Assembly: GCA_945905815.1 (NCBI GenBank)
Contig: CAMDQH010000011.1
Coordinates: 1-60,844, forward strand
DNA: 60,844 nt
Reading direction: 5' to 3'
From: Bacteriovorax stolpii
GTDB taxonomy: Bacteria > Bdellovibrionota > Bacteriovoracia > Bacteriovoracales > Bacteriovoracaceae
The number at the start of each line of letters is the position of its first letter. Within the stretch, counting starts at the first letter, position 1. The translations under genes were made by a program, and so were the position numbers. Shown here piece by piece: positions 1 through 60,844 of the stretch. The notes beneath the pieces are model-generated. The model was not told where the DNA came from and made no database searches. It worked only from the letters and a program-made list of their open reading frames with translations.

Positions 1-206
1 GCATCGTTAGTTACATCCATTTCGAAAATAAAATCTGCGCCGATTTCTTCAGATAGCGGCAATACTCTTTTATGAATAACCTCATTCATGTAAGAAAGTG
101 CAACAGATGCACCCTGATCTTTGAAAGCTTTGGTTATTCCCCAAGCAATAGAGCGATCATTTGCTAGCCCAAGAATTAGGGCCTTTTTTCCTTCTAACAA
201 TTTCAT
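1..206 (-). CDS. fabI: Enoyl-[acyl-carrier-protein] reductase FabI, N-terminal part (cut by window edge)
   Basis: The first 68 codons of a minus-strand gene that runs off the left edge. The protein begins MKLLEGKKALILGLANDRS and continues with SIAWGI. This is the typical start of FabI, the NADH-dependent enoyl-ACP reductase that performs the last step of each cytoplasmic fatty-acid elongation cycle. The divergent SDR nucleotide-binding pattern (G-LAN-RSIAWGI), rather than TGxxxGIG, separates FabI from ordinary SDR enzymes. A GTGAGG ribosome-binding site lies about 7 bases before the ATG at 204-206. The catalytic Tyr and Lys lie outside the window. I am confident of the family from the N-terminus alone; FabV and FabL would look different here. 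Confidence 0.9.
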   Translation of the reverse strand, partial: MKLLEGKKALILGLANDRSIAWGITKAFKDQGASVALSYMNEVIHKRVLPLSEEIGADFIFEMDVTND

Positions 207-301
207 TGATACCTCACTTGAAAGTGGGTCAACTCTAACTAAGCACAAAGAGGCTTTCAAGATTAAAACAGCTTATTGTGCATTGACTCAAAGCAAATTC
301 G

Positions 302-334
302 AATAAAAAGAAGGACCTCAGAAGAGATCCCTTT
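302..334 (-). terminator. Intrinsic terminator downstream of the small lipoprotein gene
   Basis: On the minus strand GGATCTC-TTCT-GAGGTCC forms a 7-bp stem with one U-G wobble and a 4-base loop, followed by TTCTTTTTATT. On the plus strand the wobble becomes a C-A mismatch, so the hairpin belongs to minus-strand transcripts. It lies 26 bases past the stop that the lipoprotein gene would use if its frameshift were repaired (360). Confidence 0.7.
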
Positions 335-426
335 AATATTGACTACTAAAATTCAGTGATTAGCGCTTTGACGGAGTAATACTTCTGATTGTTCCAGCAT
401 AACCTGAAACCTGAGCAGTCACTTCT

Positions 427-687
427 CTATAGGCCCCAAAAAAATAACTCTTCACTTTTATTAGATTGAGGGGCGACTATAACATCGGCTTTACTTGTAA
501 CTACTGCATTCGCAATAGAAAACCATCCTGACTGATCCCCTTCATAAAAAACAACATCTAAGTCAGCATGCAGATTACTTTTAACATTCACCTCTAAAGA
601 CCTGGCTTTTTGTCTTTTGTGCATTTTAATCGAACAGCTTGCCATGAAAAATGTAGTGTCAATAATAAGCAATGGTAAAAACTTCAT
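427..687 (-). CDS. Small lipoprotein, probably frameshifted near its 3' end
   Basis: An 86-residue protein starting MKFLPLLIIDTTFFMASCSI: a short hydrophobic signal sequence ending in a lipobox-like MASC, so probably a lipid-anchored envelope protein. The start at 687 was chosen because the signal sequence begins there; the frame stays open upstream with a GTG but has no good ribosome site. The reading frame stops at 427 just after a run of seven T (minus strand, 438-444). With one T fewer it would read on as ...ELFFGAYREVTAQVSGYAG and end at 360, just before the terminator. That looks like the native C-terminus, giving about 109 residues. No family recognised. Confidence 0.55.
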   Translation of the reverse strand: MKFLPLLIIDTTFFMASCSIKMHKRQKARSLEVNVKSNLHADLDVVFYEGDQSGWFSIANAVVTSKADVIVAPQSNKSEELFFWGL

Positions 688-870
688 AAATAAATCTTCT
701 AATGGTATTTCATTATCTATTAGAATGGTTTTCCGTAGGAACTGATGGCATTTCAAACTGGGTAAAAGTTGCCTAACACTAAGCGAATCACATAAAAACA
801 GCCGCGTCATTCTTCCATTATTATCAATCACTGTGGTACGTTTCTAAGAGTAAAACCTTAAAGAGACACT

Positions 871-1998
871 ATGCAAAAGAAGCTCGTACCTGACTATATT
901 GAAAAACTCGAAGTCTATCAGGCCGGAAAGCCGATCGATGAACTGGCCCGTGAAAAGGGTCTGACTAAAATTTCCAAACTCGCGAGTAACGAAAATCCAC
1001 TTGGGCCTTCTCCTTTTGCCATTCGTGAAATGACCAATGCACTTTGGGATGTCCATCGTTATCCGGACATGTTTGCTCATCAGCTCAAAAATTCTTTGGC
1101 AGAACTTTATAAGCTCAAACCCCAAAATATTATTCTCGGCAATGGTTCTGAAGGAATCATGGGTTACATCGTGAGAGCTTTTCTACAGCCAGATGAAGAA
1201 GTGGTTACTAGCGAAAACACTTTTATTGGTTTTTTAATTCTAGCAAAATCCGTTGGGGCCAAACTTGTGCAAGTTCCTAGGAGACCAGATTACAAATACG
1301 ATGTTGAGGCGATAGCCAAAAAAATAACACCAAATACGAAGATTGTTTATATCGCCAATCCTGATAATCCAACCGGAACCTATATCACTAAAGAAGAATT
1401 TGATTTTCTTATGAAGCATGTTCCGGCCCACACGATAGTTATTTTGGATGAAGCATACTTTGAGTTTGCTCAGGCGACTTGGGATTATCCAGATTCAATG
1501 CACTACCGATATGATAACGTGATTACACTTAGAACTTTCTCTAAAGCTTATGGCATTTCAGGTGTTCGTTGTGGATATGGTTTTGGGCATGAATATCTCA
1601 TTGGAAACTTACATAAAGTAAAACTTCCATTTGAACCAAGTTCAATTGCACAAAAAGGCGCTTATGGTGCTATTAAAGATTATCCGCACCTCGTTCGAAC
1701 ACTTGAGAACAACAAAGAGCAATATGAAATTCTCTTTGATTATCTCTCTCAGGCAGGCTTTAAACCCATTGCTTCGGTTACGAATTTTATTACACTCAAA
1801 ACTGGTTCTGAAGAAGCAAGCTTGTTTTTATTTAATGAACTTCTTAATCATGGTGTGATTATCCGTCCCTTGCGTGCCAATCTCATGCCTGATCATGTTC
1901 GAATTTCAATCGGGACTAAAGAAGAAATGAATCACTTTTATGAGGCCATGTCTGAAGTCTTACCTCGCTATAAAGAAAAATTTGGGACAAAAAAATGA
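871..1998 (+). CDS. hisC: Histidinol-phosphate/aromatic aminotransferase (HisC family)
   Basis: A 375-residue PLP-dependent class I/II aminotransferase. Visible signatures are SNENPLGPSP (residues 39-48), NPDNPTG (163-169), the PLP-contacting DEAYFEF (193-199) and the Schiff-base lysine K225 in RTFSKAYG. Length is normal for HisC, which transaminates imidazole-acetol phosphate in histidine synthesis; relatives act on tyrosine and phenylalanine. The next gene overlaps it by 4 bases (ATGA) and encodes fumarylacetoacetase, followed by homogentisate dioxygenase. No other his genes are nearby. The context therefore favours a role as aromatic aminotransferase feeding tyrosine breakdown. That substrate is inference; the family is certain. 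Confidence 0.85.
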   Translation: MQKKLVPDYIEKLEVYQAGKPIDELAREKGLTKISKLASNENPLGPSPFAIREMTNALWDVHRYPDMFAHQLKNSLAELYKLKPQNIILGNGSEGIMGYIVRAFLQPDEEVVTSENTFIGFLILAKSVGAKLVQVPRRPDYKYDVEAIAKKITPNTKIVYIANPDNPTGTYITKEEFDFLMKHVPAHTIVILDEAYFEFAQATWDYPDSMHYRYDNVITLRTFSKAYGISGVRCGYGFGHEYLIGNLHKVKLPFEPSSIAQKGAYGAIKDYPHLVRTLENNKEQYEILFDYLSQAGFKPIASVTNFITLKTGSEEASLFLFNELLNHGVIIRPLRANLMPDHVRISIGTKEEMNHFYEAMSEVLPRYKEKFGTKK

Positions 1999-3011
1999 AA
2001 ATCTGTACCTATAAACGACCATCCACTTTCGGAATACAAAAACGTTTAGGGATTCTCTACAACGAGAAAACTATTATAGATGTTAACTTAACCTGGCAGG
2101 CCGTCTTTGAAAGATTCGGTTTTTATGCGCCTGATAAACGTGCTGATCTACTGGCCCCGAACTCACTTGCGGCTTTTTTAAGAATGTATCAAGATAATTC
2201 AATCCAAAAGATGCAGGAAACTCTCCAATGCTGGGGTGATCTTGCTTCACGCGGAATTCTCAAAACTAAAAATCAAGCGGACATTGCTTTTCATCTCCTA
2301 GATGCCAAAGAAACTACTTTTGATGCTCCCTTAGACGAAATTAACATGTACCGAGATTTCTACGCTCACGAAAAACATGTCAAAAAAGGTTTTGAAAAAA
2401 GAAACGAGCCAGTCCCTCCAGCATGGTATGAAATTCCTGCTTATTACAAAGGTGGGAATACCGGTTTCATCGGCCACGATACCATCATACCTTGGCCATA
2501 TTACTCTCAACAAATTGATTATGAGCTAGAACTCGGAGTGGTCATTGGTCGCGATGGAAAAAATGTAAAGGCCAAAGATATTAATAAACATATTTTCGGA
2601 TTCACCATCTTAAATGATATTTCTGCCCGCGATATTCAGCGTAAAGAAATGTCTATTCGACTTGGACCAGCAAAAGGTAAAGACTGGTGCTCGATTATGG
2701 GTCCAGTTATCGTCACTTATGATGAATTTAATTATCAGGAACCAAATCTAACCATGACAGCATCCGTGAACGGTGAAGAATGGTCGAGAGGCCAGTCAGG
2801 TGATTCTCATTATTCGTGGGGACAAATCATTGAGCATATCGGAATGGAAGAATGGATTCGCGCAACCGACTTCATTGGCTCAGGCACGGTTGGAACCGGT
2901 TGCGGATTAGAGCTAGATAAATGGATCAAACCAGGTGACGTAGTCGAGCTTGAAATTGAAAAAATTGGTAAATTAAGAAATATTGTGGGCACACCAAATT
3001 CAAAACCATAA
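1995..3011 (+). CDS. Fumarylacetoacetase (fumarylacetoacetate hydrolase family)
   Basis: A 338-residue protein with the FAH fold. The N-terminal beta domain leads into YRDFYAHEKH (residues 119-128), whose D121 and H128 match the metal-binding Asp and catalytic His of animal FAH. It is followed by YELELG with E177/E179, NDISARD with D208, and LGPAKGK with K229, all equivalent to FAH active-site positions. The C-terminus has the usual SGTVGTG and KIGKLRN elements. FAH splits fumarylacetoacetate into fumarate and acetoacetate, the last step of tyrosine degradation. It overlaps the aminotransferase gene upstream by 4 bases and is followed 10 bases later by homogentisate dioxygenase. Retention of the catalytic set and the neighbour make true FAH activity likely. 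Confidence 0.85.
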   Translation: MKICTYKRPSTFGIQKRLGILYNEKTIIDVNLTWQAVFERFGFYAPDKRADLLAPNSLAAFLRMYQDNSIQKMQETLQCWGDLASRGILKTKNQADIAFHLLDAKETTFDAPLDEINMYRDFYAHEKHVKKGFEKRNEPVPPAWYEIPAYYKGGNTGFIGHDTIIPWPYYSQQIDYELELGVVIGRDGKNVKAKDINKHIFGFTILNDISARDIQRKEMSIRLGPAKGKDWCSIMGPVIVTYDEFNYQEPNLTMTASVNGEEWSRGQSGDSHYSWGQIIEHIGMEEWIRATDFIGSGTVGTGCGLELDKWIKPGDVVELEIEKIGKLRNIVGTPNSKP

Positions 3012-3021
3012 GGGTTGTATC

Positions 3022-4113
3022 ATGGAAAACTTTAAGGCCAGCGGCATCTATACCAAACAAGCTCACGTAAAAATCCCTGAGGGACTTTTTGAAGAAGAGC
3101 ATGGACGCAAAGGTTTTTTTGGCCGCGTCGCCCATCTCTATCGCAAGAATCAGCCAACTAATTGGAGCAATATTGAAGGCGATCTTAAGCCGCGCAATTT
3201 GCCCCCCGTCTTTGGTGAAAAATCTCTGGAGAATAAATTCTCAAAAGTCCTTTATAACAACGATGTTGAAGTTTATCTGGGCTCAAGAACCAAGCCCTAT
3301 GAATCGTTTTACCGTAACGCTGATCATGACGAGATGTTTTTCATTCACGAAGGTGAAGGAAGAATGGAAACAACTTTCGGTCATATCCCTTTCGTAAAGG
3401 GTGATTACATCATCATGCCAAGAGGAACGACTTATAAAACTTTCCTCAGCAAACCTTGTAAAATTTTAAAAGTTGAATCTAAATCAGAATTTGAAGATCC
3501 TGCACGTGGGATTCTGGGACCTAATGCCCTTTATGATCAGACTGCTAAGTTTATTCCAGAAGCTGCGCTGGGAAGCGAACAGAATCTCACTGATTACAAA
3601 GTCACCATAAAGCACCGAGGAAAAAATACTATTGTAACCTACCCTTTCAATCCACTAGATGCTCTTGGTTGGAAAGGTTCGCTTTATCCGTGGAAAATTT
3701 CAATTTATGATTATTGTCCGATAACTTCGCACCGTTATCATATTCCGCCTTCCGGGCACACCATGTTTGTGGCGCACAATTTTGTAGTCTGCTCGTTTGT
3801 TGCTCGTCCATTGGAACATACATCTGAGGAAGTTTTAAAAGTGCCTTTTTATCACTCAAATATTGATTACGATGAAGTGCTTTTTTATCATCAGGGGAAT
3901 TTTTTCTCTCGAGACAACATAGATTGTGGTGCCATTACTTACCACCCTCAAGGCATCAACCATGGCCCTCACCCTAAGGCCTTTGCCAAAGCGAATGAGA
4001 AAGAATGGACCGATGAATTCGCGGTTATGATTGATGCCCGTTTCCCGCTTGAAATGTCTGATGAGTTTAAACGGCTCGAAAATAAAGACTATTGGAAAAG
4101 TTGGATGACTTAA
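3022..4113 (+). CDS. hmgA: Homogentisate 1,2-dioxygenase
   Basis: 363 residues from the ATG at 3022, chosen for its AAGGG ribosome site; an earlier in-frame ATG at 2983 lies inside the FAH gene. The N-terminus KQAHVKIPEGLFEEEHGRKG (residues 12-31) followed by FFG, and PTNW (45-48), are homogentisate-dioxygenase hallmarks. Two cupin segments follow. Likely iron ligands are H278, E285 and H314 (in HPQGINHGPHP), with H308 as active-site histidine. The enzyme opens the homogentisate ring to maleylacetoacetate. It is shorter than the eukaryotic enzyme (about 445), and the H-to-E spacing is one residue longer than in the human protein, suggesting a divergent bacterial subfamily. It is the last gene of the hisC-FAH-HGD run; 4-hydroxyphenylpyruvate dioxygenase and maleylacetoacetate isomerase are not in the window. 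Confidence 0.85.
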   Translation: MENFKASGIYTKQAHVKIPEGLFEEEHGRKGFFGRVAHLYRKNQPTNWSNIEGDLKPRNLPPVFGEKSLENKFSKVLYNNDVEVYLGSRTKPYESFYRNADHDEMFFIHEGEGRMETTFGHIPFVKGDYIIMPRGTTYKTFLSKPCKILKVESKSEFEDPARGILGPNALYDQTAKFIPEAALGSEQNLTDYKVTIKHRGKNTIVTYPFNPLDALGWKGSLYPWKISIYDYCPITSHRYHIPPSGHTMFVAHNFVVCSFVARPLEHTSEEVLKVPFYHSNIDYDEVLFYHQGNFFSRDNIDCGAITYHPQGINHGPHPKAFAKANEKEWTDEFAVMIDARFPLEMSDEFKRLENKDYWKSWMT

Positions 4114-4219
4114 TCCGACTTATTCAATCAATCGAATATTTCCTATATTTTCCCTATTCCACAGAATCAACAAGAGAGTGAAAATAGAGTGATAAGCCTT
4201 CACTTAAAAAGGAAATCTC

Positions 4220-4996
4220 ATGAAGAAGTTTTACGTTATCGCATTGGCCCTGATTTCAACGGGTGCACTTGCTTCTGGCCCACAATTTAATAATTTATCC
4301 GAATCAGATGTAGAAGGTGTTGCAAAGGAATTCTCTGCAAACTTTGCACACACGGGTGTTTCAGCTCCTGAGACTGATGGCCTTTGGGGGGTTGAAGTCG
4401 GCCTTGTTGCTGGTAAAACAGCATCTCCTGATTTGAAAGACGTTGTAGATGCATCTGGAGGCAAAGGTAGCGATGTTGCATCCATATATCACGCTGGTAT
4501 TATGACTAGGGTTCATTTCCCTGGAGAAATTTTTGCTGAGTTGAATTTTTTACCAGAAAAAGAAATAAGTGACATTACCGTAAAAAATACTTCTTATGAA
4601 CTTGGCTGGAATGCAGGAGGTTTTTTTGGTCTACCTTTGGATTTAGCAGCAGGAATAAACTTTGCAAATTCTGAAATGTCATTCAAACAAACTACACCTG
4701 TAACTTCAGATACCTCGCTTAAATCAAAAACGAGAGTCATGTGGGTAGGAGTAAGTAAAACATTACTTTTCTTCACACCTTATTTGAAAGTAGGAACAGT
4801 AAGTGCAGACACTGACTTAAAGGCAACAGGAAGTATTCTTACTTATACCGCTAGCCTGGAAGATTCTGTAACTAACTCAGGAAGCTACCTGGCCTTTGGC
4901 GCCAACTTGCAGTTTGCTTTCCTAAAACTCGGTTTTGAAGCCTCTCAGATCATGGGTGTTAAACGCGCCAGTGGAAAACTTTCTTTCGATTTCTAA
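4220..4996 (+). CDS. Outer-membrane beta-barrel protein, function unknown
   Basis: A 258-residue exported protein. MKKFYVIALALISTGALASG is a clear signal peptide with cleavage after ALA or ALASG. The mature part alternates hydrophobic and polar residues in short strands rich in Gly, Thr and aromatics, and ends with phenylalanine (KLSFDF), the classic outer-membrane barrel C-terminus. An AAAAAGGA ribosome site precedes the ATG. A strong terminator follows 6 bases after the stop, and 106 bases separate it from hmgA, so it is probably a single-gene unit. No specific porin or transporter family recognised. Confidence 0.75.
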   Translation: MKKFYVIALALISTGALASGPQFNNLSESDVEGVAKEFSANFAHTGVSAPETDGLWGVEVGLVAGKTASPDLKDVVDASGGKGSDVASIYHAGIMTRVHFPGEIFAELNFLPEKEISDITVKNTSYELGWNAGGFFGLPLDLAAGINFANSEMSFKQTTPVTSDTSLKSKTRVMWVGVSKTLLFFTPYLKVGTVSADTDLKATGSILTYTASLEDSVTNSGSYLAFGANLQFAFLKLGFEASQIMGVKRASGKLSFDF

Positions 4997-5002
4997 ATCT
5001 CC

Positions 5003-5025
5003 AAAGGGCCTTCGGGCCCTTTTTC
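5003..5025 (+). terminator. Intrinsic terminator of the outer-membrane protein gene
   Basis: AAAGGGCC-TTCG-GGCCCTTT: an 8-bp perfect stem (5003-5010 with 5015-5022) capped by a UUCG tetraloop and running into T residues. It directly follows the stop at 4996 and touches the 3' end of the convergent metallo-hydrolase gene, separating the two transcripts. Confidence 0.9.
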
Positions 5026-5917
5026 ATTTAAATAATTCAATCTTCTCAGCATACTTTGGAAAAATAATCTTTTTATCCGGATGCGCTTTCTTCATTTTCT
5101 CCAACAGCTCATGAATTTTAACCCCAGGCAAATAGGAAACTTCTGATTTTGGATTAAACCCAAATACAAAATTATCAAAATGCGTCGGTATAAAGATGGA
5201 AGGTTTTAGGGCACCTGTATAGCCGTTAACAATTGCCTCATCATCCGGTCTGTTGGCCACGCCTTGGATAACGACATCGACCTTATTGGTAAATGAATGA
5301 ATGGAATTCAGAAATGGTTCTGACCCTTGATCAAGCAGAATATTACCTGATGGATGCTCGACATAATAAAACCATGTCTCCCCCATTCGGTAATCGTAGA
5401 AGCCAAAATCGAAATCTTCACGAACGGGCCCATATAGGTAGGTAATCCCCAAGCTTCTAATATGCGCATGCGTTCTCAAAATTGGCGTTATCGTAAATTT
5501 TCCAATTTTGATCGGCTTTAAACTTTCAATTCTTTCAGTTTTTATTTTTGGGTCTTTGTAAGCTTTAGCCACGATTTCTGAACTTCCATCAACGTAAAAT
5601 GTTGCTCCTGTGAGCTTAGAAACAATGGGGGCATCAATAACGTGATCGTAATGAGAATGACTCGCAAAAAGCGCATTCACTTTTTCTAACTTATGTTCCT
5701 TGATCACGCTCGCCACAAGGGTCTCATCTGATCTTAGGTCAGAAATATTCAACCAATGCTGAATTCCGGCCCGGGTAAACATCGGATCAAAGAAAATCTT
5801 TGTTTCCTCATCTTCCAGAACTAGCGATGCCACCGTAAACCACCGTACTTCCACCTTGGCCAAAGCTTGACTCAGTGGGAGAAACGCACAGGAAATTAAA
5901 ATAAGGATTTTAAACAT
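5024..5917 (-). CDS. Exported metallo-beta-lactamase-fold hydrolase
   Basis: 297 residues from the ATG at 5917, chosen because it begins a good signal peptide (MFKILILISCAFLPLSQALA) and has an AAGAGAAG ribosome site. The mature protein has the MBL-fold zinc motif HSHYDH (H87, H89, D91, H92), a later HAH and a C-terminal HFDNF that can supply further ligands. The region around residues 120-200 suits a lipid- or ester-like substrate, but none can be named. The location is periplasmic or outer-surface. Its start lies only 27 bases from the divergent flavin reductase start, so the two promoters must overlap each other or lie inside the genes. Confidence 0.8.
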   Translation of the reverse strand: MFKILILISCAFLPLSQALAKVEVRWFTVASLVLEDEETKIFFDPMFTRAGIQHWLNISDLRSDETLVASVIKEHKLEKVNALFASHSHYDHVIDAPIVSKLTGATFYVDGSSEIVAKAYKDPKIKTERIESLKPIKIGKFTITPILRTHAHIRSLGITYLYGPVREDFDFGFYDYRMGETWFYYVEHPSGNILLDQGSEPFLNSIHSFTNKVDVVIQGVANRPDDEAIVNGYTGALKPSIFIPTHFDNFVFGFNPKSEVSYLPGVKIHELLEKMKKAHPDKKIIFPKYAEKIELFK

Positions 5918-5944
5918 AGCTTCTCTTCTTATATGATAGGTCTC

Positions 5945-6571
5945 ATGAAAACATATCAAACTAATGGTGCCTTTGCCGATAATTATAAATTTTTGATTGG
6001 ATCAATCATTCCAAGGCCTATTGCTGTGATTTCCACTAAGAATATTGATGGCTCAAATAATCTAGCGCCTTTTTCATTTTTTACGGCGGTTTCCGCACAA
6101 CCAATGATTATTGCTTTTTGTCCTATGATCAGGACATCTACTGGAGATTTTAAGGACACCTTAAAAAACATTCTTCGTGAAAAAGAATTCGTGGTTAATT
6201 TTTGTACTGAAGATAACTACGAAAAAGTTAACCTTGCTTCGAGCGAGCTTCCTTTTGGAGAAGATGAATTTAAATTCGCAGGTCTGACACCTATGGCATC
6301 TGAAGTTGTTAAGGCCTGTCGTCTCAAAGAATCACCGGTTCAATTTGAATGTGTTTTCAGGGATTTGCTTTGTTATGGGAAAGACCCTGGAGCTGGTTCG
6401 CTTATCACCGGCGAAGTGAAGCTCGTTCACATTGATGAAAAAATCATGAAAGATGGAAAAATTCTAACGGAACTATTCAAGGCCGTTGGAAGAGGCGCTG
6501 GAAACGACTGGTTTAAAACTGACAGTCGATTTGAAGTAGAACGTCTTACCAAAGCGCAAATTCAAAAATAA
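5945..6571 (+). CDS. Flavin reductase-like FMN-binding split-barrel protein
   Basis: 208 residues from the ATG at 5945, preferred over the ATG at 5933 because TAGGT lies just before it. The N-terminal stretch SIIPRPIAVIST followed by N-LAPFSFF is diagnostic of the DIM6/NTAB flavin-reductase family, which binds FMN in a split barrel and reduces it with NAD(P)H or acts as an FMN-dependent oxidoreductase. A cytoplasmic protein with no signal sequence. Neither neighbour is obviously a flavin-dependent monooxygenase partner, so the physiological substrate is unknown. Confidence 0.8.
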   Translation: MKTYQTNGAFADNYKFLIGSIIPRPIAVISTKNIDGSNNLAPFSFFTAVSAQPMIIAFCPMIRTSTGDFKDTLKNILREKEFVVNFCTEDNYEKVNLASSELPFGEDEFKFAGLTPMASEVVKACRLKESPVQFECVFRDLLCYGKDPGAGSLITGEVKLVHIDEKIMKDGKILTELFKAVGRGAGNDWFKTDSRFEVERLTKAQIQK

Positions 6572-6680
6572 AAATTAACTCTTTAGGCCAATGCCATTAG
6601 TCCCAGAAATTTTCTCGGAAGGCTTGCCCCAATTGAGTCCAAAACTGCCTCTTTCACTACGGCATTTCGATAAGATACTT

Positions 6681-6697
6681 TTGGCACAAATGTAGCA
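6681..6697 (+). promoter_or_regulatory. Candidate sigma54 (-24/-12) promoter
   Basis: TTGGCACAAATGTAGCA matches the sigma54 consensus YTGGCAC-N5-TTGCA with the required GG-N10-GC spacing and one mismatch in the -12 element. It lies in the 202-base gap before the glycosyltransferase gene and would start transcription about 65 bases before its ATG. Whether an activator site lies upstream is not visible. Confidence 0.5.
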
Positions 6698-6773
6698 AGT
6701 AGCATTCAACTTTCGAATGTCATAATTCCATGTCATTCAGCATCTAAATAAATTTATCTTTGGAGCCGAAGCT

Positions 6774-7928
6774 ATGAACTCACTTTGTGAAACATCGGAT
6801 CTCTTGGTTTTTTCTCATCTGCGTTGGGATTTCATTTTCCAAAGACAACTTCAGGTTCTTTCTAGATATGCTAAACATCGAAGAGTGTATTTTATCGAAG
6901 AAGTAATTTTAGGCATAACCAATGAACCTCGCCTGTATATTAAAACTGCTGATGCGAAATTAAATATTATTGTTCCGTACCTACCTAATGGCCTAAGCGA
7001 TTCCGAAGTAAATACAGCAATGAGACTGATGCTAGACGAACTATTGTTGGATGAAGATATTGAAAATTTTACGACATTTTACTATTCACCAAAACCTTTG
7101 AGCTATTCTAGTCATATGAAGCCATCTTTGATTTTTTTTGACTGTATGGATGATGAAAAGCTTCTAAAGAATAATGAACTTATCAATAAATCTAATTATA
7201 TTTTTACAAATAGCCAATCTTTACATGAAGAAAACAGTCCTCATAAGTACAATCTACATTTACTGCCCGATAGTTTTGAATTTGCTCATTTTGAAAAAAG
7301 CCGAGTGTTGCTTAATGAACCGCATGATCAAATCAATATACCACACCCAAGGATCGGGTATTACGGTGTAGTTGATGAAAAATTTAATCTTAAACTACTA
7401 GATAAAATGTCTGATTTGCGCCCAGAATTTCAGTTTATAATTATGGGCTCAGTCGTGGGAATTGATTCATCCTCTCTGCCAATAAAACCAAACATTCATT
7501 ATCTTGGTAAAAAAGATTTTCAAGCTCTTCCATATTATCTTTCTAGCTGGGACTGCGCCTTCATGCCGTACTCACATAACGATGCGACTCGTTTCACAAG
7601 TCCCACCAAAACGGCAGAATTGTTGGCCTCTGGAACACCAGTCGTTTCCACCTCAATCTTTAATGTTGTTCACCCATATGCTGATGCCAAACTTATCCAT
7701 ATTGCAGACCATCCTGAGCATTTTGTGGAATGTATTGAAAGGGCCATTAATGAAAGTAATTATGATCCTGAATGGCTTGAGCGCGTAGATCAATTCCTAG
7801 AAGGTAAATCTTGGGACTCAACTTTTAAGCAAATCGCGGACCTAGAAATGGATGCAAAAAAAATGGTAAATAAAAGATACATTCCCGCTCATATGGACAG
7901 TGCGCTACTTGCCATTGGATTAGTTTAA
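6774..7928 (+). CDS. Glycosyltransferase (GT-B type)
   Basis: A 384-residue cytoplasmic protein. The opening DLLVFSHLRWDFIFQRQLQV and the following RVYFIEE are typical of a glycosyltransferase group often found near polysaccharide genes. FFDCMDD (138-144), a Rossmann-like YYGVVDEKF, and the C-terminal SPTKTAELLASGTPVVST segment are the donor-sugar binding parts of GT-B enzymes of the GT1/GT4 type. The preceding RBS is TTTGGAG. It is followed by a hairpin and stands alone, so the acceptor (capsule, LPS or protein) cannot be deduced. A sigma54-like promoter lies upstream. Confidence 0.75.
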   Translation: MNSLCETSDLLVFSHLRWDFIFQRQLQVLSRYAKHRRVYFIEEVILGITNEPRLYIKTADAKLNIIVPYLPNGLSDSEVNTAMRLMLDELLLDEDIENFTTFYYSPKPLSYSSHMKPSLIFFDCMDDEKLLKNNELINKSNYIFTNSQSLHEENSPHKYNLHLLPDSFEFAHFEKSRVLLNEPHDQINIPHPRIGYYGVVDEKFNLKLLDKMSDLRPEFQFIIMGSVVGIDSSSLPIKPNIHYLGKKDFQALPYYLSSWDCAFMPYSHNDATRFTSPTKTAELLASGTPVVSTSIFNVVHPYADAKLIHIADHPEHFVECIERAINESNYDPEWLERVDQFLEGKSWDSTFKQIADLEMDAKKMVNKRYIPAHMDSALLAIGLV

Positions 7929-7957
7929 GACTAACGGTTAGCGTTAGTCTGTTTCTG
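7928..7957 (+). terminator. Probable terminator after the glycosyltransferase gene
   Basis: AGACTAACG-GTTAG-CGTTAGTCT is a perfect 9-bp inverted repeat (7928-7936 with 7942-7950) beginning in the stop codon, followed by the modest T stretch GTTTCTG. The U tract is weak, so termination may be partial. Confidence 0.55.
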
Positions 7958-8016
7958 ATGGTCAAATGGCCCCCTCGCTTTTAAGATTTATTCACTTAAA
8001 TCAATAAGGAGAGGCC

Positions 8017-8544
8017 ATGGGTCTGTTACTCAAACAGTTGTTTGCTTTTATTAAATTGCTTAACTCCGACACCGGAACCACTTCGCTTGCGATGGGTATG
8101 ACTTGTGGATTTATTTTGGGGATGACTCCAACTTTATCACTACATAGTCTTCTCATTTTTCTGGTCCTTTTCTTTTTCAGAATTCAAATTGGCGCCGCTA
8201 TGATTGCCGCATTCTTCTTTAAGTTTGTTGCCTTCATTCTTGATCCAGCCTTTGATCTGGTAGGAACTAAAGTTCTTGAAATTGAATCTCTTCAGGCCCT
8301 TTATACGACTCTATATAATATGCCCATTATTCCATTTACCAGATTTAACAATTCAATAGTGATGGGTTCGGCAGTTATTACATTTGCTCTCTCTCCAATT
8401 GTATTTCTGTTAAGTCGGTACTTGATTGTTAAATACCGGGTATTATTTCTTGCTCGTTTTAAAGAGACGAAGATCTGGAAGGCCGTCGAAGCGACGAAAT
8501 TCTATCAGTGGTATTACAAATATGATCAGTATAAGTGGAATTAA
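8017..8544 (+). CDS. Inner-membrane protein of the TIGR03546 family
   Basis: A 175-residue hydrophobic protein with about four membrane spans. The N-terminal SLAMGMTCGFILGMTPTLS, next to a repeated hydrophobic segment, is characteristic of the TIGR03546/DUF2062-like family of unknown function. The family is known to occur next to TIGR03545, exactly as here: the partner starts 12 bases after this stop. AAGGAGAGG is a strong ribosome site. The two proteins probably work together in the envelope. No enzymatic motif is visible. Confidence 0.75.
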   Translation: MGLLLKQLFAFIKLLNSDTGTTSLAMGMTCGFILGMTPTLSLHSLLIFLVLFFFRIQIGAAMIAAFFFKFVAFILDPAFDLVGTKVLEIESLQALYTTLYNMPIIPFTRFNNSIVMGSAVITFALSPIVFLLSRYLIVKYRVLFLARFKETKIWKAVEATKFYQWYYKYDQYKWN

Positions 8545-8556
8545 GGTAGAAACTAT

Positions 8557-10449
8557 ATGAGCGAAAATACAGACGCAAAAGCAACAAAAGTCCCAAAGAA
8601 AAAAGGTCCAATCCGATTTGAAGCAATAATTCCGGTATTGGTACTTTCAGTTTTAACCTTTGCCTATTTCTCATATTACTTTGACCGCCATCTCAAAACT
8701 CTTTTTGAGTATGTTGGCACGCAAGGTAATGGTGCTGAGGTCAATGTCGGTTCTATAAGAACTAGTTTCCTCCGCGGTTCATTTGATATGAATGGACTAG
8801 AGATAACTGATAAAGAGAAACCTACCCATAACATGCTTGAAATTGAGAACATGCATTTTCAATATATGTGGGATGCACTACTGCGGATGAAATTTGTGGT
8901 AGATGATGCTAGTATTAATAACATTCAGATTTCTAAACCTAGAAAACACCCAGGAAAAGTTCTTCCTCCTGAGCCTGCCAAACCAAGCAAAATCAACGAA
9001 CTCCAAATTGAAGTTCTTGCACAAGTTAAAAACAAGTATGGCAAGAACGTACTCGGTGACATTGCTGCTTTACTTGAAGGTGGAGACTATAAAGATCAGA
9101 TCGAAAAGCTTCGTGGTGAATTAAAGAGTGAAGCGCGCATAGGAGCTATGATTTCTGACGTAAATGCAAAAAAAGAATTGTGGGATGGGAAAGTTAAAAC
9201 GCTTTCTGATACTTCCAAAATCAAAGAAATCGAAGCCACAATTCAGACTATTTCCAAGCAAAAAGATGTTCTTAAACAGGCCCAAGGTATTAAAGATCTT
9301 AACGATTTGCTTAAAGATGTGAGTAAACAATATAAAGAAATTCAAACCGCTTCAAAACAGCTTCAAGGCGAAGTTAATGCTGTTGCTCAGTATCCAAAAG
9401 AACTTGAGAACTTAGTGAAAGAAGATATAGCCTCTTTGAAAGATCGATTTGCTGTACCTGAAATTGATTTTAAAGATATGGCGATGCATTTGTTTGCAGG
9501 GGAATTTGCTGAATATATTGCGAAGGCCAGAAAATATCAGGCGCTTGCAAAACAATATATCCCAGAGAAAAAAGATAAAGAGGAAGTTATCCCTACTAAA
9601 CGTGCGGTAGGAAAAAACTTCGATTTTCCAATTACAACTGGCTACCCTCTATTTTGGCTCAAGCGAGCAGCTCTTAGTTCTAAAGGAACTGCAGACTCCT
9701 ATACAGGTAAAGTTTCTGGAGAGCTAACCAACGTCACCACTTCACCAAAAACCGTTGGTAAGCCGATCATACTTGATATGCGTGGAGATTTTCCAGGTGT
9801 GAAAGTAATGGGTGTTCAGGCCATGGTCACTGTGGATTTTACTAAAGCAGTCTCGGAGCAAAAAGCTTTAATTAAAGTTGGGTCGTTCGTTGTTCCAGAA
9901 AAAATGTTTGTTAATGATGAAAAAATGAAATTTGGATTTATTAATGCAATTGGCTCATCGACGATAAAAGTTCACATGGCAAATGAACAAATTTCTATGT
10001 CGTGGGATTCTGTTATGAGTAATCCGAAGTTTCTCATCGAAAGCAAAACAAAACTTGCTCAGGAAATATTAACTAATATCATGAACGGTATTTCAGTTGT
10101 CACAGTCAACGGTTCGGTTGCTGGGACATTTAAAAATCTAGATATGAAAATTAGTTCAAACCTTGGTGATGAATTAGGAAATGGATTCAAACGAGAAATT
10201 GGAAATAAAATTGCTGAAGCTCAAAATAAAATTCAAAGCCTAGTTGATGAAAAGATAATGAAACCGAAAAATGATCTTATGGCCGCCATTGGCGGAAATA
10301 AAGCGAATCTATCTTCACTTAGTAACGTCGGTGAACTTTATAAGAAGAACGAAGACCGGATCAAAGCAGAAATTGAGAAGCTTAAAAAAGGCGGAACAAG
10401 TGATCTGAAAGATAAGGCCAAGAAACTACTTAAAGGTTTCAAGTTCTAA
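8557..10449 (+). CDS. Membrane-anchored TIGR03545 family protein (AsmA-like)
   Basis: A 630-residue protein. Residues 1-20 are a lysine-rich cytoplasmic tail, about 21-45 one membrane span, and the rest is predicted periplasmic. Early residues (VNVGSIRTSFLRGSFDMNGL) read like the start of AsmA/DUF748-type envelope proteins. A helical, charged, coiled-coil-prone region follows (about 140-310), then a beta-rich domain and a C-terminal helical tail rich in lysine. It is translated directly after its family partner TIGR03546. The pair is conserved in several Gram-negative groups without known function; lipid transport or outer-membrane assembly by analogy with AsmA is my inference. Confidence 0.75.
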   Translation: MSENTDAKATKVPKKKGPIRFEAIIPVLVLSVLTFAYFSYYFDRHLKTLFEYVGTQGNGAEVNVGSIRTSFLRGSFDMNGLEITDKEKPTHNMLEIENMHFQYMWDALLRMKFVVDDASINNIQISKPRKHPGKVLPPEPAKPSKINELQIEVLAQVKNKYGKNVLGDIAALLEGGDYKDQIEKLRGELKSEARIGAMISDVNAKKELWDGKVKTLSDTSKIKEIEATIQTISKQKDVLKQAQGIKDLNDLLKDVSKQYKEIQTASKQLQGEVNAVAQYPKELENLVKEDIASLKDRFAVPEIDFKDMAMHLFAGEFAEYIAKARKYQALAKQYIPEKKDKEEVIPTKRAVGKNFDFPITTGYPLFWLKRAALSSKGTADSYTGKVSGELTNVTTSPKTVGKPIILDMRGDFPGVKVMGVQAMVTVDFTKAVSEQKALIKVGSFVVPEKMFVNDEKMKFGFINAIGSSTIKVHMANEQISMSWDSVMSNPKFLIESKTKLAQEILTNIMNGISVVTVNGSVAGTFKNLDMKISSNLGDELGNGFKREIGNKIAEAQNKIQSLVDEKIMKPKNDLMAAIGGNKANLSSLSNVGELYKKNEDRIKAEIEKLKKGGTSDLKDKAKKLLKGFKF

Positions 10450-10471
10450 TAACGCTCGATTTAATCTTCAT

Positions 10472-10527
10472 ATTTTCACACTCTTACTTGGTGAGGGTGT
10501 GAAAATAACATCTTCTCACACCTTTTT
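10472..10527 (+). promoter_or_regulatory. Competing hairpins (attenuator-like) after the TIGR03545 gene
   Basis: Three complementary segments: A (ATTTTCACACTC, 10472-10483), B (GGGTGTGAAAAT, 10495-10506) and C (TCACACC, 10516-10522), with C followed by TTTTT. A pairs with B over 12 positions with one wobble. B also pairs with C over 7 bp to give a standard terminator hairpin with U tract. The two folds exclude each other, as in transcription attenuators. It may simply be the terminator of the TIGR03545 gene, but the spare A segment is unexplained. Confidence 0.5.
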
Positions 10528-10570
10528 CAGACTATTGTAATCAACTAATTTCGATTCTAAGCTTTATCTA

Positions 10571-10762
10571 ATGAAAAATAAATTATCGAGCATGGATATA
10601 GCTCTTATCACCCTGTGGAGTGTACTTCTCATGAGCTCGTTATTTATCAATACTGATTTACTCTTTGGCTGGCCAATGCAAGTTCACCTCGCAGTTACTG
10701 GTGCCTTGATTGCATTCAGGATTTTATTAAAGAATCGTTCTGTTATTAAATCGAGCTTCTAG
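10571..10762 (+). CDS. Small predicted membrane protein
   Basis: 63 codons. Residues about 8-28 and 35-53 form two hydrophobic spans separated by LLFGWPMQVH, with a basic C-terminus (LLKNRSVIKSSF), the usual make-up of a small inner-membrane protein. The ribosome site is weak. The gene lies 121 bases after the TIGR03545 stop, behind the competing hairpins, and ends 1 base before the convergent E1 gene. No family recognised; composition supports translation but does not prove it. Confidence 0.4.
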   Translation: MKNKLSSMDIALITLWSVLLMSSLFINTDLLFGWPMQVHLAVTGALIAFRILLKNRSVIKSSF

Positions 10763-10763
10763 T

Positions 10764-12935
10764 TTAATAGCCAACTAGTTTTCTAAGTGCCGTTAAAACA
10801 TCACTCGTCTGAGGTAAAATCTCTTCCTCTAAATCAGGACAATAAGCAACGTGAACGTCTTTTGAACAGACACGTAGAATTGGTGCATCCAACATTTCAA
10901 AACAATTCTCGTTAACCCAAGCAGCAATCTCACCAGCATAACCAGAAGTCTTATGCTCTTCATGACAAACAAGTAAGCGATGAGTTTTCGACAAAGATTT
11001 TTTGACAGCATCAAAATCAAATGGAGCGATTGTACGAGCATCTAGAATCTCAATCGTATAACCATCCTTTTCAAGTTCCTTGGCCGCTTCCACAGATTTT
11101 TGAACCAAAGCACCCCAACAAACAATTGTTGCGTCTTTACCTTCTTTTACAACTCGAGCTTTACCTAAAGGAATCATGAACTCCTCACCTGGATCAGCTG
11201 AACGGTTATAACCTTGATAATAGAGATGTTTATGTTCAAGAAAAAGTACAGGATCATCACAACGGATAGCAGTTCTGAGTAATCCAATAGCATCTAAAGC
11301 ATTTGAAGGATAAACAACTCTTATCCCAGGATTGTGAGTAAATAGTGATTCACCTGATTGAGAGTGATAAATGGCCCCACCACGAAGATAGCCACCAATT
11401 GGAACACGTATAACCATCGGACATTTGAAGTCACCACCAGAGCGGTAACGTGTCGTCGCCATTTCATTTTTGAGCTGCATATAAGCAGTCCAGATATAAT
11501 CAAAGAACTGAATTTCAACTACAGGCTTAAGACCACGCATCGCCATTCCGATGGCCCGACCAATAATATTAGCTTCTGCCAAAGGTGAGTTAAAAACTTG
11601 GCCAGGTTTAGCGGCTTTTTGAACACCATGGGTAACTTTAAAAACTCCACCCTTACCTTTAAGATCTGGATTTTCGTATTTATCTACTTCTGTAAAATCT
11701 GCTACATCCTCACCGAAAACCATCATCAGAGGATTTTTCTTAACCTCTGATTTCAAGGTCATATTAATTGCAGTCGCCAGAGGTATATCTTCTTTGCCTG
11801 TGAAATCGGCCTTTGATTCAAACTTACTGGAAGTAGGATCAATCTCTGAGTACAAGTGATCCATATAAGTTGATTTATCAGGCCATGCGTTTTCAAGCGC
11901 CCTATTCATGGCATCACGAAGTTCTTTAGTTGCTTCATCTAAAGCACCTTTAACTTCCTCAGTCGTAAAGAGACCAGTTTCAATTAGAAATTTTGGATAT
12001 GAATTAAAAACGTCGAGCGTAGCTTCATTCGCTAAATCATCTTTCGTCCTATAGTAAGAGTGATCATCAGATAGAGAATGTGAATATGGACGAGTCACAT
12101 TTGCGTGAACGAGCACTGGTCCATTTCCGGCACGCATATATTTCTCAACGTCAACCATCGTATTATATGAATCAATTGGGCAATTCCCATCACAGGTAAA
12201 AATCTTAAGACCTGGAAAATTGGCCAGAGCAACTGAAATTGAACCACCCGGAGTGTTTAACCACACCGGCGTAGAAATAGCATAACCATTATCTTCTACC
12301 ATGAAAAGGACTGGTAGTTTATTTACACAAGCAGTTGTTAATCCTTCCCAGAACTCGCCTTGAGCAATTGTGCCATCACCACATGAAGTATATACGATTT
12401 CGTGATCATGATAAATGGGGCTGTCTTTAAGTTTCATTTTCTTCAAATGCAAACCCGCTTCCGCTACTCCACATGCCTGAAGAAACTGAGTCCCGGTACA
12501 AGACGATTTGTTAACAATATTTAATTTAACGTTACCCCAATGCGCTGGCATCATACGTCCGTGAGATGCCGTATCACCTACATTTCCATTTGCCTGACAA
12601 AGCATTTCATATGGAGTGACACCAAGACCAATACATAGGGCGCGGTCACGATAGTACGGGATAAAATAATCGTGCTTTGGTTTTAAGACTTTTGCCACGG
12701 CCGAAAGAATACCTTCATGTCCCGCTCCCGAGATTTGAAAGAATGCCTTACTCTGTTTCTTCATCGTAATTTCTGTGTCATCTGTTTTACGTGAGACAAA
12801 GATATTATTCAAAAACCATAAGAGGTCAGCTTTAGAGAGTTTATTTTTACGAATCAGCTCAAGCTTCTGATCATACTTGGGATTAGATTTTGAACTCACT
12901 TCAGTTGCCTTAGTTCCAGGTGTATTTGTGCGCAT
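10764..12935 (-). CDS. 2-oxoacid dehydrogenase E1, alpha and beta subunits fused
   Basis: 723 residues combining both E1 subunits of a thiamine-diphosphate-dependent dehydrogenase complex. Residues about 25-370 are the alpha part with the TPP motif GDGT (186-189) ending in N216. Residues about 385-723 are the beta part with FGEDVADF and the usual IRVPIGG and EHKHLYY segments. The most likely substrates are branched-chain 2-oxoacids, in keeping with leucine dehydrogenase elsewhere in the window, though pyruvate cannot be excluded. Such fusions are common in Bacteroidetes. E2 and E3 are not adjacent. The start has an AAAGGAAAG ribosome site. Confidence 0.85.
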   Translation of the reverse strand: MRTNTPGTKATEVSSKSNPKYDQKLELIRKNKLSKADLLWFLNNIFVSRKTDDTEITMKKQSKAFFQISGAGHEGILSAVAKVLKPKHDYFIPYYRDRALCIGLGVTPYEMLCQANGNVGDTASHGRMMPAHWGNVKLNIVNKSSCTGTQFLQACGVAEAGLHLKKMKLKDSPIYHDHEIVYTSCGDGTIAQGEFWEGLTTACVNKLPVLFMVEDNGYAISTPVWLNTPGGSISVALANFPGLKIFTCDGNCPIDSYNTMVDVEKYMRAGNGPVLVHANVTRPYSHSLSDDHSYYRTKDDLANEATLDVFNSYPKFLIETGLFTTEEVKGALDEATKELRDAMNRALENAWPDKSTYMDHLYSEIDPTSSKFESKADFTGKEDIPLATAINMTLKSEVKKNPLMMVFGEDVADFTEVDKYENPDLKGKGGVFKVTHGVQKAAKPGQVFNSPLAEANIIGRAIGMAMRGLKPVVEIQFFDYIWTAYMQLKNEMATTRYRSGGDFKCPMVIRVPIGGYLRGGAIYHSQSGESLFTHNPGIRVVYPSNALDAIGLLRTAIRCDDPVLFLEHKHLYYQGYNRSADPGEEFMIPLGKARVVKEGKDATIVCWGALVQKSVEAAKELEKDGYTIEILDARTIAPFDFDAVKKSLSKTHRLLVCHEEHKTSGYAGEIAAWVNENCFEMLDAPILRVCSKDVHVAYCPDLEEEILPQTSDVLTALRKLVGY

Positions 12936-13013
12936 AGCTAGCTTTCCTTTAAATTGATCGCTTCATCTTAACTAAGAGGGTACAAAAAATCCACTAATCG
13001 AACTCCAAGGATG

Positions 13014-13679
13014 CTATTTCTCAATGTGTTGAAAGCGAAAAATCTTATCAAGCAGGACCCCATTTGCCCTAACAGAGAGATCTATAATCTGGTTTTCATC
13101 AGGATAGGCAATTTCAAATTCCCAGACTCCATTTTTAACCATCTTAGGGATTGAAATTTCCCCTATGCCCATAAAAACAATGTCCGGCTCATGCTGAACT
13201 ACAACTAGTGAACCGTCTTTATCTTTTAAAGTAAGTCTGGCCTTAAGATGATAAAATTCATTAGAGACTATTACGATTGAGGAATTTTCCTGAACAGGTT
13301 TTTTAAAACTCACAAGTTGATGCTTCAAGATCTTTTTTTGAACAAAAAATTTCAGAGTACTAAAGTTCAAGCTTTCTTTATCAATTTCTACTTTATATCG
13401 CCCCAATGAAATTCGGCGAACATGACTCGTCAGAATTTTCTTGGCATCTTTAACAACAATATCATGTAGCTCCACATCTACTAAGGCCTTCTGAGTATTT
13501 CTAAATTCCAGATAAAATTGATGAAGATCCGAATGGCCGGTACCTGAAAATAATTTAATAGTGCTACGTTTGGCATCCACTTCACCAAAAGAAATGGCTT
13601 GGGTAGAAGCAACGTTTCGTGCCGGCCTGGAGGCGCAAGACATTACAAAAAATAGAGAAAGTAATATAGCTAATCTCAT
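13014..13679 (-). CDS. Lipoprotein of unknown function
   Basis: 221 residues with signal sequence MRLAILLSLFFVMSCASRPA; the lipobox MSC places the lipidated cysteine at residue 15. The mature part is predicted mostly beta with many Lys/Asp and no cysteine pair or catalytic motif. It begins 100 bases after the subtilase gene (same strand), with a strong terminator between them, so it has its own promoter. No family recognised. Confidence 0.65.
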   Translation of the reverse strand: MRLAILLSLFFVMSCASRPARNVASTQAISFGEVDAKRSTIKLFSGTGHSDLHQFYLEFRNTQKALVDVELHDIVVKDAKKILTSHVRRISLGRYKVEIDKESLNFSTLKFFVQKKILKHQLVSFKKPVQENSSIVIVSNEFYHLKARLTLKDKDGSLVVVQHEPDIVFMGIGEISIPKMVKNGVWEFEIAYPDENQIIDLSVRANGVLLDKIFRFQHIEK

Positions 13680-13727
13680 CTACGGACTTATCGGAAGCAA
13701 AATCAAAATATTCAAGTAAAGAATCAC

Positions 13728-13752
13728 AAAAAAAGGCCCCAGCAAGGGGCCC
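13728..13752 (-). terminator. Intrinsic terminator of the subtilase gene
   Basis: On the minus strand GGCCCC-TTGCT-GGGGCC, a perfect 6-bp GC stem with a 5-base loop, is followed by seven T. It lies about 30 bases after the subtilase stop. Confidence 0.9.
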
Positions 13753-13779
13753 TAACATACTGATATCTAAAAAGAAAAC

Positions 13780-15513
13780 TTACTTAAGAGCTTGAACTGC
13801 TTCGAATGCATCCACAATCGTCCCAGATTTAGAAAGAGAACTGAACAATACAGCACTCTCAGTTCCAGGAAGGTACACTTTCAGTTTTGGATAACGACGA
13901 GAAGTATCGATTAAAAGAGAACGAAGAGCTGCAGCATCTAAACTTGAATCGTAAGAAAGAACAAGGGCAGCAACACCAGCAACTGTTGGCGAAGCCATTG
14001 AGGTTCCGGAATACGTGTCATAAGAGTTATCTGGAGTAGTGGAAAGAATGTCCACACCCGGTGCAAAGAAATCCACGCTACTTTTACCATAGTTAGAAAA
14101 ATCTGCAGGAAGACTTAAACCTTTTTCGAAAGAAGAGGCACCAATCTCAAGCCAGTTAGAAAACTCAATACCTTCAACTTTATTTTTTCTATTCGGAAAA
14201 TTTGGTTCAGTGTCATTATTCGCGTTTGAATTACCGGCGGCATGAACCAAAAGAACACCTTTACTCTCAGCGTACTTAACGGCTTCATCCACGACTCTTT
14301 TGTAAGGAGAATAAGATTTACCAAAACTCATATTAATAATTTTGGCACCATTATCAACAGCGTAACGAATACCGTTTGCTACGTCTTTATCCCGCTCGTC
14401 ACCATTTGGCACAACTCTTACTGCCATTATTTTTACGTTCGTTGCAATACCTTTAATACCAAAGTTGTTGTCTCTAAGAGCTGCAATCGATCCAGAGACG
14501 TGAGTTCCATGACTTGAATCAGGACCAATGACATCACTGTTCCCATAAGATTTTTCGTTTTGATTAGAATAATTATCAGCAACAATTGATCGTGGGTTAA
14601 ATCTTTCGTTATAGTTGTATTTCAGCTGATCACCGTAAGCTTCAAGAACGCGATTGATGCGGGCAAGATCAATACCATTAGAGAGCAGGGCCAACATCTC
14701 TGCCTTCGCTTTCAAAACTGCACCATCTGTTGATTCAAGAGCGCGAACTGATTCAAGAGAAATTTCGGTCACTCCCGCAGCTTTAAGAATCGCTTCGCTC
14801 TTCTTATAAGTATCGAGACGTTTCGTGTAGCTATCTACAATTTTCTTCGCATTATCAACAGCCTCTCCAACTTCTTTAGTTAAAGCTGCCAGGTAGTCAG
14901 CTTGAGCGACTGTAAGAACTTCGCCCAAATCTTCAACTTGATTTTTCAGCTTTTTCATTCTGACAAGTTCACGAGTGACTTCTAGAGAGTCTGCACCAAT
15001 TTGCGCATCAGGATTTCCTTTTATAAGGCGAATTCCGTTTGCAAGTGTCGCATCCTTCTCAATTTTGGCCATACCCTTAGTACCACCAATAAAGTTCCAG
15101 CCAAACACATCATCAATGTAACCGTTGTTATCATTATCGATACCGTCATTTGCAATTTCTCCAGCATTGATCCAGATTTTCCCTTGCAGATCTTCGTGGT
15201 TAACATCTACACCTGAATCGATAACTGCAACAATAATGTCTTCACTTTGTGGTGAGGGAAAAGTCACATATGTCTCTTCAGTTCTCACACCTTCCGCGCC
15301 ATCGGCAGGAGAAAGGTTAAACCAGTTCTCAGGCGCCACATCCATAAACGATTTTTGAAGCAGAGTTCCCTTAGCACTTTTTAAAACTACCGTTTTAGTT
15401 TCAGCAATGGCCTTAAGATCAAGCACTGCTTTGGGAATAACCTGAACAGTAGCAAAAGCGCTTGAAAGAGAAATTGGTAAAGCTAAAGCCAGAAGTGCTT
15501 TTCTAGACATCAT
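13780..15513 (-). CDS. Secreted subtilisin-like serine protease (S8) with large helical insertion
   Basis: 577 residues. A signal peptide (about 1-21) is followed by a short pro-region and the S8 domain with catalytic D99 (AVIDSG), H335 (SSHGTHVSG), S505 (GTSMASPTVAG) and oxyanion N428 (AAGNS). Aspartate and histidine are usually 30-50 residues apart; here they are 236 apart. The gap contains a Ca-binding-like DGIDNDNNGYIDD (123-135) and a mostly helical insert (about 165-300). The motifs FNPRSIV and YGNSDVIGPDSSHGTHV match a subtilase group best known in Bacteroidetes. Two adjacent ATG codons could start it. It probably degrades external or periplasmic protein. Confidence 0.9.
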   Translation of the reverse strand: MMSRKALLALALPISLSSAFATVQVIPKAVLDLKAIAETKTVVLKSAKGTLLQKSFMDVAPENWFNLSPADGAEGVRTEETYVTFPSPQSEDIIVAVIDSGVDVNHEDLQGKIWINAGEIANDGIDNDNNGYIDDVFGWNFIGGTKGMAKIEKDATLANGIRLIKGNPDAQIGADSLEVTRELVRMKKLKNQVEDLGEVLTVAQADYLAALTKEVGEAVDNAKKIVDSYTKRLDTYKKSEAILKAAGVTEISLESVRALESTDGAVLKAKAEMLALLSNGIDLARINRVLEAYGDQLKYNYNERFNPRSIVADNYSNQNEKSYGNSDVIGPDSSHGTHVSGSIAALRDNNFGIKGIATNVKIMAVRVVPNGDERDKDVANGIRYAVDNGAKIINMSFGKSYSPYKRVVDEAVKYAESKGVLLVHAAGNSNANNDTEPNFPNRKNKVEGIEFSNWLEIGASSFEKGLSLPADFSNYGKSSVDFFAPGVDILSTTPDNSYDTYSGTSMASPTVAGVAALVLSYDSSLDAAALRSLLIDTSRRYPKLKVYLPGTESAVLFSSLSKSGTIVDAFEAVQALK

Positions 15514-15596
15514 AGGAATCCGCCCTTTGTAGATGAAAAAATCATCTCACTCTAATGCAAAATTAAAAGTTGTGACAAGTTGTACTGGAAGGATTG

Positions 15597-15940
15597 TCAG
15601 CTAATATTGGATTTTCTTGGGACAAATTGGTGAAGTGGTGTAATTTTTACACCACTTTTTAATGTTTTTTTACCGTGTTGCGATAAATCCAGTCCCTTAA
15701 ATTCTTCCTCGTCAGAAACTCGCATGTTTCTAGCGTAGTTACTAATAAAATAAAGTGCATAGTATCCAACAAAACAAAAAGCCATAACGATTAAAAGGGA
15801 CAATAGGTGGAAAAAAAAGGTTTTTGTTTCGCCAAAAATCAGACCTACATTCTTAGCAAATACAATAGTTAAAATCATACCCACAATTCCACCCTGAATA
15901 GAGTGGGCCAGACGGTTCCACCTGTAAAATCTAGCACTCC
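15597..15940 (-). pseudogene. Remnant of an ammonium transporter (Amt) gene
   Basis: The 3' part encodes two membrane spans and the Amt C-terminal signature NMRVSDEEEFKGLDLSQHG. Just before it, QGGIVGMILTIVFA resembles the last conserved Amt span. Upstream, in another frame (15911-15940), GVLDFTGGTV matches the Amt signature GVLDFAGGTVVH. In intact Amt proteins that motif lies about 150 residues before the last span, so this copy has both an internal deletion and a frameshift. The longest open frame runs to 16079, overlaps the radical SAM gene and is otherwise not Amt-like. I therefore read it as a decayed gene, though a short product from an internal start cannot be ruled out. Confidence 0.65.
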
Positions 15941-16056
15941 CCAGTTTCAAAGAAGGCCGTCGGGATGACAGGTCATGTGAGCAAGAGGTGTGTAGATAAA
16001 AGGCCCCCATACATAGTATCTTACTTATAAGAATACCATATATAGGGAAAATGCAA

Positions 16057-18771
16057 TTACTCGTTAAGTTCAATTCCAACTTTTATTGGTCGTTCGATAG
16101 TTAGCCCAAGGGATTTAAAAACATCCACAATTTCTGATGGCCGAATACTTGCCCCTTGCTTAACGGCGGCAGTAAGAAAAATTCCCGATGTTCGGCAGGG
16201 AGAAACTTCATCGATAATTTCAAGAATCTTCTCGTTCAAATTTAGCATTCCGAAATCCAGGTCGATTAACATCGGTCGGATGTCTTTATCTATAAAGACT
16301 TCATCTTTTTTAGAATAAGACTGGATAATAATTTGTTCTTGCGAACGAAGCTTCTTCACCACATCAGATGCCATCTCGCCATTTTGAACCGGGATAAAAT
16401 ACTTGAAAGACTTAGCCGAGTCCTGAATTGAAGGAGTCTTATTAGTGATGACAGTAATGTTCTTGAAAATAATCCCTGGCTCTGAATGTTTTTGAAGAAT
16501 TGCTAAAACTTCCGAAAAATCAGTCCATTCAGTCGGGACCCGGACATCAAAATACTCTGTGAGAGAGCTAATTCCTAAAGTTAAGGCAGGGCCAAATGAA
16601 AGTAATGGGCGGAGATTATAACCTTCAGAATGAAGAGTCTCTAGGCTAGATCGCTTAAAAATTCTCTGCATGACTTTTTGCAGATCAAGATGAGAAATAA
16701 AAGTGATTGGACCGATCTTAGAAAATTCAATTCTGTACTTTGCCCCAACAAATTGATTTCTTTTTTCACGTAATTCAGCGATATCTTTTTTCAAGACTTC
16801 AGGTGGAACGTATTCTTCATTTTTAATTGCTTTCATTCCTGATAGAAAATCTCTGCGCTCTTGAACCATTCCCTTAAGATCACAGGCCACTCCACAGTGG
16901 TAACAAACAAGCTTTTTCTTATCTATATCAAATGTCTTCTCTAACGTTTCAAGGTTCGAATGGTGAACAACCATGCCGTAAACTTTACCACAAGGAGGAG
17001 AAAGTCGATTATGAGTAGCTTTTTTCCATTCGATTTCCAAAAATCTTTCAGTCAGACCAACATCAATATGATCCCAGGCCAATTTACCATTCATAGGAAT
17101 CGTTCCTAAGAAAAACTCCGTATTAAGACCTGAATCTTCAACACACTTTACCCAAAGATTATAATTAAATGTTTCATCCCAACCATCAAAACGGGCACCT
17201 TGGTTCCAAGCATTATAAATAATATGGGCAACTCGTCTGTCACCGCGCGCGATAATACCTTCCAGATGCGAGATTTTTGAATAATGTTTTCTAAAATTTA
17301 AGCGATAGGTTTCAGCAAGATCTTTCAGCATAGTTTGCTTACGTTCAATCTCTGGCAACGTAATCATACTCGCCCATTGAAAAGGAGTATGTGGTTTCGG
17401 GACAAATGAAGAAACAGATATGGTTAGAGTTGGATTTCTTACTCCGCACTCAGTTGCCTTTTTACGGGCCTTGGCGGCAGTTTCCATGATCGCCATAACA
17501 TCTTCATCTTCCTCAGTTGGAAGACCTATCATGAAGTAGAGTTTCATTTTAGTCCAGCCCCGCGAAAATACGCTAACGGCCGTTTTCATGAGATCTTCTT
17601 CAGTGACGTTTTTATTTATTACGTCACGCATACGTTGTGAGCCCGCTTCAGGGGCAAACGTAAGGGAAGAATTTTTAACTTCGGCCATTTTGTCTAAAAT
17701 TCTTTCATCTAGCCCATAGGCGCGAAGTGAAGAAATTCCAAGAGTGGCGTTTTCTTTTGATAATTTGTCTAATAATTCAATTACCAGTGGAGTTACAGCA
17801 GAATAATCAGCAGTGGAAAGGCAAGTAAGGGAAGCTTCATCAAAGCCTCCATTCTTAAGTCCATCCATCATCATTTTGACTACGTTCTCTGGGCTTCGCT
17901 CACGGACTGGACGGTAAATCATCCCCGCCTGACAAAAGCGACAACCCTCAGTACAGCCACGAGCAAGCTCAACTGAGAAACGATCGAAGATCGCAGTCAT
18001 ATGGGGAATAGGTGATTTTGTTGGGAAAGGATAATTTGCAAGGTTATCAACAAAAAATCTCTCAATTCTATCAGGAATCTCTCCTGCGAATTCTGGCTTG
18101 GCCCCAGTAACAACTTCCATCTGAGTCATATTATCAATGGCCGTGTCGTAGAACTTAGGAACATAGATCCCTTTCCACTTAGCAAGCTCGAATAAAATCT
18201 GATCACGTTTTAAACCTTGAGCACGGGCCTCTCCAATAAAGTGAGTGATGCGTGCAAAGAGTTTTTCACCATCACCAATAACGACAAAGTCCATAAATGG
18301 AGCAAGGGGTTCTGGATGAGTTGCACAAGGACCGCCACAAATTACGAATGGTTCATTTTCAGTTCGGTCTTTGGTCCATATGGAAATTCCACCCAAATCA
18401 AGCATATTTAAAATGTTTGAATAACTCATTTCATACTGAAGAGAAAAACCAACGATATGAAAATCTTTGAGTGGTTTAAAATTTTCAAGACTTACTAAAT
18501 TTAAATTACGACTTCGGATTTCTTTTTCCATATCAATCCACGGCGCAAAACAACGTTCTGCAAGCATACCAGGATGTTGATTTATTTCATCGTATAGGAT
18601 TTTCATCCCTAAGTGACTCATTCCAATTTCATATGTATCAGGAAAACAAAGTGCGACTCGGGAAAGTGTTTCTTCCCAGTTCTTGCGGATAAGAAAATGC
18701 TCTCCACCAATATATCGTGCAGGCTTTTCAACTTTTTCGAGAAATGATGCGTAGGGATTGTGCGAGGCCAT
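16057..18771 (-). CDS. Radical SAM protein, TIGR03960 fused to TIGR03936 (DUF2344)
   Basis: 904 residues from the ATG at 18771, preferred because AAGGAG lies 7 bases before it (the ATG at 18786 overlaps that site). The N-terminal part resembles B12-binding radical SAM proteins. The 4Fe-4S/SAM cluster cysteines are C273, C277 and C280 (RGCTEGCRFC). After the radical SAM barrel comes a second cysteine group CYHCGVACD near residue 630, then the DUF2344 domain (about 680-904) beginning KYRIEFSKIGPITFISHLDL. In many bacteria the two parts are a fused or adjacent pair of unknown substrate, often near the ribonuclease G/ribosome-maturation genes. The role here is unknown; tRNA or protein modification is a guess. 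Confidence 0.85.
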   Translation of the reverse strand: MASHNPYASFLEKVEKPARYIGGEHFLIRKNWEETLSRVALCFPDTYEIGMSHLGMKILYDEINQHPGMLAERCFAPWIDMEKEIRSRNLNLVSLENFKPLKDFHIVGFSLQYEMSYSNILNMLDLGGISIWTKDRTENEPFVICGGPCATHPEPLAPFMDFVVIGDGEKLFARITHFIGEARAQGLKRDQILFELAKWKGIYVPKFYDTAIDNMTQMEVVTGAKPEFAGEIPDRIERFFVDNLANYPFPTKSPIPHMTAIFDRFSVELARGCTEGCRFCQAGMIYRPVRERSPENVVKMMMDGLKNGGFDEASLTCLSTADYSAVTPLVIELLDKLSKENATLGISSLRAYGLDERILDKMAEVKNSSLTFAPEAGSQRMRDVINKNVTEEDLMKTAVSVFSRGWTKMKLYFMIGLPTEEDEDVMAIMETAAKARKKATECGVRNPTLTISVSSFVPKPHTPFQWASMITLPEIERKQTMLKDLAETYRLNFRKHYSKISHLEGIIARGDRRVAHIIYNAWNQGARFDGWDETFNYNLWVKCVEDSGLNTEFFLGTIPMNGKLAWDHIDVGLTERFLEIEWKKATHNRLSPPCGKVYGMVVHHSNLETLEKTFDIDKKKLVCYHCGVACDLKGMVQERRDFLSGMKAIKNEEYVPPEVLKKDIAELREKRNQFVGAKYRIEFSKIGPITFISHLDLQKVMQRIFKRSSLETLHSEGYNLRPLLSFGPALTLGISSLTEYFDVRVPTEWTDFSEVLAILQKHSEPGIIFKNITVITNKTPSIQDSAKSFKYFIPVQNGEMASDVVKKLRSQEQIIIQSYSKKDEVFIDKDIRPMLIDLDFGMLNLNEKILEIIDEVSPCRTSGIFLTAAVKQGASIRPSEIVDVFKSLGLTIERPIKVGIELNE

Positions 18772-18885
18772 TACGGGCTCCTTCATACAAATTGTTTCTC
18801 TCTTAATTACGAGAGGAAGGATTAGAACCTTCTATCGGAAGAAGGCATTTTCTAACAGAAAGAGTGTTTAATGGGAAGGCTAAAA

Positions 18886-20007
18886 TTAGAACCCTGAAAA
18901 CATAGAAATCACCCAACGACGGTCCTCTTGCTCTCTAAAACCGTCCAAAGAGCGGTCAATAGCGTATGTCGTGAGGTCCAGACCAAATGAGCGAGCTCGA
19001 ACACCTATTCCGCCTGACCCCCAACCGTCACCGTAACCTAAACGAAGAAATAGCCTGCGATTAAAATCTAATTCCATCCCTGCGGCCATTCTTCTTTTAA
19101 CGTCTGTGTCGTAGGAATTATTCATATCTTTTAAATTTAATTCCATGTGCAAGCGAGATTTTTTTGAGATTTGTGGAGTAAGGGAAAAACCAACATCGAT
19201 GGTTTGTTTAATTTTATCAGGACCACCATTAGCACTTACATCTGACCAATCACTACTGGTAGCATTTCTCAAAACTGCGGAAAAAGTCGGAAGAAGAGCT
19301 ACCGGAATTGTCAGTTTTGTTCCCGCAGTGACTTGCAGACTTTTACCAGTTTTATAATCAGAGTCAGCAATCACTGTAGGAGCAGTAGGGAGAAAACTTT
19401 TGTAAAGATCACGACGAATCAAATAAACGCCTGAAGCACCGAACTTTAGAACTCCGCCAAAAAGAGATCCACTGAGTGACATGACTGGGCCATGATCTCT
19501 TCTCTCGGCAATTTCAAAAGTATTTAAGGCATTGTTTGGATCAGGATCAAGATCATTGATAGTGGAGCGGTTTCTTTGTGACGCCAAATAACCTAAAGTT
19601 AAACCTCTCACCGTGAAATTTGGAAAAAGATTTACGCGAGAATGAGCAAGTTCGCCTTTATTTTCAGCTAACATTGATCTCATTTCAGACGGATCAAATG
19701 AATCTACATAATTTCCTGGTATTTCAGTCGCGGCGCCAGGGCCCAAAACTTTAAGCAAACCGCTACTACCTTCAAAATGAATATTTCCAATATTAAATTG
19801 TGGTCTGCGAACGGTACCCAAACCGGCCGGATTATAAAATGAAGAACTGGCATCATCAACTTTACATATGAAGGCATTACCCATCGCGAGTGCACGAGAC
19901 GAAGTTATAAATTCTGGGAAAGCATGATCTTCAAAAGTTAATTCGGCCCTAGCAGGCAGGGATAAAAAAAGCAGAAAAATTGATAAGGTTAAAAGAACAG
20001 TTTTCAC
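18886..20007 (-). CDS. Outer-membrane barrel protein, FadL/OmpP1-like
   Basis: 373 residues. The signal peptide MKTVLLTLSIFLLFLSLPAR ends at about residue 21. The segment RALAMGNAFI (39-48), followed by DDASSSFYNPAGLG, is the typical N-terminal motif of FadL-like hydrophobic-compound channels and related barrels. The remainder shows alternating strands and the protein ends in phenylalanine (FSGF). It probably carries small hydrophobic molecules across the outer membrane. It is followed by another envelope protein gene starting upstream on the same strand at 20776. Confidence 0.75.
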   Translation of the reverse strand: MKTVLLTLSIFLLFLSLPARAELTFEDHAFPEFITSSRALAMGNAFICKVDDASSSFYNPAGLGTVRRPQFNIGNIHFEGSSGLLKVLGPGAATEIPGNYVDSFDPSEMRSMLAENKGELAHSRVNLFPNFTVRGLTLGYLASQRNRSTINDLDPDPNNALNTFEIAERRDHGPVMSLSGSLFGGVLKFGASGVYLIRRDLYKSFLPTAPTVIADSDYKTGKSLQVTAGTKLTIPVALLPTFSAVLRNATSSDWSDVSANGGPDKIKQTIDVGFSLTPQISKKSRLHMELNLKDMNNSYDTDVKRRMAAGMELDFNRRLFLRLGYGDGWGSGGIGVRARSFGLDLTTYAIDRSLDGFREQEDRRWVISMFSGF

Positions 20008-20059
20008 TCTTATATTTTAGCCGATTTAGGGCCTCTCCTGAAGAGCGGCAAAAGACACC

Positions 20060-20776
20060 TTACCAGCTAACGCCGACCGAGTAGCCGTAGATAAAATTGG
20101 CAATGTCTTTGGTATCTGTCGTCTGAAGTTGTTGATAGCCAAACTCTAGTTTTCCAAAAAAAGAGCCTACGTCTGCTTCCAATCCCCCGTAGAGGGCCAT
20201 GACCTTAGTTTGATACTCCGGCGACAGGCCATTAATGGTTGCATCAGTAGAAGTTACTTTGCCAGCGAAGCTATAATTGGCGTAAGAAAATGTTGAGTAG
20301 GCGAGAATCATTTCACTAAATCTAAAACCATATAAAAGTAGAAATTCACTACCTTTCAATTCAAAGTCGACTGTAGTTCCACCTTCAGTTTCATATGAGT
20401 TACCACCAAAGGCAGCTGAAATGGCCATCTTGTGGCCAGTGCCCTTTCCTGTTCTTGAACTTCCAAGAAACTGGTATTTTGCCCCGAGAAGAGTATTCCC
20501 TGAACCTATATGAGTCCAAAATAAATCAATCTGGTCCAGTAGCGAAGTTGAAAAAAGAAACCCTGTCCGACTTATAAGCTGATTGCTCACTCCATCATTA
20601 ACTGAAGCATTCGAAAGATCTGCAGTAAGCTGGTTAGCTGAAGTCACCATGAGTTCAAACTGGCCATTTAAAGCCCCCCCTTGAGATTCGGGAGTCATGA
20701 ATCGATTGGTTGCAATCAAGTATTTGGTGGCGCACCCAATTTGGAGAAACATGAATATGAAGAGCAGAAATCTCAT
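20060..20776 (-). CDS. Outer-membrane lipoprotein or barrel-like protein
   Basis: 238 residues with signal MRFLLFIFMFLQIGCATKYL; LQIGC is a good lipobox (Cys 15). The mature sequence has repeated amphipathic strands (LLLYGFRFSEMILAYSTFSY) and ends in tryptophan (YGYSVGVSW), as outer-membrane barrels do. The combination of a lipid anchor with barrel-like sequence is unusual but known. It lies 52 bases upstream of the FadL-like gene on the same strand and may be cotranscribed. No named family recognised. Confidence 0.65.
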   Translation of the reverse strand: MRFLLFIFMFLQIGCATKYLIATNRFMTPESQGGALNGQFELMVTSANQLTADLSNASVNDGVSNQLISRTGFLFSTSLLDQIDLFWTHIGSGNTLLGAKYQFLGSSRTGKGTGHKMAISAAFGGNSYETEGGTTVDFELKGSEFLLLYGFRFSEMILAYSTFSYANYSFAGKVTSTDATINGLSPEYQTKVMALYGGLEADVGSFFGKLEFGYQQLQTTDTKDIANFIYGYSVGVSW

Positions 20777-20937
20777 TTAAGTATTTTATATCTATCAGCT
20801 TTTTAAATATCTTAAACAATTTTCAGGCTTTTTTTGCCTACACTTAATCTAGTCTTTTCAATGAGTTGGCTGCTGCAGTTTCTATTAACAAAATTTTAAT
20901 AAAAGCCGATGAAATAATACGGGGGGGAAACGTTTAA

Positions 20938-23900
20938 ATGTCCCATTTTATAGGCCTTGTAGGTTTAATATTATTGTTACTTGGATGCCAGGTTAAAGAG
21001 CAGACGGATGCTGGCGTTCTCATTGCCGGTAACGTTCCCACTACTAACGCATTCACTGTAGGTCTTCCGTCTAATGGTAGCTATCAACAAGGTACCAATC
21101 TAGACTTTACTCTCACTCACCCATTTGATGTTACAGTCGTAGGTAATCCAAGACTGACTCTTACTGTTGGTGCAACAACGAAGTACGCTGATTACTTTTC
21201 TGGATCTGGGACAAAAACTCTGACGTTTCGTTACTCAGTTGAAGCGGCAATGAATGATACAGATGGAATAGCCGTTGCAACCACTGTTGATTTAAATGGT
21301 GGAACATTAACCTTCGATGTCGCTACTGCTGCTTTAACAACTATTTCGGTAGGATCAACGACTAAAATTCTTGTCGATAATACGACACCTTCAGTCTCTA
21401 GCACTACCTTTGGAACAAAAGGCATTTACAAGCTCGCGCAAAAGGTAAATGTCACAGTCGTGTTTGATGAAAAAGTTGTGGTTACGGGTTCTCCACAAGT
21501 TCAAATAAATCTTTCTGGAGTTACTAAGAATGCGACTTATGCCTCAGGAACCGGAACAACCAGTTTAGTTTTCTCCTATACAGTCGTAACAACCAACAAA
21601 GATCTTGATGGACTTGATTTACTTTCAGCAAGTTTGAATAGTGGAACAATAAAAGATGTGGCCGGCAATAATGCAACTTTTGCAGTTACTCCAGGACCTA
21701 TGACTGGCATTTATGTTCATGATGTTCCAACTCTTATTACACCTGTAACAGCGTCTGCAAATAAAACTTATGTGGTAGGAGAAACTATCACATTAACTGC
21801 AGTTTCCTCGAGAGCAATAACAGTCACAGGGTCGCCCCTTATTGCTTTAGATATTGGCGGAGTAACTGAATATGCGATTTACCAGTCAGGCTCAGGTACG
21901 ACATCTTTGATATTTGATTTTGTAGTTGGTGCAGGAGATGTTGATACAAATGGTATTAGTGTGACTGGAGTTATTGAACTCAACAGTGGAACTCTCATCG
22001 ACAGTAATATTGATCCAGTTCTCGCTCTAACATTCACTGCCCCAAGCACAACATTAGTTAAAGTTGATGGTGTTATTCCTTCCATAACCTCAATTACTCC
22101 TCCAGCAAATGCAACATACCTAATCTCTCAGCAGATGAATTTCAGTGTTGTTTTTTCTGACACTGTAACTGTGACAGGAACTCCTACACTTGATTTTTTT
22201 GCAGGAGTCACAACCATAAATTCAACTTATATTTCTGGTTCAGGTACAAATACACTTCTTTTTAGATACACACCGATTGCGGGGATTGATGATGCAGACG
22301 GTATTGATTTGAGTGCTGTTAACCTGACTTCAGGTACGATTAAAGATAGTAGTGGAAATGATATTGATGTGACTATTCCAGCAGTTGATACATCGTCCGT
22401 ATTAATTGATGCTATTCTTCCAAGCATCATTTCGGTTACGGCCCCTGCAAATACAACCTATCTTGTTGGAACAACCATGGATTTCTCTGTTCTCTTTAGT
22501 GCAGCAGTGACTGTTACGGGTGCACCAAGCTTGGCCTTTGAGACGTCTGATGGAACAAAAGCTGCAACATATTATTTGTCGGGTTCAGGTACTACAACTC
22601 TAGTCTTCAGGTACACTGTCGTGAGTAATGATTATGACTATGATGGTATTACCGTTAATTCACCATTAGCTCTGAATGGCGGAGCAATTATAGATTCAAA
22701 TAGCTACGCCTCAACTCTTACATTTACTCCACCTGTTACCACAAGCGTATTAGTTGATGCCTCGCCTGCACTTATTACATCTGTAACACTTCCTTCTTCG
22801 AGAACATATGGCGATGGGGAACTTTTAAATTTCACGGTTGTTTTTAATAAAAACGTAACCATCTCAGGAACACCACGACTCACCCTCAATTTTGGGGGCA
22901 CAACAGTATATGCCAACTTTCAGTCAGGGGGTGGAACAAAAAATATTGTTTTTAGAAAAACTGTTGGTTCTCCAGACGTAGATACGGACGGTATTGGGCT
23001 AAGCTCTCCTGTTGGGCTGAATTTTGGAACTATTAAAGATTCAAATAACATCCCAGCAACACTAACCTTCACTGTTCCAAATACTTCAGGAATTCTTGTC
23101 GATTCTCAAGGACCAGCAATTACTTTGGTGTCGGTCCCTTCAAATAATACCTATGTGACGGGACAAAATTTAAACTTCACCGTGGATTATAGTGAAATAG
23201 TAAACGTAACTGGAACGCCCAGACTTACTTTGACTATTGGTAGTACTACTCGTTATGCGAATTATTTTTCAGGAAGTGGCTCATCTTCTCTCGTGTTTAA
23301 ACACACGGTTATAAGTAACGATTTGGATTCTAATGGTATCGCAATGGCCGCCGCAGTCGATAACAATGCTGGAACAATTCAAGATGCATCTTCAAATAAT
23401 GCCACAACTGCATTAACTGCACCTACTCTAACAGCAGTTCTTGTGGATGCCATCCTTCCAACAATCTCTTCAGTGACAGCTCCGGCCAATGCTGTTTATT
23501 CAAACTCAACTGTAATGAACTTTACGGTGAATTACCTGAAGGATGTCACTGTTGTAGGAACTCCTCGTATACACTTAGACATACTAGGCGTAACGAAATA
23601 TGCAACCTACGTATCAGGCTCTGGAACCACTGCACTTTTGTTTAGATATACTCCGGCTACAACTGATTTTAATATGAATGGAACGGCAACACTCAATTCT
23701 AATAATATTGATTTGTATGGTGGAACAATGAAGGATGTTTTAAACAACAACGCAGCTTTAGCCTTGGGATCTATAGATTTATCAAAAGTTCATATTAGTT
23801 ATCCTGGACTCGGTGCCTGGTTTGATGTCTCTGATGCCACTACAGTAAGTACCGTTTTCTCTTCTCCAAATTATCAAACATCTGATTTTAACGACAAATC

Positions 23901-24432
23901 TGGCAATGCTCGGCATGCAACTCAAAATGTCTTAGCTGCGGACAGACCTTATTATTTATCATCGGGTTTTGGTACCAACAACAAGCCCTATCTTCAAAAC
24001 AATACTTCAGATTTTATGAACCTTGCATCCAACGTTGCGAACGTTAAAAACGTCATTATGATATTTAAAACGCCAGCGACTATCGCCACAGGTCCAATTT
24101 TTGCGACAAATGCTGCTATGCTTATGGGAACAACACTCAGCGGAACGGGAGCTCTTAGTTTTAATACTGCTGCTAAATGGAAAATAAATGGTGGAACGCT
24201 GAGTGCTAACGCTGCGACTTCAAGTACAGCAGGTACTCTAGTCGCCAATACTTGCTATATCGCTTCGGGAGTTTACACAACTGCTCAAAGTCCTACTGTT
24301 CAAAGCTTAGGCTCAACTACATTCCTAGGCCAGTATGCTGAAGTCATGGTATACACCAGTGCATCGACGTTTACAGATAGGGAGCTTACAGTAATTCACA
24401 ACTATCTAAATACAAAATACGGTTGCTACTAA
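20938..24432 (+). CDS. Large surface lipoprotein with eight Ig-like repeats and a C-terminal lectin-like domain
   Basis: 1164 residues. MSHFIGLVGLILLLLGCQVK carries a lipobox (Cys 17). Residues about 38-955 hold eight repeats of about 110-120 residues, each with a start like SVTAPANTTYLVGTTMDFSV, a middle GSGTTTLVFRYTV, a DxDGI turn and an end VLVDA/ILVDS. This is a bacterial Ig-like beta-sandwich pattern with DxD-type possible Ca sites. Residues about 960-1164 begin GLGAWFDVSD and end ELTVIHNYLNTKYGCY, a concanavalin/LamG-type domain. It is likely an adhesin or surface-layer component. A run of seven G (20921-20927) overlaps its ribosome site. It converges with a small gene 3 bases past the stop. 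Confidence 0.8.
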   Translation: MSHFIGLVGLILLLLGCQVKEQTDAGVLIAGNVPTTNAFTVGLPSNGSYQQGTNLDFTLTHPFDVTVVGNPRLTLTVGATTKYADYFSGSGTKTLTFRYSVEAAMNDTDGIAVATTVDLNGGTLTFDVATAALTTISVGSTTKILVDNTTPSVSSTTFGTKGIYKLAQKVNVTVVFDEKVVVTGSPQVQINLSGVTKNATYASGTGTTSLVFSYTVVTTNKDLDGLDLLSASLNSGTIKDVAGNNATFAVTPGPMTGIYVHDVPTLITPVTASANKTYVVGETITLTAVSSRAITVTGSPLIALDIGGVTEYAIYQSGSGTTSLIFDFVVGAGDVDTNGISVTGVIELNSGTLIDSNIDPVLALTFTAPSTTLVKVDGVIPSITSITPPANATYLISQQMNFSVVFSDTVTVTGTPTLDFFAGVTTINSTYISGSGTNTLLFRYTPIAGIDDADGIDLSAVNLTSGTIKDSSGNDIDVTIPAVDTSSVLIDAILPSIISVTAPANTTYLVGTTMDFSVLFSAAVTVTGAPSLAFETSDGTKAATYYLSGSGTTTLVFRYTVVSNDYDYDGITVNSPLALNGGAIIDSNSYASTLTFTPPVTTSVLVDASPALITSVTLPSSRTYGDGELLNFTVVFNKNVTISGTPRLTLNFGGTTVYANFQSGGGTKNIVFRKTVGSPDVDTDGIGLSSPVGLNFGTIKDSNNIPATLTFTVPNTSGILVDSQGPAITLVSVPSNNTYVTGQNLNFTVDYSEIVNVTGTPRLTLTIGSTTRYANYFSGSGSSSLVFKHTVISNDLDSNGIAMAAAVDNNAGTIQDASSNNATTALTAPTLTAVLVDAILPTISSVTAPANAVYSNSTVMNFTVNYLKDVTVVGTPRIHLDILGVTKYATYVSGSGTTALLFRYTPATTDFNMNGTATLNSNNIDLYGGTMKDVLNNNAALALGSIDLSKVHISYPGLGAWFDVSDATTVSTVFSSPNYQTSDFNDKSGNARHATQNVLAADRPYYLSSGFGTNNKPYLQNNTSDFMNLASNVANVKNVIMIFKTPATIATGPIFATNAAMLMGTTLSGTGALSFNTAAKWKINGGTLSANAATSSTAGTLVANTCYIASGVYTTAQSPTVQSLGSTTFLGQYAEVMVYTSASTFTDRELTVIHNYLNTKYGCY
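21049..23801 (+). repeat. Eight tandem Ig-like protein repeats
   Basis: Eight diverged copies of a module of roughly 110-120 codons inside the surface lipoprotein gene. The copies are recognised by the recurring ANxTYxxGxxMNFTV start, the GSGTxxLxFRYT centre and the VLVDA hinge. Nucleotide identity between copies is low apart from short shared phrases such as tcaggtaca and gttgatgc, so the expansion is old. Confidence 0.75.
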
Positions 24433-24435
24433 AAT

Positions 24436-24645
24436 CTATTCTGTCGCATTTATTGAAGAATTTTTTGTTGAATAATAATTTACGTTTGGCCCAGGATCAC
24501 GATTGATTGTGAGTTGAAGATCATCAATGTAATGATCCATTTTTTTTTCATCAATTTTTATCAACTGAGTTTTATTCTTCGCAAAAAAGTTCAGAAAGTT
24601 GTCTTTCAAATTACCTAATCTAGTCAGTAATTCATGTTGGTTCAT
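24436..24645 (-). CDS. Small hypothetical protein
   Basis: 69 codons with a very good ribosome site (GAGGAG, 7 bases before the ATG). The protein is soluble and charged: a helical start (HELLTRLGNLKDNFLNFF) and a polar, disordered tail (INRDPGPNVNYYS). No family recognised. It ends 3 bases from the convergent surface lipoprotein gene. The terminator at 24758-24788 separates it from leucine dehydrogenase, so it should have its own promoter in 24646-24757. Confidence 0.6.
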   Translation of the reverse strand: MNQHELLTRLGNLKDNFLNFFAKNKTQLIKIDEKKMDHYIDDLQLTINRDPGPNVNYYSTKNSSINATE

Positions 24646-24757
24646 GATAAATCTCCTCAGAAAAGTTTTTATCTTCTTTTATGTAAGCAGCAACGGTGCC
24701 ACGGGGATGTGGTTTTAAGATTATAACTTTATGAGTGGGGCACCAAAGTAATGAGGC

Positions 24758-24788
24758 AAAAAAAAGGCCTAATCGAGTAGATTAGGCC
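24758..24788 (-). terminator. Intrinsic terminator of leucine dehydrogenase
   Basis: Minus-strand GGCCTAATC-TACTC-GATTAGGCC is a perfect 9-bp stem followed by eight T, starting 25 bases after the dehydrogenase stop codon. Confidence 0.92.
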
Positions 24789-24812
24789 CATAACTGAGTT
24801 GCTTGATTTTAA

Positions 24813-25925
24813 TTAGCCGCGACGGTTTTTCTGACCCGGCAGTCTGAAATTTGTCTTACCAAGATAAGCATTTTTAATATTTCGAATTGATTCAATTCTC
24901 TTCTCGGCCATTACATCGGCAGCTTTGTTCACTGGGATATTTTGCTCGTCAGAAATTCTAAAAACTTCAAGAGTTTTATCATAAATCGTATCAATCATGC
25001 GGCGAGATTTAGAATCCGCCCAGCCTTCAAATTCGATTGAAACGTTCATGAGTCCACCGGCATTGATAAGATAATCGGGAGCATAGAAAATGCCTTTTTC
25101 TCTAACAACCTGGCCATGACGATCATCTTTAAGCTGATTATTTGCAGCACCTGCAATAATTTTGCATTTAAGCATAGGAATGGTTTCATCATTAACGGAA
25201 GCGCCTAGGGCACATGGAGCATAAACATCACAAGCAGTGGTGAAGATTTCCAGGCCAGATACAAATTTTGCATTTGGAAAAGACTGTTTCATCTTCTCAA
25301 TTCCACGCTCATTAATATCTGTGTAAATAATATGAGCTCCCACTTCATTCAAAAGTTTTGCCAGCTCGAAACCAACTGAGCCCACCCCTTGAATCGAAAC
25401 GGTTTTTCCTTTCAAACTTCTGTTACCAAACGCTCTGGTGGCCGAAGCTTCAATTCCACGAAACACACCTAGTGCAGTATAAGGAGAAGGGTTGCCTGAA
25501 CCGCCATACTGCTGGGCCACGCCAGTTACATAGTTTGTTTCAGCAAAGATATGCTCAATATCATCAACACTTGTATTAACATCTTCAGCTGTGATGTAGC
25601 GGCCATTGAGAGATTCAATAAATCGACCGAAAGAACGAAAAAGTGCTTCTGATTTATCTTTTTTAGGATCGGCGATAATAACCGCTTTACCACCACCAAG
25701 ATTTAGTCCTGATACAGCTGCTTTATAAGTCATCCCTCTTGAAAGTCTGAGCACATCAATCAGTGCCTCTTCTTCACTCGCGTATTGCCATAAACGGGTT
25801 CCGCCTAAAGCTGGACCCAGAGTTGTATCATGGATGGCGATAATGGCCTTAAGACCACAAGATTTATCCTGGAAATAAACCACTTGCTCATGGCCCATTG
25901 AATACATTTTCTCAAGAGTTAACAT
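24813..25925 (-). CDS. Leucine (branched-chain amino acid) dehydrogenase
   Basis: 370 residues of the Glu/Leu/Phe/Val dehydrogenase family. GPALGGTRLW (37-46), K68 (TYKAAVSG) and K80 (NLGGGKAVI) match the substrate-binding and catalytic lysines of Bacillus leucine dehydrogenase, and VSIQGVGSVGFELAKLL is the NAD-binding turn. It reversibly deaminates leucine, valine and isoleucine to their 2-oxoacids. With the fused E1 gene this gives a branched-chain amino-acid degradation route. An AAAGGA ribosome site supports the ATG at 25925. Divergent from the ferredoxin gene. Confidence 0.9.
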   Translation of the reverse strand: MLTLEKMYSMGHEQVVYFQDKSCGLKAIIAIHDTTLGPALGGTRLWQYASEEEALIDVLRLSRGMTYKAAVSGLNLGGGKAVIIADPKKDKSEALFRSFGRFIESLNGRYITAEDVNTSVDDIEHIFAETNYVTGVAQQYGGSGNPSPYTALGVFRGIEASATRAFGNRSLKGKTVSIQGVGSVGFELAKLLNEVGAHIIYTDINERGIEKMKQSFPNAKFVSGLEIFTTACDVYAPCALGASVNDETIPMLKCKIIAGAANNQLKDDRHGQVVREKGIFYAPDYLINAGGLMNVSIEFEGWADSKSRRMIDTIYDKTLEVFRISDEQNIPVNKAADVMAEKRIESIRNIKNAYLGKTNFRLPGQKNRRG

Positions 25926-26010
25926 TTTGAGTTCCTTTAGACATGAGTTAGACTTAATTTGAACGCGTGAATTTTCTTAAACCATGATGATTTTGACAAG
26001 GTGAATCCCT

Positions 26011-26328
26011 ATGCCCAGAGTGTCAATTGACGGCACAGACAAGACATTTGAAGTAAAGGAGGGTGAAATCCTTTACGATTCACTTTATGACCGAGACTAC
26101 GAGCTTCCGCATGGCTGTTTATCAGGCTCCTGTGGTGCATGCCGAGTGGAAGTCATTACTGGAAAAGAAAACCTGATGCCAGCGGGCGTGATCGAAAAAA
26201 ATACGATTGATTCTCTAAAAGAAGAATTCACAAAAGTTCATGGAGAAAAATTTGTTGCAGGCAAAGAAATCAGATTGTCATGCCGGGCAAAAGTCCTGGG
26301 CAACGTCATTATCTGCCCAATAAAGTAG
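26011..26328 (+). CDS. 2Fe-2S ferredoxin
   Basis: 105 residues with the plant-type 2Fe-2S pattern: C36, C41 and C44 in HGCLSGSCGACRV and C91 in RLSCRA. A small soluble electron carrier. The insert LMPAGVIEKNTIDSLKEEF between the third and fourth cysteines is longer than in photosynthetic ferredoxins and resembles phenol hydroxylase/ISC-like relatives. It stands alone and divergent from leucine dehydrogenase; the redox partner is unknown, although the thioredoxin-reductase-like flavoprotein is 615 bases away. It converges with the next gene, with 8 bases between the stops. Confidence 0.9.
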   Translation: MPRVSIDGTDKTFEVKEGEILYDSLYDRDYELPHGCLSGSCGACRVEVITGKENLMPAGVIEKNTIDSLKEEFTKVHGEKFVAGKEIRLSCRAKVLGNVIICPIK

Positions 26329-26336
26329 CCCGTTTT

Positions 26337-26861
26337 TTAAAACTCTTCAGCTGATGTTGATCTTATATCAATTAACATTTCATCTTCTTCAAAATTATTT
26401 TTATCTTTTTTGGGGTCCTGAGAATAAGTCATTTCTAAATGATCCAGCATTTTTTCATAAGAACGTTTAGTTGCTTTTTCCTTCTGATCTTTTGATCTTA
26501 ACAAGGCAAAACCCAGGAGAGAAATGGCTCCCCAAATTGCGAGAAGAGGAAAAGCTGGCATCGTTTGAGTCGTATCTTTCGATACATGTTGATGAATTTC
26601 TTTGGTGATTTTGAGATCAATTAACGCTTTTTCCAGATTAGTAGCAAATACAGAATTGCCTGAATTCTTAGTTTTCTCTGCCGCAATAAGCGAGTGAACT
26701 TCATCTAAGGCCGGCCCATAAACTTCTTCATAAGTTATTTTCTTAGGGGCCGAGTTATTATCATTTTTTTTCTGGTTATAATTATCAATGAACAGGTACG
26801 TGGTTAAACAACCACCAATCATTATGAGACCCATGACTTTTGTTAAATATGTAGTTTTCAT
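26337..26861 (-). CDS. Hypothetical membrane protein with two spans
   Basis: 174 residues from the ATG at 26861, chosen because GGAG lies 7 bases before it; the ATG at 26873 contains that same ribosome site. Residues about 6-22 (LTKVMGLIMIGGCLTTYLF) and 113-130 (FPLLAIWGAISLLGFALL) are hydrophobic spans. The region between them is polar and probably periplasmic. The C-terminus is acidic (FEEDEMLIDI). No family recognised and no catalytic motif seen. Confidence 0.55.
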   Translation of the reverse strand: MKTTYLTKVMGLIMIGGCLTTYLFIDNYNQKKNDNNSAPKKITYEEVYGPALDEVHSLIAAEKTKNSGNSVFATNLEKALIDLKITKEIHQHVSKDTTQTMPAFPLLAIWGAISLLGFALLRSKDQKEKATKRSYEKMLDHLEMTYSQDPKKDKNNFEEDEMLIDIRSTSAEEF

Positions 26862-26942
26862 TATTTTCTCCATTCAAAGTATACACTAGTGATACAGTGC
26901 TCAGACAAATGGGGAAAAAATTACTGGAGTTGAGGGGTCAGA

Positions 26943-27941
26943 TTAGTTATGGCCTAGAAGGCGCTTTTTTCGCTCATTCGTTCGTATAATCAAATTGATA
27001 GCAGTTGCTGCAGAAACAGCATTATCCCAAGCAGTATAGATTTGCTTACGGGTATTCGCCTTAAGATCCCCTGCTACATACAAACCAGAGACTGAGGTTA
27101 GACCATTCAAGTCACCTTTTACAAATCCTCTTTCATCCAATTCAGCACCCAACTGCTTGGCCAATTCGTTGTAAACAATCATACCCATTGAAACAAAACT
27201 CATCTCGGCTTCAATAAAATTGGCATCCTCGAGAACAAATCCCTTAAGAATTTTACCTTTCTCTTCACCCTTAATTTCTTTAATCAGGGTCGTCATGACG
27301 TTAATATTATAAAGCGTAATTAACTTTTGAGTATCGGGCTGGAAAGTAGGTTCTTTACCATTGGTAAGTATGGTCATTTCAGGACAGTGATAGCGCTCAT
27401 AAAGCATGATCGCCGCCCAGGCAGCACTATTATCATGGCCAATGATGGCAGTTTTTTTATCCAAAACATGATGACCATCACAAATCAGGCAATAATCAAT
27501 TGTCTGAGCGTTGGCATAATCAAAAACCGTTTCAATTGTTCCCTGAATATGTGGCTGAACATCCATGACCCCGGTACACAGAATCACAAAACTTGCTAAA
27601 TATTTTCGGTCTTTAGAATCTACAATTTCAAAGAGATCTTTTTCATTTTTTTTAATACTTACAACGCCACAATTTTTCTGGATATGAAAATTATCTTTAA
27701 AGGCCGATTCCTGAATCCATTTAAGTGTCTCTAAATTGGGATCCTCGATCCCTCTTTTATACCCTAAATGAGCGGGGACATTTTCAACTTTACGTACCCA
27801 TAATGCGCGTGATTTTTTTTTGTCTTTTGGAGAGCCGGAAAAAAACAAGCATTCATCGTTGTTCAATATGGTTCGAAGGGCGGCCATCGTACCAGCAGAT
27901 CCACCACCTATTACACACACAGAATAAACTTTTTCAGACAT
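26943..27941 (-). CDS. Thioredoxin reductase-like FAD oxidoreductase
   Basis: 332 residues with FAD motif VIGGGSAGTMAAL (about 10-22) and a C-terminal FAD contact (YVAGDLKANTRKQIYTAWD). A redox-active pair C151-C154 (CLICDG) sits where thioredoxin reductase has CATCDG. The NADPH fold is less typical: it reads IIGHDNSAAWAA, with an aspartate in place of one glycine. It may reduce thioredoxin, ferredoxin or another small protein. Its ATG directly abuts the stop of the CorC-like gene upstream, so the two are cotranscribed. Confidence 0.8.
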   Translation of the reverse strand: MSEKVYSVCVIGGGSAGTMAALRTILNNDECLFFSGSPKDKKKSRALWVRKVENVPAHLGYKRGIEDPNLETLKWIQESAFKDNFHIQKNCGVVSIKKNEKDLFEIVDSKDRKYLASFVILCTGVMDVQPHIQGTIETVFDYANAQTIDYCLICDGHHVLDKKTAIIGHDNSAAWAAIMLYERYHCPEMTILTNGKEPTFQPDTQKLITLYNINVMTTLIKEIKGEEKGKILKGFVLEDANFIEAEMSFVSMGMIVYNELAKQLGAELDERGFVKGDLNGLTSVSGLYVAGDLKANTRKQIYTAWDNAVSAATAINLIIRTNERKKRLLGHN

Positions 27942-29273
27942 TTACTTGGCGCCAACTACTTTTTGGTGATCTTCTTTTTTGTTCTTATCAGAGTTGTCAG
28001 TAGCATCAGAATCACGAAGGTACTCACCGTCTACTGATTTGATTTTTACTTCTTTAATTTCATAGTTTTTCACCCTAACTATTTCAAATGAATATCCATC
28101 CCAGATAACTAGATGTCCTTTTTTAGGAAAACTATTACCAAGCTGCTCCATCAAAAATCCGTTAACAGTGGAGTAATTGTCATTCAAAGGGATTTTGATA
28201 TCAAATTCATTATAAAGATCTCGAAGTGAAATGGTTGAAGGAACAAGTACTCCCTCTTCGCTCTTAACTCCTGGGATTTCATCTTCCTCGTCATCATGCT
28301 CATCTTGAATTTCACCAAAGATTTCTTCCATGATGTCTTCTAAAGTCAGCATCCCTACAATGATGCCATTTTCATCTTTAACAAGCGCAAGATGCACTTT
28401 CTTACGGTTCATGTGGTCAAACACGGCCTGAATTTTCATGTGCTCATACACAAAGAATGGTGGCTTTAAATATTTAGTTACATCAAAATTTCTGCGCTCA
28501 GCTTCTGTGACAAATGTCAGATCTTTTATATGTAAAAATCCTATTACTTCATCCATGGACTCTTGATAAACAGGATAACGGCTATGCACCACTTCCCTAA
28601 CTAAATTAATGATATCTTCGAATTTTGCTTCTTTCTTAATCGACTCAATACTAGTGCGCGGAACCATGATGTCTTTAACTTTAATGGAAGGAAATTCAAG
28701 AATTGAAGTTAAAAGATCAATTTGTTTTGAATCAATAGTTCTTTCTTCTTCGGCCATTTCCACCATACTTTCAATGTCATCTTTAGTTACGACGCGGCTT
28801 CTGACGTTAGCATTTTCACCCAATACTAATTTAATAATCAGCATGAACATCTTCACAACAGGCCAAAGCGCACAATAAAATCCCATCAACAAAACGACAC
28901 AAATGGGGGCGATTTTTTCTGCCTTGCCTCGGCCAACCATTTTTGGAGCAATTTCGCCGAATAACAAAATCATGACGGTTGTAATACCTACGCTTATAGC
29001 GAGTGCATCGTTTTCCAGAAATCGCTGGGCAATAGAAGTAGAAAGTGCTGCGATTAAAATGTTAACAAAGTTGTTACCAACTAAAATTGTAGTAAGAATA
29101 TCGTTAGGTTTTGAAAGCCAGTGCTTCATGGCCCAAGTATCTAGCCCTGATTCTTCAGCAATCTGCTTGGCCTTCTCATGCGGTAGTGACAATAGAGCGG
29201 CTTCAGAGCCTGAAAAGAAAGCGGATAAACACAATGAACTAACTAAGACCAATATTTCTTGATCAGAACTCAT
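27942..29273 (-). CDS. CNNM/CorC-type membrane protein (HlyC/CorC family)
   Basis: 443 residues: an N-terminal DUF21 domain with about four membrane spans (residues 5-150, containing GNNFVNI), two CBS domains (about 205-325; DIMVPRTSIESI and HVALVKDENGIIVGM with LTLEDIMEEIFG) and a C-terminal CorC_HlyC domain (DYSTVNGFLMEQLG-like). Family members are involved in Mg2+/divalent-cation efflux or in CBS-controlled transport. Immediately followed by the thioredoxin reductase-like gene. The transported ion cannot be told from the sequence. Confidence 0.85.
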   Translation of the reverse strand: MSSDQEILVLVSSLCLSAFFSGSEAALLSLPHEKAKQIAEESGLDTWAMKHWLSKPNDILTTILVGNNFVNILIAALSTSIAQRFLENDALAISVGITTVMILLFGEIAPKMVGRGKAEKIAPICVVLLMGFYCALWPVVKMFMLIIKLVLGENANVRSRVVTKDDIESMVEMAEEERTIDSKQIDLLTSILEFPSIKVKDIMVPRTSIESIKKEAKFEDIINLVREVVHSRYPVYQESMDEVIGFLHIKDLTFVTEAERRNFDVTKYLKPPFFVYEHMKIQAVFDHMNRKKVHLALVKDENGIIVGMLTLEDIMEEIFGEIQDEHDDEEDEIPGVKSEEGVLVPSTISLRDLYNEFDIKIPLNDNYSTVNGFLMEQLGNSFPKKGHLVIWDGYSFEIVRVKNYEIKEVKIKSVDGEYLRDSDATDNSDKNKKEDHQKVVGAK

Positions 29274-29457
29274 ATATACCTAGTGTTGATTAGAGATGAA
29301 AAATTTGATTTAAAAAAAGGATTAAACCTAAGAAATACGGCCGGGGATTCGATAAAAAGAGACTCCTGTTAAATAACTAAAAATACAGGGATATTGTAGC
29401 ATATTTGGATTAAAAGACCAAAACCTCGCCATGGAACTTTTAATTAGCTTAGTTATA

Positions 29458-29910
29458 TTAGTGAGATAGCGGCTTTCCCTTAAAATCATGGTCAGAATAG
29501 ACGATGCGATCGTTCATTTCGTGATCATAATCTCGAATTTCTGACATGTTAGATAGATTTCTAAAATTGGTACGGCACTTGTAACAAATGGCAACCATGG
29601 CCAGTTTTCGAAATAAAAAGAGGTCCACCAAGTAAAGCGCCACCAAGCTCAAGCCGTAGGTCCAAATAGAAAGTATCGCAGCGATTACAAAAAGTGCCAC
29701 CCCGATAACTCGGTTGAAATCTTTTTGCTTGTAAAAATCTTGCCTGGAGCAAACAGGGCATTCTTTAAGAATTCCCTGTTCATGTTCACTATTAAATTTC
29801 ACATCCATTGTATGTTTGCAAATTTCACAATTCACTTTATGGGCGTGTTGATCAGGATGAACCTCAACGCTTGAACCACAATTTGTGCAAGTAATTTGTA
29901 CCGACATCAT
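29458..29910 (-). CDS. Zinc-ribbon membrane protein
   Basis: 150 residues. Cysteine pairs CTNC (8-11) and CEIC (28-31), then CPVC (51-54) and CYKC (109-112), suggest two zinc-binding ribbons around two short membrane spans (about 71-99). It overlaps the upstream membrane protein gene by 4 bases (ATGA), so translation is coupled. Two adjacent ATG codons (29910 and 29907) are both possible starts. Function unknown; such ribbons often sense redox or bind protein partners. Confidence 0.6.
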   Translation of the reverse strand: MMSVQITCTNCGSSVEVHPDQHAHKVNCEICKHTMDVKFNSEHEQGILKECPVCSRQDFYKQKDFNRVIGVALFVIAAILSIWTYGLSLVALYLVDLFLFRKLAMVAICYKCRTNFRNLSNMSEIRDYDHEMNDRIVYSDHDFKGKPLSH

Positions 29911-30686
29911 AGAGCTAAACCATGTTTTGCCATTAAATAAACTGAGACCAGTTCCCCAACAATAACAAAAAACTCCACGATGTAAAGGACGCCCGTCGCA
30001 CTTTGAAGGGATCTAAGCTTGCATAATTTGAAAGTAAAAAAACTTAATATAAGAGGAGCACCATATCCCCATAAGTAGCGCATAGAGATGAATAACCAGT
30101 TAAAGGTATGGCCATCGCCAAGCTGAGTTCCCTCTTGTAGGAAAGGTGCAGCAGTCGTGAAAATAACTGTTAAAGATGCCATTAGTTTTAGAAATAGGAC
30201 GATCCAAAAGATATACAGACAGTATATGAGCGGTTCTTCGCTGAGTTTAGGAACCACTAAATAATAATGACCTAAGATCATGGAGAAGTTGCTGATCCCC
30301 AAAAGCAGAGACGAAAAAAAGAAGAACATAATCCATGAGGGAGTTGCTAAATAAGTATGGAAAACTAGTAAAACAAACGTACAGATCTGAATCACATACA
30401 GGGACCACATGACCCAGCTTTTTTCATCTTTGTGAAAAGCAAATGTCACAATATTGGAAAGAATTAATATCCCAAAACAAACGTAGCTAAGGTTGTCGAG
30501 GCCTGGTTGCATAAAATAAGCAACTCCGAGCACCAAGACTAACGAAGTCAAAACGATACTTGTACCCAGCTTGTAAAAGCCAACACCAGTTAGTCTGGTG
30601 GCAACCACGGGAGCGAGAAGCTGAGTTCCAAAGGCCAACGCCAGCAGAAAACTATGTGTGATGATTTGAGTTACACTATTTGTCAT
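29907..30686 (-). CDS. Integral membrane protein, about 7-8 spans
   Basis: 259 residues, almost entirely hydrophobic with about eight spans. Conserved-looking polar points are GHYYLVVPKLS (138-148) and MRYLWGYG. No signal peptide beyond the first span and no catalytic pattern. I do not recognise the family. It sits between a Nudix gene (7 bases upstream) and the zinc-ribbon gene (4-base overlap), in one operon. Confidence 0.6.
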   Translation of the reverse strand: MTNSVTQIITHSFLLALAFGTQLLAPVVATRLTGVGFYKLGTSIVLTSLVLVLGVAYFMQPGLDNLSYVCFGILILSNIVTFAFHKDEKSWVMWSLYVIQICTFVLLVFHTYLATPSWIMFFFFSSLLLGISNFSMILGHYYLVVPKLSEEPLIYCLYIFWIVLFLKLMASLTVIFTTAAPFLQEGTQLGDGHTFNWLFISMRYLWGYGAPLILSFFTFKLCKLRSLQSATGVLYIVEFFVIVGELVSVYLMAKHGLAL

Positions 30687-30693
30687 ATAGGTA

Positions 30694-31107
30694 TCAAGAT
30701 AGCAGTGCTAAAAATAGATCGTCGATGATTTTGTGGTTAGGAGGAGGAATTAATCCCTTAAAGCATGAACTAAGCTCAGCTTCCCCTATTGTCAGCCACT
30801 GACCTTTGCCAACGAGGGCCGGATAATCAGGAAATAAAAAGACGTACAGAAGAATTGATTTATTAGGGAACTCATTATGATAGGTGCCCATAAATTTGCC
30901 GTCCTCAGGAAGAATGGCAATTCCAACTTCCTCTTCCACTTCCCTGACAGCAGCTTCAAGAGGAGTTTCGCCGGGCTCAATTCCACCACCTGGAAACTCA
31001 AGAAGACCATGATAGGGACCATCATCTTCTCTCTTTTGAACCCATATCTTCAAAGACTCGCCCTGCTTTTCATAAAATACTGCTAAAGCAACAGGAACCA
31101 ATTTCAC
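30694..31107 (-). CDS. Nudix hydrolase (MutT-like)
   Basis: 137 residues with a complete Nudix box [24 protein letters not shown] shown in outline as GX5EX7REUXEEXGU (about 40-63). It likely hydrolyses a nucleoside diphosphate linked to another group, such as oxidised nucleotides; length and the LVPVALAV start fit the MutT/8-oxo-dGTPase type, but the substrate is unproven. Overlaps the next upstream gene by 4 bases; part of the minus-strand operon starting near ftsY. Confidence 0.85.
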
Positions 31108-31526
31108 AGAGATGATTGTTTCGGAGCAAATATTTTAGTTTCAAGAATTATTAATTCAAGAACCAGGCTCCCGATAAAGACTGCCCACCAAGGCATTGGA
31201 CTTTCATTGAAAACTATCACGCCAGACCAAAATATTCCTGCAGGCAAAAGACGAGCGATAAACTTTAGGGCTTCGGGTGCTTTCGTTAATGGTTTTAAGA
31301 TTAAATTTTGTAAATTAAAAACCGTCTTAAGTGTTGAAAATCTATACCTGCGATTATTTTCTATGATGATATCTTTTTCCTGAGAAGCAACCCAATTCCA
31401 AATAAACCCTAATGAGAAGAGGATCACGAAGTCCCAATTATCTAAAACGAAAAATAAAACCCCATCTAGGAGGACGAGGACGCCAAGTTCAAACGTTTTT
31501 CTCTTAGAAATAAAAAAACCATTCAT
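31104..31526 (-). CDS. Small hypothetical membrane protein
   Basis: 140 residues with roughly three hydrophobic spans (around 13-30, 93-107 and 113-130). The tryptophan/phenylalanine-rich pattern [16 protein letters not shown] is distinctive. 4-base overlaps with the SDR gene upstream and the Nudix gene downstream show tight translational coupling. No family recognised. Confidence 0.6.
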
Positions 31527-32203
31527 TCTAAAAATCCTTCGCGGTGAAGAAAGGTTAGTTCAGGAAACTGTATTGTGGACGGCGCATTTACGACAAATTG
31601 AAAGACACTCATAAAATCAGAAATACCAAGCATCTTACTACGAGAAAACTTTGAACCCATTTTATCCCAAAGCGGAGTATCTATCGCCCCAGGTAACAAA
31701 TTAGTAAAACGGATTTTGTGCTCCACCCATTCTTTTTTAAGGCTCTCAATTAAACCAAGCTGGCCAAATTTAGAAGCATTGTAGGCACTCACATTGGGAT
31801 AACCATATTGAGCGGCCGTAGAAAGAATCGAGATAATATGAGTTTCATTTTTAATGAGAAAAGATTCAATATGCTTAAACAGTAAAAATGGCCCAATCGT
31901 ATTTGTAGCGAGATGAGATTCAAACTGCTCAAGAGTCGTTTCAGAAAGCGGCGACATCTCACAAATGCCTGCATTGTTCACAATTAAGTCTAATTTTGTT
32001 GTGTACTCTCTGACGGTTTCAAAAAATTCTTCGACTGACTCTTCTGAAGTGATGTCGAGTTCTACGTCGTAAAAATTTTCGTGTTCAAACTCTGTGCCCG
32101 AACGGGATCCACCAAAGACGGTATATCCGGATTCAATTAGCGATTTGGTGATTTCAAGACCAAGACCTGAGGAGGAACCAGTGACCAGTGCACACTTTTC
32201 CAT
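31523..32203 (-). CDS. Short-chain dehydrogenase/reductase
   Basis: 226 residues, a classical SDR: TGSSSGLG (8-15), NNAG (76-79), catalytic S128 region, and YNASK with Y141 and K145. NAD(P)-dependent oxidoreductase of unknown substrate. It starts 20 bases after ribonuclease Y on the same strand and is coupled by 4-base overlap to the following membrane gene. Confidence 0.85.
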   Translation of the reverse strand: MEKCALVTGSSSGLGLEITKSLIESGYTVFGGSRSGTEFEHENFYDVELDITSEESVEEFFETVREYTTKLDLIVNNAGICEMSPLSETTLEQFESHLATNTIGPFLLFKHIESFLIKNETHIISILSTAAQYGYPNVSAYNASKFGQLGLIESLKKEWVEHKIRFTNLLPGAIDTPLWDKMGSKFSRSKMLGISDFMSVFQFVVNAPSTIQFPELTFLHREGFLE

Positions 32204-32223
32204 GATTTCTCCTCAGAGTTGAA

Positions 32224-33777
32224 TTATTTAGCAATACCTACAGCACGTGTTTCACGAATTACTGAAACCTTAATCGTTCCAGGGTAAGACATCTCCTGCT
32301 CAATTTTGCGGGCGATATCACGTGAAAGCATAATTGTTTGCTCATCAGAAACTTTTTCATTCTCAACCAATACGCGGACTTCGCGTCCAGCCGAAATCGC
32401 ATAAGATCTATGAACACCTTCAAAGCTATTAACAATTTTTTCAATATCAGTAAGACGAGAGACGTAAGATTCTTTCAATGCTTTACGAGCACCAGGACGA
32501 GCTCCAGAAAGAGCATCACCGGCCGCAACTAAGTGAGCAAGGATTGATTCAGGCTTTTCATCATCATGGTGAGCACGAATAGCGTGAACGATATCCGGAG
32601 ACTCTCCGTATTTCTTAGCAAAGTCGGCACCGATTACAGCGTGCGAACCTTCAGCTGAAGCATCAAGCACTTTTCCGATATCGTGAATCAAACCAGCACG
32701 ACGAGCTTGCTTAACGTTAAGACCAAGTTCAGCGGCCATGTTACCAGCAAGAAACGAAGTTTCTAAAGCATGCTGATATTGGTTTTGTGTGTAAGAAGTA
32801 CGCCAGTTAAGGGCACCGATTAATTTTAAAATTTCCGGGTGCATTCCGTGTACACCAATTTCCATCTGAGCTTTTTCACCAAGTTCACGGAGACGAGATT
32901 CAAACTCGTGCTTACATTTTTCATAAAATTCTTCAATCTTAGCTGGGTGTATTCGTCCATCAGCAATCAGACGTTCAATCGTCATACGAGAAATTTCTTT
33001 ACGTACTACGTTGAATGAAGAAATCGTTACAATTCCTGGAGTATCATCAATAATTAAATCCACTCCACAAATCTGCTCAAAAGCGCGAATGTTACGACCT
33101 TCACGACCAATCAAACGTCCCTTAACACCATCATCTGCAATTTCTACTGATGAGATTGTTTGTTCAGCTACATATTCGCCAGCAAAACGTTGAATTGCAA
33201 TTCCCACGATTCTCTTTGCACGCTTCTCTGCTTCTTCATTTGCTTCTTCTTCAATGCGTTTAACTTTTTTAGCTGCATCAACTTTAGCTTCTTCTTCAAC
33301 CGCGGCAATCAACTCAGCCTTCGCCTGATCTTTAGTTAATCCAGAAACCTGCTCAAGCTTCCCACCTAGCTCTATCTGAATATCTAAGTTCTTTTTAATC
33401 TCAGTATCAAGTTTAACAACTCTTGAATCAATCTCGGTTTCTTTCGCTTTCACTCGGTCAGCTTCTTTCTGGTTTTGTTCAGTTTTCTGCTCGAGAGCGA
33501 CTTCTTTTTTTGTCAGCCCACGCTCAAAATCAGTAAGATGTTTTTTCTTCTTTTCTAGCTCATGATCAACTTGGTTACGTTCTTCACGAACAATGTTTTT
33601 TGCATCGTTCTGAGCTTTCTTGCGAACTTCGTCAGCTTCGCCCTGAGCTTTTTTTAAAATATCTTGAGCTCCATTTTCATTTAATTTTTGAGCTGCAGCG
33701 TTTTTGATATTGAGTGCAATGAAAGTAATCACCGCTCCTGCTACCACACCAATTATGGCCATCATCATTGGATTCAT
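32224..33777 (-). CDS. rny: Ribonuclease Y
   Basis: 517 residues with the full RNase Y layout: one N-terminal membrane span (about 5-24), a long charged coiled coil (about 28-190), a KH domain (GRLIGREGRNIRAFE), and an HD domain (about 333-430: HALETSFLAGNMA, LIHDIGKV, GSHAVIGA, AHHDD). It starts bulk mRNA decay at the membrane. The length is standard. In the ftsY-zapA-fau-rny run, with 11 bases to fau; expected to be cotranscribed. Confidence 0.95.
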   Translation of the reverse strand: MNPMMMAIIGVVAGAVITFIALNIKNAAAQKLNENGAQDILKKAQGEADEVRKKAQNDAKNIVREERNQVDHELEKKKKHLTDFERGLTKKEVALEQKTEQNQKEADRVKAKETEIDSRVVKLDTEIKKNLDIQIELGGKLEQVSGLTKDQAKAELIAAVEEEAKVDAAKKVKRIEEEANEEAEKRAKRIVGIAIQRFAGEYVAEQTISSVEIADDGVKGRLIGREGRNIRAFEQICGVDLIIDDTPGIVTISSFNVVRKEISRMTIERLIADGRIHPAKIEEFYEKCKHEFESRLRELGEKAQMEIGVHGMHPEILKLIGALNWRTSYTQNQYQHALETSFLAGNMAAELGLNVKQARRAGLIHDIGKVLDASAEGSHAVIGADFAKKYGESPDIVHAIRAHHDDEKPESILAHLVAAGDALSGARPGARKALKESYVSRLTDIEKIVNSFEGVHRSYAISAGREVRVLVENEKVSDEQTIMLSRDIARKIEQEMSYPGTIKVSVIRETRAVGIAK

Positions 33778-33788
33778 TCGTTATCCCC

Positions 33789-34337
33789 TTAAAACTTAAC
33801 TTGCTGTTTTACGTCCCAGCAAAATTTATCCGTTATTATAAAGTCCATGTGGCAGTCGTGACTTTCCACAGGTATTTTTTCACTCAGTTGCTTGCTCCAG
33901 GCAATTCCCATTTTCAGTGCCTTAGAGTTCTCAAGGTAACGGTCATAGTAACCTTTCCCTCTTCCTAACCTTTTTCCATCCAGGCCAAAACCTAAGCCTG
34001 GTACGAAAAGCCAATCCGGAGTCACTTCGTGGTAAGGCCTTTCAAGCCAAATTTCACCACGAGGCATCCCGTTTGGAATCGCAAAACTCATAGCATCACC
34101 CTTTGCTATCGGGTAGGCCAGAGTCACAGGAATAGCACGAAGCAATTCCTGATAAACCGGAGCTATCTCTGCCTGGATGGGCAAATAACCAGCGCCGATT
34201 TGCGACGTAAGTTCAGGAAACATTTTTAGGAGTTTGATGATTTGATTTGTAACTGAAAAACTTAAGTCCTGAATCTTATCACTTGAAAGAGCATTTAAAC
34301 TTCTTAGTAGTTCACTTCGAAGAATATTTTTTCCCAC
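33789..34337 (-). CDS. fau: 5-formyltetrahydrofolate cyclo-ligase
   Basis: 182 residues. FVPGLGFGLDGKRLGRGKGY, next to YDRYL, is the diagnostic motif of 5-formyl-THF cyclo-ligase, which uses ATP to make 5,10-methenyl-THF and salvages folate. It follows zapA by 2 bases. In many gammaproteobacteria the 6S RNA gene lies between zapA and this gene, but here there is no room. Moderately typical length. Confidence 0.92.
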   Translation of the reverse strand: MGKNILRSELLRSLNALSSDKIQDLSFSVTNQIIKLLKMFPELTSQIGAGYLPIQAEIAPVYQELLRAIPVTLAYPIAKGDAMSFAIPNGMPRGEIWLERPYHEVTPDWLFVPGLGFGLDGKRLGRGKGYYDRYLENSKALKMGIAWSKQLSEKIPVESHDCHMDFIITDKFCWDVKQQVKF

Positions 34338-34339
34338 AC

Positions 34340-34633
34340 TTAATTCGTTTCAACGTTCAATGCCTGTAGCGCAGTTTCGAGAGATTCTTCCAGTTTAAAG
34401 ATGTTCGCTTTGTACTCATCTTTAAGCTGCATTTTTTCAGTCGCTACCTTTAAAGCAACCAAAACTGCAACGTCTGTATCTCGAAGCTGGGGTCGACTGA
34501 TTTTGAGTTGCTGAATTTCAGCATTAATCAAATCCACCACTGCCTTAGCATTGTGACTATCGTTTTGATCCGGGCGCACCCGAACCTTACAACCTAATAC
34601 ATTATACTCAATGTCCTGACTCAATTGGGTCAT
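34340..34633 (-). CDS. zapA: Cell division protein ZapA
   Basis: 97 residues. The N-terminal YNVLGCKVRVRPDQ is the ZapA beta-strand that self-associates and binds FtsZ, followed by helical segments ending in KLEESLETALQALN, a coiled coil. It stabilises the FtsZ ring. Placed between ftsY and fau. Length and motif fit the ZapA family well. Confidence 0.8.
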   Translation of the reverse strand: MTQLSQDIEYNVLGCKVRVRPDQNDSHNAKAVVDLINAEIQQLKISRPQLRDTDVAVLVALKVATEKMQLKDEYKANIFKLEESLETALQALNVETN

Positions 34634-34704
34634 TAGAATAAGGTAGGTGACAACCCAATAAAAGTCAACGAAGTCACGTATGAGAACTTCGTCATTTCAT
34701 GAAC

Positions 34705-35781
34705 TTATCTCGACTCGAGACCAACTAAAATTTTGAGATAAAGTTCAAGATCAAAGAGCTGCAAATCATCTACTGATTCGCCTACTCCGATATAGGTAAT
34801 AGGTACTTTCAGATGATCAACAATCCCCACGGCACTTCCCGCCTTGGCGGATCCATCACACTTGGTAAATATAATTCCAGTGAGTTGAAGGGCCTTGTTA
34901 AATTCCTGAGCTTGTTTCAAAGCATTTTGCCCAGTAATCGCATCCAATACGAGAAGAACTTCCTGTGGAGCATCCGCATCAATTTTGCTCATGACTCTTT
35001 TAGTTTTTGTCAGCTCATCCATTAAGTTTTGATTGGTATGAAGTCTTCCGGCCGTATCAATTAAACAATAATCGTAGCCTTCACTAAATGCCTTAGCAAC
35101 TGTGTCATAAGCAACGCCGCTTGGATCAGCTCCATCTTTTGCCCGAACCATATCAACGCCGGCCCGATCACACCAAATCTGTAGTTGATCAACTGCTGCT
35201 GCTCGGAAAGTATCACAGGCCCCAACAATAACTTTCGCCCCTTGAGATTTTAGTTTTGTTGCAAGTTTTCCAATGGTCGTTGTTTTACCAGCACCGTTTA
35301 CACCTACGATCATAAAGACGCGTGTTTTCTTTACTGCGCTATCGAAAGCAAAAACATCTTTATGAATGTTGTGCTGAATCGGTTCCATTTTATCTTTCAT
35401 GAATCCATAAACTAGTTGTTGGATATCATCAGCTGATTTGCCTTTGCCGTGCTTATCAAGCTTAGAAAGAAGTTCTTGTACGAGACCTGTTGGTATGTCG
35501 GCCGTGTATAAAATTTCTTCGATTTCATCCAGAGAAGGTGTTCCACCTGAAAAAAGATTACCAATCTTCCCCCAAACTTCGGTGCGAGATTTTTCAAGTC
35601 CCAAAGAAAGCCGATCAGTCCAAGAAATCTTAGGCGCCACAACCAGTTCAGGTCGTGGTGCAATCGGGGTAATTTCTTTTTGTTCAATGAGTGGTTTTTC
35701 AAGTTTTGGTTTTTTCTTAAAAACAAAAAAAAGAATAAGCGCGAGAAGAACAAGTCCGGCAAGAATAAGAACGTATTGCAT
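34705..35781 (-). CDS. ftsY: Signal recognition particle receptor FtsY
   Basis: 358 residues: one N-terminal membrane span (about 5-22), a short linker, and the NG domain with GTP motifs GVNGAGKTT (P loop), DTFRAAAVDQL, DTAGRLH and TKCDGSAKAG. It delivers ribosome-nascent chains to the translocon. The membrane anchor in place of the long acidic A domain is seen in many bacteria. First gene of the ftsY-zapA-fau-rny run, with a ribosome site before the ATG at 35781. Confidence 0.95.
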   Translation of the reverse strand: MQYVLILAGLVLLALILFFVFKKKPKLEKPLIEQKEITPIAPRPELVVAPKISWTDRLSLGLEKSRTEVWGKIGNLFSGGTPSLDEIEEILYTADIPTGLVQELLSKLDKHGKGKSADDIQQLVYGFMKDKMEPIQHNIHKDVFAFDSAVKKTRVFMIVGVNGAGKTTTIGKLATKLKSQGAKVIVGACDTFRAAAVDQLQIWCDRAGVDMVRAKDGADPSGVAYDTVAKAFSEGYDYCLIDTAGRLHTNQNLMDELTKTKRVMSKIDADAPQEVLLVLDAITGQNALKQAQEFNKALQLTGIIFTKCDGSAKAGSAVGIVDHLKVPITYIGVGESVDDLQLFDLELYLKILVGLESR

Positions 35782-35818
35782 TTATTTTCCCCTAAAGTGG
35801 CACGAATTATTAACCACA

Positions 35819-36400
35819 TCAGGCATTAAAGTAAAGCTTCAAGAAATTCCAAATCATGTGCCCAGTCGCACCCCACAACAGATGGGGCTTGGAATTATTA
35901 ACAAGAGGTAAATAGGTTCCAGATTTTATTGGATGAAACATAACAGCACTACTTCCTTGACCATGGCGCCAAGCGTACTCCCAGCTTTCTTCCTTTTTAA
36001 GTTCGTCCCAAGGATAGGCCAGAATATCATCCCATTCGCCATTACTTACAACTTCTTCTAAAAACTCGGCCGTCGACATATTAAGTTTCGCTACCACAGG
36101 TATAATCGGTTGCATCCTGGCCGTCATAACAACCGGAAGGCATCCGAAATATTCAATGCAATTTCTATTGTGTCCCGTTTCTTCTTCGAATTCTCTTTGA
36201 GCAACTTCCCATGGATGATTTTCAGAATCTTTTTTGTGCCCACCCACAAAGGCCATTTGCCCACCATGAGTCGGCATACCTTCCGCTCTTTTTATGAGAA
36301 AAACATGCTCTTCGCTACACAAAAAAAGCACGGCTCCTTTCCACTCGGAATCCATCAGAGTATGCTGAAAAAGAACTTTTTTTATACGGTGAAAATCCAT
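35819..36400 (-). CDS. Nudix CoA pyrophosphatase-like hydrolase (NudL type)
   Basis: 193 residues. THGGQMAFVGGHKK followed by EVAQREFEEETGHN is the Nudix box of the NudL/CoA-diphosphatase type (GGQxxFPGGxxxxxE with extra residues). It hydrolyses CoA or related diphosphates. Its start codon at 36398-36400 overlaps the divergent epmA start by two bases. It lies 37 bases upstream of the ftsY start, so may share that transcript. Confidence 0.8.
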   Translation of the reverse strand: MDFHRIKKVLFQHTLMDSEWKGAVLFLCSEEHVFLIKRAEGMPTHGGQMAFVGGHKKDSENHPWEVAQREFEEETGHNRNCIEYFGCLPVVMTARMQPIIPVVAKLNMSTAEFLEEVVSNGEWDDILAYPWDELKKEESWEYAWRHGQGSSAVMFHPIKSGTYLPLVNNSKPHLLWGATGHMIWNFLKLYFNA

Positions 36401-37349
36401 GCGTTTACGTTACCAGTTTGAGCTGATTCAGCTTATTCGAAACTTCTTTGGCCAACAAGGTTTTTTGGATGTTTTGACGCCTCCTGCGGTGGAAAATCCG
36501 GGTATGGAAGTACATATCCACCCATTTCAGTTGCATTCAGTTGTAAAAAATAAAGTTATCCCCAAATTTCTGCACACTTCACCAGAGTTTTGCTTGAAAG
36601 AGTTACTCGCAGATCCAACTGAGAACATAGATAAACTCTTTTCACTCTCTTATTGTTTTCGAGATGAGCCTGAATCACCAATTCATCGAAGTCAGTTCAT
36701 TATGCTCGAATGGTACCGCAAGCACGAGCGCTATGAAAAAATCATGAGTGATGTGGAAGAACTAATTAATTTTTGCCTAAGCTCCAAACTACCTATCCGA
36801 AAAGAACTTAAAGAAAAAAAAATTATCAAAAAAACGATGCAAGAACTTTTCCAGGAATATCTTGGCATTGATATTTTAAACTACTTGGATACAGCCTCTA
36901 TTAAAAATCTTTTGAAAAGCTATCCTGATGTTCCTGTGCCTGTTTCTGAATGTGAATGGGATGATTACTTTTTTCTCTTGTATCTTAACAAAATCGAACC
37001 TGAGATTGCTAAAATTCCAATGCTCCTCATTTACGAATTTCCGGCGCCATTGAGCGCACTTTCGACACTAAAAGATGCAGACCATAGAGTATGTGAAAGA
37101 TTTGAGCTTTATATTAATGGAGTTGAAATTTGTAATTGCTTTAATGAATTAACCGATTTGGGAGAGCAGAGAAGGCGCTTTGAAGAACAGAGCACCTTAA
37201 AGAAAAAAATATACAAATACGAATTATCAGAACCTACAAAATTCTACTTATCCCTCGACAAAGGTCTTCCACCATCAGCTGGAATTGCTTTGGGTGTTGA
37301 GCGTTTGTTACATACTATTTGTGAAATTGAAAACCCATTCTTTTACTAA
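36399..37349 (+). CDS. epmA: EF-P beta-lysylation ligase (EpmA/PoxA/GenX-like)
   Basis: 316 residues of the class II aminoacyl-tRNA synthetase fold without an anticodon domain. Motif 2 reads FRDEPESPIHRSQFIMLEWY, and motif 3 GIALGVERLLHTI. This is the EpmA group that lysylates elongation factor P; a lone lysine-tRNA-synthetase-like catalytic domain. The in-frame stop at 36390 shows that the start cannot be earlier than 36399, so it overlaps the divergent Nudix start codon. EpmB and EF-P are not in the window. Confidence 0.85.
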   Translation: MRLRYQFELIQLIRNFFGQQGFLDVLTPPAVENPGMEVHIHPFQLHSVVKNKVIPKFLHTSPEFCLKELLADPTENIDKLFSLSYCFRDEPESPIHRSQFIMLEWYRKHERYEKIMSDVEELINFCLSSKLPIRKELKEKKIIKKTMQELFQEYLGIDILNYLDTASIKNLLKSYPDVPVPVSECEWDDYFFLLYLNKIEPEIAKIPMLLIYEFPAPLSALSTLKDADHRVCERFELYINGVEICNCFNELTDLGEQRRRFEEQSTLKKKIYKYELSEPTKFYLSLDKGLPPSAGIALGVERLLHTICEIENPFFY

Positions 37350-37352
37350 GAC

Positions 37353-38180
37353 TTATTCCAAAAGCTGAAGCCCGTTCATCACCTTGTGGAGTTTAATGAT
37401 AAACTCCGACTTAATATGTTGAACAGGCATGCTCTCGGCCCACTTCAAATGGAATTCAAGGCGAGGGTCTTTGCGAACCGGCGCCTTTAAAAGCATGTCA
37501 TAATCTTTTGCGAGCTCAGATGAAAACACAGAGTACCATTGGTATAAATCTTCCAGTTTATTGACTTCATAGTTTTCCATCAAATCTAATCCTTTTTCAG
37601 TAAAGATACGCTTAATGGAATATAGATTTAACTTACCAAGAGATTCTTTTGTAAAAGTTTGATTAAAAAAACGCTGACTAAACTTTAAACTAAAATCAAG
37701 AAGTCTATTCGATGGTTTTTCTTCTCTGTTTTCCAGTGAAGCATAAATCTCATCTAAAACAAGTGCCTGATAAATCCCCTCTCTTGAACCACCCTGATCT
37801 AGAGTATTGAGCCAAGTTGCAAGATCTTCTTCTTTCGCCTCGGTTTTGCGTGTGACCTGAAAAATTTCTTGAAGGAATTGATAATCAAACTGACGTTTGC
37901 GATCATTGGGTAAACGATCGTATTCAGTCGGATCTTTTTTTAATTTGGTATAGCTTGCAACATCAGTACCTTTTTTAACTTCTTTCGGAATCTCAGGTAG
38001 CTTAGCTTCCACTACTGGCGGCAGAGGAATGGGTCCAAAAAGTTTAGCACCCCAGGCAGGACCAGCAATTGACGAAACAATCTCTCTTCCCCTCGTCTTC
38101 CATTCCGATTCAAGTTTCACTTCTTGTGCCAATACAGAAAGACTGAAAAGTAATCCGACTATAACGATCAATTTATTCAC
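37353..38180 (-). CDS. Secreted or periplasmic hypothetical protein
   Basis: 275 residues. The signal peptide MNKLIVIVGLLFSLSVLAQE ends near residue 18. The mature protein is polar with a proline-rich start (FGPIPLPPVVEAKLPEIP), then helices containing GGSREGIYQALVLDEIYASL. I do not recognise the family. It converges with epmA, with 3 bases between stops, and shares the divergent gap at 38181-38301 with the coiled-coil gene. Confidence 0.6.
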   Translation of the reverse strand: MNKLIVIVGLLFSLSVLAQEVKLESEWKTRGREIVSSIAGPAWGAKLFGPIPLPPVVEAKLPEIPKEVKKGTDVASYTKLKKDPTEYDRLPNDRKRQFDYQFLQEIFQVTRKTEAKEEDLATWLNTLDQGGSREGIYQALVLDEIYASLENREEKPSNRLLDFSLKFSQRFFNQTFTKESLGKLNLYSIKRIFTEKGLDLMENYEVNKLEDLYQWYSVFSSELAKDYDMLLKAPVRKDPRLEFHLKWAESMPVQHIKSEFIIKLHKVMNGLQLLE

Positions 38181-38301
38181 GATAACTCCTTAAATATACA
38201 TATAATCTTACCGCAATTACCTGGACCATCTACTAGGAGATTCTTGCCCCGATAGGGTCAATTATGTTTATCGTCTATGATGAAAGTAAGAGGTTCAATC
38301 C

Positions 38302-38628
38302 ATGTTTAGTCGTATATTTGGAAACAAAATAAAAATTGAAGATGATATTATTGTTCATGCAGTAGTGACGCAAACTGCAGCTCTAATAAATGACTTGCAT
38401 CACCAAATGGATTTGCGATTCAAAGAACTAACAGCACATGTCCGTGAAGTTGAACTTAGTATTGCTCAGATGGAAACGAAACTTCTGACAAAAGATTTAA
38501 AAGATAAGCAAGCCTATGGTCTTCTTCATTATAAATTGCATGAAACAAAATATCCAAAATTGCAGGATGAAATTTCAGATCTTGAAATTAAATTGAATGC
38601 TCGCAAAGCCATTTTAAAAGATCAGTAA
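38302..38628 (+). CDS. Small coiled-coil protein
   Basis: 108 residues, mostly charged helix (residues 25-108), with a GAGG-like ribosome site (AGAGGTTC). There is no signal sequence, and heptad-like leucines and isoleucines (LRFKELTAHVREVELSIAQM) predict a coiled coil. Possibly a structural or adaptor protein; no family recognised. It ends 3 bases from the convergent metallo-hydrolase gene. Confidence 0.55.
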   Translation: MFSRIFGNKIKIEDDIIVHAVVTQTAALINDLHHQMDLRFKELTAHVREVELSIAQMETKLLTKDLKDKQAYGLLHYKLHETKYPKLQDEISDLEIKLNARKAILKDQ

Positions 38629-38631
38629 CAC

Positions 38632-39585
38632 TTAAATATCTATCTCAAGCCCGTCGTAGGCAAACTGCCACTCAAATTTATGTTCAAAATGGTTTTTCTG
38701 TTGATCGTAGTAGTCGCTATCGGTAATGAGCATTTTTTGAAGTTGGTCGTCACTTGCCATGGGATCATGATGGGTAAAAACGACTTTTTTAATTTTCTCC
38801 CTAAAGGCTATGTCCATGCCGATAAAAGCTGAACAGTGTCCCCAATCAACATTTTTCAAAAGATCGTTAAAACTGTACTGGGCATCAAAATACATTAAAT
38901 CTATGTTTTGATACAACGGGAGGTCTTCACCCATTTCTAAACGACTTACTCGTTTCCCTTCGTTGTCGACTACGTGTGCATAATGTTTACCATTAAAAAC
39001 TATCCGCGCACCCCAGCACGGATCAGGGTGATCAAGCTTGTAAGGAGTGACTTCAAAGCCGGCAATATTTGTAGCTTCTCTCGCCGGTATCTGGTGAAAA
39101 TGAATCTTTGAGGCCAGAGCAGCAAATGGAACAGGAAAATAAGGTTTTGTAAAAACAAGCTTGATCGCCGTTTCAAGATTAGGATCAACGCTGTAAAAAT
39201 GGATTATATTTCCAGGAATAAAAATGGGTACAAAAAATGGTATTCCCATTAAATGGTCCCAGTGAAAGTGAGTCATATAGATATGAACTTCCCCTTTACC
39301 TTTACCACAGTCCCCTGCCATTAATTCATTACCTTTCAAGCGAAGCCCGGAACCACCATCAATAATAAGAGATTTATCGCCTTTGAGTTCAACACAAGTT
39401 GTATTTCCACCAAAAGAATTACCAGCAGCAATTTTCTGATCACTTAAGAACGCGGCAGTATTTTTAGAAGGAAAATGAGACGACTGACAAAAAGCCTGAA
39501 GATTTTCTTTAATTTTTTGTTCTAGTTGTTTAGGTGTCAATGGAGCAGGTATTGAACCTCTAGAACCCCAGATTTTTAATTTCAT
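38632..39585 (-). CDS. Cytoplasmic metallo-beta-lactamase-fold hydrolase
   Basis: 317 residues with no signal peptide. WGSRGSIPAP (6-15), IIDGGSG (74-80) and the zinc motif THFHWDH (H106, H108, D110, H111) are characteristic of MBL hydrolases of the RNase Z/phosphodiesterase-like branch. Further ligands are likely in VVDNEGKRVS and FTHHDP. No nuclease-specific domain is seen, so it may act on a small phosphodiester. Follows the papain-like gene with 2 bases between. Confidence 0.8.
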   Translation of the reverse strand: MKLKIWGSRGSIPAPLTPKQLEQKIKENLQAFCQSSHFPSKNTAAFLSDQKIAAGNSFGGNTTCVELKGDKSLIIDGGSGLRLKGNELMAGDCGKGKGEVHIYMTHFHWDHLMGIPFFVPIFIPGNIIHFYSVDPNLETAIKLVFTKPYFPVPFAALASKIHFHQIPAREATNIAGFEVTPYKLDHPDPCWGARIVFNGKHYAHVVDNEGKRVSRLEMGEDLPLYQNIDLMYFDAQYSFNDLLKNVDWGHCSAFIGMDIAFREKIKKVVFTHHDPMASDDQLQKMLITDSDYYDQQKNHFEHKFEWQFAYDGLEIDI

Positions 39586-39587
39586 AG

Positions 39588-40484
39588 TTAATTACAGCTG
39601 TGGAAAATCATTTCTGAAATCGCAGACCTGTCTCCGAAATATTTTTCTAAATCCCATACTCTTGGTTCGTTCCAATTTGAATCTAGAACCAAGATCATTT
39701 TACGGCCATTCGTTGTAAATGCAGCCGCTGCCACAATGGCATGACCTCCACCATTCTTTTCACCTATCTTGCGAGGAATCCACAGCCGAGTATCCATTTC
39801 ACTTTTTGTTTCATAATCCTCGACTTCATATTTTGAAGTTACCATCTGGCTTCCAAGGTAGAACTCCATTAGTACAGGACTTCCAGTCAAAACCTGATCA
39901 TATACATATTCAGCGGCCTTGTTTGATTCGTCAAAGATTTTTTCTTTGCATTTAAATCCAAAACGATCTCCAAAACTTTTCATAATCGGTTTTAAGTTAG
40001 CTGAACGGCCCATGTAATAGCGCGTAATGGATTCTTCAAGGAATTTCATGCGTGAGTGATCTTTTCTCATAACAGGACCAAGTTCATTGTTGCCTATAAA
40101 TCCCACAGCATCAGTTTGTTGCCAATAGTGGAACAGGGCATACGCTGCACAAGTGTTGCCAGTCTGATCTATTGGACTAATGATGTTTTGCATCCGTAGA
40201 TTTAAGCTAGAATTCGACATACTTTCGGAATCAATCATAAGGATACGAGTATCTTTTTCATCGAGAAATAGAATTTCCTCATCTAAAACCGGATGGCCAA
40301 GCATTTTACCCATGAACAAGAATTCTTTCTTTTCATTTTTTTCTACAAAAGTGAGCTCAACCTTTGACCCTATCCCGAGATCATAATGTACATCTTTAAC
40401 TGCAGAGATTATTTTTAGCTTAACTTGCTCAGCAAACGCTGACGGAATTACTGCGAAAAGAAACAACATTAATGTAATTTTCAT
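39588..40484 (-). CDS. Exported papain-fold cysteine peptidase-like protein
   Basis: 298 residues with signal peptide MKITLMLFLFAVIPSAFAEQ. A papain-type active site is readable: Q107 (IDQTGNTCAA), nucleophile C112, H248 (GGGHAIVAA) and D268/N270 (DSNWNEPRVW). The spacing C to H (136) and H to N fits C39/C1-like folds. The length and position suggest a periplasmic peptidase or transglutaminase-like enzyme. It lies in the rimO downstream run (rimO, TPR protein, this gene, MBL). Substrate unknown. Confidence 0.7.
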   Translation of the reverse strand: MKITLMLFLFAVIPSAFAEQVKLKIISAVKDVHYDLGIGSKVELTFVEKNEKKEFLFMGKMLGHPVLDEEILFLDEKDTRILMIDSESMSNSSLNLRMQNIISPIDQTGNTCAAYALFHYWQQTDAVGFIGNNELGPVMRKDHSRMKFLEESITRYYMGRSANLKPIMKSFGDRFGFKCKEKIFDESNKAAEYVYDQVLTGSPVLMEFYLGSQMVTSKYEVEDYETKSEMDTRLWIPRKIGEKNGGGHAIVAAAAFTTNGRKMILVLDSNWNEPRVWDLEKYFGDRSAISEMIFHSCN

Positions 40485-40491
40485 AAATTTC

Positions 40492-41442
40492 CTAATTGTA
40501 CAAATCTTGAAGATTAATTCCCAACGAGATCCTTGCTTGGTAAGTTTCTATATTGGCATTTCCTGATTTCACTTTAACCATTTGATCCTTAAGCCATTTG
40601 TCATTAGGGCTATGATCGATTGCCCTTTGAAGCTCTTGCACTGCTTCAGAGTAACGATCTTGTCTCCAGAGTGCCCAACCTAAAACTTCATGCATTCGTG
40701 GATCACTTTTTTTTGTTAAATATCCGCGGGCATATTCCTCTACGTTATCCGGCAGAAGTCCCGTCGAAACTGCCATTTTCAGCCCTTGCATCTCAGAATC
40801 ATTCCACACTTTCTCATCAACTCTTTCTGCAAGCTCTTCCGCAAGGTCAGAGGGAGACTTACTATCTTCTAGTCTCGCGATTACTTTTGAGGAAGCCCAT
40901 AATTTCTGATAAGAGCCTTGATTGGGATCTATATTCAATAACTTTTCCGAGTATCTCTCAAGTTTATGAAAATCAGGCGCATTACCAGCGAACTCACTTA
41001 TAACAAGATCGGCCAACAGATCCTGATCTTCAGCTTCAGTAACTCCCTGAACCCTTAAAAGGGCGCGCAAGAAAACTGATTGTTGAGTACATGTATTTTT
41101 ATCTAGTTTTTGAAAGCAATTCAGTTTTATGGAAACTATTCGATCTTTAAATTCAGGTCGTGTGCATTTTTCAAAATCACTCAGATTGAGCGTTTCTACC
41201 CACTCCTTAACTGGAATATTAAAATCAATATTTGCGAGTTGCAAATTAACAACCTCACAACTATCAGGAGCCTTTATGACTTTTTCATCTGCAAATTTAG
41301 GAAGTGGCTTTTTTCGGGCCCCCAAGAAAAGATTTCGACTGCTCGCTTTTGTCGCAACTGAAACATCGTCATGCTTAAAAGATAACCAGTAGAAAGTGAT
41401 TAAAGTGAGTATCAATAATACGGCAATTGATTTTAGTTTCAT
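40492..41442 (-). CDS. Membrane-anchored protein with a C-terminal TPR
   Basis: 317 residues from the ATG at 41442, 2 bases after the rimO stop; a TTG two codons upstream is not needed. Residues about 3-23 form an uncleaved signal anchor (LKSIAVLLILTLITFYW). The rest is predicted helical and periplasmic. VLGWALWRQDRYSEAVQELQ, followed by RAIDHSPND, near the C-terminus is a good tetratricopeptide repeat. It probably scaffolds protein interactions; close linkage to rimO is unexplained. Confidence 0.65.
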   Translation of the reverse strand: MKLKSIAVLLILTLITFYWLSFKHDDVSVATKASSRNLFLGARKKPLPKFADEKVIKAPDSCEVVNLQLANIDFNIPVKEWVETLNLSDFEKCTRPEFKDRIVSIKLNCFQKLDKNTCTQQSVFLRALLRVQGVTEAEDQDLLADLVISEFAGNAPDFHKLERYSEKLLNIDPNQGSYQKLWASSKVIARLEDSKSPSDLAEELAERVDEKVWNDSEMQGLKMAVSTGLLPDNVEEYARGYLTKKSDPRMHEVLGWALWRQDRYSEAVQELQRAIDHSPNDKWLKDQMVKVKSGNANIETYQARISLGINLQDLYN

Positions 41443-41444
41443 GA

Positions 41445-42830
41445 TCAAACAGTAATGATTCTTCCAACTAGATCATAATCAAGTACATCTGTAATTTCGA
41501 CTTTAACTATATCGCCCGTTTTTGCGAAACCATCATTGATAATAACCTTTCCATCAATATCTGGTGCTTGGCCAGCATGACGGCCCTGAAGCAATAAATT
41601 GGTTTCTTCATGAACGCCTTCAACCAGAACATCTATTATTTTCCCTAAATATTCTTGATTCAATTCACGAGCAATTTCTTTTTGGGCTTCATAAAGAAGT
41701 TCAAATCTTTCATCGATTACATCTTGAGATATTTTATTTTTTAAGCGAACGGCCGGAGTACCTTCTTCGTCAGAATATTTAAATACTCCAAGGTGGTTGA
41801 AACGAGCCTGCTTAACTCCGTTGAGGAGTGCCTGAAAGTCTTCTTCTGTTTCACCTGGGAATCCAACAATTATTGATGTTCTTAAAACTATTCCAGGGAT
41901 TTTCTCTCTTAAGATTTTAATCTTTTCATGAATAACTTCTTCAGTAACCCGACGATTCATTCGCTTAAGAACTCCATCTGCGAAATGCTGAACCGGCATG
42001 TCCAAGTATTTTGTAATTTTGGTTGATTTTGCCATCAAGTCCATTACGTCTTCAGTCAAATCGTCTGGATAAAAGTAGAATACGCGAACCCAATCAACTC
42101 CCTTAACCTGCTCTAAGCGCGAAAGAAGCTCATAAATCATTGGGTTTTTGCCGTCTTTCTTGCCACCACCCTCAAGATCAACTGCATAGTCAGAAAAGTC
42201 TTGAGAAATAAGATTTAACTCTCTTACCCCAGTGGCAACTAATTGTTCTGCTTCTTTAACTAATGAATCAACTGTACGTGAACGAAGTTTACCACGAAGA
42301 GTCGGAATAATACAAAAAGTACAGTTACGGTTACAACCCTCAGAGATTTTCAACCATGCCATATAAAAAGGAGAGGTATTCAGACGTGGATCAAATTCAG
42401 TATGAATGTAGCGAGGGATTTCTACGAATGATTTTTTCTCCAGCTTTCCTTCTTCCAGTGCACGAAGAAGAGGGACAATCTTGTGATATTCACCAGTACC
42501 GATAAACATGTCAACTTCCGGCATTTCACCTTCAAGCTCATTTGAATACCGTTGGGCCATACAACCAGACATAACTAAGGCCTTACAATTGCCTTCTGTT
42601 TTATAATTAGCAAGACCAAGAACAGTTTCAATTGATTCAACTTTAGCAGCTTCCACAAATGAACAAGTATTTACAATTATTACTTCTGCCTCTTCCGGTG
42701 ACTGTGCGATTGAGTATCCATCAAGATTTAAGTGGCCTAGCATCACCTGTGAATCCACTAAGTTTTTTGAACAACCTAATGAAGTAAAATAAAGCGACTT
42801 CTCCTGGAATTTTCTTGGCTCAAGATTCAT
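41445..42830 (-). CDS. rimO: Ribosomal protein S12 methylthiotransferase RimO
   Basis: 461 residues from the ATG at 42830. The frame stays open upstream to 42971, but the RimO homology starts here, and AGGTG lies 7 bases before this ATG. The methylthiotransferase N-domain carries C20, C56 and C90 (SLGCSKNLVDSQ, CSF, SGC). The radical SAM cluster cysteines are C166, C170 and C173 (EGCNRNCTFC), and the C-terminus has a TRAM domain. RimO adds a methylthio group to an aspartate of ribosomal protein S12. A structured leader precedes it. Cotranscribed with the TPR protein. Confidence 0.92.
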   Translation of the reverse strand: MNLEPRKFQEKSLYFTSLGCSKNLVDSQVMLGHLNLDGYSIAQSPEEAEVIIVNTCSFVEAAKVESIETVLGLANYKTEGNCKALVMSGCMAQRYSNELEGEMPEVDMFIGTGEYHKIVPLLRALEEGKLEKKSFVEIPRYIHTEFDPRLNTSPFYMAWLKISEGCNRNCTFCIIPTLRGKLRSRTVDSLVKEAEQLVATGVRELNLISQDFSDYAVDLEGGGKKDGKNPMIYELLSRLEQVKGVDWVRVFYFYPDDLTEDVMDLMAKSTKITKYLDMPVQHFADGVLKRMNRRVTEEVIHEKIKILREKIPGIVLRTSIIVGFPGETEEDFQALLNGVKQARFNHLGVFKYSDEEGTPAVRLKNKISQDVIDERFELLYEAQKEIARELNQEYLGKIIDVLVEGVHEETNLLLQGRHAGQAPDIDGKVIINDGFAKTGDIVKVEITDVLDYDLVGRIITV

Positions 42831-42864
42831 ACACGCACCTGCAAATTTAAGATCTAAATGTTTA

Positions 42865-42939
42865 GCCGTTTTTAGAGGATACTGAGGAGAAAGTCTAGGA
42901 AACCACTCCCCACCAGAGGCAGAACCCTGTAAAAACGAC
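42865..42939 (-). promoter_or_regulatory. Structured leader RNA upstream of rimO
   Basis: On the minus strand GTCGTTTTTA (42939-42930) pairs with TAAAAACGGC (42874-42865) in a continuous 10-bp stem with a G-U wobble. Inside it, AGGGTTCTG pairs with CAGTATCCT with one mismatch and one wobble. A further GGGGA/TCTCC stem is possible at the top. Both wobbles become C-A mismatches on the plus strand, so the structure favours rimO-strand RNA. It ends about 35 bases before the rimO start. No known riboswitch class recognised. Confidence 0.5.
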
Positions 42940-43145
42940 ACGTAACGCGGAGCATTTTCAATAGGGGGCATTGGAATTGAAACTTAAAAGAACGAAATCA
43001 AAGTGTTCATTGTTCGCAAAGTGGTATTGCACATGAACTTGTAAAAAGTGCAATAGAATGGGCAATAAAGTACGGGGTGCATACAATACACCTCAATTGC
43101 AATACACTCAGGAATAGAACACATCGTTTTTAAGAATAAGAAGGC

Positions 43146-43178
43146 TTCAAAAAAGTTAAGACTTAACACTTTTTTGAA
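43146..43178 (+). promoter_or_regulatory. Long inverted repeat in front of mtgA
   Basis: TTCAAAAAAGTTAAG, one A, then CTTAAC-AC-TTTTTTGAA: 15-base arms interrupted by a 2-base bulge, ending 14 bases before the mtgA ATG. It could be an operator; read as RNA, GTTAA-GAC-TTAAC followed by T residues could also be a terminator for a transcript from the dyad-rich gap upstream. The rest of the gap (42972-43145) holds copies of a TATTGCA/TGCAATA motif in both orientations. Confidence 0.45.
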
Positions 43179-43192
43179 ATGAGTATTTAGAT

Positions 43193-43924
43193 ATGGGTTA
43201 CATCAGAAAAGGTTTTGCAAAAACTGTCAGAGCAATGCCAAAGATAAAAAAAGTTATCTTCTGGTCGACATGTGCCTTTTTTATTTCAACCATCATGACA
43301 GTTGTAGCGCTTAAATGGCTGCCTGTATATTTCACTCCTTTAGTTCTTCTACGAACAGGAGAATATGCCCTCGATGGTAAATGGGTTGCTGTTCAAAAAG
43401 ACTGGGTTAGCTTGGAGGAAATTTCTCCTCATTTAAGAAAAGCTGTTATTGCCTCAGAAGATCCAAAATTTCTCATTCATTCCGGTTTTGATTTTGAAGC
43501 AATCGCCAAGGCAATAGATTCAAATAAAAGACGAAAAGTTAAGATGGGTGCATCAACTATTTCCCAGCAAACAGCAAAGAACGTTTTTCTGTATCCTTCT
43601 CGTACTTATGTGAGAAAAGGTTTCGAAGCTTATTTCACATTTCTCATTGAGAATATTTGGGACAAAAGAAGGATCCTGGAAGTTTATTTAAATGTTATCG
43701 AACTTGGTCCAGGTATTTACGGTGCAGAAGCAGCTTCTCAATACTATTTCAATAAACCTGCAATCGAGCTAGCGCAAGGTGAAGCTCAGCTATTTGCGGC
43801 CATTCTCCCAAATCCACGCAAGTGGAATCCTAAACGTCCAACTAACTTTGTCCTTAGACGACGCAACTTCATTAAGCGCAATCTTGCCCTATTGGGTAAT
43901 TCTTATTTCAAACCGACAATGTAA
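43193..43924 (+). CDS. mtgA: Monofunctional peptidoglycan glycosyltransferase MtgA
   Basis: 243 residues: one N-terminal membrane span (about 21-41) and the GT51 transglycosylase domain with catalytic E89 in SEDPKFLIHSGFD, GASTISQQTAKN (119-130), the second Glu region and WDKRRILEVYLN. It lengthens glycan strands of the cell wall from lipid II. The start is not strongly decided: the ribosome site is weak, and an ATG at 43235 is a possible alternative. It abuts the convergent nadB gene without a gap. Confidence 0.9.
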   Translation: MGYIRKGFAKTVRAMPKIKKVIFWSTCAFFISTIMTVVALKWLPVYFTPLVLLRTGEYALDGKWVAVQKDWVSLEEISPHLRKAVIASEDPKFLIHSGFDFEAIAKAIDSNKRRKVKMGASTISQQTAKNVFLYPSRTYVRKGFEAYFTFLIENIWDKRRILEVYLNVIELGPGIYGAEAASQYYFNKPAIELAQGEAQLFAAILPNPRKWNPKRPTNFVLRRRNFIKRNLALLGNSYFKPTM

Positions 43925-45499
43925 TTAATCTTTAAGATAGAAGCAGCCGACTGACTCTTTGTTTCGAAGTGAAGCATTTAGCACCATAAAAGCAACTTCT
44001 ACGCCATTTCTAAGTCCAATAAGTTCATCATGGGGCTGAGCATGCTTATAGAATTTTGATATCTCATCCTGAAGCTCAATAAACATGGCTCGCGCACGGG
44101 CGAGACGATTTTTAGAACGAGACAGTCCTACGTAGTTCCACATAGTTTGTTTCAGTGTCATCTGGTCCTGAGCTATAAGCGCCAGATCAATTTCTTCATG
44201 TGACTGCTTCCAGTCTTTAATTTGATCTGCTTCATAATTACTTAAAGTCGAAAGACTTCCTATGATATCTTCAGCTGCAATATAACCCCAAGTTAATCCC
44301 TCTAGTAGTGAGGTTGATGCCAAACGATTCGCACCATGTAGCCCTGTACAAGCGACCTCACCAACTGCATACAAACGCTTTAGATTTGTGCGGCCCTTAA
44401 GATCAGTTTTCACACCACCACAGGTATAGTGAGCAGCTGGAACCACCGGAATTGGTTCTTTGGCCATATCGATTTTATTTTCCAAGCAATAAGCATGAAT
44501 CGTAGGAAAACGATTCTTAAGATAGGCTTCATCCTTCGCAGTGATATCGAGATAAACACAATCTTCTTTTTCAGCAATCATCTCTTCCAAAATGGCGCGA
44601 GAAACTACGTCACGTGGAGCAAGTTCAGCATCCTCATGATATTTCTTCATGAAGGCTTGACCTTTAGAATTGATTAATCTCCCACCCTCGCCACGAATTG
44701 CTTCTGAAACTAAAAATCTACGATGTGAAGATCGGTTATAAAATGTGGTCGGATGGAACTGGATAAATTCCATATTTGTGACGTAAGCGCCTGCTCTATG
44801 GGCCATAGCATGGCCGTCCCCTCGAGCTCCTTCAGCATTTGAATGGTGAAGATATAAAGCTCCGATTCCGCCAGTGGCAAGAATGGTGACTTTTGCTAGA
44901 ACTTTACGAACTTCTTTTTTATTTTGATCCAGGATATAAGCGCCAAGAACTTGGTTCTCTTCATAGCGTTGAGTGATCGCAACACCATGATGATTAGGAG
45001 TGATGAGATCGATCGCCGTGTGACTAGTTAAAAACTTAACATTTGGAAAACGTTTTTCATCATTTAGGTAATTCAAAAGAGAGATTTGAATCGCTTTACC
45101 AGTCATATCTCCATTATAAATAATTCTATCACGTGAGTGAGCAGCTTCTTTAGTAAAAAGTAGTTCACCCTCAGCGTCTTTAGCAAAATCTGTATGGGAT
45201 TTATGAATCAATATCTCATCAATAATTTCGGCGGAACGAGTAGACAAAATCTTTGCAGCTTCAATATTTGAAGTAAAAGCAGAAGCCTTAATAATATCTT
45301 TCATCAAGTCTTCTTGATCGTTCAGATCTTTGGGACTATAAATAATTCCACCCTGCGCCCAAAAAGTATTCGTTATCTCAGGCCGTTTTTCTCGGGTTAC
45401 AATCGTAATATTTAATTTTTTTTCGGCCAGCTTGATTGCTGCTGCAAGACCTGCAATACCCGAACCTAAAATGAGAACATCTGTATTAAAGTCTTTCAT
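43925..45499 (-). CDS. nadB: L-aspartate oxidase NadB
   Basis: 524 residues. FAD motif VLILGSGIAGLAAAIKLAEK (residues about 9-28), TFWAQGGI, and the typical PTTFY and HAMAHRAGAYV segments of NadB. It oxidises aspartate to iminoaspartate, the first step of NAD synthesis, in the cytoplasm. Overlaps nadC by 4 bases, so nadC and nadB are one unit in the order nadC-nadB; nadA is not in the window. Confidence 0.93.
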   Translation of the reverse strand: MKDFNTDVLILGSGIAGLAAAIKLAEKKLNITIVTREKRPEITNTFWAQGGIIYSPKDLNDQEDLMKDIIKASAFTSNIEAAKILSTRSAEIIDEILIHKSHTDFAKDAEGELLFTKEAAHSRDRIIYNGDMTGKAIQISLLNYLNDEKRFPNVKFLTSHTAIDLITPNHHGVAITQRYEENQVLGAYILDQNKKEVRKVLAKVTILATGGIGALYLHHSNAEGARGDGHAMAHRAGAYVTNMEFIQFHPTTFYNRSSHRRFLVSEAIRGEGGRLINSKGQAFMKKYHEDAELAPRDVVSRAILEEMIAEKEDCVYLDITAKDEAYLKNRFPTIHAYCLENKIDMAKEPIPVVPAAHYTCGGVKTDLKGRTNLKRLYAVGEVACTGLHGANRLASTSLLEGLTWGYIAAEDIIGSLSTLSNYEADQIKDWKQSHEEIDLALIAQDQMTLKQTMWNYVGLSRSKNRLARARAMFIELQDEISKFYKHAQPHDELIGLRNGVEVAFMVLNASLRNKESVGCFYLKD

Positions 45500-46347
45500 A
45501 GTGGTTTGAACTTTAAAGAAATATCAACCCGTGGAGCTGAGTAAATCAGAGAACCGAGACTAATCGCATCGATGCCATCAATTAAATAACTTTCTAAATT
45601 TTCTAGTTTCACTCCGCCTGATACTTCAAAGGTCACGCCAGGCCACTTCATTTTAATAGCTTCCCTGATTAGATCAAGCGAGAAGTTATCCAGCATCACA
45701 TGTTTAAGACCCAATTTCTGAGCAACTTTAAGCTCACTTAAATCATGAATCTCAGCAATAATGGAGTTATAAAAAGCACCTTGCTGCTGAAAAAATTCAA
45801 ATGCACCCTCAAGTCCACCCATGCAGGATTTATGATTATCTTTAATCATCCACGCGTCAGTCTGCCCTAATCGATGGTTGTATCCACCACCTACTCTGAC
45901 AGCGTATTTTTCAAGTGACCGAAGACCCGGTGTAGTTTTGCGTGTATCAAGAAGTTTTATATTTTTTTTGTTTGCAATTATTACGTGTTTTTTTGTCCAC
46001 GTCGCAATCGAACTCGCATGCTGAAGAAGGTTTAGAGCAAGTCTCTCACCAGTCACGGCCAGGTTGAAGGGAAGCGCTTCAGGGAATTCTATCACTTCCC
46101 CTGCTTGAAATTCTTTTCCATCCCAATGCTTGAAGAAATCAAAATGATAAGACTTGGCCCCCAGAGCTGCGAAGGTCGCAACAAAGTAATCGGTACCTGC
46201 CAAAACGATTGGAGATTTAATTTTTAAATACAGTTTCACGTCTGAACCGTTTAAGGTTCGTGTGTAATGAAAATTGCGAGCTAGATCGTCTTCATCCAAC
46301 CAACTTCTTATCTGAGGATAGAGACTTGTAAGAGTAAAATCGCTCAT
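45496..46347 (-). CDS. nadC: Nicotinate-nucleotide pyrophosphorylase NadC
   Basis: 283 residues with the quinolinate phosphoribosyltransferase pattern: LNLLQHASSIAT (104-115), DTRKTTPGLRSLEKYAVR (131-148), GGYNHRLGQTDAWMIKDNH, and the C-terminal VSGGVKLENLESYL. It converts quinolinate to nicotinate mononucleotide. It is transcribed first with nadB. The 126-base gap before it, shared with the divergent comEC-like gene, holds no motif I can name. Confidence 0.93.
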   Translation of the reverse strand: MSDFTLTSLYPQIRSWLDEDDLARNFHYTRTLNGSDVKLYLKIKSPIVLAGTDYFVATFAALGAKSYHFDFFKHWDGKEFQAGEVIEFPEALPFNLAVTGERLALNLLQHASSIATWTKKHVIIANKKNIKLLDTRKTTPGLRSLEKYAVRVGGGYNHRLGQTDAWMIKDNHKSCMGGLEGAFEFFQQQGAFYNSIIAEIHDLSELKVAQKLGLKHVMLDNFSLDLIREAIKMKWPGVTFEVSGGVKLENLESYLIDGIDAISLGSLIYSAPRVDISLKFKPL

Positions 46348-46473
46348 ACACGGTTTGTACCGATTTTCGGTTGATGCTGCAAGGATTTCCGCTGCTGCCC
46401 CGAGCTATTTTCTTTATAATTACTATCAGTTACTACTTTTAACTTTGGTTCAATAATTGCTTAGAGCCTAAGT

Positions 46474-47622
46474 ATGAAATTAACCTGGACTATTACTATC
46501 GTCTTAATCTCATTCTGCCTTTTAGGCCTTTTGAAAATGGAAGAGCAAAAGCAGTTTTATCCCTATTTTAAAGGGCAGAAAACGTTTAAGCTACAGCGCT
46601 TCGAAGTGGCTAAAAAGATGTCATCACCTGAGGATTTGGAGTTGTTAGAGCTTTGGGAGTCCATGCTCACTGGAAGATCGGCTCCGGTTTCAAAATGGAT
46701 TAAAGACGAATATAAAACCTTGGGTCTTAATCATCTATTTACTCCATCAGGCTTTCATCTTTCTGCAGTCATGCTGCCTTTTATGAAGTTTATTAAAAAC
46801 AGGGTATGGCAGCTTTGGATTCTAATTGCTGTGGGAGCGACTATTTTCTCAATGGTTGGCCAGGGTGCCCTGAAACGGATGGTGCTCATCAAAGTGAATC
46901 AAAATCTGCTGGGCCAGAAAACAGGTTTTATCGTAGCACTGTTGATGGATATGTTATTTGGCTCTTTCACTGATTCTCCTTTGAGCTTTTGTTATAGCTT
47001 CCTTTTTTTGGGAATTATCTATTCAGGTTCTGGTCTACTGTTCCTGTGGTTCTTTTTTGCTCAATGTTTAATTGCGTATTTTAATGGAAATCATATATCG
47101 CCACTAATCATGATTTTGTCTCCGGTATTAAATATTGCTTTTGCCGCTGCCATGCCACTTCTACTTTTATTGGCCTTTCCTCTTTGCCATTGGCAAATCA
47201 TAGTAGGCTTGAAAATCCTGGCCGGCCTTCAAAAGCTGGTTCAACTCTCTGCGAATCTGACTCAGCTAATTCCGACATGGGAAATAAACGTGGGAGTACT
47301 CCTATGTTTTGGACTGTTCTATTTTCGTAAGAAAAAATCGTTTATCCTTGCCGTACTTCTTCTGACCTCGAGTCTAAATCAGGATCTGAATAAAATTCCG
47401 AGCTTTGGGAGATATGATTATATTCCAACCGGGAATGTCGTAAAAATTGTTCCAAATGAAGCTGGGGAGACTGTTTATTTTAGTGATGGAAAATGTAAAA
47501 GGGAGTTGATTAGAGGTGTTTGGTGGGAAAAATGCTCCCCCCGAAGGAGGAGCAGTAAAAATAGTATTAAGAAACTTTCATTTCTTTTTCAAGGGCAGCA
47601 AAAGTTTTTTCTTCACGGATAG
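46474..47622 (+). CDS. Short ComEC/Rec2-like membrane protein
   Basis: 382 residues with about eight membrane spans. HLFTPSGFHLSAV (91-103) is the ComEC 'HLLAISGLHV' motif, and the region around ALKRMVLIKV fits the competence domain. ComEC forms the DNA-uptake channel, but typical proteins are 650-800 residues, and this one lacks the C-terminal metallo-hydrolase domain and OB fold. The last about 20 codons run over the tig terminator and its 3' end, 56 bases in overlap. It may be a shortened relative with another role, or its C-terminus may be recent. Confidence 0.65.
   Translation: MKLTWTITIVLISFCLLGLLKMEEQKQFYPYFKGQKTFKLQRFEVAKKMSSPEDLELLELWESMLTGRSAPVSKWIKDEYKTLGLNHLFTPSGFHLSAVMLPFMKFIKNRVWQLWILIAVGATIFSMVGQGALKRMVLIKVNQNLLGQKTGFIVALLMDMLFGSFTDSPLSFCYSFLFLGIIYSGSGLLFLWFFFAQCLIAYFNGNHISPLIMILSPVLNIAFAAAMPLLLLLAFPLCHWQIIVGLKILAGLQKLVQLSANLTQLIPTWEINVGVLLCFGLFYFRKKKSFILAVLLLTSSLNQDLNKIPSFGRYDYIPTGNVVKIVPNEAGETVYFSDGKCKRELIRGVWWEKCSPRRRSSKNSIKKLSFLFQGQQKFFLHG
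47528..47553 (-). terminator. Intrinsic terminator of tig
   Basis: Minus-strand GCTCCTCC-TTCG-GGGGGAGC is an 8-bp stem (one G-U wobble) with a TTCG tetraloop, followed by ATTTTT. It lies 14 bases after the tig stop codon, inside the 3' end of the ComEC-like frame. Confidence 0.88.
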
Positions 47623-48850
47623 CGTACATAAGATTGCGCTTGATGTTCTCATTTGATTTATAGAACTTAGAGATCTCTTCTTTCTTCATCTCTGACTGAG
47701 CAACCATTTCATCAATTTTAGCATCAAGATCAGCTTCATTTGCTTCGATGTTAAATTTCTTTCCTAGTTTATCAAGGATAAGGCCAGAACGAACCTGGAA
47801 CGCAGCTTTGTTAGTGACATCGTCATTCCAACGCTCGAAGTATAGACCAATCATCTGGTCATTAAATCCTTGCTGCTTAAGTGTCTTGGTAAGATCTTGC
47901 TTAACGCCAACTTTTTGATCTTCGATAAGTGCCACAGGAACTTCAAACTTATTCTCTTCGATTAGTTTTTCAAGGATTGCCTGTTGTAGTTTAGTTTGAA
48001 CTTCACGTTTTTTCTGAGCTTTCATTCTTTCTTTGTTTTTAGCATTGAAGTCAGCAACTGATTCAAAGCCAAACTCTTTAGCTAGTTCGTCAGTAAAATC
48101 TGGGAAGTTTTTGGTTTTGATTTCAAGAAGCTCAACATGGAAAATAACCGGAGCATTCTTAAGGTCTTCCTCGTGATAATCTGCAGGAAAAGTAACTTTA
48201 ACGTCTTTTTTGTCACCTTTCTTAAGACCAATCATGCCATCTTCAAATCCAGGGATGAATTGACCAGAACCGATTTCAAGCATGTAGTCCTGAGCTTTCA
48301 TATTCTCTGGCTTTGTTCCATCTGCTTTTTCACCTTCAAAGTTGAAGACAGCAAAATCACCCTTCGCTAGCTTATGAGCAGCATCTTTAACTTCGGTCAC
48401 TTCAGCTTTAGGAGCAAGATAGTTTTTCTTCAGTGTTTCAAAGTCTTCTTCAGTAACTGTTTCTGATTCTTTCTTAAATGTATATTTTGAAAAATCTTTT
48501 AATTCAAATTCAGGGATAACTTCAACCGTTGCTTCAAATGCAACTGTCTGACCTGATTCATATTTAGTGTTACCAAATTGTGGGTAACCAACTGCGCGAA
48601 TATTTTCTTTTTTGACGGCTTCGAAATATTCATTAGAAATAAAACGGTGAAGAGCATCGTTTTCAATTTGTGGTCCAAACATTTTTTGAACCATCTCAAG
48701 AGGTGCTTTACCTTTACGGAAACCTTTAAGATTTGAATCAGCTTGCTTGGCCAATACGGCAGCTTTAATTTCTTTAGAAAGATCTACTTTCTCATAATTG
48801 AAGACAAATTTCTTAGTACAGTCGTTAACAGTTTGAAGGGTGTAAGACAT
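47567..48850 (-). CDS. tig: Trigger factor (ribosome-bound chaperone)
   Basis: 427 residues with the three domains of trigger factor: N-terminal ribosome-binding domain (about 1-140; signature GFRKGKAPLEMVQKMFG), FKBP-like PPIase domain (about 155-240; FPADYHEEDLKNAPVIFHVE), and the helical C-terminal chaperone domain. It meets nascent chains at the exit tunnel. It follows truA with an 84-base gap and ends the long housekeeping run with its own terminator. Length is standard. Confidence 0.95.
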   Translation of the reverse strand: MSYTLQTVNDCTKKFVFNYEKVDLSKEIKAAVLAKQADSNLKGFRKGKAPLEMVQKMFGPQIENDALHRFISNEYFEAVKKENIRAVGYPQFGNTKYESGQTVAFEATVEVIPEFELKDFSKYTFKKESETVTEEDFETLKKNYLAPKAEVTEVKDAAHKLAKGDFAVFNFEGEKADGTKPENMKAQDYMLEIGSGQFIPGFEDGMIGLKKGDKKDVKVTFPADYHEEDLKNAPVIFHVELLEIKTKNFPDFTDELAKEFGFESVADFNAKNKERMKAQKKREVQTKLQQAILEKLIEENKFEVPVALIEDQKVGVKQDLTKTLKQQGFNDQMIGLYFERWNDDVTNKAAFQVRSGLILDKLGKKFNIEANEADLDAKIDEMVAQSEMKKEEISKFYKSNENIKRNLMYAIREEKTFAALEKEMKVS

Positions 48851-48934
48851 GGCATCTCTCTTTGATAATTGGATAAATTTCGAGTGGTTTTTTGTAACAT
48901 AATACGCAAAAAAGTCAATTTATTGAGAGAGAAA

Positions 48935-49702
48935 TCAGTAATTGACGCGAACCATATAGAGCCCTTGGGGTGGTGCAGTTGCTCCCATACGCTCAGTTGG
49001 ACTTGAAGTAAGTGAAGAGGCAAAATCTTCGATTGAAATTTTGCTTCGCCCAACGTTCCAAACGGCACCCATTAAGAGTCTTACCATTTGCTTTAAGAAG
49101 CCATTTCCTACAATTCTGAAAATATAATGTGCAGGAAGCATTCCCCATTCATTCTGTGGAACTTCCAAAATATCACATTCAAAGATTATTCGAACAGTAC
49201 TTGAGACATCTGTTCCCTGACAAAAATGATTAGCAAAATCATGTTCACCAACCAAAATCTGACATGCCTTACGCATTTTTTCGACATCAAGATCAAAAGC
49301 ATAATTACCAATCAAATCATTTTGAAGAGCAGTCGGCTGGCGAGTACAAGTAAAACGATAGTGATACTCTTTGGAAATAGCGTTAACAGTAGGATGAAAT
49401 TCATCATCAGAATTCTTGGCGTGAATCACCCGAATATCTTCAGGCAAATTTCCATTGAGAGCTTTTAGGAGTTTGTCTGGATCAATTTCTAGTTCAATTG
49501 AAACTTTAACCACTTGACCAAGAGCATGTACCCCCGTGTCTGTTCGACCAGAACCCATACTTTGAGGTTTCGCTTTAGAGATCTGAGTCAAGGCCTTGTT
49601 GAGCTCGCCTTGGACGGTAAGTCCCATCGCCTCAGGTTGTATCTGCCAGCCGAGATAGCGAGTACCTTTATACTGAATAATTATTTGATAGTGGTGAATC
49701 AC
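48935..49702 (-). CDS. truA: tRNA pseudouridine synthase TruA
   Basis: 255 residues. YKGTRYLGWQIQPEAMGLTV (residues 11-30) and the catalytic aspartate in GSGRTDTGVHALGQ mark TruA, which converts U38-40 in the anticodon stem of many tRNAs. KEYHYRF and LKQMVRLLMGAV are also typical. Starts in a 4-base overlap with pssA and is followed by tig. Confidence 0.93.
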   Translation of the reverse strand: MIHHYQIIIQYKGTRYLGWQIQPEAMGLTVQGELNKALTQISKAKPQSMGSGRTDTGVHALGQVVKVSIELEIDPDKLLKALNGNLPEDIRVIHAKNSDDEFHPTVNAISKEYHYRFTCTRQPTALQNDLIGNYAFDLDVEKMRKACQILVGEHDFANHFCQGTDVSSTVRIIFECDILEVPQNEWGMLPAHYIFRIVGNGFLKQMVRLLMGAVWNVGRSKISIEDFASSLTSSPTERMGATAPPQGLYMVRVNY

Positions 49703-50451
49703 TTTTCTTCGGTTTCAGGCTCTTCTTGCCATTCAAAAATACCCTCAAATCTTTTACGGTGGGTGAGGAAGTACAGAAGAGAAACAACGACATAAAGAGT
49801 GATAATTACTGGGATCATAACTTCTTCATAAATAAAGAGGCTGGCAAGGATCATAAAAATTATCATCAAGCCTTGCTTTTTATGTTTCTTGGCCCATTCA
49901 GATTTCTTAAAACTCGGAAAAGGTATATTCGAAATCATAAGAACAGCATAAAAAATTAAGTAACCAACAGTAAGAGGTTTATAGTTGATAATTTCTGGAA
50001 GACCAAGTGAAACCAAAATCATCGCAACAACGGCAGTTGCTCCACCAGGTATAGGTAATCCTTGGAAGTAATCAGATTTATTTTTATCAATGTTAGCGTT
50101 GAAGCGAGCCAGTCTTAAAGCTCCACACAGCATGAAAAAGAAAGCAGCAACCATGCCGGGTCTTCCAGCTTCAGTTAAAAAACGAAAATAATAAACAATC
50201 GCTGGAGTAACACCAAAAGACACTAAATCACTCATTGAATCAAATTGTTCACCAAAGGCAGATTGAGTGTTAGTCATTCGTGCCACTCGACCGTCGACCA
50301 TATCAAAAACTGCGCCTAGAACAATAAACATGCAGGCCTTGTAAAACTCTCCCTGAAAACCATTAAGAATAGCTGCAAAGCCACATGCCATATTTAATGC
50401 AGTAAAAGTATTAGGTAAAAAAAAGGCCCAACGACGATTCTCAATCAACAT
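49699..50451 (-). CDS. pssA: CDP-diacylglycerol-serine phosphatidyltransferase PssA
   Basis: 250 residues with about seven membrane spans and the CDP-alcohol phosphotransferase motif DGRVAR-x8-GEQFDSMSD (residues 46-67). The first span ends just before the motif. It makes phosphatidylserine from CDP-diacylglycerol and serine; phosphatidylglycerol-type enzymes have a different context. It follows the psd-like gene with 11 bases between them, which is the usual psd-pssA arrangement, and overlaps truA by 4 bases. Confidence 0.85.
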   Translation of the reverse strand: MLIENRRWAFFLPNTFTALNMACGFAAILNGFQGEFYKACMFIVLGAVFDMVDGRVARMTNTQSAFGEQFDSMSDLVSFGVTPAIVYYFRFLTEAGRPGMVAAFFFMLCGALRLARFNANIDKNKSDYFQGLPIPGGATAVVAMILVSLGLPEIINYKPLTVGYLIFYAVLMISNIPFPSFKKSEWAKKHKKQGLMIIFMILASLFIYEEVMIPVIITLYVVVSLLYFLTHRKRFEGIFEWQEEPETEEK

Positions 50452-50462
50452 GAATTAAATCC

Positions 50463-51131
50463 TTATTTAACATCTTTAAAAGCAGCAATAACTGTCTGCC
50501 CAGGAACCACTCGCTCTTTTTCAAATACTAATATATCGCTATTTTGTGGAAGATAAATTATTAAAGTTCCACCGAAAGGGTAAAATCCAAAACACGCTGC
50601 ACCTCTTCCACAATCCCCAGATTTCAACCAGATAGAAGGCCGATGACCATATGTGCAATCTATAAAACGCATTAATGATTTAGTTTGATTCTTTGAACGA
50701 AGTATAAAGTCAGTATGAGAGAGCTCTGAAGCTGGTAGATAAAAGTCTTGAGATTCTGAGTTTCGTGGAATTTTCTTACCACGATTGGCCTTTAGAAAAC
50801 TAACTTCACCGGAAGTCGGAAGATAAAGACCCTTTTCAGAAAATGGACCGATGCTAATTCGAATTTCATGAGTCACAGCAACTTCATCCCATGTGGTTGC
50901 ATCTCTACGAATTGATTCAACAATACCATGAACAGGCGAAAGAAAAATTTCACCATCAAGTTTTGCAGTATCCCTTAAAGGTATTGAAGTCCTTCTACAA
51001 ATATAAAAAATAAGAATGAGAAAAATACTAGTTAAAACTTTAGGGCCAAGCGAGCAGTTCCAAAGAGCGTATATCCATAAAAGTAAAAAACTATAAACTA
51101 GCTCAGTAGGCAAAAATGTAAAGCGTTTCAT
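50463..51131 (-). CDS. Phosphatidylserine decarboxylase-like protein lacking the pyruvoyl serine
   Basis: 222 residues. Two N-terminal spans (about 10-26 and 31-46) are followed by the PSD fold. The psd-type C-terminus reads RGAACFGFYPFGGTLIIYLP (176-195) and VVPGQTVIAAF (208-218), and the position of the self-cleaving Gly-Ser (usually FGSRVDVYLP) is FGG (186-188), so no pyruvoyl cofactor can form by the normal route. The conserved histidine of SPFDVHxxxxP also seems lost (GPFSEKGLYLP). It lies next to pssA, exactly where psd belongs. It may be a non-catalytic relative or use different chemistry. Confidence 0.7.
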   Translation of the reverse strand: MKRFTFLPTELVYSFLLLWIYALWNCSLGPKVLTSIFLILIFYICRRTSIPLRDTAKLDGEIFLSPVHGIVESIRRDATTWDEVAVTHEIRISIGPFSEKGLYLPTSGEVSFLKANRGKKIPRNSESQDFYLPASELSHTDFILRSKNQTKSLMRFIDCTYGHRPSIWLKSGDCGRGAACFGFYPFGGTLIIYLPQNSDILVFEKERVVPGQTVIAAFKDVK

Positions 51132-51754
51132 ATACTCACTTTAAATTCATCTTCAGGCGCCCTGAAATAAAATGAGTCTACTTTGGTTGAAGACTTGAGT
51201 ATCGATGAAAATATAATTTTAGACTTGGATTTCAGTAAATCATCAGTGGTAGAGAATTTTTGTAAGAGGTTGCGTGAAAAATCATCAATCGCGGAGCCAG
51301 AATGACTGTAGAAAGAGGATTTATCAACAGTGTTAAGAAAATCTTCCAAGTCCTTTGAAGAAACCAGTTCGTTACGTGATTCAGTTCCATCCCAAAAATG
51401 GAAAAAGTATTCTCCCCGGTAGGCTTTCGTCATCCAGGTTCCAGCTTGAACTCCGGCCAAAACAGGAATGCTATAAGTTAGAAATGAGTTATGGGTAAAA
51501 CCTGAAAATGTAAGCACATCAGCAAATCCTTCGGAAAGTCTTAACCCTGTGTAGAATCCTGGGCCGGCGGTAGTAATGACTGAAGAAAGATCAGTAATCT
51601 TTAGGCCCACAGATTTAAGTAAATTATGTGTTTCCGTCTGAATAATGGCAGAGGCTTTTTGCCCATAAAACTTATCAAATTTAATCCAGCCAAGATTATC
51701 GTCAAGGATTCCAATAGAGATATCATAAGTTGAATCAATAAATAATTTAGCCAA
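51128..51754 (-). CDS. tsaB: tRNA threonylcarbamoyladenosine biosynthesis protein TsaB
   Basis: 208 residues of the ASKHA fold with TTAGPGFYTGLRL (91-103), the TsaB hallmark GPGSFTGLRIG. TsaB supports TsaD in forming t6A37 in tRNAs that read ANN codons. The catalytic metal residues found in TsaD are not expected here. Starts 2 bases after rseP and overlaps the psd-like gene by 4 bases. Diverged from typical TsaB beyond this motif, so moderately sure. Confidence 0.8.
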   Translation of the reverse strand: MAKLFIDSTYDISIGILDDNLGWIKFDKFYGQKASAIIQTETHNLLKSVGLKITDLSSVITTAGPGFYTGLRLSEGFADVLTFSGFTHNSFLTYSIPVLAGVQAGTWMTKAYRGEYFFHFWDGTESRNELVSSKDLEDFLNTVDKSSFYSHSGSAIDDFSRNLLQKFSTTDDLLKSKSKIIFSSILKSSTKVDSFYFRAPEDEFKVSI

Positions 51755-51756
51755 AT

Positions 51757-53307
51757 TTAAAACAATCTTGAGATGTCGTTAAAAAGTGCCACAAAGATTA
51801 AAAGAAAAAGCAACGAAACACCAACTCTCTGTGAGATTTCAATTTTTCTCCGAGACAGTGGGCCACGATTAACAACTTCAAAAATGAGAAACATTATATG
51901 GCCACCATCAAGCACAGGAATTGGGAACAGATTAATAACGCCAAGATTAATAGATATGATAGCCATCAATCTGAAAAACATAGATAGGCTAATATTGAAA
52001 GAATCTGAGGCAACTTTCCCTATTGCGAGAGGACCGCCGATATTATTAAGAGACACTTCGCGAGTGATTAGTTTTTTGTAACCATTGAACGTTTTAACTA
52101 TGCCATCCCACGTGCGTGTGAATGCGCCAGTTAATGCAGCTCCAAAGCTGTCCGCCTTAGAGACAATCAGCTTAGGCGGGATGTATTCCACCCCACTTTC
52201 AATCCCAATTATTTTCGTTTTCTTTTTATCAATTTCTTTAATTTCGGGAATGATCTGCTTCGTAACTTCTTGACCAGCAGTAACAAGAGTTACATTTACA
52301 GACTTACCATCTTCTATTTTTTGAAGTGTCAGTCGCAATTCTTCAAAATTTCGTAGGGCAACTCCATTGATTTTTGAAAGAATATCTCCCTTTTTGATCC
52401 CGGCCTTATCGGCTGGGGAAGACATCACAACGTTATCAACGGTTAGTTCAACAGGAAAAAAACCTAATCCTAATAGGATATCAACAAGGTTTTTTGTAGG
52501 ATCAGAAGAAATAAGAGACTCGCTTGCGGGATCAATTTCAATTTTGTCCTGAGTTTGCTTAAAATTATAAAGATACGCAGTACCTTTAAAATCTGACGAT
52601 ATTTCTTCATATGATGAAGTAAAGGCGGTTGGTTTCTGAGTTAACGATATGTAAAATCGTTCGCCGTTTGCGTTGGTAACAATTGGTCGTTTAACAACAG
52701 AAACGAGGCTAACAAATGCTTCAATAAATGGCTCAATTGCCATATCAACGTTCATTTCAATTTTTTGATCGGCTCTCTTAACAATCACTTTTTCAATTGT
52801 AGAACCTTTGATGTTAAAATCATCAAAGCTAAGTATCTTTTCATCATTTATGCCAATAAGTACGTCACCAGTACGAAGGCCCTTTTGATAGAGGACAGAT
52901 TGTTCAGTAACAAGACCAACCTTCGTTTCTGGTACTTTCTCACCACCGGCAAGAAGACCCACATATAAACAATATGCCAGAATTAAATTTGCGAGAGGAC
53001 CACCAAAAACAATCCAAAACCTGGCCCATTTAGACTTAAAATTAAAGGCAACTTTCTTTTCCTCATCACTCAAAGGTATTTCAGAAAATGGATCATCACC
53101 AAACATTTTAACATATCCACCAAGAGGAACGATTGAAATTGCATACTCGGTACCATTACGTACATGTTTGAAAATTTTAGGTCCAAAACCGAGAGAAAAA
53201 ACTTCTACTCTTACACCAAAGAAACGCGCAAAAAGGAAGTGTCCTAATTCATGAAAGAAAATAAGAGGACCTAGAAATATAATGAAAATTAAAATGCCTT
53301 GTAACAT
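51757..53307 (-). CDS. rseP: Site-2 protease RseP
   Basis: 516 residues. HELGH (19-23) at the end of the first span is the zinc site of S2P metalloproteases; LFPIPVLDGGHIMF near residue 455 gives the third ligand and the LDG motif. Two PDZ domains lie between (about 120-175 and 285-365). It cleaves membrane-bound anti-sigma factors or signal remnants in the inner membrane. Between cdsA and tsaB; order cdsA-rseP is widespread. Confidence 0.93.
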   Translation of the reverse strand: MLQGILIFIIFLGPLIFFHELGHFLFARFFGVRVEVFSLGFGPKIFKHVRNGTEYAISIVPLGGYVKMFGDDPFSEIPLSDEEKKVAFNFKSKWARFWIVFGGPLANLILAYCLYVGLLAGGEKVPETKVGLVTEQSVLYQKGLRTGDVLIGINDEKILSFDDFNIKGSTIEKVIVKRADQKIEMNVDMAIEPFIEAFVSLVSVVKRPIVTNANGERFYISLTQKPTAFTSSYEEISSDFKGTAYLYNFKQTQDKIEIDPASESLISSDPTKNLVDILLGLGFFPVELTVDNVVMSSPADKAGIKKGDILSKINGVALRNFEELRLTLQKIEDGKSVNVTLVTAGQEVTKQIIPEIKEIDKKKTKIIGIESGVEYIPPKLIVSKADSFGAALTGAFTRTWDGIVKTFNGYKKLITREVSLNNIGGPLAIGKVASDSFNISLSMFFRLMAIISINLGVINLFPIPVLDGGHIMFLIFEVVNRGPLSRRKIEISQRVGVSLLFLLIFVALFNDISRLF

Positions 53308-53316
53308 ACGGAATCC

Positions 53317-54138
53317 TTATTGAAAATTCGCCATCAAAAAAAAGGCATAAAAAGGCGCCACAAAGAGCAGACTATCCACTCTATCATATACGCCACCATG
53401 CCCCGGAATAAGGGACGAACTATCTTTTATATCAAACTGACGCTTTAACTTAGATTGAACAAGATCCCCTACTTGAGAGCTACATGCAACCAGCGTAAAG
53501 AAAACTATCATAAACGGGGTAACTTCAGAGATGTATGTTTTCCAAAAATAGTATGTGGAGAGAACAGAAAAGAAAACACCTCCAAGGGCACCCTCAATTG
53601 TTTTCTTGGGGCTAACTGACTCCCATAGTTTATGTTTGCCAAATTTCTTTCCAGTAAAATAAGCCGCTGTATCTACCATGAAGTTTAGAATAAAAAGACC
53701 AACCAGAAACAGTCTCCAGTTGTCGAAGTGAATAATATAACTCAAGCATAAAAGAGGGATGAGAACGACGAGACCGGTCAACCATGAAGTCGCTCTAAAT
53801 ACAGTCAGTAGCATTTCTGATTTTTTGTAAACCAGAAACAAATATCCCAATAATAACACATTAAGAACAATTCCTGCAGAGTTCCAAAAGCTAAAAGAGG
53901 ACTGGCTAATTTGATAAAAATTGAAAAAAGTATAACCCGTAATGTAAAAGACCTGTGCAAGAAAATATTTTTTTGAATTTCTGCGTTGGATATAAAAATT
54001 AGTTATGAGTTCATCGATAACCAAGAAACCAATGATGCCAATAAAAAACAAAGTCGCCTTGGGCCCACTTATAATACAACCAACAACGAGGAGGAGGAGT
54101 ACAATGCCTGAAATGATTCTTGTTTTGGTATTAGACAT
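53317..54138 (-). CDS. cdsA: Phosphatidate cytidylyltransferase CdsA
   Basis: 273 residues with about eight membrane spans. The C-terminal signature S-VGDLVQSKLKRQFDIKDSS with PGHGGVYDRVDSL identifies CdsA, which makes CDP-diacylglycerol from phosphatidate and CTP. It overlaps the upstream uppS gene by one base (TAATG type) and is followed 9 bases later by rseP. Confidence 0.93.
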   Translation of the reverse strand: MSNTKTRIISGIVLLLLVVGCIISGPKATLFFIGIIGFLVIDELITNFYIQRRNSKKYFLAQVFYITGYTFFNFYQISQSSFSFWNSAGIVLNVLLLGYLFLVYKKSEMLLTVFRATSWLTGLVVLIPLLCLSYIIHFDNWRLFLVGLFILNFMVDTAAYFTGKKFGKHKLWESVSPKKTIEGALGGVFFSVLSTYYFWKTYISEVTPFMIVFFTLVACSSQVGDLVQSKLKRQFDIKDSSSLIPGHGGVYDRVDSLLFVAPFYAFFLMANFQ

Positions 54139-54899
54139 TAGGAATTAATCCCTTTAAGAAAAGAGGCCTTGTTTACCTCGGCACTATCTTTTGAGTCTCC
54201 CAGACCATTCTGAGCACTTACATTTCCATATCGACGTTCTCTACTAGAAACATTTTGAATAATCTTCCTCATTTCTCCGACAGTAAAATCAGGCCATTTT
54301 GTTGGAGTAAAATAAAGCTCACCATAAGCCATTTGCCATAGAAGAAAATTAGAAATTCGTTGATCCCCACCTGTCCTTATCATAAGATCCACATCACCAG
54401 TTTCTGGTCGATACATAAGAGAAGTTAAGTCTGATTCAGTCATTTCTTTTTCAGGGTGTGAAGCATGGAAAATATTTATTGCCCTTACAATTTCAGCTCG
54501 CCCACCATAATTAAATGCGAAAGTTAAATTAAGACCGGTCGCATTTGTGGTTAAGTCTTCAACTTCCTTAATCAAAGAAATTGTTTCAGCTGGAAGATTT
54601 TGAATTTCGCCAATAACTTTAAATTTTATATTATTAAAAACGATTCGTTGTTTTTCCTTTAAAAGAAACTTACTAAGCAACCTGAAAAGAATTGAAACTT
54701 CCTCAAAAGGCCGGCTCCAGTTTTCAGTTGAAAACGCGTATAGGGTAAGAGCTTTCAAGCCTAGCTCGTCAGCTGATTGTACAATATCGGAAACAACAGC
54801 TGAACCTCTAACATGTCCCCATATACGAGGGCGAATACGTTGGTTAGCCCACCGTCCATTCCCATCCATAATAATAGCAACATGTTTAATTTGTGACAT
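54138..54899 (-). CDS. uppS: Undecaprenyl diphosphate synthase UppS
   Basis: 253 residues. HVAIIMDGNGRWANQR with D12 and the later RTGGDQRISNFLLWQ are the cis-prenyltransferase hallmarks. It builds undecaprenyl diphosphate, the lipid carrier for cell-wall sugars. Located directly after frr (1-base gap) and overlapping cdsA by one base; the order frr-uppS-cdsA is common. Confidence 0.95.
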   Translation of the reverse strand: MSQIKHVAIIMDGNGRWANQRIRPRIWGHVRGSAVVSDIVQSADELGLKALTLYAFSTENWSRPFEEVSILFRLLSKFLLKEKQRIVFNNIKFKVIGEIQNLPAETISLIKEVEDLTTNATGLNLTFAFNYGGRAEIVRAINIFHASHPEKEMTESDLTSLMYRPETGDVDLMIRTGGDQRISNFLLWQMAYGELYFTPTKWPDFTVGEMRKIIQNVSSRERRYGNVSAQNGLGDSKDSAEVNKASFLKGINS

Positions 54900-54900
54900 A

Positions 54901-55458
54901 TTAGACTGTCAAAAGTTCTTTTTCTTTAGCATCAACGATTTTATCAACATCTTTAATGAAGTTGTCGGTGATCTTCTGAATTTCCTCTTGGATTTTCTTA
55001 GATTCATCTTCCGATATTTTTTTATCTTTCTCGCTAGCTTTGACTTTATCATTTTGCTCGCGGCGAACGTTGCGAATTGCTACTTTTGCATCTTCGCCTA
55101 ACTTCTTAACATCTTTTACGAAAGCTTTACGCTTATCTTCAGTCAAAGTAGGGAAAGAAATACGGATAATGTTTCCATCGTTACCTGGTGTAAGCCCAAG
55201 ATTAGCTCCAAGGATCGCCTTTTCAATAGAGCCGATAAGCGTTTTATCGAATGGCTGTATTTGGAGAAGCCGAGCTTCAGGAGTAGAAATCTGTCCCATA
55301 TTTTTAATCGGAGTTGGAGTGCCATAGTAGTCGGCCATGATACCGTCTAAAACTGAAGCAGTTGCACGACCAGTTCTAACTTTCGTCATTTGGTTTTGCA
55401 GCGACTTTATCGCTTTATTCATATGATCATCAAGAATAGGTTTTAGCTCTTTTATCAT
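54901..55458 (-). CDS. frr: Ribosome recycling factor
   Basis: 185 residues. TGRATASVLDGIMADYYGTP (30-49) and the C-terminal helical bundle are those of RRF. The protein splits post-termination ribosomes with EF-G. Start with an AGGAGAAACAGGT-type ribosome site before the ATG at 55458. Between pyrH (12 bases upstream) and uppS. Confidence 0.96.
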   Translation of the reverse strand: MIKELKPILDDHMNKAIKSLQNQMTKVRTGRATASVLDGIMADYYGTPTPIKNMGQISTPEARLLQIQPFDKTLIGSIEKAILGANLGLTPGNDGNIIRISFPTLTEDKRKAFVKDVKKLGEDAKVAIRNVRREQNDKVKASEKDKKISEDESKKIQEEIQKITDNFIKDVDKIVDAKEKELLTV

Positions 55459-55470
55459 ACCTGTTTCTCC

Positions 55471-56229
<759 letters not shown>

Positions 56230-56248
56230 GTTTAAATCTTTTCAGGAA

Positions 56249-57169
56249 TTAATTTTGTCCTGACAATCGAGCAACTTCTGCTGCGAAGTCATCTTCTTTC
56301 TTCTGTATACCTTCACCAAGATTGAATTTAACAAACTTGGTGACTTTAATTGAAGCACCTACTGCTTTAGCAGTAGTTTCAATCAAGTTACCGACTGTTA
56401 TATCAGGGTTTTTCACAAAAGATTGCTCATAAAGACAAACATCAGAAGCAAGTTTTGCTAGTTTACCTTTAACGATATTTGGAATCATCGCTTCTGGCTT
56501 ACCTTGCTCTTTTAATTGAGCAGCATAAATTTCAGCTTCTTTAGCTTTGAATGTTTCGTCGATTTGATCCCCGTTAAGAAACTGAGGGTTAGCAGCAGCA
56601 ATTTGCATGCAAAGATCTTTAACCATGTCTTTGAATGTGTCGTTAGTGCTTACGTCTTTATCAGTTTCAACTTTGCAAAGAACACCAATTTTCCCAGAGT
56701 GAACGTATGAACCAATCATTCCGTTTTCTGTAAGTGTCATAAGCTCATAACGACGAATATCAATTTTTTCACCGATCTTAATGGTAAGTTCAGAAATAAG
56801 ATCTTGAACAGTTCCACCGGCCGGAGTTTTCGATGCAAGTAAAGCAGCGATTGTTGTAACTTTATTATCAACAGCAACATTTACTGCAGTCGAAGACAAC
56901 TTTTGAAAATCTTCATTTTTTGCAGCAAAATCGGTCTCAATATTAACTTCAAGAACTGCTGCTGTTTTGCCTTTAACAACGGCCATAATTACACCCTCGG
57001 CTGCAATTCGTGATGACTTCTTAGCTGCAGCCGCAAGGCCCTTAGCACGAAGATAATCAACCGCTTTAGCAACATCACCAGTGCATTCATCAAGGGCTTT
57101 TTTACAGTCCATCATTCCTGCGCCAGTTGTTTCACGAAGATTTTTTACGTCAGTAGCTGTATATGCCAT
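56249..57169 (-). CDS. tsf: Elongation factor Ts
   Basis: 306 residues. The N-terminal UBA-like stretch VKNLRETTGAGMMDCKKAL and the VEINIETDFVAKN-like core (EVNIETDFAAKNEDF) are typical. It restores EF-Tu-GTP. In the standard rpsB-tsf pair, 24 bases after rpsB. Start with GGATATTACC ahead of the ATG. Confidence 0.96.
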   Translation of the reverse strand: MAYTATDVKNLRETTGAGMMDCKKALDECTGDVAKAVDYLRAKGLAAAAKKSSRIAAEGVIMAVVKGKTAAVLEVNIETDFAAKNEDFQKLSSTAVNVAVDNKVTTIAALLASKTPAGGTVQDLISELTIKIGEKIDIRRYELMTLTENGMIGSYVHSGKIGVLCKVETDKDVSTNDTFKDMVKDLCMQIAAANPQFLNGDQIDETFKAKEAEIYAAQLKEQGKPEAMIPNIVKGKLAKLASDVCLYEQSFVKNPDITVGNLIETTAKAVGASIKVTKFVKFNLGEGIQKKEDDFAAEVARLSGQN

Positions 57170-57193
57170 GGTAATATCCTTTTAATTTTTAAA

Positions 57194-57991
57194 TTAAGCT
57201 TCAGTCTCGTCAGCACCTTGAAGATCAATATCCTTCGAGTATTTAGCAAGAATTTCATTCTCAAGTGCCATATCACGGTTGTCTTCTGAACCATCATCTT
57301 TACGAGCTTTAGATCCGCCTTCAGTAATAGCGTTAGCGAAATAGTCTAAGAAAAGAGTGATTGATTTAAGAGCATCATCGTTACCAGGAACAACATACTC
57401 GATTCCTGTAGGGTCACAGTTAGTATCTGTAACAGCAACAACTGGAATACCAAGAACGTTAGCTTCTTTAACTGCAATGTGTTCATTGTTTGGATCGATG
57501 ATGAAGATAGCTCCTGGAAGCTTTCTCATATTCTTGATACCACCCAAGTTTTTCTCAAGCTTAGCTACTTCTTTTTCTACGTTAGATTGCTCTTTTTTAG
57601 TAAGAAGTTTGTAATCACCGTTTTCTTTCATCTTTTCAACTTTACGTATTTTATCGATTGAAAGAGCGATCGTTTTATAATTTGTAAGCATTCCGCCGAG
57701 CCAACGTGAAGTTACGTGGAAAGCTCCGCAAGACTCAGCTGTTTTCTTAACCATGTCCGCAGCTTGTCTTTTTGTTCCTACGAAAAGAACTGACTTACCA
57801 GATGCAGAAGTTTTCTTCAAAAACTCATAAGCTTTTTCGGCCATAGGAAGAGTTTGTTGAAGATCGATGATGTAGATACCGTTACGTTCACCGTAAACGT
57901 ATTTTTTCATCTTTGGGTTCCACTTGTGTGTTTGGTGACCGAAGTGAGCTCCGGCTTCAAGCAATTGCTTGACTGACAAATTGTTAGACAT
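57194..57991 (-). CDS. rpsB: Ribosomal protein S2
   Basis: 265 residues. LLEAGAHFGHQTHKWNPKM and RWLGGMLTNYKT, and VAVTDTNCDP are S2 motifs. The C-terminal tail (EILAKYSKDIDLQGADETEA) is longer and acidic compared with E. coli S2. Preceded by a GAGGAG ribosome site embedded in a structured leader. First gene of the operon rpsB-tsf-pyrH-frr-uppS-cdsA-rseP. Confidence 0.97.
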   Translation of the reverse strand: MSNNLSVKQLLEAGAHFGHQTHKWNPKMKKYVYGERNGIYIIDLQQTLPMAEKAYEFLKKTSASGKSVLFVGTKRQAADMVKKTAESCGAFHVTSRWLGGMLTNYKTIALSIDKIRKVEKMKENGDYKLLTKKEQSNVEKEVAKLEKNLGGIKNMRKLPGAIFIIDPNNEHIAVKEANVLGIPVVAVTDTNCDPTGIEYVVPGNDDALKSITLFLDYFANAITEGGSKARKDDGSEDNRDMALENEILAKYSKDIDLQGADETEA

Positions 57992-57997
57992 AGAAAT

Positions 57998-58063
57998 CTC
58001 CTCTGGTGGTTTTTATCAGATCACTTCTTGCCACGGTTAAGTGGACCTACCAGTTGAAGTGAT
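57998..58063 (-). promoter_or_regulatory. rpsB leader with predicted pseudoknot
   Basis: Minus strand: outer stem ATCACTTC/GAAGTGAT (58063-58056 with 58027-58020), an inner CCAC/GTGG hairpin (58044-58041 with 58034-58031), and CTGGT in the loop (58053-58049) complementary to ACCAG (58007-58003) that touches the GAGGAG ribosome site (58003-57998). Loop-to-downstream pairing would give a pseudoknot that covers or positions the ribosome site, as in the S2-autoregulated leader of E. coli. Binding by S2 here is inference. Confidence 0.6.
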
Positions 58064-58086
58064 TAGATTTCCCCTAATGGGGATGT

Positions 58087-58120
58087 AAAAAAGGGTCACA
58101 TGTAGATAACACATGGACCC
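58087..58120 (-). terminator. Intrinsic terminator of ftsK
   Basis: Minus strand GGGTC and CATGT pair with ACATG and GACCC around a short loop, with a one-base bulge, followed by TTTTTT. It lies about 28 bases after the ftsK stop and separates ftsK from the rpsB leader. Confidence 0.8.
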
Positions 58121-58147
58121 GTTTACGACAAGATTATTGGGCTGAAA

Positions 58148-60535
58148 TCAAGGCATTGAATCGTTCGGTGGGGGTAGTAAAACCTTGCGTGGTTTCGAGC
58201 CTTGAGCAGGCCCAACCACACCATGACGCTCCATTTCCTCAATCAAATTTGCAGCACGATTATAACCAACTCCGAGACGTCTCTGGAGAAATGAGGCACT
58301 TGCAACTCTGTGCATGGCAACACAACGAACAGCATCTGAGTATTTCTCATCCTTTAGCGGACCACCTTCACCATCGGAAGTAATACCTTCGACATCATCG
58401 TCGGCCACTCCGTTATTCTGAATGAACTCCATTGCTTCAGTATTAAACTGAGAAGGCAAGGTTGCTAGTTTATCAACTAAGGCTTCAATCTCATCTTCAT
58501 GCACATAGGCCGAGTGCATGCGAAGGATATCGATACCTTGTTTGAAAAGCATATCGCCTTTTCCTAATAGTTTTTCAGCACCCATTCCGTCCAAAATAAC
58601 TCGGGAATCGATGTTAGTGAACACTCGGAATGCCACTCGAGTCGGAAAGTTAGCTTTAATAACACCCGTTATGATGTCAGTAGAAGGACGCTGAGTTGCA
58701 AGTACAATATGAATTCCTGAAGCTCGAGCTTTTGCAGCAAGTTTTGAAATCGCCATTTCAATCGCTTTACCAGATTTAGATAGCATCAGATCTGCAAACT
58801 CATCCACCACAATAACAATAAATGGTAACTCAAAATCTACGGTATCAGAATCTGGATAGTACTTACTAATTTTGCAAGTAAGCTCAGGGCCTACAATTTT
58901 AACTTTTTTGTTAAAGCCATCAATGTTCTTCACACCAAAATCTTTTAACAACGTATAACGTCTTTCCATTTCTTCAATCGCCCACATTAGTGCAATCGAG
59001 GCAATCTGAGGATCTGTCACAACTGGCATGATTAAGTGAGGCAATCGTTGATAAAGGGCAAGCTCAAGCTGTTTTGGATCAAGCATGATCAAGCGAAGTT
59101 TTTTAGGAGAAAACTTAATAATGAGTGAAATGAGAAGTGTATTAATAAATACTGATTTACCAGCACCAGTTGTACCGGCCACCAGTAGATGGGGTGTTGC
59201 AGCCAAATCAATGACGGCAGGATCACCATAAGCATCTTTCCCCATAGCGATAGGAAGTCGATAACTTGGATTGTTAAACATGGGAGATTTTAAAACTTCA
59301 TCCAGATAAATTACGTCTCGTGGATTTCTAGGAACCTCAATTCCTATTGTTGATTTTCCTTTCATTGGATAAACCATACGAATCGGTGCACCCATTAGCG
59401 CTAAAGAAAGATCGTCCGTACGATTAGTTACTCCAGTTACTTTTACACCAGCACCAAGCTCAAGTTCAAAGGTATCAACTACAGGCCCTTTAAGAACGTT
59501 GATCACTTGAGAGTTAATATTAAACTCTTTAAGCTTATCTTCAATTGATCGTGCAATCTTTTCAAAATACTGATCATCGGGATCTTTGAATTGATTAAGT
59601 TGATTTTTCTGAGTGATACAATTGATAAGTTCTTCACTTTCGAAAAACATATCTTCTGCTGCAATATTTTGAACTTGAAACGGACTTTCAACATCTTCAA
59701 GCTCGTCACTTTCATCTGATTCTGAATTTTCTGATTCATCAATTTGAGAATCAATAAATTCTTCTTCCGTATCCTCAGCTGCCTCATCTTCTTCTTCAGT
59801 CTCTTCTTCTTGAATTTCTTCAACAGACTCAGGTATTTCTAAAGCTTCAACTGGAACAGATCTTTGAACTTCTGAAATTTTAGGGGAGCCCGTGATTTTG
59901 AGTTTATTTGGACTTGGCGCCTTTACCTCTTCCTGATTTCTTAATCTCGCAACAACCTTTTCAAAGTTGAGTTTGAGAGTTACGAAATATTTTTTAGCAT
60001 CGAATGACTTAATTGCAGAATAATCAGCGTTCTTAACCAATATGCCTAACGCTATAATTTTATTCCAAACAAAATTACATGTTTTAAAGAATTTTTTCTC
60101 AGAAACAAGATAGAAAAAACTTAGTCCCAAAATTAGAACAGAGCTAAAAACAGTTAACGAGCTAACATTTTCTTTTAATAAAGAGAAAAGTCCCTCGCCC
60201 AAAGTTTCCGGCAATACAACGTAACATGACAAAAGTGTTAATGGCAAAAGTGCGACAATCACAATTTGATTTTTGAAGTCTTTCTTTTTATTTAAAACAA
60301 ATGAATGGAGAACAGCAAAAGTTACAAAAGAAATTGTTACCCAAATGCCACACCAGTATCCAAAGTTGGCAAGAAGACTAAAAAAGTAATATGAGAAAAA
60401 ATTAATGGATTGATTTTGATAAGCTATTTCATAATAGTTATCAGGAAGGTTATCGCGATAGTAAAAGTAGATTAGGTTTAAGGTTGTAAGAATAAACAAC
60501 GTATAGAGTTGCGTGCGTAGAATTTTTTTTTCCAT
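58148..60535 (-). CDS. ftsK: DNA translocase FtsK
   Basis: 795 residues from the ATG at 60535; the TTG further upstream at 60574 is not needed. Four membrane spans (about 5-165), an acidic Glu/Asp-rich linker (about 215-305), then the motor with Walker A AGTTGAGKSVF, Walker B-like IVVDEFADLM and ATQRPSTDIITG, and a C-terminal gamma winged helix (AMHRVASASFLQRRLGVGYN) that reads KOPS-like sequences. It moves chromosome ends through the division septum. The linker is very acidic rather than Pro/Gln-rich as in E. coli. Confidence 0.93.
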   Translation of the reverse strand: MEKKILRTQLYTLFILTTLNLIYFYYRDNLPDNYYEIAYQNQSINFFSYYFFSLLANFGYWCGIWVTISFVTFAVLHSFVLNKKKDFKNQIVIVALLPLTLLSCYVVLPETLGEGLFSLLKENVSSLTVFSSVLILGLSFFYLVSEKKFFKTCNFVWNKIIALGILVKNADYSAIKSFDAKKYFVTLKLNFEKVVARLRNQEEVKAPSPNKLKITGSPKISEVQRSVPVEALEIPESVEEIQEEETEEEDEAAEDTEEEFIDSQIDESENSESDESDELEDVESPFQVQNIAAEDMFFESEELINCITQKNQLNQFKDPDDQYFEKIARSIEDKLKEFNINSQVINVLKGPVVDTFELELGAGVKVTGVTNRTDDLSLALMGAPIRMVYPMKGKSTIGIEVPRNPRDVIYLDEVLKSPMFNNPSYRLPIAMGKDAYGDPAVIDLAATPHLLVAGTTGAGKSVFINTLLISLIIKFSPKKLRLIMLDPKQLELALYQRLPHLIMPVVTDPQIASIALMWAIEEMERRYTLLKDFGVKNIDGFNKKVKIVGPELTCKISKYYPDSDTVDFELPFIVIVVDEFADLMLSKSGKAIEMAISKLAAKARASGIHIVLATQRPSTDIITGVIKANFPTRVAFRVFTNIDSRVILDGMGAEKLLGKGDMLFKQGIDILRMHSAYVHEDEIEALVDKLATLPSQFNTEAMEFIQNNGVADDDVEGITSDGEGGPLKDEKYSDAVRCVAMHRVASASFLQRRLGVGYNRAANLIEEMERHGVVGPAQGSKPRKVLLPPPNDSMP

Positions 60536-60700
60536 ACATAAATTGTAGGGAGCGGTGAGAAAAAGAGCAAGCAATTGAAAGGTAGGACCACAATAGGGGC
60601 AAAAAAATACTGTTTTTTTATAAAAATCAGCACTGCCGAAAGAGGTAAAATTTTAAATTGCTAAGTATTCAGGCAATCGTCTAGTGCTTGAGTTGAAAAT

Positions 60701-60728
60701 AAAAAAGCCCTCTTTCGAGGGCTTTTTT
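60701..60728 (-). terminator. Terminator of the rRNA operon
   Basis: GCCCTC-TTTC-GAGGGC with flanking A6 and T8, a 12-bp stem on either strand, so it works both ways. On the minus strand it lies 12 bases beyond the 3' end of 5S rRNA and ends the rRNA transcript; on the plus strand no gene reads into it. Confidence 0.9.
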
Positions 60729-60740
60729 TTATAATTAGAG

Positions 60741-60844
60741 GGTGCATCTTGCTATTCTGACACCAAGTTCCCCTGGCACTACCTTCGCCGCAAATGAGCT
60801 TGACTTCCAGGTTCGAGATGTTACTGGGTATTTCCTCACCGCTA
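60741..60844 (-). rRNA. rrf: 5S ribosomal RNA, 3' part (cut by window edge)
   Basis: The minus strand reads AGCGGTGAGGAAATACCCAG, then ATCTCGAACCTGGAAGTCAA and GCTCATTTGCGGCGAAGGTA, the conserved 5S loop and helix sequences, and ends in GCACC, which would pair with the missing GGTGC 5' end. About 104 bases are present, so roughly the first 10-15 are outside. The 23S and 16S genes should follow beyond the right edge. Confidence 0.92.

Follow-up and report, generated by a model that had tools for sequence, protein, structure and literature searches.

Phosphatidylserine decarboxylases (PSDs) are pyruvoyl enzymes, and in the E. coli enzyme the processing triad is D90/D142-H144-S254 (PMC7952604). 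Three described systems come closest to the locus analysed here: the short PSD (PRK05305/NF003678-type, including archaetidylserine decarboxylase relatives), the long Psd, and the prozyme of trypanosomatid AdoMetDC, a dead paralogue of a pyruvoyl decarboxylase that acts as an activator (PMC5201418). A search of the open-access literature gave no description of a pseudo-PSD, and nothing useful on a Bdellovibrio PSD or on phosphatidylthreonine.

We compared these systems with a psd-like gene (50463..51131, minus strand) of Bacteriovorax stolpii, carried on a stretch of 60,844 nt that was analysed as a whole (the window). Its product shares with the short PSD the fold, the length and two N-terminal helices, as well as the place beside pssA and the C-terminal frame. 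Unlike the short PSD, it lacks the Ser, the His, the Asp (with two exceptions in the family) and the NE[RQ]N motif, and it scores far under the family cut-offs. With the long Psd of the same genome (309 aa, closest to PRK00723/NF001941) it has in common membership of the PSD superfamily and an FGG stretch at the cleavage loop, but the long Psd retains VDYHRYH and GGST, and its gene lies elsewhere. The likeness to the AdoMetDC prozyme lies in a dead paralogue that stands alongside an active pyruvoyl decarboxylase in a single lineage (PMC5201418). The prozyme belongs to another enzyme family, however, and the active enzyme, here the long Psd, is also found without the dead protein.

A PSD-fold protein in a conserved operon

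The psd-like ORF starts with ATG and encodes 222 aa. Its first 4 nt overlap the end of a tsaB-like gene (51128..51754, minus strand; PF00814 above cut-off) that lies directly upstream, and a gap of 11 nt separates its end from pssA, the CDP-diacylglycerol-serine O-phosphatidyltransferase gene (49699..50451, minus strand; TIGR00473, 137 bits versus a cut-off of 107). The protein falls short of the cut-off of the catalytic family PF02666 (20.1 versus 22 bits). Among NCBIfam models, that of the short-PSD family NF003678 matches best (residues 12-218, E = 2.5e-12), at 46.6 bits, far under the 225-bit cut-off; the NCBIfam short-PSD models cover the protein almost end to end, all of them with scores far under their cut-offs. 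A profile search of PDB sequences returned weak matches, mainly to barrel-sandwich domains, and a fold comparison was therefore required. The AlphaFold (AF2) model, for which 72 relatives were aligned, has high confidence (pLDDT 92.2, pTM 0.88), and Foldseek ranks two pyruvoyl enzymes, PsiD and E. coli PSD, highest among solved structures. DSSP assignment of the model gives two hydrophobic N-terminal helices (residues 9-25 and 28-44; 51000..51107, minus strand), a probable membrane anchor, and the AF2 model of one canonical short PSD has the same two. Since these helices of the canonical enzyme are retained, membrane association of the modelled protein is likely. The PSD fold and the N-terminal membrane helices place the protein in the PSD superfamily. 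By sequence, structure and genome place the product is a PSD-fold protein, and here profiles, AF2/Foldseek and synteny agree with the original prediction, which had put such a protein in the psd place beside pssA.

Gene order around the psd-like gene is fixed throughout the order: cdsA, rseP, tsaB, the psd-like gene and pssA, with truA and tig further on. In the window, cdsA (CDP-diacylglycerol synthase; 53317..54138, minus strand; PF01148, 180 bits) and an rseP-type M50 protease gene (51757..53307, minus strand; PF02163 and PDZ domains) occupy their conserved places, as does the tsaB-like gene, and pssA is directly downstream of the psd-like gene in all loci save one at a contig edge. Outgroup families have a canonical short psd directly before pssA, in the very slot of the psd-like gene; in one of them (L064) an aspartate-semialdehyde dehydrogenase gene comes after the canonical psd and pssA, and truA comes next. 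Outgroup genomes with a canonical psd thus place the psd-like gene as a syntenic orthologue of the short psd beside pssA. In a tree of dead and canonical proteins rooted on the canonical ones, a branch with SH-aLRT support of 100 sets the dead proteins apart from the others. Sequence comparison indicates that the psd-like protein is almost certainly a dead paralogue derived from the short PSD beside pssA. The simplest reading of these sequences would be that function was lost once, in the order's ancestor; with the root set on the canonical proteins, this is a reading rather than a proof.

Many genera of the order have additional sequence between pssA and truA, and the window has none. At one locus (L133:4517-5500, plus strand) this sequence codes for a protein of 327 aa that matches no Pfam family and has a signal-like N-terminus.

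Lost catalytic residues and the register of the cleavage site

Residue counts were taken from 66 aligned proteins of the window's order and set against eight canonical short PSDs from other families of the same phylum (L064, L065 and L161-L166). Where the canonical proteins read SPADG, HxNRxP, NE[RQ] and FGS, the window protein has SPVHG, EKGLYLP, no NE[RQ], and FGGT. At the cleavage site the psd-like protein has YPFGGTLIIYLP where canonical short PSDs have IRFGSRVDLYLP. The position of the pyruvoyl-forming Ser is taken by Gly188 (codon 50568..50570, minus strand), and this column holds Ser in none of the 66 proteins of the order (Gly in 65, Ala in 1) versus 8/8 canonical short PSDs. The catalytic His (HxxRxP/HxNRxP) is likewise absent from 66/66 and present in 8/8; in the window, the change from VHxNRxP to EKGLYLP puts Lys100 (50832..50834, minus strand) in its place. 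The catalytic Asp is kept in two of the 66 proteins and lacking in 64, versus 8/8 canonical proteins with Asp, and the window protein has His68 there (50928..50930, minus strand; SPADG to SPVHG). No NE[RQ]N motif was found at the aligned place in any of the 12 dead proteins of one alignment, and all eight canonical proteins have it. Loss of Ser and His in 66/66 proteins of the order, with both kept in 8/8 canonical ones, is far beyond chance. The absence of the Ser at an FGG site and of the conserved His, both predicted from the window alone, therefore holds throughout the aligned order, and the missing Asp and NE[RQ]N are losses beyond those predicted. With all four gone, a canonical pyruvoyl PSD would be unable to form, as had been proposed.

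An orthologue in G029 (L070:4014-4679, minus strand) keeps the Asp (SPVDG) and has FGGS but no His; it is possibly an intermediate in the loss of function.

An alignment that placed another Ser at the cleavage point would have told against the prediction, and we looked for one. The canonical Ser aligns on Gly188 without gaps around the site in canonical and dead short proteins, and in two AF2 models Ser183 of a canonical homologue and Gly188 of the psd-like protein both open the strand that comes after the loop; no other Ser was found there. As an alternative cleavage Ser we considered GGS, which occurs in 4/66 proteins, but this Ser is one residue past the canonical place and all four lack the His, and it was rejected. 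The only nearby hydroxyl residue in the window protein is Thr189 (codon 50565..50567, minus strand), which is variable across the family (T 47, K 6, I 6, S 4, E 1, F 1 and Y 1 among 66 proteins of the order) and fits only the register of long PSDs (FGGST), one place after the Ser of canonical short PSDs.

One could nevertheless suppose that Thr189, or Ser in the four proteins that have it, serves, in the FGGST register, as a shifted residue for processing and yields a 2-oxobutyryl or pyruvoyl enzyme. The FGGT of the psd-like protein does resemble the long-Psd sequence FGGS; L042, L070, L140 and L153 have FGGS or LGGS, and L070, with both Asp and FGGS, makes the best case. A Ser-to-Thr change in E. 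coli PSD is reportedly processed poorly, and this was also counted on the side of a shifted residue. However, the ungapped alignment and the AF2 models of both kinds of protein place the Ser on Gly188, 15/66 proteins have K, I, E, F or Y at position 189, and the His is absent from all 66. On these alignments processing at Thr189 appears unlikely, and we give a shifted-register enzyme very little credence.

The long Psd and the persistence of the psd-like gene

A second psd elsewhere in the genome was among the options originally raised, and a genome search found one. It encodes a 309-aa long Psd on another contig (G000:C23:25970-26578, minus strand), the single strong PF02666 match of the genome (1.6e-48), with an intact site (VDYHRYH and FLFGGSTVIL); the DYHR and GGST residues are common to the long PSDs of all family relatives read. 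Across the order, 126 of 129 genomes have a PF02666 match, and almost all of these matches belong to the long type. The intact long Psd would account for synthesis of phosphatidylethanolamine (PE), and it is likely, judging from its sequence, to be the PE-forming enzyme. In the simplest history, the long Psd took over decarboxylation and thereby freed the short PSD from that duty.

The first catalytic Asp of the long Psd is replaced by Glu at L001:1477-2406 (minus strand; AEARY versus SPADG) with DYH kept, and the same combination is found in every long PSD read from the family. In the E. coli enzyme, D90 and D142 act as mutual backups (PMC7952604). Two further loci in relatives, L186:1-1590 and L188:198-2168 (both plus strand; G113 and G026), encode proteins of 529-656 aa with a PSD domain, FGGSS or NGST sites and hydrophobic, signal-like N-termini; these sequences may be those of exported PSD-family proteins. 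Long PSD-domain frames also occur in G112 and G114, which like G113 have no psd-like gene.

The family profile of the psd-like protein matches 116/129 genomes and 41/48 genera of the order, most of the genomes compared being metagenome assemblies, and the frames are open nearly throughout. Two genomes that at first seemed to be without the gene (G081 and G028) carry diverged copies. A phylum-wide search gave few and weak matches outside the window's family, and the eight that were read are canonical short PSDs. Scanning 84,980 species genomes by pattern, we found 34 relatives, titled mainly Bacteriovoracaceae, Bacteriovorax and Halobacteriovoraceae.

The dN/dS ratio (NG86) is about 0.05-0.12 for the psd-like gene versus about 0.01-0.03 for pssA, with dS near saturation in most pairs; two less saturated pairs give 0.086 and 0.092. 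The psd-like gene is under purifying selection, and its amino acids change roughly two to six times faster than those of pssA. Intact orthologues together with dN/dS rule out a sequencing or assembly error and decay of the gene. That the gene is a decaying remnant without function might be argued from its faster evolution relative to pssA, its outright loss in some genera and the change of Arg174 to Cys in the window. Frames intact in nearly all of the 116 genomes, the dN/dS of about 0.05-0.12 and a conserved fold with a confident AF2 model make this reading extremely improbable.

The psd-like gene has been lost in genera g47/g48, g52 and g67, which retain pssA and the long Psd. Because a few genera have cleanly lost it, the gene is dispensable, and these clean losses rule out the idea that either PssA or the long Psd has the protein as an indispensable partner. 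Five genomes (G112, G113, G114, G118 and G150) have the long Psd and pssA but no psd-like gene before pssA, and in four of them pssA lies directly after tsaB.

These five genomes bear on whether the psd-like protein is a strict prozyme, a lineage-specific factor that the long Psd needs, as activator or subunit, in order to process itself or to be active. The long Psd and the psd-like gene occur together in nearly all genomes of the order, the AdoMetDC prozyme provides a precedent among pyruvoyl decarboxylases, and the long Psd, its activity inferred from sequence, supplies the active paralogue in the same genome. However, the long Psd has a full processing site of its own, and in the five genomes it does not depend on a psd-like paralogue. 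A strict prozyme is less likely because these genomes keep the long Psd and pssA without the psd-like gene, and we regard it as improbable.

Conserved positions and a putative role in phosphatidylserine flux

Conservation in the psd-like family has shifted to G172-D173-[RK]174-G175, G101, E109 and the Gly pair 187-188. The G-D-[R/K]-G motif (residues 172-175; 50607..50618, minus strand) is new in this family: among 66 proteins, G172 and D173 are each found in 66, R or K174 in 57 and G175 in 61, and of the other conserved positions G101 is kept in 63/66 and E109 in 58/66. Within the window's genus, the segment WLKSGDRGRGAACFGxYPFGGT is nearly fixed. At 50610-50612 (minus strand) the window protein itself has a Cys174 codon where 57/66 proteins have Arg or Lys.

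Both the nearly fixed segment and the new near-invariant positions (D173, G172, G101, E109 and R/K174) would fit a newly gained, non-pyruvoyl enzymatic activity on a phospholipid headgroup or another membrane substrate, exerted through GD[RK]G, Glu109 and Gly101. We consider this unlikely: beyond D173 and E109, few of the counted polar positions are conserved family-wide, position 180 (Cys180 in the window) is C in 30 and N in 23 of 66 proteins, Arg174 is absent from the window protein, and Gly-rich conservation is also compatible with a constraint on fold or surface.

We favour, as probable overall, an explanation in which the ancestral short PSD became a membrane-anchored pseudoenzyme that tunes the flux of phosphatidylserine (PS), with the long Psd as the decarboxylase. 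In the ancestor of the order, the short PSD beside pssA would have lost its residues for making the pyruvoyl cofactor; the separate long Psd now presumably decarboxylates PS. The psd-like protein, held in the membrane by its two N-terminal helices, may retain binding of PS or another anionic lipid and could thus serve as a non-catalytic regulator or scaffold, tuning PS flux between PssA and the long Psd. A specific regulatory or lipid-binding role is the one we judge most likely, albeit tentatively; purifying selection and conservation of the operon lend indirect support to the "new role" that was one of the options first suggested. Points against a regulator are the evolution of the gene, which is faster than that of pssA, the strong divergence of its most distant orthologues, and its loss in genera that retain pssA and the long Psd. 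Since the operon also holds tsaB, rseP, truA and tig, the place of the psd-like gene is by itself no proof of a lipid role. More speculatively, the dead PSD might sense or present PS in the membrane and so set the PS/PE balance of the Bacteriovorax-type lineage; as far as we found, control of this balance by a dead PSD has not been described for bacterial conversion of PS to PE.

Place and fold together tempt one to annotate the gene as psd, and such an annotation would misassign PE synthesis. If the regulatory reading is true, the bacterial PS/PE pathway would contain a conserved pseudoenzyme, the psd-like protein, and the order would offer a natural experiment in which a lineage with both the enzyme and its dead relative can be set against sister genera without the dead one.
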